A stretch of DNA of 53,796 nucleotides, taken from assembly GCA_022360555.1 (NCBI GenBank), contig JAKSCQ010000155.1:1-53796 (forward strand). The letters are read 5' to 3'. The stretch is from Pseudomonadales bacterium. Its GTDB lineage: Bacteria; Pseudomonadota; Gammaproteobacteria; Pseudomonadales; Alcanivoracaceae. Of this stretch, positions 1 to 53,796 are shown in pieces. A program made the translations under genes and the position numbers. Numbering within the stretch: position 1 is the first letter of the stretch; each line of letters starts with the position of its first letter. The notes below the pieces were generated by a model. The model was not told the origin of the DNA. It saw nothing but the letters and a program-made list of their open reading frames with translations, and searched no databases.

Positions 1-315
1 GGAGCCTCTGAATAACTCCTTGCATGCTCAGTCTTTCAGGCTGGTTCGCGCCCCTCGGCAAAAGGTAAAGAGGGGCACAATTTTGAAGGTGTATGTCCAT
101 CCATCGACCTCTTCACCTTCAAAGAACGTGTAACGACGAGTACGGGCCAGCCTGGAAGACCCGGAGCACACTGGCGTGCATAAAAGCGAGGCCTGAAGCG
201 TACATCTGCTGCGCCTTGCCTCTAGGAAAGGGAACCACCCTGTCCGTCGAGACAAGACACAACAGCTGCACGCTTCAGGTCTCGCTGAGCACGCAAGGAG
301 TTATTCAGAGGCTCC
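1..315. mobile_element. MITE-like element with 31-bp terminal inverted repeats
   Basis: Bases 1-31 are the reverse complement of 285-315 at 30 of 31 positions; each end begins GGAGCCTCTGAATAACTCC. Between them there is no convincing gene, though a shorter inverted pair (TTTGAAGGTG near 83, CACCTTCAAA near 113) is visible. Size and structure fit a non-autonomous miniature element. The first base after the right end starts CTAG, and a solo copy of the 19-nt end at 32929-32947 is followed by TTAA; both fit the YTAR-type target of IS5-like elements (inference). The left target duplicate would lie outside the window. Confidence 0.7.
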
Positions 316-921
316 CTAGCGATCATGCATCCCCAGCCCTTCCATGATTCGCGGGATGCATTTTTCTACCCGTGATGCCCGGGTGGAGGATTGTTTGGCC
401 GAGGCAAAATGCAGCAGGTAGCCCCTTTGCCTGCCGGGGGTCAGGGCCTCGAATGCCGTTTTCAGCGCCGGGTCGCTATCCAGCCGGCGCTGGAATTCTT
501 CTGGCACGGCAAAGTCTTCCGTCTTCTTGAAGGTGACTTCCAAGCCCGCCTTTTCGGCTTCCACCGCTTCCAGAATATAAGCCCGGATTGTTGCCGCCAG
601 GGCATCGATTTGCCGGACATCCGTAAACTGGATACGACGGGCGGACTGGGTATTTTCCCCCGGTTTTTCCAGAACGCCTTCAGGGTCCTTGAGCAAGGCT
701 CCCTTGGTGAACAGGATTGCGCAAGTATCCTTGAAGCCTTGCAGGATGATGACATTGCTGCCCTCGAAGGTGTAACAGGGCTTTCCCCATTTCAGTTCTT
801 CCTGCAGGGGAGACGCCAGCGCAATGTCCCGCAGACGGGCCAGTTCCTTCTGCCATTTTCCTCCCTTGAGCATGTAGGCATTGACTCTGGGATGCTTCTT
901 TTTGTTGATGTCCGACGTCAT
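316..921 (-). CDS. YdeI/OmpD-associated family protein with DUF1801-like domain
   Basis: A 201-aa cytosolic protein. The N-terminal half (about residues 15-120, with ELKWGKPCYTFEGSNV and FTKGALLKDP) is a DUF1801/YdhG-like fold. The C-terminal part (FAVPEEFQRRLDSDPALKTAFEALTPGRQRGYLLHF, here in two pieces around residues 135-175) is the YdeI/OmpD-associated signature ending in a basic SAKQSSTRASRVEKC stretch. In enterobacteria YdeI is linked to resistance to polymyxin and bacteriocins, but the molecular role is unclear. The ATG at 921 has AAGGA upstream. The TAG stop at 316-318 directly abuts the MITE-like element, so the element may have changed or trimmed the 3' end. Confidence 0.85.
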   Translation of the reverse strand: MTSDINKKKHPRVNAYMLKGGKWQKELARLRDIALASPLQEELKWGKPCYTFEGSNVIILQGFKDTCAILFTKGALLKDPEGVLEKPGENTQSARRIQFTDVRQIDALAATIRAYILEAVEAEKAGLEVTFKKTEDFAVPEEFQRRLDSDPALKTAFEALTPGRQRGYLLHFASAKQSSTRASRVEKCIPRIMEGLGMHDR

Positions 922-1064
922 GGCTAGTCATCCTTTTCCGCGTAATGCCATTGGCGTTATAAACAACTCCTTGTGTTCTGTCACTTGTCAGCGCTTGAAT
1001 GCCCTGCCCAGAATGAGACACATAAAAACAATCGTCTCGGCCTGTATCTACGGGAGGTATCATC

Positions 1065-1958
1065 ATGACAACCGGTGCATCCAGACAAACGCCTGTGGCA
1101 TTGGGTCCGGATTCCCTGGCCTGGAAGCATGCAGGCGACAACCTCCAGCTACTGATGGCCGGGACCACCCTGTTGCTGCAGGTGTCTCACCCGGTTGTCG
1201 GTGCCGGTGTTGGCGATCATTCGGTGTTCAAAAACGACCCCTGGGGCCGCTTGCAACGCACCACGGAGTGGGGGCTGCGCCTGCTGTATGGCGGCCAGGA
1301 AGGGTCGCCGCAAGCCGGCCAGGCGCTGCGCGATATGCATCGCAACACCAAGGGCACCGATGACAAGGGACGCCGCTACTTTGCCCTGGACCCGGAGGCC
1401 TACGCCTGGGTGCACCTGACCACCTACTACGCCATGGTTATCAGCCAGCGGCTGTTTGGCGAGCGGGCTTTCTCCCGGGAAGAAGAAACACAGCTTTATC
1501 AGGAATGGCTGCAGCAGGGCCGCGTGCTGGGCATTCGCGACCAGGACATGCCCCAGGATGTGACCTCGTTCTGGCTGTATCTCCACGACATGGTGGAACA
1601 ACGGCTGGAGAGCACCGACACCGCCCGTTACCTGCTGGATGTCAGCCTGCGCCAGGTGAAGAAACCTCCCCAGCTATCAGGGGTACCGGACTGGCTGTGG
1701 AATGCGCTCTACCGGCAGCTTGGCAAGGGCGCGACCCTTAACACCTACGCCACCATGCCGGACGGATTACGCCGCAAACTGGGCGTGCCCTGGGATGCCC
1801 GGCTAGCGCGCCGGTTTGCCCGCAAACGCGCCTTTATTCGCCGTGCCCTGCCGCTGGTGCCGGCGAAAATTCGTTACCTGCCTCCTGCCTACCTGGCGGT
1901 GAAAGGCAGGCTGGATGAACTGAGACCCGTCAGGCCCACGGCGAATTTCCTGCCTTGA
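1065..1958 (+). CDS. Oxygenase MpaB family protein (DUF2236)
   Basis: A 297-aa protein of the MpaB/MpaB'/rubber-oxygenase (DUF2236) family, haem-type oxygenases related to latex-clearing protein. Visible family features are the N-terminal LLLQVSHPVVGAGVGDHS segment (about residues 36-53) with the conserved His, the PWGRLQRTTEWGLRLLYGG segment, and the EAYAWVHLTTYYAMV region with a second conserved His near residue 117. No signal peptide is evident, unlike secreted rubber oxygenases. GGGAGG sits 8 nt before the ATG. It is divergent from the YdeI-like gene and appears monocistronic; the substrate cannot be read from sequence. Confidence 0.85.
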   Translation: MTTGASRQTPVALGPDSLAWKHAGDNLQLLMAGTTLLLQVSHPVVGAGVGDHSVFKNDPWGRLQRTTEWGLRLLYGGQEGSPQAGQALRDMHRNTKGTDDKGRRYFALDPEAYAWVHLTTYYAMVISQRLFGERAFSREEETQLYQEWLQQGRVLGIRDQDMPQDVTSFWLYLHDMVEQRLESTDTARYLLDVSLRQVKKPPQLSGVPDWLWNALYRQLGKGATLNTYATMPDGLRRKLGVPWDARLARRFARKRAFIRRALPLVPAKIRYLPPAYLAVKGRLDELRPVRPTANFLP

Positions 1959-1968
1959 GAACGTCGCA

Positions 1969-2055
1969 TTCGCACGAGTTTCGAGTTTCGAGTTGCGAAA
2001 GGCGAAACCTGTGAGCCGGGTTTGGGTTTTCGCAACTCAACACTCGTGACTCGTC
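1969..2055. repeat. Tandem CGAGTTT repeat and inverted repeat between convergent genes
   Basis: A short tandem run (CGAGTTTCGAGTTTCGAGTT) is followed about 40 nt later by TTTTCGCAACTCAACACTCG. GAGTTGCGAAA and TTTCGCAACTC can pair to form a stem. The element lies between the 3' ends of the MpaB-like and DUF5924 genes, so it may end transcription in both directions, but no U-tract is present. Confidence 0.45.
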
Positions 2056-2068
2056 TACTGACGTCACC

Positions 2069-3067
2069 TCAGGGCGTGATATAGAAGCGCATGACGCCGA
2101 TGATCTGGTTGTCCGCGGTACGCACCTCCACCCGCCAGCGGCCTGCCGAAGGCACGGGGATATGGCGCTTGTGTGACCAGGTACGAAAGCCCGACTCGCG
2201 TCCGCCGTGGACCTTCAACGCAATGCGGTCCACCTGTTCACCGTTATGGAACCAGTGGTGATACACCTCCTGCCCCAGTCCCAGTGGCGCCTTGATGGCG
2301 GTATAAGCGTACAGGCCGCCGGTGACTTCCTCGCTGGAAAACACCTCGCCAGTGACCAGCGGCTGGCGTTCCTGGCGGCTGAACGACAGGGCCATGGCCC
2401 GTTCTTCCAGTGACAGGGTCAAAGGCGGCACCAGAGGCGCCAGCCAACGGGGAGCCAGGGCAATCAGGCAGGAAACGGCGATCAGCCCCGCCCAGCGGAA
2501 CCACTTTCGCGGCCCGCCCAATCGCCAGAAACTGGGCAAGGCAAACAGGGCGGTGAGCCAGCCGGCCCAGGTCAGGGCAGCATCCGTACTCCAGTGGAAG
2601 ATCAGGGGCAGCAGCACCAGCAAGGCCACAAACAGCGCCCAGGCATGGAAACCGAAGTACAGGGCCCGGTGCCGGGCCAGCCAGAAATAGATGGGGTCGA
2701 TAATGCTGATCAGGGCGGCGCTGATCACCAGGGTGGTAAAGAAAATGTATTCCGCCCCGCCCGACCATTGCAGCAACACGAACGGCAGACTGAAGAAGAA
2801 GGCCTCCTGGTGGACCGCCTGCAACATCAGTTTCAGCAAGCCCTGGGACACGTTCTCCATGGCAGTACCGGCGAAACGCTGCTGCCACAGCCCCTCGGTA
2901 AGCAATAGCAGCCAACTGACCACCAGAAAGCCGGTAAGCACCGCCGCCAGCCAGGGCTGGCGCTCCACCAGAAAATAGCTGCTCAGGCCCAGGGCGAAGC
3001 TGAGCAGCGCCCACAGGTGACGGATCTGGTAAAGCTTGTTGGAAAGGGCTTGTAGCGTGACTGGCAA
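2069..3067 (-). CDS. DUF5924 family membrane protein with C-terminal DUF2914 domain
   Basis: A 332-aa inner-membrane protein. Roughly residues 15-210 hold about seven hydrophobic segments (for example LWALLSFALGLSSYFLV and AAVLTGFLVVSWLLLL), matching DUF5924. The last about 110 residues (GGLYAYTAIKAPLGLGQEVY, then GRWRVEVRTADNQIIGVMRF) match DUF2914, a beta-rich domain probably periplasmic. The only fitting start is TTG at 3067, with GGAG 9 nt upstream; no in-frame ATG occurs in the first 50 codons. Function is unknown. It is the last gene before a 313-bp gap and appears monocistronic. Confidence 0.85.
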   Translation of the reverse strand: MPVTLQALSNKLYQIRHLWALLSFALGLSSYFLVERQPWLAAVLTGFLVVSWLLLLTEGLWQQRFAGTAMENVSQGLLKLMLQAVHQEAFFFSLPFVLLQWSGGAEYIFFTTLVISAALISIIDPIYFWLARHRALYFGFHAWALFVALLVLLPLIFHWSTDAALTWAGWLTALFALPSFWRLGGPRKWFRWAGLIAVSCLIALAPRWLAPLVPPLTLSLEERAMALSFSRQERQPLVTGEVFSSEEVTGGLYAYTAIKAPLGLGQEVYHHWFHNGEQVDRIALKVHGGRESGFRTWSHKRHIPVPSAGRWRVEVRTADNQIIGVMRFYITP

Positions 3068-3380
3068 GGGGGTGGCTCCGTCAAGGTTTGGCTGTTCGAC
3101 GTACTATAGTCACCAGGGTTCCCGGTGGCGGTAAGAATCCGCTTCAGGGGCGGCGGAGTGAGCACAATTGTCGGCTGTTGGCATCGTTGATGGGCAGGTC
3201 TGTGGACGGATAGCCCTGACCGCCTGCGGGCAATTTTTACCAGTACCGTTCGCGGTCGAACGACCGTATTCGCTACGCTCACCCGTCGGGCCGCACGGAA
3301 CTACGTGCGTGACTCCGCTGCGCTCCGTTCCCACAGCGGCTTTGCAGAAAGGTGGGGGCGCGGCCCGGGGCCGCGCGGGG
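3068..3380. other. Intergenic region with REP-like palindromes
   Basis: The 313 bp between oadB and the DUF5924 gene contain no credible gene. Bases 3253-3266 form the palindrome CGGTCG-AA-CGACCG, identical to the core of a REP-like element at 8478-8491. Further short GC-rich inverted repeats follow to about 3340. A stem GCGCGGCC-CGG-GGCCGCGC at about 3359-3377 sits just after the oadB stop on the minus strand, but without a U-tract. Confidence 0.6.
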
Positions 3381-4679
3381 TTAGCCTGCGAAGTTGAGGA
3401 GCACGCCGGCGGCCACGGCAGAGCCGATGACGCCGGCCACATTGGGCCCCATGGCATGCATGAGCAGGAAGTTGTGGGGGTTGGCGTCCAGGCCGACCTT
3501 GTTGGCCACCCGGGCCGCCATGGGGACGGCGGACACGCCAGCGGCACCGATGATGGGATTGACCGGATGGTGGCTGAAACGGTTGAGCAGCTTGCCCATG
3601 ATCACGCCCGTGGCGGTGCCGATCATGAAGGCCGCCAGACCCAATGCCAGAATCCCCAGGGTTTCCATTACCAGAAATTTTTCCGCACTCAGTTTCGAGC
3701 CCACGGCCAGCCCCAACATGATGGTCACCACATTGATCAGGGCACCACTGGTGGTATCCACCAGGCGGTTCACCACGCCAGATTCCTTCATCAGATTACC
3801 GAAGCAGAACATGCCCAGCAGCGGTGCCGCATCCGGCAACACCATGGCCACCAGGATCAGCAGCAGTACCGGGAACAGGATCTTTTCCACCTGGCTCACC
3901 GGACGCAACTGCTCCATCTTGATCTTGCGTTCGTTTTCCGAAGTGAGTGCGCGGATGATTGGCGGCTGAATGATAGGTACCAGCGCCATGTAGGAATAGG
4001 CTGCCACGGCAATGGCGCCGAGCAGCTCCGGGGCCAGCTTGGTGGTCACATAAATCGAGGTAGGACCGTCCGCGCCACCAATGATGCCGATGGCTGCGGC
4101 ATCGGCCAGGGAAAAATCCAGCCCCACCCAGTTCAACGCCAGGGCGCCCAACAGCGCGGCGAAGATACCAAACTGGGCCGCAGCCCCCAGCAGCAGGGTA
4201 CGCGGGTTGGCCAGCAGCGGGCCAAAGTCGGTCATGGCCCCCACGCCCATGAAAATCAGCAGCGGGAAAATCCCCGTTGTCAGGCCGGCGGTATAAATCA
4301 GGTAGAGAATACCGTCCCCATAGTTGGCCTTCACGGCCAGATGGTGAAGCTGGTCCTGTACTGCCGGTCCGGCGGCCTCCGCCGCCTTGTACAGGGCTTC
4401 GCGCCCGGCGGCCGGGTCCATGCCCAGCACCTGGGCCATGCTGGTGAGCAGATCCTGGCTACCGAAATGCAGCGCCTGGCTGATGGCCGATTCCGCCAGG
4501 CCCGCCACCGGGATATTGGCGAGGATGCCACCGAAGCCGATGGGTACCAGCAACAGGGGTTCGAATTTCTTGTTGATGGCCAGCCACAGCAACCCCAGGC
4601 AGACCAGGATCATCACCAGTTGCCCGCCCCCGATATGAAACAGGCCGGTGCTGTGCCAGAGCGTTTCCAGTTTATCCAT
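3381..4679 (-). CDS. oadB: Oxaloacetate decarboxylase, beta subunit (Na+-translocating)
   Basis: A 432-aa polytopic membrane subunit that couples decarboxylation of the carboxybiotin carried by OadA to Na+ export. The family region [21 protein letters not shown] (about residues 195-215, here one base group shorter in print: [19 protein letters not shown]) holds the conserved Asp needed for Na+ translocation, and [16 protein letters not shown] near the C terminus is also typical. Length matches the family. The ATG overlaps the end of oadA by 8 bp, so translation is probably coupled. It is the third gene of oadG-oadA-oadB. Confidence 0.97.
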
Positions 4680-6468
4680 GGGCGGGCTCCACGCTGAGCA
4701 GGGTCTGGCCCACCGTCACGGCATCCCCTTCCTTCACCGACAGTTCGGTCACGATGCCGGCGTGGGAGCTGGAGACGTCCGTTTCCATTTTCATGGCTTC
4801 CAGCACCATGATCTTCTGACCCTCGGTGACCCGGTCGCCGGGTTTGACCAACACCTTGAAGATGTTACCGGCCAGCGGTGCCGGGACCGGTACGCTGTTG
4901 GCGGGGTCGCCGGCCACCGGCGCCGCCGGGGCAGAGTCCCCCGCTGCATCACCGATGGGCTTGATGCCGGTCACGTCGCCTCCGTCACTGACCTTGACGG
5001 TGTACTGCTTGCCGTCCACCGCCACGGTATAAACCCCTTCGCTGTTACCCCCGGCTGGCGCCTGCTGGCCACTCGGTACCGGTTCGAAGGCGGAGGGATC
5101 ACCGCGTTTTTCCAGAAAGCGCAGGCCGATCTGCGGAAACAGGGCATAGGTCAGTACATCATCATCGCGGCGGTCACCCTCGGACAGGGACAAGCCCTTT
5201 TCTTCCGCGAGTCTGGCAACCTCATCGCGCAGGCTGTTCATTTCGTGGTCGATCAGGTCAGCCGGGCGGCAGGTCACCGGCTCGTCCCCTTCCAGGGCCC
5301 GGGCCTGCAAGTCGGCATTGAATGCCGCCGGCGCGGCGCCGTATTCGCCCCGCAGAATGCCGCGGGTTTCCTTGCTGAGCGCCTTGTAACGCTCGCCGGA
5401 GAGCACATTGAGCACCGCCTGGGTACCCACGATCTGCGAGGTGGGCGTTACCAGCGGGATGTAGCCCAGGTCCTTGCGTACCACGGGGATTTCATCCAGC
5501 ACATCGTCAAAACGGTCACTGGCGCCCTGCTCCCTGAGCTGGCTTTCCATGTTGGTGAGCATGCCGCCCGGTACCTGGGCCACCAGAATGCGGGCATCCA
5601 CACCGCGCAGGCTGCCTTCGAACTGCGCGTACTTCTTGCGCACCTCGCGAAAGTAGCCGGCAATCCGGTTGAGTTTTTTCAGGTCCAGGCCGGTATCACG
5701 ATCGGTGCCTTCCAGCATGGCCACCACGGCCTCGGTGGGGCTGTGGCCATAGGTCATGGACATGGAGGAAATGGCCGTGTCCACATTGTCGATGCCGGCT
5801 TCCGCCGCCTTCAGGGCGGTGGCCGTGGACAGCCCGGTGGTGGCGTGGCACTGCATATGCACCGGAATGGACAATGTCTCCTTGAGGCGCTTGACCAGTT
5901 CATAGGCCACCGACGGACGCAACAGCCCGGCCATATCCTTGATCGCCACGGAATGAGCGCCCATCTGCTCGATCACTTTGCCCTGCTCCACCCACATGTC
6001 CAGGGTGTGCACCGGGCTGACGGTGTAGGCAATGGTGCCCTGGGCATGCTTGCCCTGCTTGATGACGGCAGCAATGGCGCGCTCGATATTGCGCATGTCG
6101 TTCATGGCATCGAACACCCGGAACACGTCCACCCCGTTTTCCGCCGCCCGCTCCACGAAGGTATCCACCACATCGTCCGCATAGTGGCGATAGCCCAGCA
6201 GGTTCTGGCCACGCAGGAGCATCTGCTGGGGCGTGTTGGGCATGGCGTTTTTCAGCTCACGGATACGCTCCCACGGGTCTTCACCCAGATAACGGATACA
6301 GGCATCGAAGGTGGCACCGCCCCAGGATTCCAGGGACCAGAAACCGATCTCGTCCAGCTCGGCGGCAATGGGCAGCATGTCGTCCAGACGCATGCGGGTG
6401 GCAAACAGGGACTGGTGGGCATCGCGCAGCACCACATCGGTGATGCCCAACGGCTTGCGATCACTCAT
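4672..6468 (-). CDS. oadA: Oxaloacetate decarboxylase, alpha subunit (biotin-containing)
   Basis: A 598-aa carboxyltransferase that moves CO2 from oxaloacetate to its own biotin. The N-terminal TIM-barrel begins [20 protein letters not shown] and carries the [13 protein letters not shown] signature. A conserved carboxylase domain follows. An Ala/Pro linker (about residues 490-520) leads to the biotinyl domain with EAMKMETD; the biotinylated Lys is residue 560. The ATG at 6468 was chosen because this is the family start; an open frame further upstream is only the shadow of oadG. The stop lies inside the oadB start region (8-bp overlap). Confidence 0.97.
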
Positions 6469-6481
6469 GAGAATTTCCGGG

Positions 6482-6730
6482 TTATGACTGGGAAGACTGC
6501 CGGTGCAGACGCACCGCCTGTTCGATGGCCTTGATGACCGCCGGTGAGGGCGCGGCCGTCGCGGGGATGGATGCCGAAGCCGGAGGCTCGGGCTCAACCG
6601 GTTGATGGCCGAAACGCTGCACCAGTGCGGACATCAGCGTCGTGACCCCGACCAGAAGGACCAGAAAGACAAACACGACCCCCATGCCGATCAGCATGAG
6701 CTCCAGGCCCTGTGTCATCAGTGCATTCAT
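6482..6730 (-). CDS. oadG: Oxaloacetate decarboxylase, gamma subunit
   Basis: An 82-aa subunit with one N-terminal transmembrane helix ([21 protein letters not shown], residues about 8-29 in two overlapping hydrophobic blocks) followed by a Pro/Ala-rich linker and a short soluble tail. OadG anchors and stabilises the OadA-OadB complex and can bind zinc through C-terminal His residues; the tail here has only one His (VRLHRQS). AAGGAG lies 6 nt before the ATG. It is the first gene of oadGAB, 13 bp ahead of oadA. Confidence 0.93.
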
Positions 6731-6854
6731 GGAACGCTCCTTCAGAGTTCCGTTAGCGGTATCGGTTGCCGCGGGCACGAGTGGGAAGACCGGCCGAATC
6801 AGCCCGTTCCCCGACGACCTTTTGGGTCACGCTATCTCACGCCGGGTTTCAGGC

Positions 6855-6883
6855 AATGTAGAGGGATTGTCGACAATCTGCAA
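6855..6883 (-). promoter_or_regulatory. Sigma70-type promoter with embedded palindromic operator for oadGAB
   Basis: On the minus strand, TTGCAG (6878-6883) and TACATT (6855-6860) are separated by exactly 17 bp. The spacer holds most of the perfect 14-bp palindrome GATTGTCGACAATC (6865-6878). The TTGTCGACAA core resembles operators of FadR-subfamily GntR repressors (TnGT..ACnA). Position between -35 and -10 suggests repression of oadGAB; the identity of the regulator is inference. The 5' leader would be about 120 nt. Confidence 0.65.
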
Positions 6884-7168
6884 TGAGACGACTGTATGGG
6901 TCGGGTGGTGGTTTTGATCAATAAACAGGTTGAAGCGAAGCAGGAAACTGTCGTAGCCGAGAACAACAATGGTTGCGGAGAACATCCCGGCACAGAGGGA
7001 ACGCGGGCTGGCCCGGACGTCTGATGCCGGCGGTCTGACGCCAAAACCGAAACCGGCTTGGCTTCATGCTTCCCAAGCGACCGGAGAGCAAATGCAGTGA
7101 GTACAGGGGGACGGTACTCTACGTCTCACTGATCACTAGTCATCCCGGCGGTATTCGCTGCGCAGGAC
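6884..7168. other. Intergenic region upstream of the oad promoter
   Basis: This 285-bp stretch between the oad promoter and the tRNA terminator shows no open frame with a ribosome site or family resemblance, and no clear RNA structure. Confidence 0.5.
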
Positions 7169-7169
7169 C

Positions 7170-7206
7170 AAAAAAAAGGGGCTCCCGATTGGGAGCCCCT
7201 TTTTTC
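7170..7206 (-). terminator. Rho-independent terminator after tRNA-Arg
   Basis: Stem GGGGCTCCC / GGGAGCCCC with loop GATT, flanked by A8 on one side and T6 on the other, so it can act in both directions. It lies just 3' of the minus-strand tRNA gene. Confidence 0.9.
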
Positions 7207-7212
7207 TCTGTA

Positions 7213-7289
7213 TGGCGCACCGGGGAGGATTCGAACCCCCGACCTACTGGTTCGTAGCCAGTTGCTCTATCCAACTGAGCTACCGGTGC
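7213..7289 (-). tRNA. tRNA-Arg (anticodon ACG)
   Basis: A 77-nt tRNA read on the minus strand. The acceptor stem GCACCGG / CCGGTGC pairs perfectly, the discriminator is G and CCA is encoded. The D-arm has GCTCAGTTGGATAGAGC, and the T-arm has GGGGGTTCGAATCCTCC. The anticodon loop is CTACGAA, giving anticodon ACG, read as ICG after deamination; the enzyme for that editing, TadA, is encoded at 30598-31050 in this window. Confidence 0.97.
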
Positions 7290-7379
7290 GTGTCTCGTTG
7301 CTGTATCGCCCCGAGAGGCTGCGCATTATTCCGAAAGCCCTGCTGGGAGTCAAGCGCCCGTCGCTTAAAAGTTCAGCAA

Positions 7380-7859
7380 TCAGTCTTCTGCTGTTTCCAT
7401 CTGTTTTTGCAGGTAATTTTCAACGCCAACCAGCTTGATCAGGCTGAGCTGGGTTTCCAGCCAGTCGATGTGTTCTTCCTCGGATTCCAGGATTTCCTTG
7501 AGCAGGTTACGGCTGATGTAGTCCTGGATGGATTCGCAGTAGGCAATGCCTTCGCGCAGGTCCGGTACAGCCATTTTTTCCAGCTTCAAGTCGCACTCCA
7601 GCATCTCTTTGGTGTTCTCGCCGATCATCAGCTTGCCCAGATCCTGCAGGTTGGGCACACCTTCCAGGAACAGAATCCGCTCGACCAGCCAGTCAGCGTG
7701 TTTCATCTCGTCGATGGACTCGTGGTATTCCTTTTCGTACAGCGCCTGGAGGCCCCAGTCCTTGTACATCTTGGCATGCAGGAAGTACTGGTTGATTGCC
7801 ACGAGCTCGTTGCCGAGTGCCCGGTTCAGGTACTCAATCGCCTTGGCGTCGCCTTTCAT
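7380..7859 (-). CDS. bfr: Bacterioferritin
   Basis: A 159-aa iron-storage subunit that assembles into a 24-mer with haem at dimer interfaces. The haem ligand Met52 (DEMKH) and ferroxidase residues Glu18, Glu51 and His54 are present, with the second half-site in SEEEHIDW (Glu127/His130 region). Length is standard. GGAG lies about 8 nt before the ATG. It follows bfd on the same strand with 135 bp between and a terminator in the gap, so it probably has its own promoter. Confidence 0.97.
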
Positions 7860-7947
7860 GGGGGTATCTCCGTCCTGTGAACATTGGGATATTTGGGGTT
7901 ACCCCCTATTGTTCAGCATGGGTATGACGGAAACAAGGCAGGAATGC

Positions 7948-7974
7948 AAAAAAGCGCTTGCAATACAAGCGCTT
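7948..7974 (-). terminator. Rho-independent terminator after bfd
   Basis: Arms AAGCGCTTG (7952-7960) and CAAGCGCTT (7966-7974) are perfect inverted copies around a 5-nt loop, with a U-run following on the minus strand (7948-7953). It would uncouple bfd from bfr. Confidence 0.85.
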
Positions 7975-7994
7975 ATGCTAATGAGAACGATTTT

Positions 7995-8228
7995 TTATGC
8001 GGTTTGAGGCCAGAAGACGACGGCCTCACCACCGGAAGAGTGAGAGAAAGAGGACACCTCGTTTGCGCTACGGGCCTCACGCAGAACGTGGCGGGCGTGA
8101 CGGGCACATTTTCCACACTGACTTCCAACCCCAAGTTCCCGACGAAGATCACGCAGGCTGTCGCAGCCGTCGCCGACCGCTTCCCGTATCTGGTTGTCAG
8201 TAATGCCCTTACAGATGCATACGTACAT
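7995..8228 (-). CDS. bfd: Bacterioferritin-associated ferredoxin
   Basis: A 77-aa [2Fe-2S] protein that binds bacterioferritin and donates electrons to release stored iron. Ligands follow the family pattern: Cys4 and Cys6 (MYVCICKG) and the pair in GSQCGKC. The ATG at 8228 is preferred over an in-frame TTG 18 nt upstream because the family starts MYVCxC. The tail after about residue 57 (SANEVSSFSHSSGGEAVVFW) is longer than in E. coli Bfd and unconserved. A Fur-like box overlaps its promoter, fitting induction under iron limitation. Confidence 0.93.
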   Translation of the reverse strand: MYVCICKGITDNQIREAVGDGCDSLRDLRRELGVGSQCGKCARHARHVLREARSANEVSSFSHSSGGEAVVFWPQTA

Positions 8229-8258
8229 ATAAACGCCATCCCTCAATCTCTGGAGAGG

Positions 8259-8288
8259 ATGCTAACCCTAACGCGAATCATTATCAAC
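8259..8288 (-). promoter_or_regulatory. Promoter of bfd with overlapping Fur-like box
   Basis: On the minus strand TTGATA (8282-8287) and TAGCAT (8259-8264) are spaced by 17 bp. GTTGATAATGATTCGC (8273-8288) carries the GATAATGAT half of the Fur consensus and covers the -35 element. Together with bfd downstream this suggests Fur repression. The second half-site is poor. Confidence 0.6.
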
Positions 8289-8380
8289 TACTTTTGTTAA
8301 GTCGTCATGGAAAATACGAAATAGCGTCATATCGGACAAACCATATACGCATTATTGCTCATTGCGCTTCACCCTACCCC

Positions 8381-8499
8381 GTAGGGCGGCCATTGACCGC
8401 CATCCCTGCCTTTCCTCTGTAACCGGCAACAAAACTGGCATTTGCCATCCAGTGGCATAAGACAAGGATGGTAGTCGCGGTCGAACGACCGCTCCCACA
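8381..8499. repeat. REP-like palindromic elements, two families
   Basis: 8381-8403 reads GTAGGGCGGCCATTGACCGCC, the same family as two copies at 46112-46169. 8475-8499 reads, on minus, TGTGGGAGCGGTCGTTCGAC followed by CGCGA, with palindrome core CGGTCGAACGACCG. That second family (GTnGGAGC, stem, GCGA) recurs at 30479-30500 and 41544-41616. Confidence 0.6.
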
Positions 8500-8545
8500 G
8501 CAGGGGGGGTTCCCGGCCATGGCGGATTGGCCCAATGAGCAAACA

Positions 8546-8574
8546 TAAAAAAACCCCGCCGAGGCGGGGTTTTT
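8546..8574 (-). terminator. Rho-independent terminator of the H1-like gene
   Basis: Stem ACCCCGCC / GGCGGGGT with a 2-nt loop and A7/T5 flanks, located 24 bp after the stop of the histone-like gene on the minus strand. Confidence 0.9.
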
Positions 8575-8597
8575 GTTTCGAAGTATCGCTCCCGGGA

Positions 8598-9365
8598 TCA
8601 GGAGGACTTCTTCTTGGCAGCAGGACGCTTCTTGCGGGCCGCTTTCTTGGCCGGCGTCTTGCGAGCGGCGGCTTTCTTGGCAGCCGGCTTGCGCTTGGTG
8701 GCGGCCTTCTTGCGAGCCGGCGCCTTGCGAGTGGCTGTCTTTTTCTTTGCCGTCGCCTTTTTCTTGCGAGTAGTGGTGGTTTTTTTCTTGGCAGCACGCT
8801 TCGCTTTGGCGGCAGCCTTGCGGGCAGCAGCCTTGGCCTTTTGCTCGGCTTTCTTCTGCTCGGCCTTGGCTTTTTTCGCCAGTTTGCGCTCGTGCTCACG
8901 CAGCTTGGTCTTCAGGTTGCGCTCGGCGGTGCGCAGTTTTTTCACTTCGCGGGTAACCACTTTTTTCGCGGCCTGGATTTCAGCGCGAATCAGTTTGCTT
9001 TCACCACGCAGGTCCTGAAGTTTCAAGCGAACAGTATTCACGCGACCGCGAGCGGTATCCACCGCGCGCTTGGCCGCTGCTGTCGGCTTGGACGAGGCCT
9101 TGCTACGTTTGGCGGTGACATCTGCACGCAATTTGGACAGCTTGCCATTTTCGGTATCGATCTTGGCGCGATGCTTGTCCAGCTTGGTCTGTGCCTGGGT
9201 GACTTTCTTCTGCGCCTGGTCTACGGCTTTCTGCTGCAGTTTTACCTTCGCTTCAGCGTTGGTAACTGACTTCGGCAGAGCCGGAGCTTTGGCGGCAGCG
9301 GATTTCTTTGCTGCTGTCTTTCGTGCCGCGGTTTTTTTCGCGGCTGCCTTTTTTGCTCGAGCCAT
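8598..9365 (-). CDS. Histone H1-like / AlgP-type Lys-Ala-rich DNA-binding protein
   Basis: A 255-aa highly basic protein in three parts: a Lys/Ala-rich N terminus (residues 1-33), a predicted coiled-coil core (about 35-165, rich in K, E, Q, A and L heptads) and a long C-terminal tail (about 166-255) of KKAAA, RKT and AKK repeats similar to eukaryotic histone H1 and Pseudomonas AlgP. Such proteins bind DNA without strong sequence preference; AlgP was linked to alginate gene control. AGGAG precedes the ATG closely. Low-complexity repeats make its length prone to change by slippage. Confidence 0.85.
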   Translation of the reverse strand: MARAKKAAAKKTAARKTAAKKSAAAKAPALPKSVTNAEAKVKLQQKAVDQAQKKVTQAQTKLDKHRAKIDTENGKLSKLRADVTAKRSKASSKPTAAAKRAVDTARGRVNTVRLKLQDLRGESKLIRAEIQAAKKVVTREVKKLRTAERNLKTKLREHERKLAKKAKAEQKKAEQKAKAAARKAAAKAKRAAKKKTTTTRKKKATAKKKTATRKAPARKKAATKRKPAAKKAAARKTPAKKAARKKRPAAKKKSS

Positions 9366-10296
9366 GATTGATCTCCTAAGCTATGGCGTTGTCATCAGTA
9401 CTGCGACACTTGGAAAAATAGCATAAAAAAAAATCAGTTGGTACATTATTTGACCAATTCATTTTCCTTTTTTACACCCTTTCCGTTTTCGCTGCCGCAA
9501 ACGCTTTTTTTTGATTCCTTTTTCAGATTCTTTTCCAGGCTTTCGCAAGCGCGGTTGGTGACCTCTCGTGATAAGGCACAATGTGCGAATCGCGATAATT
9601 TTGCGGCTTTAAGGGAAAAAATAACGCGGTGCCGTCTCACTAATATGGCGTTATCCGGACTCTTCCGTCAGAACCGCGGGCAGAAAGCCAACGGCACTCT
9701 TCCTGGCCTGGAATAAAAAAACGGGCCCTTCCCCACCCGTTTTTTCCTTCCGATTCGCCAGAAAGCACGACCGAAGAAGGCCACCAAGAGCCCATTCTCT
9801 GTGTAGAACGGTTACAAAAATCCACACCCCGGTCTGGCGGTTTCGTCGAATCGCTCCTGAAAATGCGGGGGTTACTGTTGTGACAGATTGGAAACCTACG
9901 ATGTTCTTCCAGCATCCGGCTTGCCAAAAAGGAGGGCAATAAACAGTGAGGCGGAGATGCCCCAGACCTCACCAAAGCATTCATTTTGCAAGCAAAGGAA
10001 CCCGTGAAAAACGCCGAATTGTCATCATGGCGGAAAGTGCAGACCGCCTGCTCGCAGACGGCCCCGGAAGGGTGAATGCAGCACATCATCCGGCAATCCA
10101 GGTTTTCAGACGCTGGATGCCGGATATTGCCCACGGCAATGCTGGCATGACGGTGTTCTCTGAGACGCCCAAAGCACCCACAGAGTGTCTGGTGGATTAC
10201 GCCTGCGGCTAATTCGCACAACCGTCTCGCAGCGCCACTGGTGTTGATAAAGGCGATGGAGGCTATATAAAAGGAAGGGACTGGCGGGAAACAGGC
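9366..10296. other. Long intergenic region between the H1-like gene and adk
   Basis: About 930 bp without a convincing gene. The part nearest the H1-like gene (about 9410-9620) is AT-rich and may hold its promoter. A bidirectional terminator lies at 9715-9746 although no gene clearly ends there, which suggests an unrecognised short transcript. The rest has a GTG-initiated 88-codon frame at 9946-10212 behind a good AAGGAGG, and a 193-codon minus frame; neither resembles a known family. Confidence 0.55.
9715..9746. terminator. Terminator-like hairpin with A7/T6 flanks
   Basis: AACGGG and CCCGTT pair across CCCTTCCCCA, with A7 before and T6 after, so it could work on either strand. It is not adjacent to any recognised gene end. 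Confidence 0.65.
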
Positions 10297-10328
10297 ACAA
10301 AAAAACGGGAAGCCGAAGCTTCCCGTTC
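10297..10328 (-). terminator. Rho-independent terminator of adk
   Basis: Stem AACGGGAAGC / GCTTCCCGTT closes a UUCG tetraloop on the minus strand and is followed by a U-run; it lies 23 bp after the adk stop. Confidence 0.93.
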
Positions 10329-10350
10329 TTTGTCCCGGAGGAAAGGCGAT

Positions 10351-11067
<717 letters not shown>

Positions 11068-11139
11068 TTACCCTGAGGCCCCGTTCACCACAAGGGAGGG
11101 GGGTTGCGACCTAGGTCGCAACCCGTGGTGAGGCGCCAC

Positions 11140-12165
11140 TCAGGGCTGTTTCAGGGTCAGATTGACCGGGTCCGCCTGGGGAACCCGCACGGGACGCGGG
11201 TCGGCAGTAATCGCGGCCTGGTCCACCGGGGCGCCGGGGGCCGGGGTATAACGGGCCCCGATGACGATCTCAGCGTTTTCATCCGGGTAGGCCTGCAGCC
11301 AGTCCCGGGCGCGCAGCGAAACCGTCACCGGGAAGGCCGGCACCACCTGCCGTCGGGCAGCCAGAGGCTGGCCGGTACTGCCGGCCTTGCGCAGGTAGAC
11401 GAACAGGGTGCCACCGGCCGGCAGGGATTCCCCGCTGACGTTGGCCTGGAGTGTGTCGAATACCTGCTGGCGCCCTTTCTGTAACCGGGCATTTTCCAGC
11501 CCGCGACGCAACAGGTCGCCGGTCTCTCCCTCGCTGTGGCGTGACAGCAATGACCGCCAGCCCTCCTCGGCCAGGTCATAGCGCCCTGCCCGGTCAGCGG
11601 ACATGGCCAGCAGCATCCAGGCGCCATCGTGGGCAGGCTCCCGGTCCAGCACCCAGCGGATTTCCGCCAGCGCCGGGTCGGTCAGTTGTCCGCTGTTCTG
11701 CGCGATCAGGGCCCGCGCCAGCAGCAGATGCATGGCCGGCTCCTCCGGGTTGAGCGAAAGCGCCTTGCGAGCCGCCTCCTCAGCCTGGACCGGGGCCTCG
11801 AGCTGGTCATACAGCGAACCCAGGGCATACCAGCCCACATCCGATGGCGAGCGGGTCAGTTCCGCCTGCAGAACCCGGACCAGGGCCCCGGCGGGCACAT
11901 CGGCAGCCGCCCGCGAAGGGGGATGACCGGCAATAATGGAGCGGGCAACCGGACGGTACTCGCGCTGCTGCTCCAGCCAGGTATTGGTATGACTGTTATA
12001 GCCGATGAAGTAATAACCCACTGCCGCCAGCAGGATGACCACCAGGGGAATACCCAGGGTGCCGCTCATGGAACGCCCCGCCTTGCGGACCTCGCGGCGC
12101 CACAGCAGCCACAACACTCCACCAAGCACCAGCAATAGCGCCAGTGCGATCAACCACCACATCAT
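11140..12165 (-). CDS. ccmI: Cytochrome c biogenesis protein CcmI
   Basis: A 341-aa membrane-anchored chaperone that binds apocytochrome c and hands it to the CcmFH haem ligation complex. Two transmembrane helices lie at about residues 3-21 and 41-54, with the typical cytoplasmic loop between, then a TPR-rich periplasmic domain (RVLQAELTRSPSDVGWYALG, EEPAMHLLLARALIAQ). The C-terminal about 100 residues form the beta-rich extra domain found in longer CcmI. The start overlaps the ccmH stop by 4 bp. Last gene of the ccmFGHI operon. Confidence 0.93.
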   Translation of the reverse strand: MMWWLIALALLLVLGGVLWLLWRREVRKAGRSMSGTLGIPLVVILLAAVGYYFIGYNSHTNTWLEQQREYRPVARSIIAGHPPSRAAADVPAGALVRVLQAELTRSPSDVGWYALGSLYDQLEAPVQAEEAARKALSLNPEEPAMHLLLARALIAQNSGQLTDPALAEIRWVLDREPAHDGAWMLLAMSADRAGRYDLAEEGWRSLLSRHSEGETGDLLRRGLENARLQKGRQQVFDTLQANVSGESLPAGGTLFVYLRKAGSTGQPLAARRQVVPAFPVTVSLRARDWLQAYPDENAEIVIGARYTPAPGAPVDQAAITADPRPVRVPQADPVNLTLKQP

Positions 12166-12578
12166 TCGTTTGCTCCCCCGTCATCATCGCCCACCTTGCC
12201 ACTGGCACGGCGCAGCAGCAGCACAATCACCACCGCCCCGACCAGCAGCAACAGGAGCGGTCCCAACCAGAGGATGGAGGTTTCCGCCGTGACCGGCGGC
12301 CGGTAGCTGACAAAGTCACCGTAACGGGAGACAAAATAGTCCACGATTTCCGCATCGCTCTTGCCTTCCAGGATCATGGTGTGGACCCGGGTACGCATGT
12401 CCTGGGCAATACCGGCATCAGAATCGGCAATGCTCTGGTTCTGGCATTTCGGGCAGCGCAATTCTTCGGTGAGCACCCGGAAGCGCTCTTCCTGCCTGAG
12501 ATTGTCGAATTCATAGACATCAATGGCGGCCAGGGCCGGCATGGAAAGACACAGAAGGAAACACAGTCGCAGTATCAC
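12162..12578 (-). CDS. ccmH: Cytochrome c-type biogenesis protein CcmH
   Basis: A 138-aa membrane thiol-redox protein of the haem ligation complex. A signal or anchor (MILRLCFLLCLSMPALA) is followed by the redox motif LRCPKCQNQ with Cys42 and Cys45, then one C-terminal transmembrane helix (about 103-125). This is the short form; CcmI is a separate gene here rather than fused as in E. coli. Both ends overlap neighbours by 4 bp. Confidence 0.95.
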   Translation of the reverse strand: MILRLCFLLCLSMPALAAIDVYEFDNLRQEERFRVLTEELRCPKCQNQSIADSDAGIAQDMRTRVHTMILEGKSDAEIVDYFVSRYGDFVSYRPPVTAETSILWLGPLLLLLVGAVVIVLLLRRASGKVGDDDGGANE

Positions 12579-13117
12579 GCCCCACCCCCCTGCCGGGCTG
12601 CCGGCATCAGCGGAACGAATTTCTCCTGCCAGACGCGCTCGTTCAGGTCACCGGCATGACGCAGTACGATCTCGCCCTGCGGATTGATCAGGAAGGTTTC
12701 CGGCGCGCCGTAGACGCCCAGGTCCAGGCCGAGTTGCCCGTCCGCGTCCACGATCACATGGGTAAAGGGATTGCCCAGATCAGCCAGGTACTGGCGGGCC
12801 GCCGGAGTTTCATCCTTGTAGTTCAGGCCGGCGATGGGGATGCCACGGGCGGCCAGTTCCAGCAGGTAGGGATGCTCCACATGGCAGGTGGGACACCAGG
12901 TGGCCCACACATTGAGCAACTGCCAGCGCCCTCGCAGGGACTCCTCGGTAAAGGTTTCTTCCGTCAGCAGCGAGGACAGACTAAAGGTCGGTACCGGTTT
13001 GCCCACCAGTGCCGAGGGCAGTTCCTGGGGATCGCGCCCCAGGCCGCTGGCCAGCAGAACCGCCAGCAGCACAAACCCCACCAGGGGCAGAAATACCCAG
13101 GGTGAATTCGCTTTCAT
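12575..13117 (-). CDS. ccmG: Thiol:disulfide interchange protein CcmG/DsbE
   Basis: A 180-aa membrane-anchored thioredoxin-fold protein that reduces apocytochrome c or CcmH in the periplasm. One N-terminal helix (residues 8-25) precedes the active site WCPTC (Cys75, Cys78), and the family motif GAPETFLI contains the cis-Pro. It sits between ccmF and ccmH with 4-bp overlaps on both sides. Confidence 0.95.
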   Translation of the reverse strand: MKANSPWVFLPLVGFVLLAVLLASGLGRDPQELPSALVGKPVPTFSLSSLLTEETFTEESLRGRWQLLNVWATWCPTCHVEHPYLLELAARGIPIAGLNYKDETPAARQYLADLGNPFTHVIVDADGQLGLDLGVYGAPETFLINPQGEIVLRHAGDLNERVWQEKFVPLMPAARQGGGA

Positions 13118-15087
13118 GACGCCACTCCCGTGCGAACTTCGTCTTCGGCGGTGAAACGCTGACGACGATAACGTTTATCCGACAGCGCCAATCCGCCCCC
13201 CAGGGCCATGATCAGGGCCCCCAGCCAGATCCAGCGGATACCCGGCTTGAAATAGATGCGTACCGCCCAGGCATTTTCCGCTTCCAGGGGTTCACCCAGG
13301 GCCACATAAAGGTCACGCCAGAAACCGGCATCAATGGCCGCTTCGGTCATCACCTGACCGCTGGCGTGGTAGGTCCGCTTCTCGGGGTGCATGATCGCCA
13401 CATCCTCGCCCTGGTAACTGACATGGAAGTGCCCCCGTGTGGAATCGAAATTGGGGCCGCGATACTTGTCCATGCTGTCGAACACAAAGTGATAATGACC
13501 AATCTGGGCCTTGTCACCCGGCGCCATGCGGATATCCCGTTCCACCTCGTGGAAACTCACCAGTGCAATACCCGCCACCATCACTGCCAGGCCGCAATGG
13601 GCCAGCACCATGCCCCAGTAACCGCGCCCCAGCTTTTTCAGCCCCGTCATCATGCCCTGCTGATAGGACCGGGCCCGGCGCCAGACATCCGCCACATGGG
13701 CAAACACCAGATACAGGGCCAGCATGATGGCCAGTACCCCCTGCCAGGGGGAAGGATCGGGCAGGCGGGCACCGAACCAGCCGGCAATGACCGCCGCCGG
13801 CACCAGCGGCAGCATCCGCCGGAGCAGCACCTTGCCGTCCTGGCGCTTCCAGTTGCTGAACACGCCAGGCACCATCAGCAGGATCAGCACGAAGGTCAGC
13901 GGCACGAAAAAGCCATTGAAGTACGGGCTGCGGATGGAGATTTTCAGATCCAGCGCCTCGCCAATAAGCGGAAACAGGGTACCCATCAGCACCACCGAAG
14001 TGGCCGTCAGCAGAATCAGGTTGTTGCCCAGCAGGAAAGCCTCCCGGGAGACCGGCTTGAAGCCGCTGTCACTGCGCAGTGCCGAAGCTCGAACGGCAAA
14101 GAGCGTCAGCGCGCCCCCCGCCACCACCACAAGGAAACCAAGAATGAAGGCGCCCCGCGCCGGATCATTGGCAAAGGCGTGGACCGAGGTCAGCACTCCG
14201 GAGCGCACCAGGAAGGTGCCCAGCAGGCTCAATGAGAAAGCAATAATGGCCAACAGCACGGTCCAGGCCCGGAACAGGTTGCGCTTTTCGGTGACCGCAA
14301 GGGAATGAATCAGGGCTGTCCCGGCCAGCCAGGGCAACAGGGAGGCATTCTCCACCGGGTCCCAGAACCACCAGCCACCCCAGCCAAGCTCGTAGTAAGC
14401 CCACCAGGAGCCCAAGGCGATGCCCACGGTCAGAAAACACCAGGCCACCGTGGTCCAGGGCCGGGCCCAGCGCGCCCAGGCCGGCTCCAGATTGCCCGCC
14501 AGCAGGCCGGCCACGGCAAAGGCAAAGGCCACTGAAAACCCGACGTAGCCCATATATAGCATGGGGGGATGCACGATCAGACCCGGGTCCTGCAGCAGCG
14601 GGTTCAGGTCCGCGCCATCCAGCGGGAACCAGGGCAGATTGCGGTCAAACGGATTGGAAGTGAGCAACATGAACAGCAGGAAGCCCACCGAAATCATGCC
14701 CATCACCGACAGCACCCGGGACACCATGGGCAACGGCACGCTGCGACTCAACAGCCCCACCATGGCCGCCCAGCCACCCAGCATCCAGCCCCACAGCAGC
14801 AGCGAACCCTCGTGCCCGCCCCAGATGGCAGACAGGCGGTAGGCCAGCGGCAACGCGGAATTGCTGTGGTTGGCCACATAGGCTACGGAGAAGTCATTAA
14901 TATAGAAGCTGTAGCCCAGGCACAGCATGGCGATGGTCAATGCCAGCCACTGCAGCCAGGCCAACGGCCGGGCATACCACTGCCAGGCGATGATATTGCG
15001 GTACACCCCGACCAACGGGAATACCGATAAGCACAGGGCTGCGGCCAATGCCAGCCACAAGGATAAATGCCCGATTTCTGCCGCCAC
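13114..15087 (-). CDS. ccmF: Haem lyase CcmF
   Basis: A 657-aa polytopic membrane protein that ligates haem to apocytochrome c. It shows WGGHEGSLLLW near residue 88 and the tryptophan-rich WWD haem-handling region GWGGWWFWDPVENASLLPW near 233-251, both diagnostic. About fourteen hydrophobic segments are visible, and a large periplasmic domain lies near the C terminus. It is the first gene of this cluster; ccmABCDE are not upstream, where fabA diverges after 336 bp. Confidence 0.97.
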   Translation of the reverse strand: MAAEIGHLSLWLALAAALCLSVFPLVGVYRNIIAWQWYARPLAWLQWLALTIAMLCLGYSFYINDFSVAYVANHSNSALPLAYRLSAIWGGHEGSLLLWGWMLGGWAAMVGLLSRSVPLPMVSRVLSVMGMISVGFLLFMLLTSNPFDRNLPWFPLDGADLNPLLQDPGLIVHPPMLYMGYVGFSVAFAFAVAGLLAGNLEPAWARWARPWTTVAWCFLTVGIALGSWWAYYELGWGGWWFWDPVENASLLPWLAGTALIHSLAVTEKRNLFRAWTVLLAIIAFSLSLLGTFLVRSGVLTSVHAFANDPARGAFILGFLVVVAGGALTLFAVRASALRSDSGFKPVSREAFLLGNNLILLTATSVVLMGTLFPLIGEALDLKISIRSPYFNGFFVPLTFVLILLMVPGVFSNWKRQDGKVLLRRMLPLVPAAVIAGWFGARLPDPSPWQGVLAIMLALYLVFAHVADVWRRARSYQQGMMTGLKKLGRGYWGMVLAHCGLAVMVAGIALVSFHEVERDIRMAPGDKAQIGHYHFVFDSMDKYRGPNFDSTRGHFHVSYQGEDVAIMHPEKRTYHASGQVMTEAAIDAGFWRDLYVALGEPLEAENAWAVRIYFKPGIRWIWLGALIMALGGGLALSDKRYRRQRFTAEDEVRTGVAS

Positions 15088-15423
15088 GAGAACTCCTCAA
15101 TTCGCTGCTTTTGCCGGTGCTGCGCGGTCCGGCGCGCATAGCATCGGTACATGGTCCGGCAATTGCAAGTCCGTGGCGATAGCCGCAATTACCCGTCAGG
15201 GGACATGGATTCAGGTCAGACCATGGTCTTTATTGTCCGTTCATCGGTCATTTTCGGTAATGCGAGCATTCCGACATATTTTGAGACGCTTGCTATTCGT
15301 ATGCTTTCACTTCGCTTTGCTACTATGCGGGCAACATGACAGGGTGTCACGTTGCCCCAACAATAACGTCATAAATCATCCATATACTCAGAATGCGCCA
15401 CCCGGCCATCACGGAGTAAGACT
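15088..15423. promoter_or_regulatory. Divergent promoter region of ccmF and fabA
   Basis: The 336 bp between ccmF (minus) and fabA (plus) must hold both promoters. A GGTCAGACC core at 15214-15222 matches the centre of the E. coli FadR site (TGGTCNGACCA), but lies about 200 bp before fabA. No well-spaced sigma70 pair stands out. Confidence 0.45.
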
Positions 15424-15954
15424 TTGAGCACTACAACAACAGAACGGAAATCGGCCTACGCTCGCGAGGATCTGCTCGCCTGCGCCCACGGGGAATTGTT
15501 CGGCCCCGGTAACGCACGGCTGCCCCTGCCCAACATGCTGATGATGGATCGCATCACCCGGATCACCGATCAGGGCGGCAAGTATGGCAAGGGGGAAATC
15601 ATCGCGGAGCTGGATATCCGGCCGGACCTGTGGTTTTTCGAGTGTCATTTCGAAAGCGATCCGGTGATGCCGGGCTGCCTGGGCCTGGATGCCACCTGGC
15701 AATTGCTGGGCTTTTTCCTGGGCTGGCTGGGCCACCCCGGCCGCGGGCGGGCACTGGGTGTGGGCAATGTGAAGTTTTCCGGCCAGGTGCTGCCCACCGC
15801 CAGGAAACTCACCTACAAGCTGGATGTGAAGCGGGTCATTTCCCGCAAGCTGATCCTCGGCATTGCCGATGCCTCCGTACTGGTGGACGACAGGGAAATC
15901 TACCTTGCCGAAGACCTGCGGGTCGGCCTGTTCACCTCTACCGAAGGATTTTAG
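15424..15954 (+). CDS. fabA: 3-hydroxydecanoyl-ACP dehydratase/isomerase FabA
   Basis: A 176-aa enzyme that dehydrates 3-hydroxydecanoyl-ACP and isomerises the trans-2 to the cis-3 product, the branch point to unsaturated fatty acids. The catalytic His75 ([13 protein letters not shown]) and Asp89 ([12 protein letters not shown]) are present. Translation starts at TTG (15424) behind GGAG; no nearby in-frame ATG gives the family N terminus. The next gene, fabB, starts 9 bp later with its ribosome site touching the fabA stop. Confidence 0.97.
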
Positions 15955-15963
15955 GAGCCAATC

Positions 15964-17178
15964 ATGCGCCGCGTAGTCATCACTGGTATGGGCATTGTCT
16001 CCTGCCTGGGAAACGATGCTGACAGTGTTACCCAATCCCTGCGCACCGGACGCTCGGGCATTCGCTTCAAGGAGGAATACAAGGAACTGGGCATGCGCAG
16101 CCATGTGGCCGGCAGCCCGGAAATTGCCCTGGAAGACTTTATCGACCGCAAGCCACGCCGCTTCATGGGCGACGCCGCTGCCTATGCCTATGTGGCTATG
16201 CAACAGGCCATTGCCGATGCTGGCCTGGAAGACAATGAGGTCAGCAACGAACGGACCGGGCTGATCGCCGGTTCCGGCGGGCACTCTTCCTTCAACCAGG
16301 TGGAAGCCGCTGACATCGCCCGACAGCGGGGAGTGAAACGCGTTGGCCCCTACATGGTGCCCCGCGTCATGGCTTCCACGGTCTCTGCCTGTCTGGCCAC
16401 CCCGTTCAAGATCAAGGGCATCAACTATTCCATCGCCTCTGCCTGTGCCACCAGTGCGCACTGTATCGGCAATGCGGCGGAACAGATCCAGCTCGGCAAG
16501 CAGGACGTGGTCTTTGCCGGGGGCGGCGAGGAAGAACACTGGACCCTGAGCTGTCTGTTCGACGGCATGGGTGCCCTGTCCAGCAAGTACAACGACACGC
16601 CACAAACCGCATCCCGCGCCTATGATGCCGACCGCGACGGCTTTGTCATCGCAGGTGGCGGCGGCATGGTGGTGCTGGAAGAGCTGGAGCATGCCAAAGC
16701 CCGTGGCGCGAAGATCTACGCCGAGGTGGTGGGTTACGGCGCCACCAGCGACGGCCACGACATGGTGGCCCCCAGCGGTGAAGGCGCGGCTCGTTGCATG
16801 CGCCAGGCCCTGGCGAACGTGGATGACCCGGTGGATTACATCAACGCCCATGGCACCAGCACCCCGGTGGGTGACGTGGCAGAGCTGAAAGCCATCCGCG
16901 AAGTCTTCGGCGATGATTGCCCGGACATCGGTTCCACCAAGAGCCTGTCCGGCCACAGTCTGGGGGCGGCGGGGGTTCACGAAGCCATCTACAGCCTGCT
17001 GATGATGCAGCATGACTTCACCGCCATCAGCGCCAATATCAGCAACCTGGATGAAAAGGCCGACGGGCTGCCCATTCTGGTCACCGGCAAGGACCGCGGC
17101 CCGAAAACCGTGCTGAGCAACAGCTTCGGTTTCGGTGGCACCAATGCCAGCCTGGTGTTGCGCAAGTGGGAAGGGTGA
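15964..17178 (+). CDS. fabB: 3-oxoacyl-ACP synthase I FabB
   Basis: A 404-aa condensing enzyme that elongates cis-3-decenoyl-ACP, needed with FabA for unsaturated fatty acids. The nucleophile Cys161 lies in [12 protein letters not shown], and the two catalytic His are in [11 protein letters not shown] and [13 protein letters not shown]-terminal [14 protein letters not shown] is typical. AGGAG overlaps the fabA stop. Second gene of fabAB, ended by the terminator at 17221-17255. Confidence 0.98.
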
Positions 17179-17220
17179 AAAAAGCAGTTAATAGTGAATA
17201 ATTAATCGTTAACAGCTAAA

Positions 17221-17255
17221 AGAAAGCCCAGCGAATGCCGGGCTTTCTTTTTTTG
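17221..17255. terminator. Bidirectional terminator between fabB and the porin gene
   Basis: Stem GAAAGCCCAGC / GCCGGGCTTTC (one mismatch) with loop GAAT and T8 after it on plus; on minus a TTTTA run follows. It serves convergent fabB and porin genes. Confidence 0.88.
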
Positions 17256-17284
17256 GGTTCTTCGTAGAAGGTTCGGAGACAGCG

Positions 17285-17317
17285 GCGTGCAAGCGTGCTG
17301 CGTGCCTGCGTGTCAGC
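17285..17317 (+). repeat. Dispersed 33-nt intergenic repeat, copy A
   Basis: The reverse complement of this stretch matches 32818-32850 at 32 of 33 positions (GCTGACACGCAGGCACGCA then one variable base then CACGCTTGCACGC). A GGGTTCTTCGTAG motif lies upstream of both copies (17265 and about 32753). Confidence 0.65.
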
Positions 17318-17332
17318 GCGACAGCGTCTCAA

Positions 17333-18376
17333 TCAGAATTTGTGGATCATGCCGACGGAGAAGGCCATGCCGGATTCGTCCACGTCAAACAGGGAACCCG
17401 TCGGGTCGTAATCGGTTTCGGACACAGAAGCCAAACCATAGGCCGTGGTCTGATCACCCAGTTTGTAGTCGGCACCGAAGGTCAGGATCTGGCTATCCAG
17501 GTCCAGGTCACTGCTGTCGAGCATGCCAAGCTGCCCTTTCAGGGCAACACGTTCGGACAGGCCAAAACGGCCACTCAACAGATAGGACATCAGGTCGCCA
17601 CCCTCACCGACTACCGGGTCGAAATCGCTCTGCTCCACAATGGCACCGAACTGAAGATTGTCTGCCAGGTTCATGCCGAAGGAGCCTCGCAGGGTCTCGA
17701 TATCACCGCCACCCAGACCCGCCACACCAGCTGTGTAGCCGCTTTCGTAAGCCAGTGCCCCATACAGTGCATCGGCCTGGTAAGTCGCAGACAGGCCCCA
17801 GGTATCGGTCAACCCGTCTTTGGTTTCCTCGTCAGGAGCGGTACCAATGGTCTCACCTTCCCCCGGTGCCACCTGGGCTCGCACCACGATGCCGCCCATG
17901 TCCATGCTTTCCCAGTTCAGGGTGTTGCTGTTACGGCGCTGGCCCAGGAACACCGTATCCATATCGGCCACGGTATCGTTGAACTGGTCGATCCTGCCTT
18001 CCGCCAGCTTGACCACGCTGTCGTAGCGACCGGCAAAGATCTTGCCGAAGGAGGTGCCCAGGCCCAGGAAGCTGTTACGGGTGCTGAAGGTATCATCACT
18101 GTCACCATCGGCGTCATAGCCCACTTCCATCTGGTAGATCACGGACAGGCTGTCGTTATACAGCGGCTCTTCACCCTTCACTCCCAGGCGGGAATTGTTG
18201 CTGGACACAAACCAGGCATCGGACAGGTCATCCTGGTCCGTCACCAGAGCGGTGTCGGGATAGTCACTGGTCTTGTCCACGCTGATGTTGAGCTTCCCGT
18301 AAAATGAAGGCGCGGCCATGGCGTCAACAGGCACCAGCGCCGAGGCAACGGATACGGCAAGCAAGGTCTTCTTCAT
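17333..18376 (-). CDS. Outer-membrane porin (Gram-negative porin family)
   Basis: A 347-aa general-diffusion porin. Signal peptide MKKTLLAVSVASALVPVDAMAA is followed by FYGKLNISVDK, the typical first strand of the OmpC-like family, alternating beta-strand patterns, and a terminal IHKF ending in Phe, the BAM recognition signal. The external loop after residue 100 contains the RNSFLGLGTSFGKIFAGRYD motif. The ATG at 18376 begins the signal sequence. It is monocistronic. Substrate specificity is not readable. Confidence 0.9.
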   Translation of the reverse strand: MKKTLLAVSVASALVPVDAMAAPSFYGKLNISVDKTSDYPDTALVTDQDDLSDAWFVSSNNSRLGVKGEEPLYNDSLSVIYQMEVGYDADGDSDDTFSTRNSFLGLGTSFGKIFAGRYDSVVKLAEGRIDQFNDTVADMDTVFLGQRRNSNTLNWESMDMGGIVVRAQVAPGEGETIGTAPDEETKDGLTDTWGLSATYQADALYGALAYESGYTAGVAGLGGGDIETLRGSFGMNLADNLQFGAIVEQSDFDPVVGEGGDLMSYLLSGRFGLSERVALKGQLGMLDSSDLDLDSQILTFGADYKLGDQTTAYGLASVSETDYDPTGSLFDVDESGMAFSVGMIHKF

Positions 18377-18645
18377 GTTCTCTGTCTCCCTGAACATTGT
18401 TATGAAACAAAACACCGTCGCAATATATGACGGTTTGATGACATCAACAAGGTGACAGGCCGCAAAGATCGGAGGGCGTTTTCGCAGGACGCTATAACGG
18501 GCAAATCCGCAGGCCTCGAAGCAGATATCCCGGTCTTCACCGGGCCTGATACCCTCGACCGCCCCGGAAGCGGCGAAGACAAACCGGTTTCAGTTCCTGG
18601 CCTCAGACGTGCGACCCGCCTGAATTCCCGCAAAGGCAATAAAAC
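18377..18645. other. Intergenic region between porin and acyl-CoA dehydrogenase genes
   Basis: No gene is supported here. The first about 60 bp upstream of the porin are AT-rich and probably hold its promoter. Confidence 0.5.
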
Positions 18646-18670
18646 AAAAAAAAGCCCCCTGGCGGGGGCC
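18646..18670 (-). terminator. Rho-independent terminator of the acyl-CoA dehydrogenase gene
   Basis: Stem GCCCCC / GGGGGC with a 4-nt loop, followed on the minus strand by U8; about 80 bp after the stop at 18751. Confidence 0.88.
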
Positions 18671-18750
18671 TGAAAAATACCGTCATAGCTTTCCCTGCAA
18701 TAAACAGGGCCCGAGCCTGATGACGATAGGCACACATCGGTTTCTGACAA

Positions 18751-20538
18751 TCAGAACCAGCGGCTATCCATGTCCATGAAGGTGCTATCGGCGTCAATCA
18801 GTCGTTGCGCGTCCAGCTCGACACGGGGCAATTCCCAGTGGAAGAAATACTTGGCAGCCATCAATTTGCCGTTGGCAAAATCGGTATCTTCCGGTGCATC
18901 CAGTTTGACTGCGGCATTGGCCTGACGCAGCCACATCCAGGCGGCCACGGTGTGGCCCACCAACTGCAAGTAGGCATTGGCATTGGACAGGCCGACACGG
19001 GGGCCTTTTTCCTTCATCAGGGCACCGCTGGCGGCGGTGGCCTGTTCAATCAGTGGCAGCATACGTTGCAGGGCATCGGCGTAGGGCTTGCAGCGCTCAT
19101 CGGTACTGGCCTGTACATCGGCCAGGATGCGCGATGCCAGCAACTGCATCCCCTTGCCATTGGCCTGCCAGACCTTGCGGCCCAGCAGGTCCAGGCCATG
19201 CACCCCGGTGGTACCTTCGTGGATGGGGTTCAGGCGGTTGTCACGCCAGACCTGCTCCACCGGGTATTCACGGGTATAACCGGCGCCGCCGAATACCTGA
19301 ATGGCCATGTCGTTAGCCTTCACACCAAACTCTGACGGCCAGGTTTTCAGTACCGGGGTGAGCAGATCCAGCAAGAGTTCCGCGTCTCTGGAGGCCGCCT
19401 CGTCGCCGGTCTGGATATCATCCACCAACCGATAACCGTACAAGCTCATGGCAATAGCCGCTTCGGCATAGGCTTTCTGTGTCAGCAACAACCGCTTTAC
19501 GTCCGCGTGTTCAATAATGGGCACCATGGGCTTGCTGAAATCCGCCGCATCTGGATGACGACCCTGCAGACGATCGCGGGCATAGTTCAGGGCAAACCGG
19601 TAACCCCGGTAACCCAGTACCGCAGCGCCAAAGCCCACACCGACCCGGGCTTCGTTCATCATCTGGAACATGTAGCGCAGTCCCTGGTGCGCCTCGCCGA
19701 CCAGATAGCCATGGCAATCGCCATTGTCGCCAAAAGTCAGTGCCGTGCTGGTGGTGCCACGATAGCCCAGCTTGTGAATCAGACCGGCCAGCACCACGTC
19801 GTTACGCTCGCCCGGGTTACCCTGCGAGTCCAGACGATACTTGGGCACCACAAACAGGGAGATGCCCTTGACGCCTTCCGGCCCGCCGGGGATTTTCGCC
19901 AGTACCAGGTGCACGATGTTGTCAGCCAGTTCGTTATCGCCACCGGAGATGAAAATCTTGTTGCCCTTGAGACGATAGCTGCCGTCGTCCTGGGGCACGG
20001 CCTTGGTACGGATATCGGCCAGAGACGAGCCGGCATGGGGTTCGGTGAGCGCCATGGTGCCGGTAAAGCGGCCGGCCATCATGGGCTCGAGAAACTGTTC
20101 CTTAAGGGTGTCGCTGGCAAAGTTGCGGATCACATTGGCCGCGGCAGCGGTCAGGAAGGCATAGCCGGTGGAGCTGGGATTGACGCAGGTGAACATACCC
20201 TTGCAGGCAGCGGCGGCAATTTCCGGCAACTGCATGCCGCCTTCTTCAAAGCTGGCGCGGGAAGACAGAAAACCGGCTTCGATGTAGGCATCAAACGCTT
20301 CCTTCACTTCCGGGCGCATGACCACCTTGCCATCGACAAATTCAGGCTCTTCCTTGTCTGCCAGACTGTTGTGATTGGCAAATTTTTCCCGGGCCAGCTT
20401 TTCTGCCGTATCCAGTGCCGCCTCCACGGTTTCGCGGCTGTGCTCGGCGAAACGTGGACGCTGGAACAGAGTATCGGTGTCCAGCACCTCAAACAGCTGA
20501 AACCGCAAATCACGGCGGTCAAGAATCACATCACTCAC
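18751..20538 (-). CDS. Acyl-CoA dehydrogenase, DmdC-like family
   Basis: A 595-aa FAD enzyme that oxidises acyl-CoA to enoyl-CoA. Motifs include FTGTMALTEPHAGSSLADIR (FAD/substrate-binding signature), NKIFISGGDNEL, and the C-terminal QVFGGAGYTREYPVEQVWRD with IHEGTTGVHGLDLLGRK. The extra C-terminal domain of about 130 residues is characteristic of the roughly 600-aa DmdC-type group, which includes 3-methylmercaptopropionyl-CoA dehydrogenase and long-chain enzymes. The GTG at 20538 is preferred: it has CGGAG upstream and the family begins V/MSDVILDRRDL. Substrate unknown. Confidence 0.9.
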   Translation of the reverse strand: MSDVILDRRDLRFQLFEVLDTDTLFQRPRFAEHSRETVEAALDTAEKLAREKFANHNSLADKEEPEFVDGKVVMRPEVKEAFDAYIEAGFLSSRASFEEGGMQLPEIAAAACKGMFTCVNPSSTGYAFLTAAAANVIRNFASDTLKEQFLEPMMAGRFTGTMALTEPHAGSSLADIRTKAVPQDDGSYRLKGNKIFISGGDNELADNIVHLVLAKIPGGPEGVKGISLFVVPKYRLDSQGNPGERNDVVLAGLIHKLGYRGTTSTALTFGDNGDCHGYLVGEAHQGLRYMFQMMNEARVGVGFGAAVLGYRGYRFALNYARDRLQGRHPDAADFSKPMVPIIEHADVKRLLLTQKAYAEAAIAMSLYGYRLVDDIQTGDEAASRDAELLLDLLTPVLKTWPSEFGVKANDMAIQVFGGAGYTREYPVEQVWRDNRLNPIHEGTTGVHGLDLLGRKVWQANGKGMQLLASRILADVQASTDERCKPYADALQRMLPLIEQATAASGALMKEKGPRVGLSNANAYLQLVGHTVAAWMWLRQANAAVKLDAPEDTDFANGKLMAAKYFFHWELPRVELDAQRLIDADSTFMDMDSRWF

Positions 20539-20729
20539 AGCTTGGCTCCGGTTGTTGTATTCAGGGAGCACTGATTTTTCGCAGAAACCCTGGCGATATT
20601 CTGCGGCAGCCTGTCGGATAGGTGTAGCGCCTGTCATCCGGCAGTAATCAGAACTGACACAAAGCTTGCCATTCCCCGCTCCAGTCTGGCATTGTCGCCT
20701 ATGACTTATTTATGGTGGAACACGACACA

Positions 20730-21722
20730 ATGTTTCATGTAGCCGTATTGGCCTTCGATGGCGTTTTTGCCTCTGCCCTGACCGGGATCGTGGATCTGCT
20801 GACGCTCACCGGGGTGACCTGGAACCGCATCCACAACCAGCCGCTCAACCGCCAGTTCAAGGTGCAGGTGGTATCGCGCGATGGTAATCCGGTACGTTGC
20901 ACACCGGGCATTCGCATGGCCGTGGACTGCTCCATCGAACAGGTGGACAAGGTGGATCTGGTGGTCATCCCCACCATCGGTGGCAGGATCGAAGAGGTGC
21001 TCCATCAGGAGCGTGACGTCTTCCCCTGGCTGCGTTTTCTGCATCAGGGCGGCGCGGATCTGGCCAGCAACTGCACCGGCGCCTTCCTGCTTGCCGAAGC
21101 CGGCCTGCTGGATGACAAGACCGCCACTACCCACTGGGGTTTCAGTCAACAGTTCCGGCATCGCTACCCGCAGGTAAACCTGAACGAGCGGGAACTGATC
21201 ACCCGCGATGGCAACATCTTCTGCGCCGGTGGCGGTACGGCCTGGCGCGACCTGAGCATCCTGCTGGTGGAGCGTTATTGTGGCGCCGACCTGGCCCGGG
21301 AGCTGGCCCGTGCCTTCGTGATAGACGTGCGCAACGACCTGCAAAGTATCTATGCCGGCCTGCCCGCCCACACCTATCACCAGGATGACCAGGTGCAGAC
21401 CATTCAGGCCTGGATTCACGAGCATTACCGGGAAAGCACCAACCTCAGCGACCTGGCGGAAATGGTGCATCTCAGCCCCCGGCAATTGCAGCGGCGTTTC
21501 ACCAATACCCTGGGCGAGCCGCCCTTGCAGTACCTGCAGCGGGTTCGCATCGAAGCGGCGCGCAAGATGCTGGAGCGCGGCATCAATAACCTGGCCAAGC
21601 TGTCCGAACAGGTGGGCTATCAGGACGTGAGCAGTTTTTCCCGTCTGTTCAAACGCCATACCGGTCTGTCGCCCAGCCACTACCGCCAGCGTTTTGCCCG
21701 TACCGGCACGCTGAATGACTAG
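20730..21722 (+). CDS. GlxA-family transcriptional regulator (DJ-1/PfpI + AraC HTH)
   Basis: A 330-aa regulator. Residues about 1-170 form a DJ-1/PfpI-like domain with the nucleophile-elbow-like SNCTGAFLLAEAGLLDDKTATTHW. The last about 100 residues are a two-HTH AraC domain (NLSDLAEMVHLSPRQLQRRF and KLSEQVGYQDVSSFSRLFKR). The ATG at 20730 has GGTGGA upstream; an in-frame ATG at 20712 has no ribosome site. It diverges from the acyl-CoA dehydrogenase gene, which it may control (inference). Confidence 0.88.
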   Translation: MFHVAVLAFDGVFASALTGIVDLLTLTGVTWNRIHNQPLNRQFKVQVVSRDGNPVRCTPGIRMAVDCSIEQVDKVDLVVIPTIGGRIEEVLHQERDVFPWLRFLHQGGADLASNCTGAFLLAEAGLLDDKTATTHWGFSQQFRHRYPQVNLNERELITRDGNIFCAGGGTAWRDLSILLVERYCGADLARELARAFVIDVRNDLQSIYAGLPAHTYHQDDQVQTIQAWIHEHYRESTNLSDLAEMVHLSPRQLQRRFTNTLGEPPLQYLQRVRIEAARKMLERGINNLAKLSEQVGYQDVSSFSRLFKRHTGLSPSHYRQRFARTGTLND

Positions 21723-21803
21723 GGAGCCTAACGTGAAGAATCTTGACGGCTTCTTGACGGTGGAAACACGACCATGGAATCGTCATCACAAAGGAGCACC
21801 ACC

Positions 21804-22499
21804 GTGGAAAACCTGTCCATTTTATTGGTAGAGGATCATCGGCAACTGGCCCAGACCGTACTGGAATATCTGGAGCAACAGGGCGCCACGGTGGATTATG
21901 CCGGCAATACCCGCCTGGCCCGGGAACTGGTGCAGGAACATCACTACGATCTGATGCTGCTGGATGTAATGTTGCCCGGCGAGGATGGCTACAGTTTCTG
22001 CCGTTACCTGCGCAAGGATCTGGCCCTGGATATGCCGGTGATCTTCATGACCGCCCGCGACCAGCTTGAAGACAAGCTGCAGGGATTCGACCGAGGTGGC
22101 GATGATTACATCGTCAAACCCTTTGCCCTGCCAGAACTGGCCGCCCGGGCCAGCGCTCTGGTAAGACGGCAACGTCGCGAGGTAACCGCCAACACCCTGA
22201 AGGTAGCCGATCTGGAACTGGACCCGGGCCGCCAGGAAGTCCGACGTCAGGGCCAATTACTTAAACTGTCCCCGACGGCTTTTCGTATTCTTCGTATTCT
22301 GATGCGTGAATCACCACGCGTGGTCAGCCGCGAACAACTTGAACATGAACTCTGGGGTGACCTGGTGCCGGATTCGGACGCCCTGCGCAGCCATCTTTAT
22401 AATTTGCGCAAGGCGGTGGACAAACCTTTCGGACAAACCCTGCTCAATACCCTGCCCGGCGTCGGCTTCAGCATCCAAAGTCAGGAAATCGCTGAATAA
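21804..22499 (+). CDS. Response regulator, OmpR/PhoB family
   Basis: A 231-aa two-component regulator. The receiver has the acidic VEDH, phospho-acceptor Asp54 (LMLLDVMLPG), FMTARD and Lys in YIVKPFA. The C-terminal winged helix (about residues 135-228) shows SPTAFRILRILMRESPRVVSREQL and the DALRSHLYNLRKAVD recognition helix. The GTG at 21804 has AGGAG 8 nt upstream. The probable partner kinase is on the opposite strand at 23446-24711 rather than adjacent in an operon. Confidence 0.92.
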   Translation: MENLSILLVEDHRQLAQTVLEYLEQQGATVDYAGNTRLARELVQEHHYDLMLLDVMLPGEDGYSFCRYLRKDLALDMPVIFMTARDQLEDKLQGFDRGGDDYIVKPFALPELAARASALVRRQRREVTANTLKVADLELDPGRQEVRRQGQLLKLSPTAFRILRILMRESPRVVSREQLEHELWGDLVPDSDALRSHLYNLRKAVDKPFGQTLLNTLPGVGFSIQSQEIAE

Positions 22500-22606
22500 T
22501 CGATCAGAGCAAACCGGGTGGGCCTGGCGCACAGCTTTTCAGGCCAGGGCTTGCACCCACGTTCCATCGGGGCTGACAATAGGCAAAAAATAACACTTGT
22601 CCGAAT

Positions 22607-23458
22607 ATGTCCCGTCTCGATGATATACAGTTTCCGCAGTCCTGCCAGACCTTGCTGGATGCCCATCTGGGAGAATTGCAGGCCCGTTATGGCATGGCCC
22701 TGTGGATGATCACCCGTGTGCGTGATGAATCGCTGGTGGTGTTGCGCGTTCACGATAACCATTACGGCCTGACCCAGGGCCATCGCCTTGAGTGGCAGTC
22801 CAGCTACTGTGTGCGCATGGTGGAACAGGGCGCCCCCCGGATTGTGTCCGACGTTACCGGCCACCCGATCTACCGTGACGCGCCGATCAATCAGGAACTC
22901 GGCATTGGTGCCTATATCGGCATTCCGCTGGTGGACCGAGACAATCGCCTTTTCGGCACCCTGTGCGCACTGGACCCAAGCCCACAACCGGCATCACTGG
23001 CCGACGCCCTGCCCGGCCTGCAGCACGACGCCGTCCTGATCAGTTTTCTGCTTCAAGGCGCCCTGCGCGATGCCCGGGAACAACGGCTCAACACCTTTGT
23101 GGAACACCCCGACCGGTGTGACGAAACCGGCCTGCCGGGGCGGGAAGGCTGGAACGATATCTTTGCCCAGGAAGTGCGCCATTGCCGCGACCTGGGCGCG
23201 GATTCCACCGTGCTCTACCTGCAGGGCCCCGCCGACGGAGACAGTGTCACCATTGCCGATTCCCTGGCCGCCCTGCTGCGCGAGCAGGACAGTGTTGCCC
23301 ATCTGGGCGACAACCGTTTTGGCATCCTGTTGGCCGACACCAATGAAGCCAAATCCCGGCGGGTGGCCGACCGTATCCGCGATGCCCTGAATGCCAAACA
23401 GTTACTGGTCAGCCTACAGTATGAATCGCTGCTTGCCGGCCAATCTCAGGCAAACTGA
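22607..23458 (+). CDS. GAF-domain protein with degenerate GGDEF-like C terminus
   Basis: A 283-aa cytosolic protein. Residues about 10-155 form a GAF sensor domain (SSYCVRMVEQGAPRIVSDV, GAYIGIPLVDRDNRLFGTLCALDP). The rest resembles a diguanylate cyclase: DETGLPGREGW in place of DxLTGLxNRxxF, and HLGDNRFGILLADT in place of RxGGDEFxxLL. GDNRF replaces the active site, so cyclase activity is unlikely; a binding role is possible. No GAAGGA-type site is clear before the ATG. Its 3' end overlaps the convergent kinase gene by 13 bp. Confidence 0.85.
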   Translation: MSRLDDIQFPQSCQTLLDAHLGELQARYGMALWMITRVRDESLVVLRVHDNHYGLTQGHRLEWQSSYCVRMVEQGAPRIVSDVTGHPIYRDAPINQELGIGAYIGIPLVDRDNRLFGTLCALDPSPQPASLADALPGLQHDAVLISFLLQGALRDAREQRLNTFVEHPDRCDETGLPGREGWNDIFAQEVRHCRDLGADSTVLYLQGPADGDSVTIADSLAALLREQDSVAHLGDNRFGILLADTNEAKSRRVADRIRDALNAKQLLVSLQYESLLAGQSQAN

Positions 23459-24711
23459 ACACAAACTTCCGTGCCCCGGCCCGGCTCGCTGGTGACCATC
23501 AGCTTCCACTGGTAACGCTCACAGAGACGCTGCACGATAGCGAGCCCCAGGCCGTGGCCGCCTTCTTCATGGCTTCCACCGCGTTCGAAGGGTTCCAGTA
23601 CCCGGGCCAGCTCTTCCGCTTCCATGCCGGCGCCGTAATCCACCACATGAACCGCCTTGTCCACCACCACAATGGTCACTTCCCCCGAGCCACTGTAGTT
23701 GATGGCATTTCTTACCAGGTTGGTCAGCACGATGGTCAGTGCCGCTTCCGGGCTGTGTACGGTCAGCAGGGCTGTCTGTCTGACCTGCAGGCGGATCTGC
23801 TTGCGCTCGGCCAGCGGGTGTAGCCGTTCGATCAGGTTCACCGCCAGATCATTGACGATGACGTCCTCGCTCTCGGGCTGAATCTGTTCTGTGCGCGCCA
23901 GCATCAGCAGGGTTTCCAGGGTGGCTTCCATGTCTTCCACCGTGTCTTCCATGCGCCCGATCAGTGGCCGGTCACCGATCTGGCTGGCCAGCAATTCCAG
24001 GTTGGCCCGGAACACGGCCAGCGGCGTGCGCAACTCATGGCTGGCATCGCGGGTAAATTGCCGTTCGCGTTCCACGAAGGACACCAGCCGGTCCGCATAG
24101 GCTTCCAGCGCGGCCACCAGTACCGCTACCTCACTGTCCGTATCCGCATCAATACGGCTCAGATCCGGCCGGGCCACGCTGGGATCGTCCACCGGCGTCT
24201 GCCGCAACCGGTCCGCCAATTGCACCAGGGGTGATAACAGGTCGCGGGACTTTTTCCAGCCCAGAAAAGAGGTGATATAGATAATCAGCAGCACCCCGGT
24301 AAGCGGCAAAATACCGAACAGGAAGGCCAGTACCGACACCCTTTTTTCGTCAAAAATCAGGTAAAGGCGGGCGTCCTGCTGACTTTCGATATAGACAATG
24401 GGCCGCTCCCCAGCCAGATCGACACGCTGGTAACCATCCGGCAGGGACTGCAACACTTTCGGGACCTCATCGCGCACCGCGTCACTGGTCAGCAGGCCCA
24501 ACAGGTGGCGGGTATTCGGGCGGGGTTGCTGCGGGTTGTCCTCCAGCAATGACCAGTAGTGATCGGCCTCCTTGATCAGGGCCTGCTTCACCAGTACCTG
24601 TTCAATGATATTGGCCGTGGCCCAGACACCCAGCACCGTAGCCAAGCTGATCAACAGAAGCTGGACCAGATAAACCCGGGTGAGACGATGCTGAACGCCG
24701 GTTTTTTTCAT
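23446..24711 (-). CDS. Sensor histidine kinase
   Basis: A 421-aa membrane kinase. Transmembrane helices at about 13-34 and 128-150 flank a periplasmic sensor of about 95 residues; a HAMP-like linker follows. The phospho-acceptor is His225 in FTRDASHELRTPLAVF. The N box is NLVRNAINYSGSG, and the G boxes are DYGAGM and GGHGLGLAIV. The start lies 8 nt after the methyltransferase stop, so it is probably the last gene of the DUF2878-DUF1295-methyltransferase operon. It most likely pairs with the regulator at 21804. Confidence 0.93.
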   Translation of the reverse strand: MKKTGVQHRLTRVYLVQLLLISLATVLGVWATANIIEQVLVKQALIKEADHYWSLLEDNPQQPRPNTRHLLGLLTSDAVRDEVPKVLQSLPDGYQRVDLAGERPIVYIESQQDARLYLIFDEKRVSVLAFLFGILPLTGVLLIIYITSFLGWKKSRDLLSPLVQLADRLRQTPVDDPSVARPDLSRIDADTDSEVAVLVAALEAYADRLVSFVERERQFTRDASHELRTPLAVFRANLELLASQIGDRPLIGRMEDTVEDMEATLETLLMLARTEQIQPESEDVIVNDLAVNLIERLHPLAERKQIRLQVRQTALLTVHSPEAALTIVLTNLVRNAINYSGSGEVTIVVVDKAVHVVDYGAGMEAEELARVLEPFERGGSHEEGGHGLGLAIVQRLCERYQWKLMVTSEPGRGTEVCVQFA

Positions 24712-24719
24712 AGGTGCCG

Positions 24720-25742
24720 TCAACGATTCTCGATTGCTGGGCGAGCAAACAGGTAATGGGCCACAAACCATTCCTCTCCGTCACCATAGTCAAACAGCTC
24801 GGCGCACGCCATGAAAAACATACGCCAACGCTGCAGCCAGGTTTTGCCTTCGCCCTGGCCATAAATCTCATCGAGCAACGAGACCAGGCCGGACTGGTTT
24901 TTATCCGCCAGTGCCAGCCAGGCTTCCAGGGTACGGGCATAGTGTTTCCCGTTGACCGCCCAACGCTGTTCTTCCTCCAGTCTGCCAGCGCAATGCGGCA
25001 GCCAGTCATAAGCCGGCATCATGCCGCCAGTGAAAAAATAGCGGGCCATCCAGTCACTGCTTCCCTGGTCTTCGAACAGATAGGTGAGATTGCGATGGCA
25101 GAACACGTGAATGAACAACTTGCCACCGGGTGTCAGCCAGTCATGGATACGATCCATCAGCGCGGTGTGGTTGCGCATGTGTTCGAACATTTCCACGGAC
25201 ACGACCCGGTCAAAGGGCTGTTGCGGGCGGTAGAGCGAGGCATCCGCGGTAATCACGGTAAGGTTATCCAGCCCGCGCTCCCTGGCCTTGCCGGTAATAA
25301 AGGCTTTCTGGGAAGCGGAATTGGAGACCGAGGTGATCCGGCTGCTGGGGTAATGCTCCGCCATCCACAGGCTGAGCGAGCCCCAGCCACAGCCCAGTTC
25401 CAGAATCTCCTGACCGTCCGCCAGTTCAGCCCGCTCACAAGTCAGTGCCAACATGGCCGCTTCGGCATCCGCCAGATTTTCCACTCCGTCGGGCCACCAG
25501 GCACTGGAGTATTTCAGGTAAGGCCCGAGCACCTGTTCATAGAACCGGGCATCCACCTCGTAATGCTGCTCGTTGGCCTCATTCTGCCCGACCGCCACCG
25601 GCCCTTGTCGCAGGGCCAACTCCAGCCTGTGACGATCCTGCCGGGAACGTTCCTGCTGCAGCCGCTGCCCCAGCAAACGACGGATACCGAAGCGAACCAG
25701 CCCGTCCGGCAACAGGCCGGACTCTGCCATCTGAATCATCAT
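24720..25742 (-). CDS. Cyclopropane-fatty-acyl-phospholipid synthase-like methyltransferase
   Basis: A 340-aa SAM-dependent enzyme of the CFA synthase/mycolic acid methyltransferase family, acting on unsaturated acyl chains. The SAM site ILELGCGWGSLSLWMAE and VSVEMFEHMRNH are clear, and YEVDARFYEQVLGPYLKYSSAWW is the family entry motif. It lacks much of the N-terminal lipid-binding domain of E. coli Cfa (about 380 aa). The start overlaps the DUF1295 stop (ATGATGA). With DUF1295, DUF2878 and chalcone-isomerase-like neighbours it may make methylated rather than cyclopropane lipids (inference). Confidence 0.9.
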   Translation of the reverse strand: MMIQMAESGLLPDGLVRFGIRRLLGQRLQQERSRQDRHRLELALRQGPVAVGQNEANEQHYEVDARFYEQVLGPYLKYSSAWWPDGVENLADAEAAMLALTCERAELADGQEILELGCGWGSLSLWMAEHYPSSRITSVSNSASQKAFITGKARERGLDNLTVITADASLYRPQQPFDRVVSVEMFEHMRNHTALMDRIHDWLTPGGKLFIHVFCHRNLTYLFEDQGSSDWMARYFFTGGMMPAYDWLPHCAGRLEEEQRWAVNGKHYARTLEAWLALADKNQSGLVSLLDEIYGQGEGKTWLQRWRMFFMACAELFDYGDGEEWFVAHYLFARPAIENR

Positions 25743-26512
25743 TTTCCAGGTCTCCAGGGAAAGAATGCACTGGTGGTGCGCTGATAGTCACGGTAATCAT
25801 CACCGCGGGTTTTGAGAGCCTGTCGTTCGGTATAGGGAATACCGGTGACAAACCAGAGAAATACCAACATGGCCAGTGGCAACAGCCAGAGCCAGCCACC
25901 GTGCGCGGCCCCCATGGCCATCACCGGATAACTCACCCAGTGCAACCACTCGAAAAAATAGTTGGGGTGACGGGAGTAGCGCCACAGCCCCTCCCGACAG
26001 GTACCCCCCCGGCTGTCAGGGCGCTGTTTGAAACGCTTTAACTGTCTATCGGCCAACGCCTCACCACCAATGGCCAGTAACCCAAGCGCCACACCGGCCA
26101 GCACGGCAGGCCAGAAAAACGCCTTCTGGTTACCGATCACCAGGAAGGTCAGGGCAAACCCCCAGGCCAGCCCCGCCTGCCCCCAATAGAACAGCAGAAA
26201 GACTGGCGCCGCCTTCTGCCCCAATGCATCGCGCATGGCGGCATAACGCCCATCTTCCCGGCTGTCGTTGCGAACCCGGATAAAAATATGCCCGCCAAGC
26301 CGTACGGACCAGACAACCAATAACACCCCGGCAGCCAGTCTTGGCGCCATACTGCCCTGCCCGATCAACAGAAAGATCAAGCCAACCACACCCACCGACC
26401 AGGACCAGAACACATCCACCCAGCCAGCGTTGCGGGTCTGCAATTGCTGTAGCCACAACACGGTGGCAATTAGCAACAAGGCAATTAACAGCAAATAATG
26501 AATATCAGGCAT
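25739..26512 (-). CDS. DUF1295 / steroid 5-alpha-reductase-like membrane protein
   Basis: A 257-aa membrane protein with about six or seven helices. The C-terminal WRYSRHPNYFFEWLHW motif is the hallmark of the DUF1295/ICMT/steroid-reductase superfamily, whose members reduce or methylate lipid substrates with NADPH or SAM. It overlaps the DUF2878 gene upstream by 8 bp and the methyltransferase gene downstream by 4 bp. The neighbourhood suggests reduction of a modified fatty acyl chain (inference). Confidence 0.9.
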   Translation of the reverse strand: MPDIHYLLLIALLLIATVLWLQQLQTRNAGWVDVFWSWSVGVVGLIFLLIGQGSMAPRLAAGVLLVVWSVRLGGHIFIRVRNDSREDGRYAAMRDALGQKAAPVFLLFYWGQAGLAWGFALTFLVIGNQKAFFWPAVLAGVALGLLAIGGEALADRQLKRFKQRPDSRGGTCREGLWRYSRHPNYFFEWLHWVSYPVMAMGAAHGGWLWLLPLAMLVFLWFVTGIPYTERQALKTRGDDYRDYQRTTSAFFPWRPGK

Positions 26513-27044
26513 AGCGTCCTCTCCCGGCCCGGTGGCGTCGAGCCAGTGCCGCCAGCAACGGTACAGTCAGCGACCAGGTCAGTGCGTACACCAGCACCAG
26601 CATCATTTCCCCTTGCGGTGCGGATGCCGCCCCCAGACGAATACCCATGATCACGGAAAAACCACCGCCAAGGGCTCCCAGCAAAATACCCGCCACCGGA
26701 TGTTGCCCCAACCAGCCAAGTGCATAGTGAAAACTGACCGCAAACCCCATCCACAAGGCCCAGATCCAGCCGGGGGCCAGCCAAGCGTATTGCCAGTCAC
26801 GATACGCCAGAATGTCCGAGACCAGCCAGACCGGCTCCAGCAGCAGGCAGGCCAACGCCCCCACTGCCATCATGAACAGATCCTGACGCCAGGGGCCTCC
26901 CAGCCACCACTGGCCAGCCAGCATGCCCATCAGCACCAGCCACGCCAGCCAGGGCAAACCGGCTGCCGCCCCCATGACAGCCGCAGCCCATAACAGCTGA
27001 AAGGCAACGACGTTGAACAGGATCACTGGCGAAATGGATTTCAT
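26505..27044 (-). CDS. DUF2878 family membrane protein
   Basis: A 179-aa protein with about five or six hydrophobic segments and the family motif GFAVSFHYALGWL. DUF2878 genes recur beside CFA-synthase-like genes in marine gammaproteobacteria; no activity is established. The ATG at 27044 is chosen; an in-frame GTG at 27059 is possible. First gene of a four-gene minus operon ending in the histidine kinase. Confidence 0.85.
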   Translation of the reverse strand: MKSISPVILFNVVAFQLLWAAAVMGAAAGLPWLAWLVLMGMLAGQWWLGGPWRQDLFMMAVGALACLLLEPVWLVSDILAYRDWQYAWLAPGWIWALWMGFAVSFHYALGWLGQHPVAGILLGALGGGFSVIMGIRLGAASAPQGEMMLVLVYALTWSLTVPLLAALARRHRAGRGRYA

Positions 27045-27063
27045 TGCCCAACCATGCACCCCG

Positions 27064-27105
27064 GGTGATCAAGAAGTTGTGAAATGCCTTCACATCCGGA
27101 TCACC
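27064..27105. promoter_or_regulatory. Inverted repeat in the divergent DUF2878/lipoprotein promoter region
   Basis: GGTGATC (27064-27070) and GATCACC (27099-27105) are inverted copies 28 bp apart, placed symmetrically in the 83-bp gap. Each half presents a TGATC-type -35-like hexamer pointing outward-in (TGATCA on plus, TGATCC on minus), as in ChrR-controlled sigma-E promoters that drive CFA-like genes in other proteobacteria. Matching -10 elements are not clear. Confidence 0.4.
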
Positions 27106-27127
27106 GGCCAGGGGCCACGCTAGCGTC

Positions 27128-27697
27128 ATGAAATGGCTTCCACTATGGCTTTGCGTTGCGCTGATGACCGCTCTGGGCGGATGCAGCAGCACACCCAAAG
27201 GCCCTTACGGCTACACCGATCATTATCTCGACGGCCTTGAGGCCCTTGAAGGCGCCGGGGGTTCCGTCCTGCCTGACCGGCAGACCCTGTCGCGCTTTAT
27301 TGCTTTCTATAACCCGCTGGAAGCGCAACATATTCAGGACAATATTGACCAGATATACGCCCGCAACCTGTACTTCAACGACACCCTGGTCACCCTGCGC
27401 AACCGGGAGGCCCTGCGCGAACACCTGCTGGCCACCGCCAACCGGCTGGAAGCCTTTTCCCTGCAGGTCAGAGACAGCCTTTTCCACAACAACGAGGTAT
27501 TTCTGGTTTGGATCATGGAGGCGCAGTTCTCCGTGCTGGGCCAGGCTCGCCTGTCACGCACCATCGGTATCAGCCAGTTGCGCTTCAATGCCCGGGGGCA
27601 GGTTATCTTCCAGCAGGATTTCTGGGACAGCAGCCAGGGACTGGATCAACATCTACCCATCATAGGACCACCGACACGATGGCTACGCGACCACTGA
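27128..27697 (+). CDS. NTF2-like (SnoaL) family lipoprotein
   Basis: A 189-aa protein with lipoprotein signal MKWLPLWLCVALMTALGGC (lipobox LGGC, Cys19). The body has the cone-shaped NTF2/SnoaL pattern: FIAFYNPLEAQHIQDNIDQIY and a set of strands ending LRFNARGQVIFQQDFWD. It is divergent from the DUF2878 operon and overlaps the chalcone-isomerase-like gene by 19 bp. No catalytic role can be stated; NTF2-like genes accompany this lipid cluster in other marine bacteria. Confidence 0.85.
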   Translation: MKWLPLWLCVALMTALGGCSSTPKGPYGYTDHYLDGLEALEGAGGSVLPDRQTLSRFIAFYNPLEAQHIQDNIDQIYARNLYFNDTLVTLRNREALREHLLATANRLEAFSLQVRDSLFHNNEVFLVWIMEAQFSVLGQARLSRTIGISQLRFNARGQVIFQQDFWDSSQGLDQHLPIIGPPTRWLRDH

Positions 27698-28188
27698 TAC
27701 CACTTTTGCTCTCACTGGCCCTGCTCACCCCGGCTGCCGCCGTTGCAGCTAATGAATGGACAGTCTGTCACCGCAGCGACGTCAAGGCTCTGCGTATCTT
27801 TACCGTGGGCGAGGCGACCCTGTCCCGCCTCGACTGCAACGCTGGCAACCTGCTGGCGCCGCCCCTGCGCCTGGAATTCCGCTACTTTCGCGATGTCCCC
27901 GGCGATGCCTTCGCCAAGGCAGCGATGAATTTTCTGCGCAAGAATCTGGATGAGACTACCTTCGACGCCCTTGCGCCGCGCTTCGAACGCTTCAACAGCC
28001 ATTACCAGGATATCGGCGACGGCGATATCTACCGCCTGATCTACCGGGACCAGGCCCTGGAACTGTTCCTTAACGATACCCCCCTGGCCCGGGAAACCGG
28101 CAACGATTTTGCCAGTGCCTACCTGCAGATATGGTTCGGTGAAGCCCCTTACTCCGATTCCCTGAAGGCATCCCTGCTTGGCAGGTGA
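27679..28188 (+). CDS. Chalcone isomerase-like family protein, exported
   Basis: A 169-aa protein with signal peptide (MATRPLIPLLLSLALLTPAA). The mature part resembles the Chalcone_3 family: LRLEFRYFRDVPGDAFAKAA, FNSHYQDIGDGDIYRLIY and the C-terminal IWFGEAPYSDSLKASLLGR, where the W-G-x-x-P-x-S-x-S-L motif is typical. In plants this fold either isomerises chalcones or binds fatty acids; a lipid-binding role fits here. The ATG at 27679 lies inside the upstream gene, suggesting coupling. Confidence 0.85.
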   Translation: MATRPLIPLLLSLALLTPAAAVAANEWTVCHRSDVKALRIFTVGEATLSRLDCNAGNLLAPPLRLEFRYFRDVPGDAFAKAAMNFLRKNLDETTFDALAPRFERFNSHYQDIGDGDIYRLIYRDQALELFLNDTPLARETGNDFASAYLQIWFGEAPYSDSLKASLLGR

Positions 28189-28261
28189 CTATTGCGCGGC
28201 AGCGGACCAACCCGGATACTGACCTCATAATAATCAGCACTTTGTTCGGGGATAACGCAGC

Positions 28262-29041
28262 ATGTCCAAGCTGTTTCAGGTGATCGCCACGTCTTCGCGT
28301 CACACCACTCGCCATGATCGTGCGTCGGCTCTCAAGGGCTCCTTGCTGGTCACTTTGAGCGCGGTTCTGGTTTCCGTGATTCTCACCAGTATCGCCATTC
28401 TGGTGGTGGGTGAGCGCGACTGGCTGTCCGGGCTGATACTGGCCACTGTACTCCCCCTGCTGTTGCTGACACCACCCCTCTACCTGTTTAGCAGCCGCCT
28501 GGTGGCGCTGGACCGTCAGAACCGTCAACTGCAGCAACTGGCGCGCGAGGATCACCTGACCGGCCTGTTTAACCGCCCCCACCTGCTTGGCATGCTGGAG
28601 CGGGAGCTGGCCTTGAGTCAGCGCCATAATTACACCGTTTCCATTCTGCTGATTGAGCTCAACGATTTTACCCAGCTACTGGACGAGTACGGACGTCACA
28701 CTGGTGAAAAGGCATTGCGCCTGTTTGCCGATTCCATCCGCGAAAAAATCCGTGAAAGTGATCTGTTTGGTCGTTTTGATGGCGCCCAGTTCCTGCTGGT
28801 ACTGCCCCATACCAGTTATGACGATGCCGCCCGTATGGGGGAAGGCCTGCGGGCGCTGACCGCCAACCTGAAACTTACCAGCCGCCAGCCCGGCGAAGAC
28901 AGCGATACCACCGTAAAAATCGGCGCAAAAATCGGCGTTGCCAGCACCGAAAACAGTGGCCGCCACCTCAATCCGCTGCTCAACGAAGCCGACTATGCGC
29001 TTTACCAGAACCGCAACGAACGACGCGATCGGATTGACTAA
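28262..29041 (+). CDS. Membrane GGDEF-domain protein with degenerate active site
   Basis: A 259-aa protein with two helices (about 28-48 and 57-78) and one GGDEF domain (about 97-255). DHLTGLFNRPHLL and the fold are kept, but the active-site motif is DGAQF (173-177) in place of GGDEF, losing both acidic residues. Diguanylate cyclase activity is therefore unlikely. It stands alone between the chalcone-isomerase-like gene and ompA. Confidence 0.88.
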   Translation: MSKLFQVIATSSRHTTRHDRASALKGSLLVTLSAVLVSVILTSIAILVVGERDWLSGLILATVLPLLLLTPPLYLFSSRLVALDRQNRQLQQLAREDHLTGLFNRPHLLGMLERELALSQRHNYTVSILLIELNDFTQLLDEYGRHTGEKALRLFADSIREKIRESDLFGRFDGAQFLLVLPHTSYDDAARMGEGLRALTANLKLTSRQPGEDSDTTVKIGAKIGVASTENSGRHLNPLLNEADYALYQNRNERRDRID

Positions 29042-29242
29042 TAGTAACGCCCTACCATTAATACAACCTCATAATACTTTCCTACTAAAAATTACAAAAA
29101 AGTTATCTCCCGCTACCAAAGAATTTCCATATTTGTAAATTTTTTTATTAATCTACCCGTTGAGGATTTACTTGGGAGACAGGCTGACAAACACTAACCC
29201 CGTGTTTGTACTGCCTAATTTGATAAGACAAGGAAGGAGCTT
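29042..29242. promoter_or_regulatory. AT-rich upstream region of the OmpA-family gene
   Basis: About 200 bp, clearly AT-richer than its surroundings, with A/T runs near 29090-29150. This fits a strong promoter with UP elements and a leader for the abundant outer-membrane protein. AAGGAAGGAG lies just before the ATG at 29243. Confidence 0.5.
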
Positions 29243-30400
29243 ATGAGCGCTAAACGTCTGTTGGCGGCGAGCATTGCTTGCGCATCCGTGACAGCAACCT
29301 CTGCCGTTGTTGCTGACCAAATCCCCGAACGTTACTTCTATTTTGGTGGCCATATCAGTGAAAACTGGCTGGACGTCGGTGCTCACTACGATGAGAACAC
29401 ATCAGAAAACGAAGTGACCCTGCCCGGTGCCCAACTGGGTTACCGCTTCAGCCGGAACTGGTCTGTCCAGGGCTGGTGGGAGCGCAACAACTCCAATACC
29501 GATGTTTTTGGTGACACTGATCTGAACATTGCGCACGCAGCCTTGCGTAAACACTTTGCCGGCAACTCCGCCTTCGAACCTTACGTGGGTATCGGTGCCG
29601 GTGAATTCCGCAGTGAACCGACCAGTGACAGCTCCAATGACTACCAGGAAACCATTGGTACGCTGGAAGCGGGTTTTCAGACCCTGCTGCACCCGCACTT
29701 CATGCTGGATGTAGGCGCACGTCCTTACTATGCCTTTGATAGCGAGCGCTGGGACGCGGAAGTCTACGCCGGCCTGAACTTCCTGATTGGCGGTTCCGCC
29801 CAGAAAGAAGAAGAACCCGCTCCGGTGGAAAACGTGGTTACCGACAGTGACGGTGACGGCGTACCGGACGAGCAGGACCAGTGTGCCAACACCGCCGCAG
29901 GCGCCCAGGTGGATGCCACCGGCTGTGAGCTGGACGATGACGGCGACGGCGTGGTCAACAGCATGGACGAATGTCCGGAAACTCCGGCAGGCGCCCTGGT
30001 TGACGAGAAAGGCTGTCAGCAGTACCTGGACCGTGACGTGAAGGAAACCCTGTACGTTGAGTTCGGCCTGAACAAGGCAGAAGTCCGTCAGACGTCCTAT
30101 CCGGAACTGGAAAACCTGGCCAACGAGATGCGCAAGTATCCGTCAGCCGACCTGGAACTGCACGGCTACACCGATAGCTCTGGCGCGGCCAGCTACAACA
30201 AGAAGCTGTCCAAGCAACGCGCAGACGCCGTGAAGAAAGTGCTGGTTGACAACTTTGACATCAGCGAAGAGCGGATCACCACCGAAGGCTATGGTGAGGA
30301 AAGCCCGATTGCTGATAACAGCACCAGCGAAGGCCGTGCACAAAACCGTCGTGTAGAGGCCATCATGAAAGCCACCACCAAGGAAGCCCAGTTCCAGTAA
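29243..30400 (+). CDS. OmpA/OprF-family outer-membrane protein with thrombospondin type-3 repeats
   Basis: A 385-aa envelope protein: signal peptide (about 1-24), an N-terminal eight-stranded beta-barrel (about 28-190), a Ca2+-binding TSP3-like linker (DSDGDGVPDEQDQC and DDDGDGVVNSMDEC, about 205-250) and a peptidoglycan-binding OmpA domain (about 262-380; LHGYTDSSGAASYNKKLSKQ, AQNRRVEAIM). It ties outer membrane to the wall. Four Cys in the linker could form disulfides as in OprF. A strong site and terminator enclose it as a single gene. Confidence 0.95.
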   Translation: MSAKRLLAASIACASVTATSAVVADQIPERYFYFGGHISENWLDVGAHYDENTSENEVTLPGAQLGYRFSRNWSVQGWWERNNSNTDVFGDTDLNIAHAALRKHFAGNSAFEPYVGIGAGEFRSEPTSDSSNDYQETIGTLEAGFQTLLHPHFMLDVGARPYYAFDSERWDAEVYAGLNFLIGGSAQKEEEPAPVENVVTDSDGDGVPDEQDQCANTAAGAQVDATGCELDDDGDGVVNSMDECPETPAGALVDEKGCQQYLDRDVKETLYVEFGLNKAEVRQTSYPELENLANEMRKYPSADLELHGYTDSSGAASYNKKLSKQRADAVKKVLVDNFDISEERITTEGYGEESPIADNSTSEGRAQNRRVEAIMKATTKEAQFQ

Positions 30401-30417
30401 CTGGCGCCTTCCCATTG

Positions 30418-30447
30418 AAAAGGGCCGGCAATGCCGGCCCTTTTTTT
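30418..30447 (+). terminator. Rho-independent terminator of the OmpA-family gene
   Basis: Stem AGGGCCGGC / GCCGGCCCT with loop AAT, flanked by A4 and T7, 18 bp after the stop. Confidence 0.93.
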
Positions 30448-30478
30448 ATGCTTCTTCCTGTGGCCGCCGTGACTCCCC

Positions 30479-30500
30479 GTGGGAGCTTGCCTGCAAGCGA
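30479..30500 (+). repeat. REP-like element (GTGGGAGC family)
   Basis: GTGGGAGCTTGCCTGCAAGC then GA. The stem GCTTGC/GCAAGC replaces the GGTCG stem of the copy at 8475-8499, but the flanks GTGGGAG and GCGA are the same. Confidence 0.55.
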
Positions 30501-30597
30501 ATCTTTTCCACGCGCAAATCACAGGCACACCTGGGAGCCTGTCCCAGCCCCGACAGGAACCCCGCTCCTGCCTATCCGTTCAAACCAAACGAGCCAA

Positions 30598-31050
30598 TCA
30601 ACGCCCCCGTCGCGACGCGAAAAATGCCTTCAGCAGCTGCGCGCTGTCTGCTTCCAGCACTCCTCCTTCCACCAGCAGCTTGTGGTTATAGAAATCCACC
30701 GACGGCAACTGTAGCTGGCTGACACAAACCCCGGCCCGAGGCTCTCTGGCGGCATACACTAGCCGGGATACACGCGCATGGACCAGAGCACCAAAACACA
30801 TGGTGCACGGTTCCAGCGTTACATAGAGCGTGCTGCCCGGCAGGCGATAGTTCTGCTGCGCCCGGGACGCCGCTCGCAGGGCCACGATTTCGGCATGGGC
30901 CGTGGGATCATGGGACAGAATGGGTTGGTTGAACCCCTGCCCCAGCACCTCCCCCTCTCTCACCAGCACCGCCCCGACCGGTACCTCACCGGCCTGGGCC
31001 CCCTGTTGCGCCAGCTCCAGCGCCTGTTTCATCCAGTCCTGATCGTCCAC
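30598..31050 (-). CDS. tadA: tRNA-specific adenosine deaminase TadA
   Basis: A 150-aa zinc deaminase that converts A34 to inosine in tRNA-Arg(ACG). Zinc ligands and proton shuttle are in [10 protein letters not shown] (His52, Glu54) and [13 protein letters not shown] (Cys82, Cys85). The GTG at 31050 has AAAGGA close upstream; a longer frame with a Cys- and Lys-rich start lacks a site. Its substrate tRNA is encoded at 7213-7289 in this window. Divergent from purT. Confidence 0.95.
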
Positions 31051-31142
31051 ATCTTTTCCTTTCTGCCATTGGCTGCCATGGTATGTGCACCAGCCGGCCG
31101 GCACCAGTTACAATCGGCCCAACACCTGATTTGAGAGATGCC

Positions 31143-32324
31143 ATGACCTCCATCGGAACCCCCTTTACCGATACGGCCACCCGCGTGATGCTGCTCGGCT
31201 CCGGCGAGCTGGGCCGTGAAGTTGCCATCGAACTGATTCGCTACGGTTGTGAAGTGATCGCCGTTGACCGCTATGACCATGCACCAGCCATGCAGGTGGC
31301 CCAACGCAGCCATGTTATCAACATGCTGGATGGCAGCGCCCTGCGCGCCCTGGTGGAACAGGAAAAACCGGCTCTGATCGTTCCGGAGATCGAGGCCATC
31401 GCCACCGATGAACTGCTGAAGCTGGAAGAAGAAGGCTTCACCGTAGTACCGACTGCCCGGGCCGCCCGGTTGACCATGAACCGTGAAGGCATTCGACGCC
31501 TGGCGGCGGAGGAACTGTCATTACCTACCTCCCCCTACCGCTTTGCCGATAATCTGGACGACTACCGGCAAGCGGTGGCTGACATCGGCCTGCCCTGTGT
31601 GGTCAAACCGGTGATGAGCTCTTCCGGCAAGGGGCAAAGCACCCTCAAAAGCGACGATGACATTCTGCCCGCCTGGGAGTATGCCCAGTCCGGCGGTCGT
31701 GCCGGCCAGGGCCGGGTGATCGTGGAAGGTTTCGTGGACTTCGATTACGAGATTACCCTGCTCACCGTCCGCCATCGCGACGGCACCACCTACTGCGCCC
31801 CCATCGGCCACCGCCAGGAAAACGGCGACTACCAGGAATCCTGGCAACCCCAACCCATGAGCGACAAGGCACTGGAGGCATCGCAACAGGTTGCCGGCGC
31901 CATCACCGAAGCGCTGGGCGGTATGGGCATCTTCGGCGTGGAACTGTTCATCAAGGGCGACCAGGTCTATTTCAGCGAAGTCTCCCCGCGCCCCCATGAC
32001 ACCGGCCTGGTCACCCTGATTTCCCAGAACCTGTCGGAGTTTGCCCTGCATGCCCGCGCCATCCTTGGGCTGCCGGTCCCGGTTATCGAACAACAAGGCC
32101 CCAGCGCCTCTTCCGTGCTCCTGATCAAGGGCGAATCACAACGGATGCGCTATAACGGCCTGGACACCGCCCTGACGCAGCCGGATACCGAAGTGCGCCT
32201 GTTTGGCAAACCGGAAGTCAGCGGCAGCCGCCGCCTGGGGGTGGCCCTGGCCCGGGGCGAAAGTATTGAACAGGCTCGCGACAAGGCCAACACGGCCAGT
32301 ACGGCGCTCAAAGTCGAACTCTAA
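31143..32324 (+). CDS. purT: Formate-dependent phosphoribosylglycinamide formyltransferase
   Basis: A 393-aa ATP-grasp enzyme producing formyl-GAR from GAR, formate and ATP in purine synthesis, an alternative to Pur[18 protein letters not shown] is the N-terminal domain signature, [14 protein letters not shown] and [13 protein letters not shown] (ATP-binding loop) follow, and [25 protein letters not shown] holds the Mg/ATP residues. The ATG at 31143 is preceded by GAGAGA. Fifteen nt downstream begins a TM2 gene that is probably cotranscribed. Confidence 0.97.
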
Positions 32325-32338
32325 AGAGGAAGAAAGTC

Positions 32339-32743
32339 ATGCAACAACAAGACACGCACAGCAAGGTCATCGGCTACCTGCTCTGGATTTTCGGGTTCAT
32401 GGGGGCCCACCGCTTTTATTATGGCCGGCAGCTCACCGGGACCCTCTGGTTCTTTACCCTGGGGCTGTTTTTCATCGGCTGGATCATCGACCTGTTCCTG
32501 ATCCCTGGCATGGACGATGCGGCGGACGAGAAGTACGAAGGCGGCAATATCGACTACAACATTGCCTGGATTCTGCTCACCTTCCTGGGCATTTTCGGCA
32601 TTCACCGTTTCTACATGGGCAAGGTCATCACCGGCATTCTCTACCTGCTCACCGCCGGTCTGTTCGGCCTGGGCATTCTCTACGACTTCTGGACCCTCAA
32701 CGGCCAGATTGCCGAAAAGAATCGCCTGAACCGGGCTGCCTGA
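32339..32743 (+). CDS. TM2-domain protein with two TM2 modules
   Basis: A 134-aa membrane protein in which the TM2 unit occurs twice: GFMGAHRFYYGRQLTG with the following hydrophobic pair, then GIFGIHRFYMGKVITG with another pair. Four helices result. TM2 proteins have no settled function in bacteria. AAGAGGAAG stands before the ATG. It is 15 nt after purT. Confidence 0.85.
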   Translation: MQQQDTHSKVIGYLLWIFGFMGAHRFYYGRQLTGTLWFFTLGLFFIGWIIDLFLIPGMDDAADEKYEGGNIDYNIAWILLTFLGIFGIHRFYMGKVITGILYLLTAGLFGLGILYDFWTLNGQIAEKNRLNRAA

Positions 32744-32817
32744 TTATTAACCGGGTTCTTCGTAGCATTGTGCTGAGGCAGGGGAGCGTGAAGCGAGCCA
32801 TTTCGGACGCCCAACAT

Positions 32818-32850
32818 GCTGACACGCAGGCACGCATCACGCTTGCACGC
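32818..32850 (-). repeat. Dispersed 33-nt intergenic repeat, copy B
   Basis: Inverted relative to copy A at 17285-17317, with a single difference in 33 positions. Confidence 0.65.
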
Positions 32851-32928
32851 CAAACCTGCCGGCATTGCCCAAGGCAATAAGCCCCTTGCCGGATAAACGC
32901 GTTGCGCTTTCCGGCATAACCACAGCCT

Positions 32929-32947
32929 GGAGTTATTCAGAGGCTCC
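32929..32947. mobile_element. Solo terminal repeat of the MITE-like element
   Basis: Identical to the last 19 nt of the element at 1-315 (GGAGTTATTCAGAGGCTCC). The sequence on its left does not match the element interior, so this is a remnant or the end of a different relative. Confidence 0.6.
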
Positions 32948-32986
32948 TTAATTCCTGCGACAGAGCTGACCGCCCTGCCCCGAAAA

Positions 32987-33373
32987 TCAGTTCTTCACCG
33001 CATACTTTCCAGCACCCAGGAAAAAGACCGCAACGGCGGTGAACAGGAAGAAGCCCTGCAGCTCCAGCGCCCAACCACCGGTATCGCCAAGCGCAAACAG
33101 TTCGCCCATGTGTACCAGCACAATCGCCACCAGCATGTTGCCGGCGATCAGCACCGCGCCAATCCGGGTGTGGAAACCCAGCAACACCATCAACGGCGCT
33201 ATGATTTCCCCGATAAACACCCCATAGGCAAGAAAGCCCGGCAGGTTGTGAGACGCCAGTTCCCCGGCAATCCAGCCCACCCCGGAATGCAGCTTGCTGA
33301 TACCGTGCAGCAACATCAGCAGACCCAGTGTCAGCCGCAGAACCAGTTTTCCCACATCAGGATTATTCACCAT
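32987..33373 (-). CDS. DoxX family membrane protein
   Basis: A 128-aa protein with four helices. LVLRLTLGLLMLLHGISKL and the FGEIIAPLMVLLGFHTRIGA-like segment (here VFIGEIIAPLMVLLGFHTRI) are typical of DoxX. The family is often linked to redox or respiratory-chain functions, but no activity is assigned. It appears monocistronic; the terminator at 33424-33454 lies upstream and belongs to the preceding operon. Confidence 0.88.
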   Translation of the reverse strand: MVNNPDVGKLVLRLTLGLLMLLHGISKLHSGVGWIAGELASHNLPGFLAYGVFIGEIIAPLMVLLGFHTRIGAVLIAGNMLVAIVLVHMGELFALGDTGGWALELQGFFLFTAVAVFFLGAGKYAVKN

Positions 33374-33423
33374 GTCAGCTCCCGTTCAGTCAATGCATGG
33401 CTGTCATTCAACCGGTTGCGGCA

Positions 33424-33454
33424 CAAAAAGAAAAGGCTCCTTGCGGAGCCTTTT
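33424..33454 (-). terminator. Terminator of the 419-aa/124-aa operon
   Basis: Stem AAAAGGCTCC / GGAGCCTTTT with loop TTGC; the minus-strand U-rich tail TTTTCTTTTTG follows. It ends the operon 19 bp after its last stop. Confidence 0.88.
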
Positions 33455-33472
33455 GCAACTTACCACAACCAC

Positions 33473-33847
33473 TCAGGTCGGTGAGCCCGATACACTGTAG
33501 ATATGGCCGTCATTGAGACTGCTGAACAAGGCGTTCTTGATCTTGCGCAGGGCGTAAACACGCTGCGCCTCAATGCTGGTTTCTCCCACCGTATCGGCAA
33601 TCAGGACAGCCGCAACCGTACTGTGGCCCTGGATACCATTAATCTGTGCCTGCAGATTCTGCTGGCCACCACCTGTGCGCCCCTGGACATCGACACGTAC
33701 CGTGCCCACATTGGCGATAGTGCCAGCACCTCGCCAGACATCGGCGAAATCGATGGCATCAATAGCATGCATGGCATCATGCTGCTGGTTGGGGTGCATG
33801 GCACCGAAGGCATTGGGGATAAGCCCCTGCTGTTGTACCTGTAGCAT
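33473..33847 (-). CDS. Hypothetical protein, second gene of unusual two-gene operon
   Basis: A 124-aa protein I do not recognise. The N-terminal third is Gln/His/Asn-rich (MLQVQQQGLIPNAFG, NQQHDAMHAIDAID). The middle is Gly/Thr/Val-rich and probably beta (GTIANVGTVRVDVQG). The end is likely helical (AQRVYALRKIKNALFSSL). There is no signal peptide, Cys or membrane helix. The site GGAG overlaps the stop of the 419-aa gene and the start follows 9 nt after that stop, so both are probably made in a fixed ratio. A frame on the opposite strand has no ribosome site. Confidence 0.75.
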   Translation of the reverse strand: MLQVQQQGLIPNAFGAMHPNQQHDAMHAIDAIDFADVWRGAGTIANVGTVRVDVQGRTGGGQQNLQAQINGIQGHSTVAAVLIADTVGETSIEAQRVYALRKIKNALFSSLNDGHIYSVSGSPT

Positions 33848-33856
33848 GAGCGTCTC

Positions 33857-35116
33857 CTATTTCGGGTCTACCACCCAGTTAGTCCCCAGACCAATTACCG
33901 TGCCCCAGTCACTGCTGGAGATACAGGTAATGGTCTCGCCATCCACCTTGACGGTGCCCTTGTCACTGTCGGAACCACCGGCACCACCAAATTCGAACGG
34001 CCCGATGAAGAAGCCCCCTTCTCCCTTAATGGTTTCCTTGACCTGCTCGGCGAACTCGCTGCCCGCATTGATGGTAATGGTGGGGCGGTAGCCGACAATC
34101 ATCTGCGATACGATTCGCGCCAGGTTGCCCCCTTTACCGAAGTAGTAGACATCGTCGCCATCCTTGAAACCGGAATGGCCAGGCATGAATGGGCCGTTCT
34201 TGTAGTTGGTGGGCATGGCCGCGTTGAACCAGTTACCCGGTGTCACCGTCACCACGGAGACATCCTCGAACGAGAAGGAAATATCGTACTGGCTGGAAAA
34301 GTGCTCGGTGGACACTTTCTTGTATTCGCCCGCTGCTTCAAAACCGAAAAAGTCGAACAGTCCCCCCAGTTCAGATTCACCGTAAACCGTGCTGTCTGAC
34401 CACTGCCGGGTCGATGAATCAAAGGAGAAGGTCTTGCTTTCCCCCTTGCTGGCCTTGCCACCAAAGTTATCCCCGGTAATACGCTTGACGTAGTCCCAGG
34501 GCGTTTCACTGATTTCGAAGACCGGCTGATCCTTGATCATGGTACCGCCCTGACCGACAACGCTGGACAGGTTATCGTCATAACGCTGGGCGGCGTCACT
34601 GATCGGGCCTTTCAGCTTTTGCATGTACTCAAGGTAGTTGGCATTGGCAGCCTTAAGCTGCTCTTTGGCTTGGTTGAGCTGGGCCGCGGATGCCGCCCCC
34701 TCGTTTTCCAGCCAATCCTTGTAAGACTCGGTACTGCTGGTCTGCTGCTTGAAGTTCTGATAGGCCACATTAACCGAAGCCTGGATCTGGTTAAGATTCT
34801 GGCCAGCATCGGAAATTTTCTGCTGCAGTTTCTGCCCTTCCTCGCCGCCATCGGTCATCAGGAAATTCAGGAACATGCGATACTGATCCCCGAATCCCTG
34901 TTTCATGCCATGGTCGTTAGGGTCGACCAGCGGACTGGCCGGAACAATATCGAGAAACTGGATCTGTTGATACGGCACCGAGCCCATGGGCGGATTCTTG
35001 CCACCCCAGTTCCAGGGCTGCGGGCCCGTCAGCATCTGCGGTACGCCTTCAATTTTGATCTGATCCACGAAGGCGGTCATGAATTGTCCCCAAAGCGTCT
35101 TTGTCATATCGCTCAT
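33857..35116 (-). CDS. Hypothetical 419-aa protein: helical hairpin plus beta-rich domain
   Basis: Not recognised. Three parts are visible: an aromatic, Pro-rich N terminus (PQPWNWGGKNPPMGSVPYQQ, about residues 33-52); an about 95-residue coiled-coil-like stretch rich in Gln, Asn and Ala (about 85-185); and a beta-rich C terminus full of aromatic and Gly residues (DDVYYFGKGGNLARIVSQM, GGFFIGPFEFGGAGG). One Cys, no signal peptide, no transmembrane helix. The ATG at 35116 has TGGAG 8 nt upstream. Helical hairpin plus beta domain recalls some pore-forming or tubular proteins, but that is only an architectural analogy. Confidence 0.8.
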   Translation of the reverse strand: MSDMTKTLWGQFMTAFVDQIKIEGVPQMLTGPQPWNWGGKNPPMGSVPYQQIQFLDIVPASPLVDPNDHGMKQGFGDQYRMFLNFLMTDGGEEGQKLQQKISDAGQNLNQIQASVNVAYQNFKQQTSSTESYKDWLENEGAASAAQLNQAKEQLKAANANYLEYMQKLKGPISDAAQRYDDNLSSVVGQGGTMIKDQPVFEISETPWDYVKRITGDNFGGKASKGESKTFSFDSSTRQWSDSTVYGESELGGLFDFFGFEAAGEYKKVSTEHFSSQYDISFSFEDVSVVTVTPGNWFNAAMPTNYKNGPFMPGHSGFKDGDDVYYFGKGGNLARIVSQMIVGYRPTITINAGSEFAEQVKETIKGEGGFFIGPFEFGGAGGSDSDKGTVKVDGETITCISSSDWGTVIGLGTNWVVDPK

Positions 35117-35400
35117 TGTCTTGCTCCATTTACTGAGTTTATTTCGGGCACCTCCTGCCCGGATTTTTTGCCCTGAAAATTGCCAGGGCCGGATCAGTAT
35201 TGAAGCGGGAACAATGCAAATGGAAATTATCACTCCTGATGGAAACGATCACGAAAGATGCATCACCAGCCATGATCATTGCCATTACCAACCATAATGA
35301 ACTGCAAGGAAAAGACGCAGTAGGATGAAAGGCAAACCGGCAACCATGGCACCGCCTTGGGGGGATGCCGGCCATGTCATCGCAATAACAAGGACGAACC
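35117..35400. promoter_or_regulatory. Shared divergent promoter region of two unusual operons
   Basis: 284 bp between the 419-aa gene and the phosphorylase-like gene. It is AT-richer than the neighbourhood around 35180-35300, and should hold both promoters. No perfect palindrome apart from the hairpin at 35145-35161 was found. LysR sites (T-N11-A) could exist but cannot be assigned by eye. Confidence 0.5.
35145..35168 (+). terminator. Plus-strand terminator-like hairpin in the leader of the 419-aa gene
   Basis: Stem CGGGCA / TGCCCG with loop CCTCC, followed on plus by GATTTTTTG. No plus-strand gene ends here. On the minus strand the same hairpin would sit in the 5' leader with GGAGG in its loop, about 28 nt before the start codon. 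Confidence 0.6.
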
Positions 35401-36534
35401 ATGATCACTCCAACCGATCTCATCCCCGAAACCCTGCTCAATGCCCAGCGCCTGGCGGCATTACCGGAAAACCCGACAGAGCTGCCGGCAGTGGACTGGC
35501 AAAGGCTGGGAGTCAGTGAGAACCGGATTCCCGTCGCCCAGGACCTGCCAACCCCGGCCCCCCAGGACCCCCTTCCCCACACGGACGTGGTCGTTATGAC
35601 GTGGACCAGTGCGGAATGGGCGGCCATGAACCAGGTGCTCACCAACCGACGCGAGCCACTCACGCCGGATCAGGCGAAAAGCCATGAATGGCGTGATGGC
35701 TGGCAGTCCTACCAGCGGAATTATTGCCGCATTTATCAATACATGGTGGACGTATCGAAGACCTATCAGGGTGGGGCGCCGTCGCTTTATGACGAAAGCT
35801 GGGGCAGTTATCGCTGCATCACCATCGGCAAGCTCAAGGTGCTGCTGGTCAAGTCCGGCATGCACCTGGCGCAGGATGGCAGCCAGCTTCCACTGATACA
35901 GTTTGTTGAACAGATCTGTGACGAGGTCAGGCCACAATTGCTGCTATCCATTGGCACCGCCGGCGGCGTACGCGAAGAAGATGCACTTGGTAGTGCCCTG
36001 ATCACCAATCAGGCCTACTTTTACTGTCTGAAACATTTTGCCAACGCGGATTTCAACGGCACCACGGTGAAATCGCAATGGCAACCCGGTGAGCATTACC
36101 TGCCCCTGGCCCAGGAAGGAGTGTTGCAAACCGCCGGCCCGGAGATACTGCCAGTCAGCCCACAGTACCCCAAGGATGCCCGTATCCGGCCGGATACGCC
36201 CGACGCAAAATTAAAAGTCGTCTGCGAGCAGCCGATCATTACCACGGATACCTTCCTTTTCGGCACCACCTCCAATGGTCTTGAACAGCATGGCTGCATT
36301 GTGGAAATGGATGATGCCGTCGTCGGCATGGCCTGTCAGAAACAGAACGTCCCGTTTGGATTTGTCCGCAATGTCTCCGATCCAGTGATCAATGGCGACC
36401 TTCCCGACTCCCTGCAAGATAGCTGGGCTGGCTACATCTACCGCGAACAGGGGCTATACACGAGCTTTAACGGCGCATTGGCCACCTGGGCATTATTGGC
36501 CGCAGAGGCGGACAAGAAGGAGGAAAAGGCATGA
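35401..36534 (+). CDS. Nucleoside phosphorylase-like protein with extended N terminus
   Basis: A 377-aa protein. Residues about 60-365 resemble the PNP/UDP/MTAN fold: LLLSIGTAGGVREEDALGSALI matches the GTAGG phosphate/ribose loop, and IVEMDDAVVGMACQKQNVPFGFVRNVSDP matches the EMExAAVA...xxRxISD substrate region, with EMDDAVV in place of EMEGAAV. The first about 60 residues and the W-rich TWTSAEWAAMNQVL segment are not standard. AAGGA precedes the ATG. Stand-alone PNP domains occur in metabolism and as ATP- or NAD-targeting effectors in defence; which applies is unknown. The next gene overlaps by 4 bp. Confidence 0.8.
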   Translation: MITPTDLIPETLLNAQRLAALPENPTELPAVDWQRLGVSENRIPVAQDLPTPAPQDPLPHTDVVVMTWTSAEWAAMNQVLTNRREPLTPDQAKSHEWRDGWQSYQRNYCRIYQYMVDVSKTYQGGAPSLYDESWGSYRCITIGKLKVLLVKSGMHLAQDGSQLPLIQFVEQICDEVRPQLLLSIGTAGGVREEDALGSALITNQAYFYCLKHFANADFNGTTVKSQWQPGEHYLPLAQEGVLQTAGPEILPVSPQYPKDARIRPDTPDAKLKVVCEQPIITTDTFLFGTTSNGLEQHGCIVEMDDAVVGMACQKQNVPFGFVRNVSDPVINGDLPDSLQDSWAGYIYREQGLYTSFNGALATWALLAAEADKKEEKA

Positions 36535-37424
36535 GCAATCAACCGCTGTGGCTAACCCTCGCTCCGGATTCACAACGTGATACCGCCACTTTCAGCACCC
36601 TGCCGGCCTTTGCTGGCGAACAGTCGCTGAGCTCCGCCTGCGGTTTCTGTTGTCATGGGCGAGAAGCCTTTGTTAGCCAACCCGACGGCACTCTCAATCT
36701 GCTACTGGTGGACGAAACATCACGAAGCCTGACGCCCATCATCGAACTGAAGACCGAAACAGGCTACCAGAGCTTGAGCCCCTTCATGCTGGGCGGGGAG
36801 CTCCACCTTCTGGCCTATAATATCAACCAGGGTATTATGGATTTTTACCAGGTAACCGCTGACCGGTTTTTTCACCGTTATCGCTATCAGCGCACCTATG
36901 GAGACACCACTGACGGTTTTACGACCGTCCATGCCTTTTCCTACCGGGACAAGAACCTCTTCATGGCCTACAACAAGGCCAGTGGCAACAGCCGTATCTA
37001 TCAAATCGACGTGCCACCTCATTCACCGCTTGACGTCAAAATGGTCTGGCAAAGTGAGTGGGCGAAAGGGTGGGAGAATTTCAGCTTCTTTACCCTGGGT
37101 GGGGAAAATTTCTTCTTCAAGATGAACCCGCGCTACAACGCGGTCAATATCGACCATTACATGGATGACCCGGCCGACGGTTCTCACCCGGTGGGCACCG
37201 GGCTGCCGCTTTCCATGGATACCACCCTGACCGCCACCCTGGACCTTAGCGAAGGCCCCGGCTTTATTGCCTACGAAACCGGTAACGGGCTGCTGACGGC
37301 CAACCGCTTTCACAGCAACTGTCTGGGCTGGACCGAACAGGCCAGGCTGAGCATTAATGGCGGTTATACACGCGCCCTGGTCACCAATGGCAAATCCGCC
37401 CCGCTGATTGCCCTGCTACCCTGA
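36531..37424 (+). CDS. Repeat protein, probable beta-propeller/lectin-like
   Basis: A 297-aa protein of unknown family, without signal peptide. Five or six units of about 45 residues share the pattern F-x3-GG-x-hhhh-Y-x4-G-x3-hY-x-h: SPFMLGGELHLLAYNINQG (about 83-101), HAFSYRDKNLFMAYNKASG (about 129-147), SFFTLGGENFFFKMNPRYN (about 184-202) and DLSEGPGFIAYETGNG (about 238-253). Such repeats build small beta-propellers like tachylectin-type lectins. Its ATGA overlap with the phosphorylase-like gene implies coupled expression and perhaps a complex. Confidence 0.75.
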   Translation: MSNQPLWLTLAPDSQRDTATFSTLPAFAGEQSLSSACGFCCHGREAFVSQPDGTLNLLLVDETSRSLTPIIELKTETGYQSLSPFMLGGELHLLAYNINQGIMDFYQVTADRFFHRYRYQRTYGDTTDGFTTVHAFSYRDKNLFMAYNKASGNSRIYQIDVPPHSPLDVKMVWQSEWAKGWENFSFFTLGGENFFFKMNPRYNAVNIDHYMDDPADGSHPVGTGLPLSMDTTLTATLDLSEGPGFIAYETGNGLLTANRFHSNCLGWTEQARLSINGGYTRALVTNGKSAPLIALLP

Positions 37425-37460
37425 CCCGCCCGCAGGCCGGGTACGTCACAGCCCGGCCCG

Positions 37461-38375
37461 TTACGCCATGTCAAAGAACCACTCGATGACCTGCTCCACC
37501 CGGGACGGATAGTCGTGCCCCTTGATGGTGGTGATGTAGATATTGTTCATCAACGGCCCCGGGGTCTCCGCGCGGTGAAGCTGGCCCGCTTCCAACTCAG
37601 AGGCCACACAATGGCTGGGGATCACCGCCATGCCCAGACCCCCGACCACCATATCGATAGCCCCGTGAATCGCATTGATCTCGCCAGCATAGGTCAGCGA
37701 ATAAGCATTCAGGTTGCAGCGATGCGCAAAGGCATGCTTCAACCAGTGGTCATAGTAATAAGCCGAGCCCGGATAGTTGATGAAGGGCCGCGTCAGAATC
37801 GTTGCTTCATCCAGGGATTCCACATCCGCCTTGTTGCTGCTGACCAACACATATTCTTCCTGGCAGAACAGCCGGTAATCCAGCAGCGGGTGGTCGTTTT
37901 TCTCGGTCACAAAGCCGAAGTCCGCCAGATCGTCAAGCACCATCCGCACCACTTCCTGGGTCGAGGTCAAGGTAATGTTGAGCTCGATATCCGGGTGATG
38001 CAGCCGCCGCTCCAGCAACATCGGGAAATGGGGAGACATCAGGCAACTGGGAGGCATGGCATAGGACACCAGGCCGGCAATGCGGGTCTCCATGGCATGT
38101 ACCCGGTCCATGAACTGCTGGGTACTCTGCATTTGCTGGCTGATGTAGTGGGTCAGTGCCTCGCCGGCATCGGTGAGCACGACCTTCTTGCCAATCCGCT
38201 TGAACAGGGTCACGCCGACCTGCTCTTCCAGCTTGGCGATATGCTGGCTGACCCCGGACTGGGTCATATGTGCCCGGGTAGCGGCATGGGTAAAGCTGCG
38301 GGTCTGGGCTGCGGCCATGAACGCCTTGAACAGGCGCGCATCCATGAGCATGAAGTCCCGGTTGGAAAACGGCAT
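37461..38375 (-). CDS. LysR-family transcriptional regulator
   Basis: A 304-aa regulator. The winged HTH is at about residues 14-70 (FMAAAQTRSFTHAATRAHMT, SQHIAKLEEQVGVTLFKR), followed by the two-lobed effector domain. The ATG at 38375 has GGGGAG 8 nt upstream and lies 2 nt after the stop of the 253-aa gene, so the two are coupled. Effector and targets are unknown; the coupled 253-aa gene and the operons at 33.5-37.4 kb are candidates. Confidence 0.92.
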   Translation of the reverse strand: MPFSNRDFMLMDARLFKAFMAAAQTRSFTHAATRAHMTQSGVSQHIAKLEEQVGVTLFKRIGKKVVLTDAGEALTHYISQQMQSTQQFMDRVHAMETRIAGLVSYAMPPSCLMSPHFPMLLERRLHHPDIELNITLTSTQEVVRMVLDDLADFGFVTEKNDHPLLDYRLFCQEEYVLVSSNKADVESLDEATILTRPFINYPGSAYYYDHWLKHAFAHRCNLNAYSLTYAGEINAIHGAIDMVVGGLGMAVIPSHCVASELEAGQLHRAETPGPLMNNIYITTIKGHDYPSRVEQVIEWFFDMA

Positions 38376-38377
38376 GC

Positions 38378-39139
38378 TCAATACTCCCCGCCAGGCAGGG
38401 GTGTGAAACAGGGGTTGAAACTGGCCCCGCCGGTGACCGTGACGCCGGCATAGTCCGCAAAGGCCGAAGCAGGCATGTGCACTGCCGTGGCGACACTGCG
38501 TTGTACCGTGTCGCCCAGCCCCTGAGTCAGCGCTCGTGCTTCCCCCTGCCAGCAGGACCAGCAGACCAGAAACGCTTCATCCAGATAAACAAAGACGCCT
38601 TTCAACCCCTCTTCCGGCGCCTCCTGCCAGTGGGCCATGGCCGCCTGGCAATGCATCAGAAAATCCTCAGGACTATCACTGCCCCGGCTGCAGACTTCAC
38701 TGATCACGCTACCATGCTGCCAGTTGGTATCGTCATCCAGCACCTGCAAGGCACCGGTCTGCCCGGCGCCGGGCTGGAAAAGAACGGGAAACCCACTATG
38801 GCTGGCGGGTCGGTCGGCGGTGGGGGTAAAGCTGAATACCGTGGAATGCAGACTGCTGTACGTGCGGCCGGCACAACTGTCATGGCAAGCGGCATGGTAG
38901 GTTTGCGCATCGGGATAAAACACCAGGGCAACTTCATCCGGTATCACCGGGTCGTCTACCCGGGGCAACACCATGGGCACATAGGCCTGCAATCCCAGTG
39001 GGCCCATGAACTGCACCGTGGCCGGAATGAAGATACTGCCCAAGCGTTCATAAAAGAGGTCCCGCTGGTCCGCCAGTTCCGTCAGGGCATAGCCCAGCCA
39101 GACTCGCACAGCACGCCCCTGCTGATCGTCCGAGTGCAT
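38378..39139 (-). CDS. Hypothetical 253-aa protein coupled to the LysR gene
   Basis: Not recognised. VRVWLGYALTELADQRDLFY (about 11-30) and FIPATVQFMGPLGLQAYVPM (about 37-56) suggest a mixed alpha/beta fold. Seven Cys are present, including CHDSC and CWSCW, which might bind metal or form redox pairs. LEDFLMHCQAAMAHW-like helical text and EEGLKGVFVYLDEAFLVCW look like a compact enzyme or heme-dependent fold, but no motif is decisive. AGGGAGG lies before the ATG. It probably shares a transcript with LysR. Confidence 0.78.
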   Translation of the reverse strand: MHSDDQQGRAVRVWLGYALTELADQRDLFYERLGSIFIPATVQFMGPLGLQAYVPMVLPRVDDPVIPDEVALVFYPDAQTYHAACHDSCAGRTYSSLHSTVFSFTPTADRPASHSGFPVLFQPGAGQTGALQVLDDDTNWQHGSVISEVCSRGSDSPEDFLMHCQAAMAHWQEAPEEGLKGVFVYLDEAFLVCWSCWQGEARALTQGLGDTVQRSVATAVHMPASAFADYAGVTVTGGASFNPCFTPLPGGEY

Positions 39140-39302
39140 CCTTGCCTCCCTGTATCCGATTTCCTACATCACAGAAGGGCAAAGACTGACACGTTCCCAG
39201 CTAAGCAACAAGATGAATATGGCTGCACTCCTCAGGGCCTGACCCATTGCGTCATTCGCAGCGGATTTTCATACTGCAAACGCTCCATCACCGGGATTCA
39301 CC

Positions 39303-40328
39303 ATGCACCGACATGTCTGGCAAACGCACAAAGCTGGCGATATTCGCCGCCTGCAACCGACCACACAAATGCTCAACGCCTTGCCTGCCAACCAAGTACG
39401 CGTGGACGTGCGGGCCGTGGGCCTGAACTTCGCCGATATCTTTGCCCTCACCGGCCTGTATTCCGCCACGCCCGCTGGCGCCTTTATTCCCGGGCTGGAG
39501 TTCGCCGGCAGAGTACGTGAAGTGGGCGGCGCCGTTACCGAAGTGGCCGTGGGAGATCGCGTCATGGGTGTCACCCGCTTCGGCGGCTATGCCACCGTGA
39601 TCGACAGTGACCCCGCCTACCTGCTGCCCCTGCCAGCAGACTGGGATTTTGCCCAGGGCGCCGCCTGGCCGGCCCAGACATTGACCGCCTGGTATGCCCT
39701 GTCCCGGCTAGGCGCCCTGCACAAAGGCCAGCGCGTGCTCATCCACAGCGCCGCCGGCGGTGTCGGGCTGCAGGCCATGAAACTCACCCGCGCCTTGGGT
39801 GGCCACCCGGTGGGGACCGTCGGCCGCTCACAAAAGGCTCGCTGGCTGAACGAACAGGGCTTCGAACAGGTGCTAACCAGAGAAAAGAATTTCCGTGGCC
39901 AGTTGCAGCGTGACAACCTGACGTTCGATCTGGTACTCGATGCCATCGGCGGTGAGGTGCAACAGGCCAGCTTCGACGCCCTGAACCCCATGGGCCGGCT
40001 GGTGGTCTTTGGCGCCGCCGAGTTCACCCCCAGCGGCAACCGCCCCGACTACCTGAAAGCCCTGTGGCGCTACCTGCGCCGCCCCCGCTACGATGTGATG
40101 GACATGATCAGCAGCAACCGTTCGGTGCTCGCCTTCAACCTGATCTGGCTGTGGGAACAGACGCATCACATGCAGGAACTGCTTGAGGAACTGAAAGCGG
40201 TGCCACTAGCGCCTCCACATGTCGGCCACCGTTTTGCGTTTGAAGACGCCCATGAAGCCCTGGCCCTGCTACGCTCCGGACAGACCATCGGCAAGGTGGT
40301 GCTGGAGTCAGGTAGTGGGCAGGACTGA
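39303..40328 (+). CDS. Zinc-independent MDR oxidoreductase, VAT-1/quinone reductase-like
   Basis: A 341-aa medium-chain reductase. GROES-like N terminus (VRAVGLNFADIFALTGLYSAT, GLEFAGRVREVG) and NADP-binding Rossmann part (VLIHSAAGGVGLQAMKL, about residues 145-161). No zinc ligands are present, as in quinone oxidoreductase and VAT-1-like proteins; the C-terminal region (YLRRPRYDVMDMISSNRSVLAFNLIWLWEQ) matches the VAT-1 subgroup. NADPH-dependent reduction of a quinone or enone is likely. Its 3' end overlaps the convergent thioredoxin gene by 21 bp. Confidence 0.9.
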   Translation: MHRHVWQTHKAGDIRRLQPTTQMLNALPANQVRVDVRAVGLNFADIFALTGLYSATPAGAFIPGLEFAGRVREVGGAVTEVAVGDRVMGVTRFGGYATVIDSDPAYLLPLPADWDFAQGAAWPAQTLTAWYALSRLGALHKGQRVLIHSAAGGVGLQAMKLTRALGGHPVGTVGRSQKARWLNEQGFEQVLTREKNFRGQLQRDNLTFDLVLDAIGGEVQQASFDALNPMGRLVVFGAAEFTPSGNRPDYLKALWRYLRRPRYDVMDMISSNRSVLAFNLIWLWEQTHHMQELLEELKAVPLAPPHVGHRFAFEDAHEALALLRSGQTIGKVVLESGSGQD

Positions 40329-40628
40329 CCGAATTGCCTCGCGACTGGCGGGGCGAACCACCCGGCCAATTTCCTTACCGTCTTTCAGAACGATCAGCGT
40401 GGGCCACAGCTTTACCCGGAAACTGCGTCCCAGCGGGCGTCCCGGCCCGTCCTCCACCTTCATATGACTGATATGGGGAACCTCCGCCAGCTCCGCTTCA
40501 ATATCAGGCTGGGCCGCGATGCAGTAACCGCACCAATTGGCGCCGAATTCCACTACCCACAATCCCGGCAGCGCATCCAGCTGGGCGCGTGTCAGGCTTT
40601 CCGCTTCATAGGTTCTGACATAAACCAT
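40308..40628 (-). CDS. Thioredoxin-family protein
   Basis: A 106-aa single-domain thioredoxin with active site WCGYC (Cys33, Cys36) in place of WCGPC, and the cis-Pro loop WPTLIV. No signal peptide. The Tyr in the dipeptide should shift redox potential from that of TrxA. The frame starts at ATG 40628. Partner unknown. Confidence 0.9.
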   Translation of the reverse strand: MVYVRTYEAESLTRAQLDALPGLWVVEFGANWCGYCIAAQPDIEAELAEVPHISHMKVEDGPGRPLGRSFRVKLWPTLIVLKDGKEIGRVVRPASREAIRSVLPTT

Positions 40629-40745
40629 GGTTCACCCACTCTCAAGTCTCGCCATCACTATAACCATAACTACTACCACAACCGACCACGCAAACCGGTT
40701 TCATTTATGCTTAGATCAACCGCACGTTAACTTCGGGAGCAATCA

Positions 40746-41528
40746 GTGTCAGATCAAGCTGTACTCACAGAAAAACAGGACACCCTGTTCATCATCACCC
40801 TCAACCGCCCCGACAAACGCAATGCCGTGGACCGGCCTACTGCCGATGCATTGCGATCCGCCTTCGAACGCTTTGAGCAAGACCCGGCGTTGCATGTGGC
40901 GATTCTGCATGGCGCCGGCGGCAACTTTTGTGCGGGCGCCGACCTGGCGGCGCTGGGGGATCCGGCGTTGCGAAACGAGGTGGAAGCCACTGGCAAAGGC
41001 CCGGGCCCCATGGGCCCTTCACGCCTGTTATTGAGCAAACCGGTGATTGCCGCGGTGTCCGGCTATGCGGTGGCGGGCGGTCTGGAACTGGCGCTGTTCT
41101 GCGATATGCGGGTGATGGAAGAGTCCGCCACCTTTGGAGTGTTCTGTCGGCGCTGGGGGGTGCCGCTGATTGATGGCGGTACGGTTCGCTTGCCCCGTCT
41201 GATCGGCCACAGCCGGGCCATGGATCTGATTCTCACCGGTCGCCCGGTACAGGCGGAGGAAGCGTTGCAGATCGGGTTGGCCAATCGGGTGGTCGCCGAT
41301 GGCTCCGCGCTGGAAGAAGCGATGGCACTGGCCCGACAGATTGCCGCCTTTCCCCAGCAATGCCTGCGCGCCGACAGATTATCTGCCTACCGGCAGTGGG
41401 ATCTGGATCTTGATGAGGCGTTAGCGGCGGAAGGGGCGGGTGGTTATCCGGTCGTCTTCGAGGAGGCCATCACGGGTGCCGAACGTTTTCGCAAGGGGGC
41501 GGGCCGGCACGGGCGTTTCGAGGATTAG
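40746..41528 (+). CDS. Crotonase/enoyl-CoA hydratase family protein
   Basis: A 260-aa crotonase-fold protein. The oxyanion hole is formed by HGAGGNFCAGADL and SGYAVAGGLELALFCDMRV. The position of the first catalytic Glu of enoyl-CoA hydratase is occupied in GVFCRRWGVPLIDGGTVRLP, giving a Glu-poor site, so the reaction may not be simple hydration. The GTG at 40746 has GGGAG upstream. Monocistronic; a REP pair follows. Confidence 0.9.
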   Translation: MSDQAVLTEKQDTLFIITLNRPDKRNAVDRPTADALRSAFERFEQDPALHVAILHGAGGNFCAGADLAALGDPALRNEVEATGKGPGPMGPSRLLLSKPVIAAVSGYAVAGGLELALFCDMRVMEESATFGVFCRRWGVPLIDGGTVRLPRLIGHSRAMDLILTGRPVQAEEALQIGLANRVVADGSALEEAMALARQIAAFPQQCLRADRLSAYRQWDLDLDEALAAEGAGGYPVVFEEAITGAERFRKGAGRHGRFED

Positions 41529-41543
41529 CCGACGCGTTGGGGC

Positions 41544-41616
41544 TGCAGGAGCCGCCTGCTGGATAGCGATTCACTGCCATTCCGGGAGCATCGCCGTCCG
41601 AGAGACGGCTCCTACA
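41544..41616. repeat. REPIN-like inverted pair of GTnGGAGC elements
   Basis: 41544-41570 reads TGCAGGAGCCGCCTGCTGGA then TAGCGAT on plus. 41591-41616 reads GTAGGAGCCGTCTCTCGGAC then GGCGA on minus. The two face each other across about 20 nt, as in REPIN doublets. Confidence 0.6.
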
Positions 41617-41627
41617 AGGGGGATCGG

Positions 41628-41912
41628 TTAACGACGCTCCTCGTCCCGCTCCACTTCGGTGGCGATGTGCTGGCCATCGCGGTACTGGAAATCCACTTCC
41701 ACCCGCTGATCCACCTTCAGGTCGCTGAACTGGCGCAGGCCGTCGTCGTAATCGGTCTGGTCCGTGGCCTGGAAGGTCACGCCCTGCACGGTAAACGTCT
41801 GGCTGGCAGCGTCGATGGCTTCGATCCGGCCTTCCAGATCCTCCGCCGTGGCGGTCACACTCAGCCCCGCCAGTACCAGCCCGGCCACGGGCATCACTAT
41901 CGCTTTTTTCAT
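41628..41912 (-). CDS. DUF5666 family exported protein
   Basis: A 94-aa protein with signal peptide (MKKAIVMPVAGLVLAGLSVTATA) and one small beta-barrel: LEGRIEAIDAASQTFTVQGVTF, then LKVDQRVEVDFQYRDGQHIATEVE. DUF5666 domains are OB-like and have no settled function. AAGGAGAG lies before the ATG. It follows degQ on the same strand across a 86-bp gap filled by two overlapping hairpins. Confidence 0.88.
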   Translation of the reverse strand: MKKAIVMPVAGLVLAGLSVTATAEDLEGRIEAIDAASQTFTVQGVTFQATDQTDYDDGLRQFSDLKVDQRVEVDFQYRDGQHIATEVERDEERR

Positions 41913-41927
41913 GGTCACTCTCCTTGT

Positions 41928-41994
41928 TGCCTCATGCATTGATCAACACAGGGTTGATCAATGCATGAGGCAGCCGGTTGAACCGGCTGCCTCA
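41928..41994 (-). repeat. Two mutually exclusive hairpins between degQ and the DUF5666 gene
   Basis: Hairpin 1: arms 41928-41947 and 41953-41972 are perfect 20-bp inverted copies with a 5-nt loop. Hairpin 2: arms 41966-41979 and 41981-41994 are perfect 14-bp copies around 1 nt. They share 41966-41972 and cannot form together. Neither has a U-tract. Confidence 0.85.
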
Positions 41995-41998
41995 CCGG

Positions 41999-43384
41999 TT
42001 AACGAATCACGACGAAGAACACGCCCCCATTACGATTTACCCGTAACAACAGGGCGGCTTCCTTGTCTTCCACGGCGTCACGCAGCTCTTCCATATCTAC
42101 CACATCCCGACGATTGGCGTTGATGATCACATCACCCTGGCGCAGACCGGCACGCCAGGCCGGGGAGCCCCGCTCCACGGTTTCCACCAGCACACCGGAA
42201 TCCGCATGCTGCAACTCGCCTTTGCGCAGGTCGCGCAGGCTCGCACCTTCCAGGAACTTTGACACACCCTCGCCACCGGCGGTTTCCTGGGAGGATTCAC
42301 TGATCACCGCGGTCACGGCGCGCTTCTTGCCATCGCGCAGGATGGTCAGTTCCACTTTCTCGCCCACCGGCGACATGCCCACCTTGTTGCGCAGGTCCGC
42401 AGCCCGGTTGACCGGACGGCCATCCACCTGGATGACCACGTCGCCACTCTTGAGCCCGGCTTTCTCGGCGGCGCTATCCTCCACCACCTGGGTAATGACC
42501 ACGCCACGCTGACGGTCCACGCCAAAGGCCTCGGCCAGTTCCGGGCTCAGGTCCTGAATGGTGACACCCAGCATGCCCCGACGAACCTCGCCATGCTCGA
42601 TCAGTTGATGCATCACGTTCTCGGCCATTTCCGTGGGAATAGCGAAACCGATACCCACATTGCCGCCTGCCGGCGCGATGATGGCGGTATTGATGCCCAC
42701 CAGCTCGCCCTTCAGGTTCACCAGGGCGCCACCGGAATTGCCGGGGTTAATGGAGGCATCGGTCTGGATGAAGCTTTCATAGCCGTCGATACCCAGGCCG
42801 GTGCGGCCCAGGGCGGAGACAATGCCACTGGTCACGGTCTGGCCCAGGCCGAAGGGATTGCCGATGGCGACCACAAAGTCGCCCACTTTCAGGCGAGTAG
42901 AATCGGCGATGGCAATCTGGGTCAGGTCCTTGGCACGCTCCAGCTTGAGCACCGCCAGGTCCACCTCTTCGTCCGTGCCCACCAGTTCGGCGGACAGCTC
43001 CCGACCATCGGTCAGGGTCACTTCAATGGTGTCGGCATTCTTGACCACGTGGGCATTGGTCAGCACATAGCCTTCCTTCGCATCCACAATCACCCCGGAG
43101 CCTGCGCTGGCGGCGCGCCGTTCACGCTGCTGATGTTCCGGGATATTGAAAAAACGCCGGAAGAAAGGGTCTTCCATGAGCGGATTGCGGGCGGTACGGA
43201 TGCGGGTTTCGATGGCGATATTCACCACCGCCGGGGAGGTCTGCTCCAGCATCGGAGCCAGTGAAGGCAAGGCCTGTCCATCCCCGGTGACGGATGGCAA
43301 AGCCGCCTGCGCCGGCGACACGGCGATAAAGAGCACCGCCAGCAACAGGGCAAAAGGTTGCAGTGTTTTCTTTATGTCAGACAA
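41999..43384 (-). CDS. degQ: Periplasmic serine endoprotease, DegQ/MucD type
   Basis: A 461-aa HtrA-family protease and chaperone for misfolded envelope proteins. Signal peptide (MSDIKKTLQPFALLLAVLFI through AQA). Catalytic triad His112 (LTNAHVV), Asp142 (DEEVDLAVLKL) and Ser217 (NPGNSGGALVNLKGE). Two PDZ domains follow (about 265-350 and 370-455). The short LA loop (about residues 62-93) fits MucD/DegQ more than DegP. It stands alone rather than in an algU-mucABCD operon, at least within this window. Confidence 0.95.
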   Translation of the reverse strand: MSDIKKTLQPFALLLAVLFIAVSPAQAALPSVTGDGQALPSLAPMLEQTSPAVVNIAIETRIRTARNPLMEDPFFRRFFNIPEHQQRERRAASAGSGVIVDAKEGYVLTNAHVVKNADTIEVTLTDGRELSAELVGTDEEVDLAVLKLERAKDLTQIAIADSTRLKVGDFVVAIGNPFGLGQTVTSGIVSALGRTGLGIDGYESFIQTDASINPGNSGGALVNLKGELVGINTAIIAPAGGNVGIGFAIPTEMAENVMHQLIEHGEVRRGMLGVTIQDLSPELAEAFGVDRQRGVVITQVVEDSAAEKAGLKSGDVVIQVDGRPVNRAADLRNKVGMSPVGEKVELTILRDGKKRAVTAVISESSQETAGGEGVSKFLEGASLRDLRKGELQHADSGVLVETVERGSPAWRAGLRQGDVIINANRRDVVDMEELRDAVEDKEAALLLRVNRNGGVFFVVIR

Positions 43385-43483
43385 CGGTTGTTCCTCCTGT
43401 ATTCAAGGAAAACAGTTCGGGAAACGCTTCCCCCAATGGCCAGACGTGGTGGCAGCTATCGCTGATAGCGCCCGACTGGGTAT

Positions 43484-44173
43484 TCAGACATTGCCGGGCG
43501 CCGACGGTTCCGAGGCAAACAATCGGACACCGTTGTATTCGCTGGATTCCCCCAGATCGGGCCAGGTGCAGGACTGCCACTGGCCCAGCAGCCGGTAGCC
43601 CGCGGGGTCGAGATCGGGGACTCGCGAATCGGCCAGCAGTACCGTCTCGGCGCGCCGGAAGCGGGCCAGCAGGGGCAGATTTTCCCGGTCGTAGAGAATA
43701 TCCGCCGCCGTTACCAGGTGGGCATCCGCCAGCGCCGCGTCCAGGTCCTGACTGAGTTCGATGCTGACGCCATTTTCCGCCGCGTTGAGCTCGGTGGCCG
43801 CCAGCGCCCAGGGGTCCAAATCGCAGGCAATGACTCGGGCGGCGCCGGCTTTGGCGGCGGCAATGGCCACCACACCGGAACCGGGCCCCACATCCACCAC
43901 ACAGCGCCCCTGAACCCACTGCGGATTGGACAGCAGGAATTCCGCCAGCACCTGGCCGGAGGCCCAGCAGAACGACCAGTAGGGCGGTTCTTCCATGATG
44001 GCGTTGACGATCCGTGGGTCCAGGGCCTGCTCGGGAAACAGCTCATTGAGCAACCAGAGCCGGATTGCCGGGGTGTTCGGCAGTGTCTGGCACGTTAGTG
44101 AGACATTGGGCAGTACGCTGTGCAGCCGTCGATGCAAGGCAGCAAGGCCTACTTTTTCTCTTTCTGTTGTCAT
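43484..44173 (-). CDS. Class I SAM-dependent methyltransferase (ETFB-KMT/PrmA-like)
   Basis: A 229-aa methyltransferase. EEPPYWSFCWASGQVLAEFLL (two overlapping parts, about residues 61-81) followed by VVDVGPGSGVVAIAAAKAGAARVIACDLDP is the pattern of the electron-transfer-flavoprotein beta-subunit lysine methyltransferase and related protein methyltransferases. The ATG at 44173 was selected over an upstream in-frame start that would run into the divergent gene. Target unknown. Divergent from the 630-aa gene by 49 bp. Confidence 0.85.
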   Translation of the reverse strand: MTTEREKVGLAALHRRLHSVLPNVSLTCQTLPNTPAIRLWLLNELFPEQALDPRIVNAIMEEPPYWSFCWASGQVLAEFLLSNPQWVQGRCVVDVGPGSGVVAIAAAKAGAARVIACDLDPWALAATELNAAENGVSIELSQDLDAALADAHLVTAADILYDRENLPLLARFRRAETVLLADSRVPDLDPAGYRLLGQWQSCTWPDLGESSEYNGVRLFASEPSAPGNV

Positions 44174-44222
44174 ACCCTGTGCCTCGCCTATCCTTACAAA
44201 AAACGACGCAGAGAATAACAAA

Positions 44223-46115
44223 ATGATCGGCAGACAGGCATGGCTCGCCCTTGCCCTCCTGATAATCAGTGCAACCAGCCCCTTGCAGGCCCGGGAAATC
44301 TGGGAAGAAGGCGTGCCCGACGCCTACTTCGAGCATTTCCTGGACTTCTATAAGGCCGACCCCAGTGCCCTGGGCCGTTGGGCGTCAGGGCTGCGCAATA
44401 TTTCCACCGACCAGCTGGACCGCACCATCAAGGCGCTGGATACCACCCAGTTCACCTACCTCTACCCCATGGAAATCAAGGGCTACGACCTCCCGCGCCA
44501 TAACGGCATTGCGCTGGAGGAACTGTCACTGATGGCCGTGCGGGAAGGCAAACTGATCCCGATCCCTTTTCAGTTTGACGAGTTCGACAAAACCGGCCTG
44601 ATCTGGATCGAGGGTGAGAATGATCACGACCCGGAAGGCGAGCCAGGCATTTTCGATGACTTCGATGAGCTGGTTTTCATGTTCCGCGATGGCGGCTGGG
44701 AACGGTTTGACCCGCAAACCCACACCCTGAAAGAAGGCTCCATGCTGGAGGAAATCCGTCTGGATTCCCCCCGCAACAAGCCGCGCTACATCTATCTGGT
44801 GCGCAACAACAGCGAGCGTTCCCGGGCCGACTATGTCAAAGCGGACCTGGAGAAAGGCCGTATCGAAACCACCCTGATGCAGATGGATTACGAGCCCGGC
44901 GATTTCAGCCAGATCCAGGGCATGTCACCGCGCCTGGGCCCGCACAAGGACGAAAACGTCTTTGACAATATCTATGTGAATATCAGCACCGGCATTCTCA
45001 ACCAGAACCTGCGCGTGGACCTGGATACCGACAAGAACATCAAGGCCACCCCCCTTGCCGTACACGACGGTGCCGTGCGCGCGTCCATCCTGGTCAAGGC
45101 AAGAATCTGGTATGCCTTCATGCCCACCTTTTTCAGCCAGAAGTTCCAGGTGGATTTCCATGAGCAGTCGGTCACCATCCCGTCACGCTTTGCCATCGGC
45201 AGCGTCAAGGTGCTGAAGTTTTTCCTCATGTTCCTGCGCGATCCACGTATTCATTTCGCGATTGATTTCCATAATCTGGACGGCGCCCGCGTCACTTTCG
45301 ATTCCGTGTACGGGCAGGGAAAATATGGCGTGGTGGATGGCGACATGAGCCCGTTCGAGGAGACCATGAACGCCACCCGCCTGCCCGGCGACTGGCTGCA
45401 CATGGATTCCAACCAGGGCTGGGAAATGTTCTTCAGCAATCACATGCCAGTGGTGCCCGACGGTCTGTTCGATGCCTTCCTCAACGGCGTCACCATGAAC
45501 ATGTTCTATGAAGATGACGCCGCCAGCACCACCAAATATGAACGTTACCCCGGCGCCACGCCGAGGCTGGGATTCCAGAGCGAGGGCTTGCCGCGTACGG
45601 TGATCGACCTGATAGGGGCCATCCCCAAGCTGGACTATCAGGATATGGAAAGCCTGGGCGAGGCCATCGTGGCACTGGCCGAAGCCGAGAAAGATGGCGC
45701 CTTCGACAAGTATGACAAGGTGGTCAACCAGCGGCTGTCCGAACTGAAGGAAGAAGGCCGCTTCACCACCGTCGATGCCCTGGCCGATGCTTTCATCGCC
45801 GACCTGGACCGGATGAATTTTTCCGGCATTCCCCGTCCGGTGTTCAATGATCTGATCCGCCAGGCCATGACCGACACCATCACCCAGGTGGATCAGGTGC
45901 ACCATGGCAAGGTGCTGCAACGCATAGTGGAACTGGCCGGGGAAAGGGATATCGACATCACCCGGCTACGCTACGCCACCATGGACAACACCCTGTGGTT
46001 CCCGGCCTGGGTCGGCGAAGGAGGTGCCCGCGATTTCCACTGGCAGGTAAGTCATGCGCCCAAGGCCAGCTTCCTGGGCCCGGTAAAAACCGCGAAAACG
46101 GCCCAGACTCCGTAG
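44223..46115 (+). CDS. Exported 630-aa protein of unknown function
   Basis: A long protein with signal peptide (MIGRQAWLALALLIISATSP, cleavage near LQA-RE). The mature part is acidic and aromatic, without recognised domains; FQFDEFDKTGLIWIEGENDH and FDDFDELVFMFRDGGWERFD suggest acidic patches that could bind Ca2+. A hydrophobic block KFFLMFLRDPRIHFAIDFHN lies near the middle. The C terminus is helical (about 480-590) and ends in SFLGPVKTAKTAQTP. The TAG stop lies within a REP-like element (GTAGGGCGG), so that element may define the 3' end. Conserved-hypothetical in marine bacteria as far as I can judge. Confidence 0.82.
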   Translation: MIGRQAWLALALLIISATSPLQAREIWEEGVPDAYFEHFLDFYKADPSALGRWASGLRNISTDQLDRTIKALDTTQFTYLYPMEIKGYDLPRHNGIALEELSLMAVREGKLIPIPFQFDEFDKTGLIWIEGENDHDPEGEPGIFDDFDELVFMFRDGGWERFDPQTHTLKEGSMLEEIRLDSPRNKPRYIYLVRNNSERSRADYVKADLEKGRIETTLMQMDYEPGDFSQIQGMSPRLGPHKDENVFDNIYVNISTGILNQNLRVDLDTDKNIKATPLAVHDGAVRASILVKARIWYAFMPTFFSQKFQVDFHEQSVTIPSRFAIGSVKVLKFFLMFLRDPRIHFAIDFHNLDGARVTFDSVYGQGKYGVVDGDMSPFEETMNATRLPGDWLHMDSNQGWEMFFSNHMPVVPDGLFDAFLNGVTMNMFYEDDAASTTKYERYPGATPRLGFQSEGLPRTVIDLIGAIPKLDYQDMESLGEAIVALAEAEKDGAFDKYDKVVNQRLSELKEEGRFTTVDALADAFIADLDRMNFSGIPRPVFNDLIRQAMTDTITQVDQVHHGKVLQRIVELAGERDIDITRLRYATMDNTLWFPAWVGEGGARDFHWQVSHAPKASFLGPVKTAKTAQTP

Positions 46116-46169
46116 GGCGGGCATCGCCCGCCGTCCCCCGGAAGAATAGCGGCCAGTGGCCGCCCTACT
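46112..46169. repeat. REPIN-like inverted pair of GTAGGGCGG elements
   Basis: GTAGGGCGGGCATCGCCCGC on plus (46112-46131) faces GTAGGGCGGCCACTGGCCGC on minus (46149-46168). The first overlaps the stop codon of the 630-aa gene and the second abuts the trmH stop region. A third copy is at 8381-8403. Confidence 0.65.
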
Positions 46170-46842
46170 GCTTAAGCAGCGCCGTCAGGGCGGCGCTGTC
46201 CTTCACCTGTCCTTCTTCGTCCAGTTCCGGGTAAGGAATGCCCCGCTCATCACACAGGCGCGCCAGCCGCTCATGGCCCCAACGGAACAGTAGCTCATGG
46301 TAACGCTGCGGGTCGATACGCGGCTGGTCATAAAAGCCTTTGGCACGACGCTGCTCGCAGGCCTCGGCCAGGATGATCGCCGCCGCTACACTCACGTTGA
46401 AGGACTCCACCATGCCCATCATGGGAATGATCACATGCTGGTCCACCGCCGCGGCGGCCTCGTCGCTGACGCCGAATTTTTCGGTGCCCAACAGCAATGC
46501 CGTGGGGCGGGTGAAATCCACTTCACGGTAGGGAATGGCGGTATCGGACAGATGTGCCGCCAGCACCTGAACGCCCTGCCCCTGCAACTCACGGATAACA
46601 CCTGGGCTTTCATCGCGCTTGTGCACCTGCACCCAGCGCTGGGAGCCCATGGCCGTCCCCGCCGCCATCCGCGCCCGGTTGTTGGGCAGGATGGCATGCA
46701 CATCCAGAATGCCCACCGCATCGCAGGTCCGCACGATGGCGGCAATATTGTGGGGCTTGTGGACGCCATCCATGATCACGGTAAGATCTGGCTGGCGGCG
46801 ATCCAGGGTGTCGCAGATGCGGCGATAACGTTCCGGGGTCAT
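46165..46842 (-). CDS. trmH: tRNA (guanosine(18)-2'-O)-methyltransferase TrmH
   Basis: A 225-aa SPOUT enzyme methylating the 2'-OH of G18 in tRNA. Motif 1 NIAAIVRTCDAVGILDVHAI (about 33-52), motif 2 ALLLGTEKFGVSDEA and motif 3 MVESFNVSVAAAIILAEA form the trefoil-knot SAM site. The C-terminal extension is typical of TrmH. The ATG at 46842 has GGAAAG upstream. Monocistronic. Confidence 0.95.
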   Translation of the reverse strand: MTPERYRRICDTLDRRQPDLTVIMDGVHKPHNIAAIVRTCDAVGILDVHAILPNNRARMAAGTAMGSQRWVQVHKRDESPGVIRELQGQGVQVLAAHLSDTAIPYREVDFTRPTALLLGTEKFGVSDEAAAAVDQHVIIPMMGMVESFNVSVAAAIILAEACEQRRAKGFYDQPRIDPQRYHELLFRWGHERLARLCDERGIPYPELDEEGQVKDSAALTALLKQ

Positions 46843-47162
46843 GGGCTTTCCTTAGAGCCTGTTCAGGGTCACGACACAACCGCGCCGGCGACCTTCCTTA
46901 CACGGTAAAGAAGGTCGTCAGCTCGTGATTGCGATTGTGTAAGGGTCGCCATTCTACATGAACAAGCGCCATCGCGGGCTGGCGGCAGTCTCTACCTGAC
47001 AAGAATGAGCCCGGGCCCGGATGGCAAAACCTGCCCATCGATACTCCCACTGCCACTGCCGGGACTGACTCCAGGTAATCGGCTTCGAGCATTTCGGGCA
47101 CTGCCACTACCGCACCCAATCCGCTAGGCTTGTGGCCCCGATCAAGCACCCGTGGAGAGACC
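46843..47162. other. Divergent intergenic region with a large hairpin
   Basis: 320 bp between trmH and the CoA-transferase gene. GGCGACC-TTC-CTTACAC (46887-46903) pairs with GTGTAAGGGTCGCC (46937-46950) with only a 3-nt bulge; a competing inner hairpin GACCTTC/GAAGGTC lies at 46890-46917. No gene is supported. Promoters of both genes should be here. Confidence 0.6.
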
Positions 47163-48377
47163 ATGTCCCAGACATCCCCCCGCCGTCTTCCCCTGGAAGG
47201 GATTCGTGTTGTCGAGCTGGGCCAGTTGCTGGCTGGCCCCTTCACCGGCACGCTGCTGGCCTATTTCGGTGCCGACGTGGTGAAGGTGGAGCCGCCCGGT
47301 GGTGACCCCATCCGTGGTTGGCGCAAGCTGGATGAAGACGGCACCTCTTTCTGGTGGCGCAGTCTGGGACGCAACAAGAAGTCCGTGACGCTGGACCTCA
47401 AGTCCGACAAGGGCAAGGCACTGGTGCGCAAGCTGATGGGCAAGGCCGATGTGGTGATCGAGAACTTCCGTCCCGGCACCATGGAAAACTGGGGCCTGGG
47501 CCCGGACAGCTTCCAGCAGGACAACCCGGGGCTGATCTACACCCGTATCTCCGGTTACGGCCAGACCGGCCCCTACGCCAGCAAACCCGGCTATGCCTCG
47601 GTCTGCGAAGGTATTGGCGGGTTGCGCTACGTCAACGGTTTTCCCGGCGAGCGCCCGGTGCGCCCCAACCTGTCCCTGGGCGATACCGTAGCCGGGCTGC
47701 ATGCGGCGCTGGGCATTCTGCTGGCCCTGTTCGAACGGCAGAACAGCGAGCAGGGCCAGGTGGTGGATGTGGCCCTGTACGAATCCGTCTTCAACCTGCT
47801 GGAAGGGGTGATCCCGGAATTCGATGGGGCCGGCGTCATTCGCGAACCGGCCGGCTCCACCGTCACCGGCATTGTGCCCACCAACACCTACCGCTGCGCC
47901 GACGGCAAGTTTGTGGTTATCGGCGGCAATGGCGACTCCATCTTCAAGCGCCTGATGACCACGGCCGGGCGCCCGGACATGGCAGACAACCCGGCCATGG
48001 CCAACAACGCCGGGCGGGTGGAACATGAAGCCGAGATTGACGCAGCGCTGGACAGTTGGTGCCGCAGCCTGCCCAGTGAGGAAGTACTGACACGCCTAGA
48101 GGACGCCCGGGTGCCTGCCGGCCCTATCTATTCCGTGGCCGACATGTTCCGGGACCCGCATTTCCAGGCCCGGGGTCTCTTCCAGCAGGTGGAAATCAAC
48201 GGCAAGCCCCTGAAGGTTCCCGCCATTACCCCCCGGCTGGCCGACACCCCGGGGCAGACCCGCTGGCCCGGTGGCGACATCGGCAGCCACAACAGTCAGG
48301 TGCTGCGTGACGAATTGGGGCTCAGTGAAGCCGAATTCGCGGCGTTACAGGCTGAAGGCGTGATTGGCGGCGCTTGA
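47163..48377 (+). CDS. CaiB/BaiF-type CoA transferase (class III)
   Basis: A 404-aa family III CoA transferase, moving CoA between carboxylic acids. GIRVVELGQLLAGPFTGTLL and ADVVKVEPPGGDPIRGW form the N-terminal signature; NRNKKSVTLDLKS is represented by RNKKSVTLDLKSDKGK; the catalytic Asp is in NLSLGDTVAGLHAALGILLA. The ATG at 47163 has GGAGAGA upstream. Specificity (formyl-, succinyl- or glutaryl-type) cannot be told. Confidence 0.93.
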   Translation: MSQTSPRRLPLEGIRVVELGQLLAGPFTGTLLAYFGADVVKVEPPGGDPIRGWRKLDEDGTSFWWRSLGRNKKSVTLDLKSDKGKALVRKLMGKADVVIENFRPGTMENWGLGPDSFQQDNPGLIYTRISGYGQTGPYASKPGYASVCEGIGGLRYVNGFPGERPVRPNLSLGDTVAGLHAALGILLALFERQNSEQGQVVDVALYESVFNLLEGVIPEFDGAGVIREPAGSTVTGIVPTNTYRCADGKFVVIGGNGDSIFKRLMTTAGRPDMADNPAMANNAGRVEHEAEIDAALDSWCRSLPSEEVLTRLEDARVPAGPIYSVADMFRDPHFQARGLFQQVEINGKPLKVPAITPRLADTPGQTRWPGGDIGSHNSQVLRDELGLSEAEFAALQAEGVIGGA

Positions 48378-48435
48378 CCACAGCGGCAGACCGGCGCTAG
48401 ATAAGGACTCCACCCTGTCTGTCGGAGAGCAAACG

Positions 48436-48609
48436 ATGACGACCCTGTTATGGTTTGGCGTGATTGCCGCAGGCGTTGCCTTGATCGGTACGGGGCTTTA
48501 CTACCACATCCGCCGCCGCGCGCTGCAGTCGGACCCGATTCTGATCGGCAGTTGCTATCTGAGTGGAGCCGGCCTGCTGGCGGGGAACTGGCTGGTGCCG
48601 ATGCTGTAA
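48436..48609 (+). CDS. Small membrane protein, 57 aa
   Basis: MTTLLWFGVIAAGVALIGTG followed by a basic turn (HIRRRALQSDP) and a second hydrophobic stretch (ILIGSCYLSGAGLLAGNWLV), giving a helical hairpin. GGAGAG lies 6 nt before the ATG and the frame stays open exactly over the hydrophobic parts. No family recognised. It lies 58 bp after the CoA-transferase gene and may be cotranscribed. Confidence 0.7.
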   Translation: MTTLLWFGVIAAGVALIGTGLYYHIRRRALQSDPILIGSCYLSGAGLLAGNWLVPML

Positions 48610-48633
48610 GCGCCATGAGAACCGCACGCGTTT

Positions 48634-49074
48634 TCAGGCTCGTTTCGCCCGGCGCGTGCTGAGCTGCATATAGAGGTTGTGCATAACCCGCTGGGCAATA
48701 TGCCGGGCGCGGTCGGTATAGGGGCCGGCAAAGCGCCCCTCCAGGTTGGCCATGAAGTGCCCCAGCCAGCGCTCGTGATGATCCCCGGTCAGCGGTTCGC
48801 GATCGTCCAGGGCGCGATGTTTTTCCATCATGTGCCGCTGGTAGCCGCGCTCGCCCAGCAGCATCTTGTGCCAGTACTGGCAGATCACCGGCAGATGCCG
48901 CTCCAGGTCCACCCGCGCCACGTCCAGAAACAGCGGCGCCATCACCGGATCATCCAGCAGGCGCCGGTAGAACCCGTGAACCATGGCATCGATGTGTTCC
49001 CTGCAATCCAGGTCGGGCAGTTCACTGTCGTTCCCCACCGATTCACCGGGCCGGAAATATTCCACTGTCGTCAT
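48634..49074 (-). CDS. Group III truncated haemoglobin
   Basis: A 146-aa globin. FYRRLLDDPVMAPLF is the truncated-globin helix B/C region; the proximal His is in the helix F/G part HHERWLGHFMANLEGRFAGP, whose RWL-x2-F pattern defines group III (P type). Such globins bind O2 or NO and often handle nitrosative stress. The start is ATG 49074. Followed upstream on the same strand by the Mpo1-like gene 24 bp away, so probably an operon. Confidence 0.9.
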   Translation of the reverse strand: MTTVEYFRPGESVGNDSELPDLDCREHIDAMVHGFYRRLLDDPVMAPLFLDVARVDLERHLPVICQYWHKMLLGERGYQRHMMEKHRALDDREPLTGDHHERWLGHFMANLEGRFAGPYTDRARHIAQRVMHNLYMQLSTRRAKRA

Positions 49075-49098
49075 GATGCCTTCCGCGTGTCTGCGTCA

Positions 49099-49419
49099 TC
49101 ACCAGTCGATGCGGCGGGTAAGGATGTCCTTGTACATAACGAAATCCCCCATAAGGCTGTACCAGGGATGCTTGAAGGTAGCCGGGCGATTTTTCTCGAA
49201 GAAGAAGTGGCCCACCCAGGCAAAGCCATAACCCACCACCGGCAGGGCAAACAGCCACCAGGTGCTCAAGGCACCGACAATGATGGCGGCCAGCAGTACC
49301 AGCAACAGTGTGGTCCCCACGAAGTGCAGGCGTCGGCAGGTGGGGTTGCCGTGCTCTTGCAGGTAGAAGGGATAGAATTCCGCGAAACTCTGGAAATCCG
49401 ACTGCTTGATGGTATTCAT
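49099..49419 (-). CDS. Mpo1-like protein (DUF962)
   Basis: A 106-aa membrane protein. SFAEFYPFYLQEHGNPTCRRLHFVGT carries the family His/Asn residues (written here in two overlapping motifs: FYPFYLQEHGNP and RRLHFVGT), and GYGFAWVGHFFFEKNRPATF the second His motif; the His set binds Fe2+ in yeast Mpo1, a dioxygenase that shortens 2-hydroxy fatty acids by alpha-oxidation. Two hydrophobic segments lie between. The ATG at 49419 has GGAGG upstream. Probably cotranscribed with the globin. Confidence 0.88.
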   Translation of the reverse strand: MNTIKQSDFQSFAEFYPFYLQEHGNPTCRRLHFVGTTLLLVLLAAIIVGALSTWWLFALPVVGYGFAWVGHFFFEKNRPATFKHPWYSLMGDFVMYKDILTRRIDW

Positions 49420-49680
49420 ACCGGCCTCCTCTGGCTTGTTATGGGTATCACCGTATTCTTTCAAGGCCCGCAAACAAAAGTCTTGTAGCCTGCGGCTATG
49501 GCTTCATTGTAACCCGGCCGGTCACGACAGAGCGGCCCAATCCATTGTGATTTTGCGCCAAAAGGATGGCGCGGCCTACCATTGCGACCATCAAGCCTTC
49601 ATGGACAATGTCGCGTTTGCCCTATACATGCCGTTCACCCCCGCCAGACATTGCGGGCCGGCCACCGAGATCGAGGATTT

Positions 49681-50925
49681 ATGGCTCTACGTCCACGAGT
49701 ACGCCGCCTGATCAGCAAGCAGGCCAACCCCATCCCCCGCAGTCTGGACGGTCTGATCCAGCAGGGAGAAGAAGCCCCGCTGGACAGCACCGGCATGGCC
49801 TCCGAACAGGTGGATGCCATCTGGCGGGCCACTCGCAAGCTGTACCGGGGCGGCATGAGCCCCGCGATCAGTCTGTGCCTGCGCCGCCACGGGGAGATCA
49901 TGCTCAATCGCAGCATTGGCTACGCCGATCCGGACAGCCATCGCATCATGACCCCGGACACCCCGGTCTGCCTGTTTTCTGCCTCCAAGGTGGTAACTGC
50001 CATGCTGGTGCATCACCTGGTGGAACAGGGGGAGCTGGATCTGGATGATCCGGTCACCCGCTACCTGCCCAAATACGGCCAGAACGGCAAGGGCCACACC
50101 ACCGTGCGTCACCTGCTGACCCACCAGGCCGGTATCCCCCGGCCGCCAGCGCAGGTGGAACCGGACATTCTTTACCGCCCGCAGGAAATCATCGACCTGC
50201 TCTGCGAAGCCCGCCCCAGTGGCCTGAACACTCAGGCCTACCACGCCATCACCGCCGGTTTCATTCTTGGCGCCGTGGTGGAAGCCATCACCGGCGAGGA
50301 CCTGAATGCCACCCTGGACCGGGTCATCCGCCAGCCCATGGGCATGACCTATTTCACCTTCGGCAAGGCGGGTCCGGAACGGGCCCGGGATGTGTCCACC
50401 GGCGTGCCCATGAAGCTGGTAGACCTGTTCCTCACCTACGCCGTGGGCGGCAGCATTGATGAAGTGGTGGAAGTGACCAACGATGATCGTTTTCAGGACA
50501 TCATCGTGCCCGCCGGCAACCTGTACGCCACCGCCGAGGAAGCCAGCCGCTTCTTCCAGATGTTGCTCAACGACGGCGAGTACAATGGGCGACAGATCTT
50601 CCGGCCGGAAACCGTGGCCCGAGCACTGGAGCCCGCCTACCACCGTCCACGCTTTGATCGCAGCCTGTTCCTGCCACTGAATTTTTCCAGTGGCTTCATG
50701 CTCGGTAACCGGGGCATGGGCATGTTCGGTCCCGGTGCGCCGCGCGCTTTCGGGCACCTGGGTTTTATCAGCATCTACTGCTGGGCCGACCCCCAACGGG
50801 CCCTGAGCGGCGCCCTGCTGACCACCGGCAAGGGGGTGATCGGCCCGCACCTGCCGGCGCTGTTCGGCCTGCAACACACCATCAACCGCCACACCCGCCT
50901 GCGTCGCAGCGCGCAACCGGCTTAG
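49681..50925 (+). CDS. Serine hydrolase, beta-lactamase/esterase (EstB-like) family
   Basis: A 414-aa protein of the class C beta-lactamase fold. The nucleophile motif SxxK is SASK in VCLFSASKVVTAMLVHHL, and HLLTHQAGIPRP is the following family signature; the YxN position is YHA in LNTQAYHAITAG, as in carboxylesterases of family VIII. C-terminal FGHLGFISIYCWADPQR is the HxG-like third motif. No signal peptide, so a cytosolic esterase is more likely than a penicillin-binding enzyme. GAGG lies before the ATG. Convergent with the DUF3565 gene, 1 bp apart. Confidence 0.9.
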   Translation: MALRPRVRRLISKQANPIPRSLDGLIQQGEEAPLDSTGMASEQVDAIWRATRKLYRGGMSPAISLCLRRHGEIMLNRSIGYADPDSHRIMTPDTPVCLFSASKVVTAMLVHHLVEQGELDLDDPVTRYLPKYGQNGKGHTTVRHLLTHQAGIPRPPAQVEPDILYRPQEIIDLLCEARPSGLNTQAYHAITAGFILGAVVEAITGEDLNATLDRVIRQPMGMTYFTFGKAGPERARDVSTGVPMKLVDLFLTYAVGGSIDEVVEVTNDDRFQDIIVPAGNLYATAEEASRFFQMLLNDGEYNGRQIFRPETVARALEPAYHRPRFDRSLFLPLNFSSGFMLGNRGMGMFGPGAPRAFGHLGFISIYCWADPQRALSGALLTTGKGVIGPHLPALFGLQHTINRHTRLRRSAQPA

Positions 50926-50926
50926 G

Positions 50927-51139
50927 CTAATCCCGAGGAAACGGCATGCCCCGCTGACACTGGTTACAGGTCACCACCATCCCCAGATGCCGCTCGCGGC
51001 CGGATTGTGTGGTGACCCAGGGCCGGTTGATGAAGGGCGGCTGATGGCGCACATGCTGGCGGTGGCCACAGGAAAGCAGCATGACCCAATCGTCCTGTTC
51101 ATCCTGCATGAAGCCGGTCACCGTCACCTGATAACTCAT
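50927..51139 (-). CDS. DUF3565 domain protein
   Basis: A 70-aa protein with possible zinc ligands: LSCGHRQHVRHQPPF and VTCNQCQRGMPFP, the Cys/His set typical of DUF3565. Function unknown. The ATG at 51139 begins MSYQVTVTGF, the family start; a longer frame adds only seven residues. Confidence 0.88.
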   Translation of the reverse strand: MSYQVTVTGFMQDEQDDWVMLLSCGHRQHVRHQPPFINRPWVTTQSGRERHLGMVVTCNQCQRGMPFPRD

Positions 51140-51240
51140 CAATCCCCCCAAAAGGTTCATCGCGGATTAGCAGGAAAGCAGATGGATCAGACGTCTGACC
51201 TTCGACCAGGTTTAATTTTCCTTCACATCCGCATAGCGGC

Positions 51241-51272
51241 AAAAAAAATGCCCGCTAATGCGGGCATTTTTG
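51241..51272 (-). terminator. Rho-independent terminator of the BCCT transporter gene
   Basis: Stem AAATGCCCGC / GCGGGCATTT with loop TAAT and long A/T flanks, 20 bp after the transporter stop; usable on both strands. Confidence 0.93.
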
Positions 51273-51291
51273 ATGGATTTCCCTGTCAGGA

Positions 51292-52860
51292 TCAAGCCAG
51301 GGACTTCAACCGTTTGTGCTCGGATGACAGTGCGATAAAGAGACTCACACACATCAGCAGCAGCACGATGGTAAACGGCAGGCCCGTGGCCACCGAACCG
51401 GACTGCAGCGCCTTGAGCGCTTCCTTGCCACCGCCATACAGCAGGGCACCGGCAATCAGCCCTTCCATGACCGCCCAGAACACCCGCTGGGGGACTGGCG
51501 CGTCCAGCTTGCCACCGGCGGTGATGGAATCGATAACCAGCGAACCGGAATCCGAGGAGGTGACAAAAAAGACCAGCACCAGCGTAATGGCCAGGAACGA
51601 GATGATGCCTGTCCACGGCAGGTTGGCCAGCATCTGGAACATGGCCAGTGACACATCACTGATACCCCCGGCCAGTTCGCCAACACCGTTGACGGCCTGA
51701 TCCAGCCCGGTGCCGCCGAAAGCGGACATCCAGATCACCGTGATAATGGTCGGTACCAGCAATACCGCCGTGATGAATTCACGGACAGTGCGGCCAAGGG
51801 AAATACGCGCGATGAACATGCCCACGAAGGGTGACCAGGAAATCCACCAGGCCCAGTAGAACACGGTCCAGCCATGGAACCAGGTGTCGTCCTCACGTCC
51901 CATCCAGTTACTCAGCGGCACCAGATTGGTCAAATAGTCCACCGCTGTTGTCCCGAACCCGGTCAGGATCAGCATGGTCGGGCCAGCCACGATCACGAAC
52001 AGCAACAGGAACAGGGCCAGCGACATATTGATGTTACTGAGAATCTTGACCCCGCCATCCAGGCCACGGACCACTGATATCACCGCCACTGCGGTTACCC
52101 CGACAATGATGCCGATCTGTACATTGATGGCATTGGGCGTATCGAACAGGAAATGCAGGCCGCCGGCCGCCTGCTGGGCACCCAGCCCCAGGGACGTCGC
52201 CAGCCCGAAGATGGTGGCCAGCACCGCGAGGATATCAATGATATGGCCGGGCCAGCCCCAGCAATGATCCCCCAGTAGTGGATAGAAAGCGGAACGAATG
52301 GTCAGCGGCATGCCCTTGTTATAGGCAAAAAAGGCCAGCGACAGCGCCACCACCGCATAGATGGACCAGGGGTGGAGGCCCCAGTGGTACATGGTGGCCC
52401 CCATGGCCAGATGTTTGGCCTCTTCGGTATTGGCTGCCACATTCAGCGGGGTACCGTACCAGTCGGTGTAATAAGCCACCGGCTCGGCCACACTCCAGAA
52501 CATCAAACCGATGCCCATCCCCGCCGCAAACAGCATGGCAAACCAGGACAGTGTGGAAAATTCCGGTTTGGCATTCTGCCCGCCCAGGCGAATCTTGCCC
52601 ATCGGCAACAACGCCAGCACGATGCAGAAAAGTACAAAAATATTCCCACTGATCATGAACAGCCAATCGAAATGTTCGATGGCCCAACCCTTGGCCCCGT
52701 TAAGCAGCTCATTGGCCTGCTCGGGCAGAATCAGCGTACCCACCACGAAGGTAAGAATCAGAATAGCACTGATAAAGAAAACAGGATTATGCAGGTCCAT
52801 ACCCATGACCTGCACATTATCCTGGCCGACGTCATAGTCGGTCTCGTAGTCAATTGACAT
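51292..52860 (-). CDS. BCCT-family betaine/carnitine/choline transporter
   Basis: A 522-aa transporter with twelve helices. The Trp-rich substrate region WTVFYWAWWISWSPFVGMFIA (two overlapping parts) and the early GIGLMFWSVAEPVAYY and MYHWGLHPWSIYAVV motifs define the BCCT family, Na+ or H+-coupled uptake of quaternary ammonium compounds. The C-terminal tail is short (HKRLKSLA), unlike osmosensing BetP/BetT, so activation by osmolarity may be absent. The ATG at 52860 has GGAACAATG-type upstream context. Monocistronic. Confidence 0.95.
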   Translation of the reverse strand: MSIDYETDYDVGQDNVQVMGMDLHNPVFFISAILILTFVVGTLILPEQANELLNGAKGWAIEHFDWLFMISGNIFVLFCIVLALLPMGKIRLGGQNAKPEFSTLSWFAMLFAAGMGIGLMFWSVAEPVAYYTDWYGTPLNVAANTEEAKHLAMGATMYHWGLHPWSIYAVVALSLAFFAYNKGMPLTIRSAFYPLLGDHCWGWPGHIIDILAVLATIFGLATSLGLGAQQAAGGLHFLFDTPNAINVQIGIIVGVTAVAVISVVRGLDGGVKILSNINMSLALFLLLFVIVAGPTMLILTGFGTTAVDYLTNLVPLSNWMGREDDTWFHGWTVFYWAWWISWSPFVGMFIARISLGRTVREFITAVLLVPTIITVIWMSAFGGTGLDQAVNGVGELAGGISDVSLAMFQMLANLPWTGIISFLAITLVLVFFVTSSDSGSLVIDSITAGGKLDAPVPQRVFWAVMEGLIAGALLYGGGKEALKALQSGSVATGLPFTIVLLLMCVSLFIALSSEHKRLKSLA

Positions 52861-53354
52861 TGTTCCGTTCTCCGTCTTGCTTTGGGTGCGCCGCAATCAG
52901 CGCGACGTTCAGCCAGTCGGCCCGGACTTTGGCAGGCTTTTACACCCGCTAGCCCCTCCTTCGATGAAGCACTCCATCCCTTGAATAAAGTGGACGGCAT
53001 CAGGCAAATACACGGGGCAGACACTCCGGGAGTGTTGCAAAAACACGCCTACGATCGGAGCCTCCCTTCTCTGACCCTCCTGATCAGACTAAATATTGGG
53101 CAACCAATGTCAAATAGAGAGCCCATTGCCCGGTCAACCGTGACTGACAGATATAACGTTATTTGAGAAATAATCGGGGATTCACTGGCCGCAAAGGCCA
53201 GCCAGGCAACCGCCTGTTGGGGGAAATTAGTCGGTAGGAGGTTTCAGCATTCGTGACACAGGCAGACATCCTTATGCATGAAGTGGACAAAGATAGCTGC
53301 CGTTGGAAACGCTCAATGGGATTTCGCCTTGTTCACAAGGCGCCAACGGCACAA
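52861..53354. other. Upstream region of the transporter gene
   Basis: About 490 bp without a supported gene. The perfect palindrome ACACTCC-G-GGAGTGT at 53021-53035 lies about 160 bp before the transporter start and may be an operator. No clear sigma70 pair is placed around it. Confidence 0.5.
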
Positions 53355-53386
53355 TAAAAAAACGGAGCAATTTTGCTCCGTTTTCA
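53355..53386 (-). terminator. Rho-independent terminator of threonine synthase gene
   Basis: Arms AAAACGGAGCAA (53359-53370) and TTGCTCCGTTTT (53373-53384) are perfect inverted copies with A/T flanks, just after the thrC stop. Confidence 0.92.
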
Positions 53387-53404
53387 GTTCTTCCTGGGGA
53401 TCGG

Positions 53405-53796
53405 TCAGGACATATTGGACACGATCGCCTGTTTGACGGCTTCCAGTTCCGCATCAATGGTGACCATGCGGCTGTCCTGGCACTGGGCGATGGCGGTATC
53501 CGGGTCTTTCAGGCCGTTGCCGGTGAGGGTGCAGACGATGGTAGAGCCTTCCGGAATCTTGCCGTTCTTGATGTCGCGCATGGCGCCACCCAGGGATGCA
53601 GCAGAGGCCGGTTCGCAGAAGACGCCTTCCTTTTCGGCCAGCATTTTCTGGGCGGCCAGGATCTCCTGATCGCTCAGCTCATCGAACCAGCCGCCGGATT
53701 CCTTCTGCAGCGCCCAGGCCTTGTCCCAGGACTGCGGGTTGCCGATACGGATGGCGGTGGCCACGGTTTCCGGCTCTGTCACCGGTTCGCCACGCA
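53405..53796 (-). CDS. thrC: Threonine synthase, C-terminal part (cut by window edge)
   Basis: The last 130 residues of a PLP-dependent threonine synthase, converting O-phosphohomoserine to threonine. VATAIRIGNPQSWDKA, FCEPASAASLGGAM and VCTLTGNGLKDPDTA are characteristic of the C-terminal catalytic domain, the last with the PLP-ring-contacting TGNGLKDP. The reading frame stays open to the last base, so the start and the PLP lysine are outside. An internal GTG at 53782 is not the start. Confidence 0.95.
   Translation of the reverse strand, partial: RGEPVTEPETVATAIRIGNPQSWDKAWALQKESGGWFDELSDQEILAAQKMLAEKEGVFCEPASAASLGGAMRDIKNGKIPEGSTIVCTLTGNGLKDPDTAIAQCQDSRMVTIDAELEAVKQAIVSNMS

Follow-up and report, generated by a model that had tools for sequence, protein, structure and literature searches.

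Six genes at positions 33473..39139 of the window (the whole 53,796-nucleotide stretch of Alcanivoracaceae DNA analysed) lie in divergent, coupled pairs, raising the question of whether they act as one module and what such a module would do. A sequence check of the window placed all six ORFs at the expected positions (Table 1) and bore out the layout proposed in the initial annotation: the P1-P2 minus operon has an intergenic gap of 9 bp, with the P2 ribosome site TAGGAGACGCTCATG overlapping the P1 stop; an ATGA overlap joins P3 and P4 in a plus operon; a single divergent region of exactly 284 bp separates P1 and P3; and P6 is coupled to the LysR gene P5, whose ATG lies 2 nt past the P6 stop. 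The residue encoded by this ATG at 38375 is the first residue of the P5 relatives, and an alternative TTG at 38381 (P5 ORF as first given, 37461-38381) would overlap the P6 stop. For P1, the GTG at 35233 from the mechanical ORF list was displaced by the start at 35116, on the match of the N terminus MSD(M/L)TKTLWGQF in 5/5 loci.

Table 1 Features of the six-gene locus (positions in the window)
Feature	Positions	Strand	Basis
P2, 124 aa, second gene of minus operon	33473..33847	-	61-73% in 4/4 other loci; pN/pS 0.15-0.36
P1, 419 aa, member of a sparse family	33857..35116	-	75-86% in 4/4 other loci
P1/P3 divergent promoter region, 284 bp	35117..35400	.	Sequence; aligned across 5 loci
CATTA-N7-TAATG dyad, candidate LysR-type site	35283..35299	.	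Same form in both Halomonas
P3, 377 aa, divergent enzyme assigned to the nucleoside phosphorylase/nucleosidase superfamily	35401..36534	+	PF01048 38.4 bits; motifs
P4, 297 aa, ~50-residue repeats, probably beta-propeller	36531..37424	+	53-63% in 4/4 other loci; periodicity
P5, LysR-family regulator, likely ATG start 38375	37461..38375	-	PF00126 and PF03466; 79-84% in 4/4 other loci
P6, 253 aa, coupled to LysR	38378..39139	-	49-53% in 4/4 other loci
P6 upstream region	39140..39221	.	39178-39219 81% to H. heilongjiangensis (blastn)

The six genes are a real evolutionary unit with defined edges. A single scan with P1 as the query, covering 84,980 species genomes, gave four further loci, two in Alcanivorax and two in Halomonas, and all six genes were found in identical order and orientation in each of these 4/4 loci with a close P1 relative. 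The claim that the genes belong together thus holds at the level of an evolutionary unit in two different genomic contexts, and the co-occurrence proposed for at least the four divergent genes extends to all six. DNA similarity to Halomonas ended at the module edges in the 6.7 kb compared (at 39116 of the window for Halomonas LBP4), and the flanking genes lay ≤0.9 kb apart in 13/13 module-less Alcanivorax genomes with a flank ortholog. P3 was present in just 3/46 genomes of the family Alcanivoracaceae. All six ORFs were under purifying selection (pN/pS 0.01-0.51 for the pairs computed among five loci, obtained by simple counting, with synonymous sites close to saturated between Alcanivorax and Halomonas); because each ORF, including the small P2, was conserved in 5/5 loci with low pN/pS, these are more than chance reading frames. 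Insertion linked to a tRNA was rejected, as no tRNA was found in loci L007-L010. The six genes form a self-contained cassette that carries its own LysR regulator, has moved by horizontal transfer and is kept whole in two salt-water bacterial groups unrelated to each other.

P3 exceeded the curated cut-off of PNP_UDP_1 (PF01048; 38.4 bits versus 25.1), the only family matched at E up to 5, and the PNP-associated SLOG domain PF18178 was absent. The motifs WTxxE, KSxxH, GTxG, EMxD and RNxSDP were invariant in seven sequences, as were E72, E302-M303 and D327. P3 is assigned to the NP-I nucleoside phosphorylase/nucleosidase superfamily, with active-site-type motifs kept, and is likely a nucleoside-cutting enzyme; the conserved motifs support the earlier suggestion that this PNP-like protein is an enzyme. 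Its likeness to MTA/SAH and other NP-I nucleosidases lies in Pfam membership and active-site-type motifs. Relative to MTAN, with its active-site residues E12, E174 and D197, P3 differs in having an extra ~130-residue N-terminal part and an Asp or Gly at the E174 position (the second glutamate of MTAN VEME), with the E72 pairing made by eye; relative to NP-I nucleosidases, it differs in having partners of undescribed families. The best PDB match was non-significant (E 0.057), with alignments that pair GT-GG and VEM...VR-SD with MTAN. An MTAN ortholog was rejected on scores, as P3 reached 25.8 bits against the equivalog cut-off of 169 for NCBIfam NF004079 (MTA/SAH nucleosidase). The nearest models were housekeeping-type nucleosidases, and the generic PADLOC PNP effector model was matched at 21.9 bits.

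Among the six proteins, P3 and P5 alone reached a curated cut-off in Pfam and NCBIfam, in agreement with the initial annotation that four of the six match nothing known. P1 gave weak coiled-coil-type matches far under cut-off, P2 gave two weak, chance-level matches, and P4 and P6 had no match in Pfam, NCBIfam, PADLOC or PHROGs (the PADLOC and PHROGs searches covered the five proteins other than P5). Searching PDB by sequence returned nothing significant for P1, P2, P3, P4 or P6. P1, P2, P4 and P6 are classed, from their sequences, as four protein families matching no described family, and no description of the six-gene module was found in search listings of open-licence PMC papers. Self-similarity of P4 at offsets of 51 (23.5) and 102 (16.2) exceeded all 200 shuffles (largest 15.8), while offsets 101, 152 and 48 did not; P4 is probably a beta-propeller, as predicted from these ~50-residue repeats, which fits the propeller suggested earlier.

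P1 is a member of a sparse family that no existing model covers, with relatives in genome G575, Photobacterium and Sinorhizobium that aligned to residues 42-410 with 97.9% probability (hhalign). A search at E ≤0.1 listed 12/349 genomes, of which the own genome and G575 alone had E <0.001, and G575 was used; match L059 in G503 (E 0.02) was dropped as unconvincing. The first P1 search had given a weak match in G021 (102 residues, 24%). In the analysis as a whole, G684, G101 and G336 were weak and were given no weight. Plasmids, phages and viral contigs contained nothing that matched P1 itself; its distant G575 relative matched three plasmid-collection records.

P5 is assigned as a LysR-type regulator on the basis of both domains, HTH_1 (PF00126; 76.4 bits versus a cut-off of 26.6) and LysR_substrate (PF03466; 91.3 versus 28). 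LysR-type sites have the form T-N11-A. The candidate site in the P1/P3 region has the form CATTA-N4-TAATG in the other two Alcanivorax loci; the exact CATTA-N7-TAATG pattern occurs at two places in the own genome, and once a single mismatch is tolerated, a hit in the window is no rarer than expected by chance.

Distant relatives retain part of the set. In Burkholderia, P3, P4 and P6 relatives of ~30% identity lie within 7.1 kb, near four RebB genes (the nearest ~3 kb away) in a resemblance to R-body clusters, and genome G433 has a distant P3 relative with a P4 relative. P3 relatives without detected P4 or P6 were seen in 2/4 distant cellular loci and on six viral contigs (P4 and P6 undetected in 6/6), P6 relatives lacked detected P3 or P4 in 4/4 sampled stretches, two of which end at contig ends, and distant relatives of P3 and P6 were for the most part observed apart from the other module genes. 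P3 had no match in phages, and P4 and P6 had none in viral contigs. The independent scattering of homologues that the initial annotation had set against a module was absent from the close loci (six together, 5/5) and present in part for distant P3 and P6 relatives. The module differs from R-body clusters in that P2 is not Reb: this idea, prompted by weak profile matches (E 0.22 and 0.095), was rejected when hhalign against four Burkholderia RebB gave a probability of 0.5. For the neighbour family A9, a uracil-DNA-glycosylase-like assignment from a sequence motif was unsupported by Pfam (one member) or PDB.

The reading tentatively preferred is a LysR-controlled conflict module, for phage defence or antagonism, with P3 as the damaging enzyme or effector. 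A signal bound by P5 would turn on both divergent operons via the P1/P3 dyad; P3 would act on a purine nucleoside or nucleotide-like substrate by cleaving its N-glycosidic bond; P4 and P6 would be the older partners of P3, for recognition or control; and P1 and P2 would be partners peculiar to the present version, with a possible binding or membrane-acting role. Support for this reading comes from the six-gene synteny in 4/4 other loci, the confinement of Halomonas similarity to the module, the near-adjacent flanks in module-less Alcanivorax genomes, the rarity of P3 in the family together with low pN/pS, the PNP_UDP_1 membership and invariant motifs of P3, the Burkholderia and G433 sets, the G575 P1 relative beside T6SS genes, the P3 relatives on viral contigs, and the PNP-type and calcineurin-like effectors that two papers describe in conflict systems (PMC7159879, PMC10952713). 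It is weakened by the absence of any defence model match save the generic PNP effector, with none either for seven proteins of the wider clusters, by TssK being absent from 2/3 Alcanivorax carriers, by RebB giving no match in 17 Alcanivorax genomes (where the control was silent too), by distant P3 and P6 relatives occurring mostly apart, and by the non-significant PDB matches of P3. It is weakened further by the arrangement itself, as a LysR regulator with divergent operons more commonly serves inducible metabolism.

A metabolic cassette that processes nucleosides is almost as probable as the conflict module. The LysR protein would sense a nucleoside-like or related compound and induce P3 to split it, with P1, P2, P4 and P6 as binding or scaffold proteins. 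In its favour are the LysR gene with a dyad between divergent operons, the nearness of P3 to housekeeping-type nucleosidase models, the lack of an evident signal-peptide-like N terminus by eye in the window proteins, and the company kept by distant P3 relatives, whose clusters contain a GMC oxidoreductase, HAD, glycerophosphodiesterase and an amidohydrolase (best models, sub-cut-off, being nucleobase deaminase types). However, none of P1, P2, P4 and P6 matches a family of enzymes or transporters, the module has no transport gene, and its occurrence is very sporadic.

Secreted or injected antagonism, with P1 (with P2) as a delivery or membrane-acting part and P3 as the payload, is improbable. 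In G575, tssK, tssL and tssM are followed downstream by two P1-like genes, a likeness to T6SS loci, and by eye a second P1-like protein, in Photobacterium, has a signal-peptide-like start; against this, the module itself holds no T6SS gene, the window proteins carry no evident secretion signal, and a hydrophobic-moment scan did not favour the beta-hairpin of a pore-forming hairpin guessed by eye in P1. Dependence of P1 on T6SS, prompted by G575, was unsupported because TssK is present in carrier G000 and absent from Alcanivorax carriers G250 and G252.

Detocs has a PNP effector beside partner sensor and regulator genes. The module likewise is a small mobile set of genes that includes an enzyme of the PNP superfamily, and an antiphage system of the Detocs or Cap17 type, with P3 degrading nucleotides on infection, would fit this domain and the generic effector match. 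However, membership of either system was rejected on gene composition and scores, in keeping, for Detocs, with the initial annotation: Pfam found no Detocs sensor or regulator domain in the other five proteins, P3 scores equally with housekeeping nucleosidase models, and the module lacks the SLOG domain PF18178 that the PNP effectors of Detocs/Cap17 carry according to PMC10952713, leaving such a system highly improbable. An equally slight chance attaches to neighbouring pairs moved together by accident with no functional unit, which would fit the distant P3, P6 and P1 relatives found without the other genes but not the retention of all six in 5/5 close loci under purifying selection or the renewed linkage of P3, P4 and P6 in Burkholderia.

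Within the preferred conflict reading, a more specific form, unlikely as it stands, is a new kind of horizontally mobile conflict system with a LysR-triggered P3 nucleosidase effector, a dedicated propeller P4 and P6, and an exchangeable second part; if true, the new P1/P2 pair would fill that role here, and elsewhere the core would sit with other hydrolases close to R-body genes. Four undescribed protein families in one compact gene set, which moves and persists as a single piece, make it a clean target in the search for a new function. With the edges, regulator, candidate operator, testable P3 active-site residues and natural module-less sites in sister species defined, experiments by deletion, expression and activity assay could be set up directly. 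The module also puts an enzyme of the PNP superfamily in company different from that of the antiphage systems known to employ this type of enzyme.

The initial annotation had proposed that six genes at 33473..39139 form a module of divergent, coupled pairs, with the PNP-like protein P3 as an enzyme or effector, and the sizes, order and couplings it gave are as found in the sequence. The module encodes P1 (419 aa), P2 (124 aa), P3 (377 aa), P4 (297 aa), P5, identified by its domain as a LysR regulator, and P6 (253 aa). When genome_contigs (described by the tool as covering 84,980 species genomes) was scanned with P1, an approach that reaches close relatives only, there were 62 pattern matches, five of which encode a relative and correspond to four distinct loci. 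Gene order and orientation are preserved for all six proteins at 4/4 of these further loci. The six genes are a unit that has been transferred together and kept under selection. Open frames on the opposite strand overlap P2, which is very probably a real gene because its protein is conserved in 5/5 loci with pN/pS of 0.15-0.36.

Arrangement of the module, its further loci and relatives of its genes
Feature	Location	Remarks
P1 and P2	window	minus operon; divergent from P3/P4 over 284 bp
P3 and P4	window	plus operon; divergent from P1/P2 over 284 bp
P6 and P5 (LysR gene)	window	second minus pair; ends toward P4
Further module loci	Alcanivorax NORP25 (L007), Alcanivorax DG881 (L008), Halomonas LBP4 (L009), H. 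heilongjiangensis (L010)	P1 scan
A9 family members	L014 14226-17168; L015 13074-15890; L016 10918-12225; L023 6302-7909	repeatedly adjoin P3 or P6 relatives
P1-like tandem pairs	Photobacterium L060 11878-14027; G575 L058 8963-11172	
Dense gene run, pBPJTT	L014 2456-21508	around P3/P4/P6 relatives
P6 relative, G304 (1.5-Mb genome)	L025 9539-10303	signal-peptide-like start, unlike the window's P6

When the window stretch 32900-39599 was compared with the Halomonas loci, similarity started at 33485, within the 3′ end of P2, and ended at 39116 (LBP4) or 39219 (H. heilongjiangensis). In Alcanivorax the module is flanked by a DoxX-type gene on one side and a quinone-oxidoreductase-type gene (QOR) on the other (named by eye), and the flanking frames in Halomonas differ from these. 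A QOR ortholog of at least 69% was present in 16/17 Alcanivorax genomes, comprising the window's own genome, G250 and G252 (taken as carriers because they match DG881 and NORP25) and a further 13, in all of which DoxX and QOR are near neighbours, separated by 104-276 bp in six and 733-879 bp in seven. The longer gaps contain another DoxX-like frame (by eye; tblastn hit in L034), and because these seven module-less genomes (L028, L030-L032, L034-L036) have this second frame at the carriers' module position, the spot may often take up genes. P3 is present in 3/46 genomes of the family, module G+C is 0.569 versus 0.594 for the window, and no tRNA was found in the four further loci. The P1-P3 promoter contains the dyad CATTA-N7-TAATG, which has the same form in both Halomonas, whereas the other two Alcanivorax have CATTA-N4-TAATG. 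Two places in the own genome match the exact pattern; against the dyad, 43/100 shuffles of the window also match when one mismatch is allowed.

P3 scored over the Pfam PNP_UDP_1 cut-off and far under those of all six NCBIfam models touched. Its motifs WTxxE, KSxxH, GTxG, EMxD and RNxSDP are invariant across seven P3 sequences with identity down to 30%. PDB alignments, all non-significant with E values of at least 0.12, match two motif stretches to MTA/SAH nucleosidases (MTAN); the pairing of E72 was made by eye. P3 has Asp or Gly at the position of the second VEME glutamate of MTAN, and its substrate may therefore differ. The P4 profile is self-similar at offsets 51 and 102, exceeding all 200 shuffles, and this periodicity within 297 residues suggests about six propeller blades; no P4 relative was found in the PDB.

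P1 has relatives in G575, Photobacterium sp. DA100 and Sinorhizobium americanum, and aligned over residues 42-410 with five such proteins in a profile comparison (97.9% probability, E 3e-13; three control comparisons of P1 gave <1%). The second copy of the Photobacterium tandem pair has a signal-peptide-like start. Whole-genome sampling (E 0.001, own genome counted throughout) gave P1 in 2/244 genomes of the order (other match weak), the P1 profile in 2/349, a broadened P1 profile in 2/266 of the class (other match weak), P3 in 3/349 of the phylum, P4 in 3/289 (one weak) and P6 in 5/398.

Among 72,556 plasmid-collection records, relatives of P3 were found in two, of P4 in one and of P6 in one. 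A Burkholderia pyrrocinia replicon (L014) holds P3, P4 and P6 types within 7.1 kb; the P6 type is present as two genes, and the P3 protein has 980 residues and is fused to A9. Around them lie genes for DNase II, a calcineurin-like phosphoesterase (metallophosphoesterase), a ferritin-like protein, an annotated tyrosinase and four RebB proteins. A9 is an undescribed family in which the stretches GCRKAP and GINPN and several cysteines are invariant. It accompanies P3, as a fusion or a neighbour, in L014, L015 and L016 and adjoins P6 in L023; its two plasmid records are the same two that hold P3. In G433, 3.4 kb separate P3 and P4. Against strict linkage, P4 and P6 were not detected beside P3 in Azospirillum (L015) and G379 (L017), P3 and P4 were absent from the retrieved stretches of four sampled P6 relatives (two stretches end near the gene), and P1, P2, P4, P6 and A9 were all missing from the flanks (up to 5 kb) of P3 on six viral contigs. 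On these IMG/VR contigs (L064-L069), several P3-family enzymes lie beside frames resembling actinophage-type tail or lysis genes. P1 and P2 profiles gave nothing convincing in L014-L017; L017 has a LysR-like frame ~2 kb from P3 (by eye).

Since the models and open-licence papers searched describe neither the module nor four of its proteins, we rate it as outside known kinds, and the functional claim is held low. The module occurs sporadically and moves as a sealed unit, and relatives lie close to RebB, nuclease and T6SS genes and on viral contigs; on these grounds we favour, tentatively, a role in conflict. PNP-type and calcineurin-like effectors are reused across published conflict systems (PMC7159879, PMC10952713). 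A metabolic role is nearly as good a possibility, because inducible pathways have this kind of regulator and gene layout, and oxidoreductases and a deaminase-like hydrolase occur in some of the distant clusters. Dependence on T6SS is not supported, TssK being present in the own genome and absent from carriers G250 and G252. RebB was not found in 17 Alcanivorax genomes, in a search where control genomes gave no match either. In the mechanism proposed for the module, P5 would trigger expression of both divergent operons, P3 would cut an N-glycosidic bond with P4 and P6 acting as its partners, and P1 and P2 would be an exchangeable second part.
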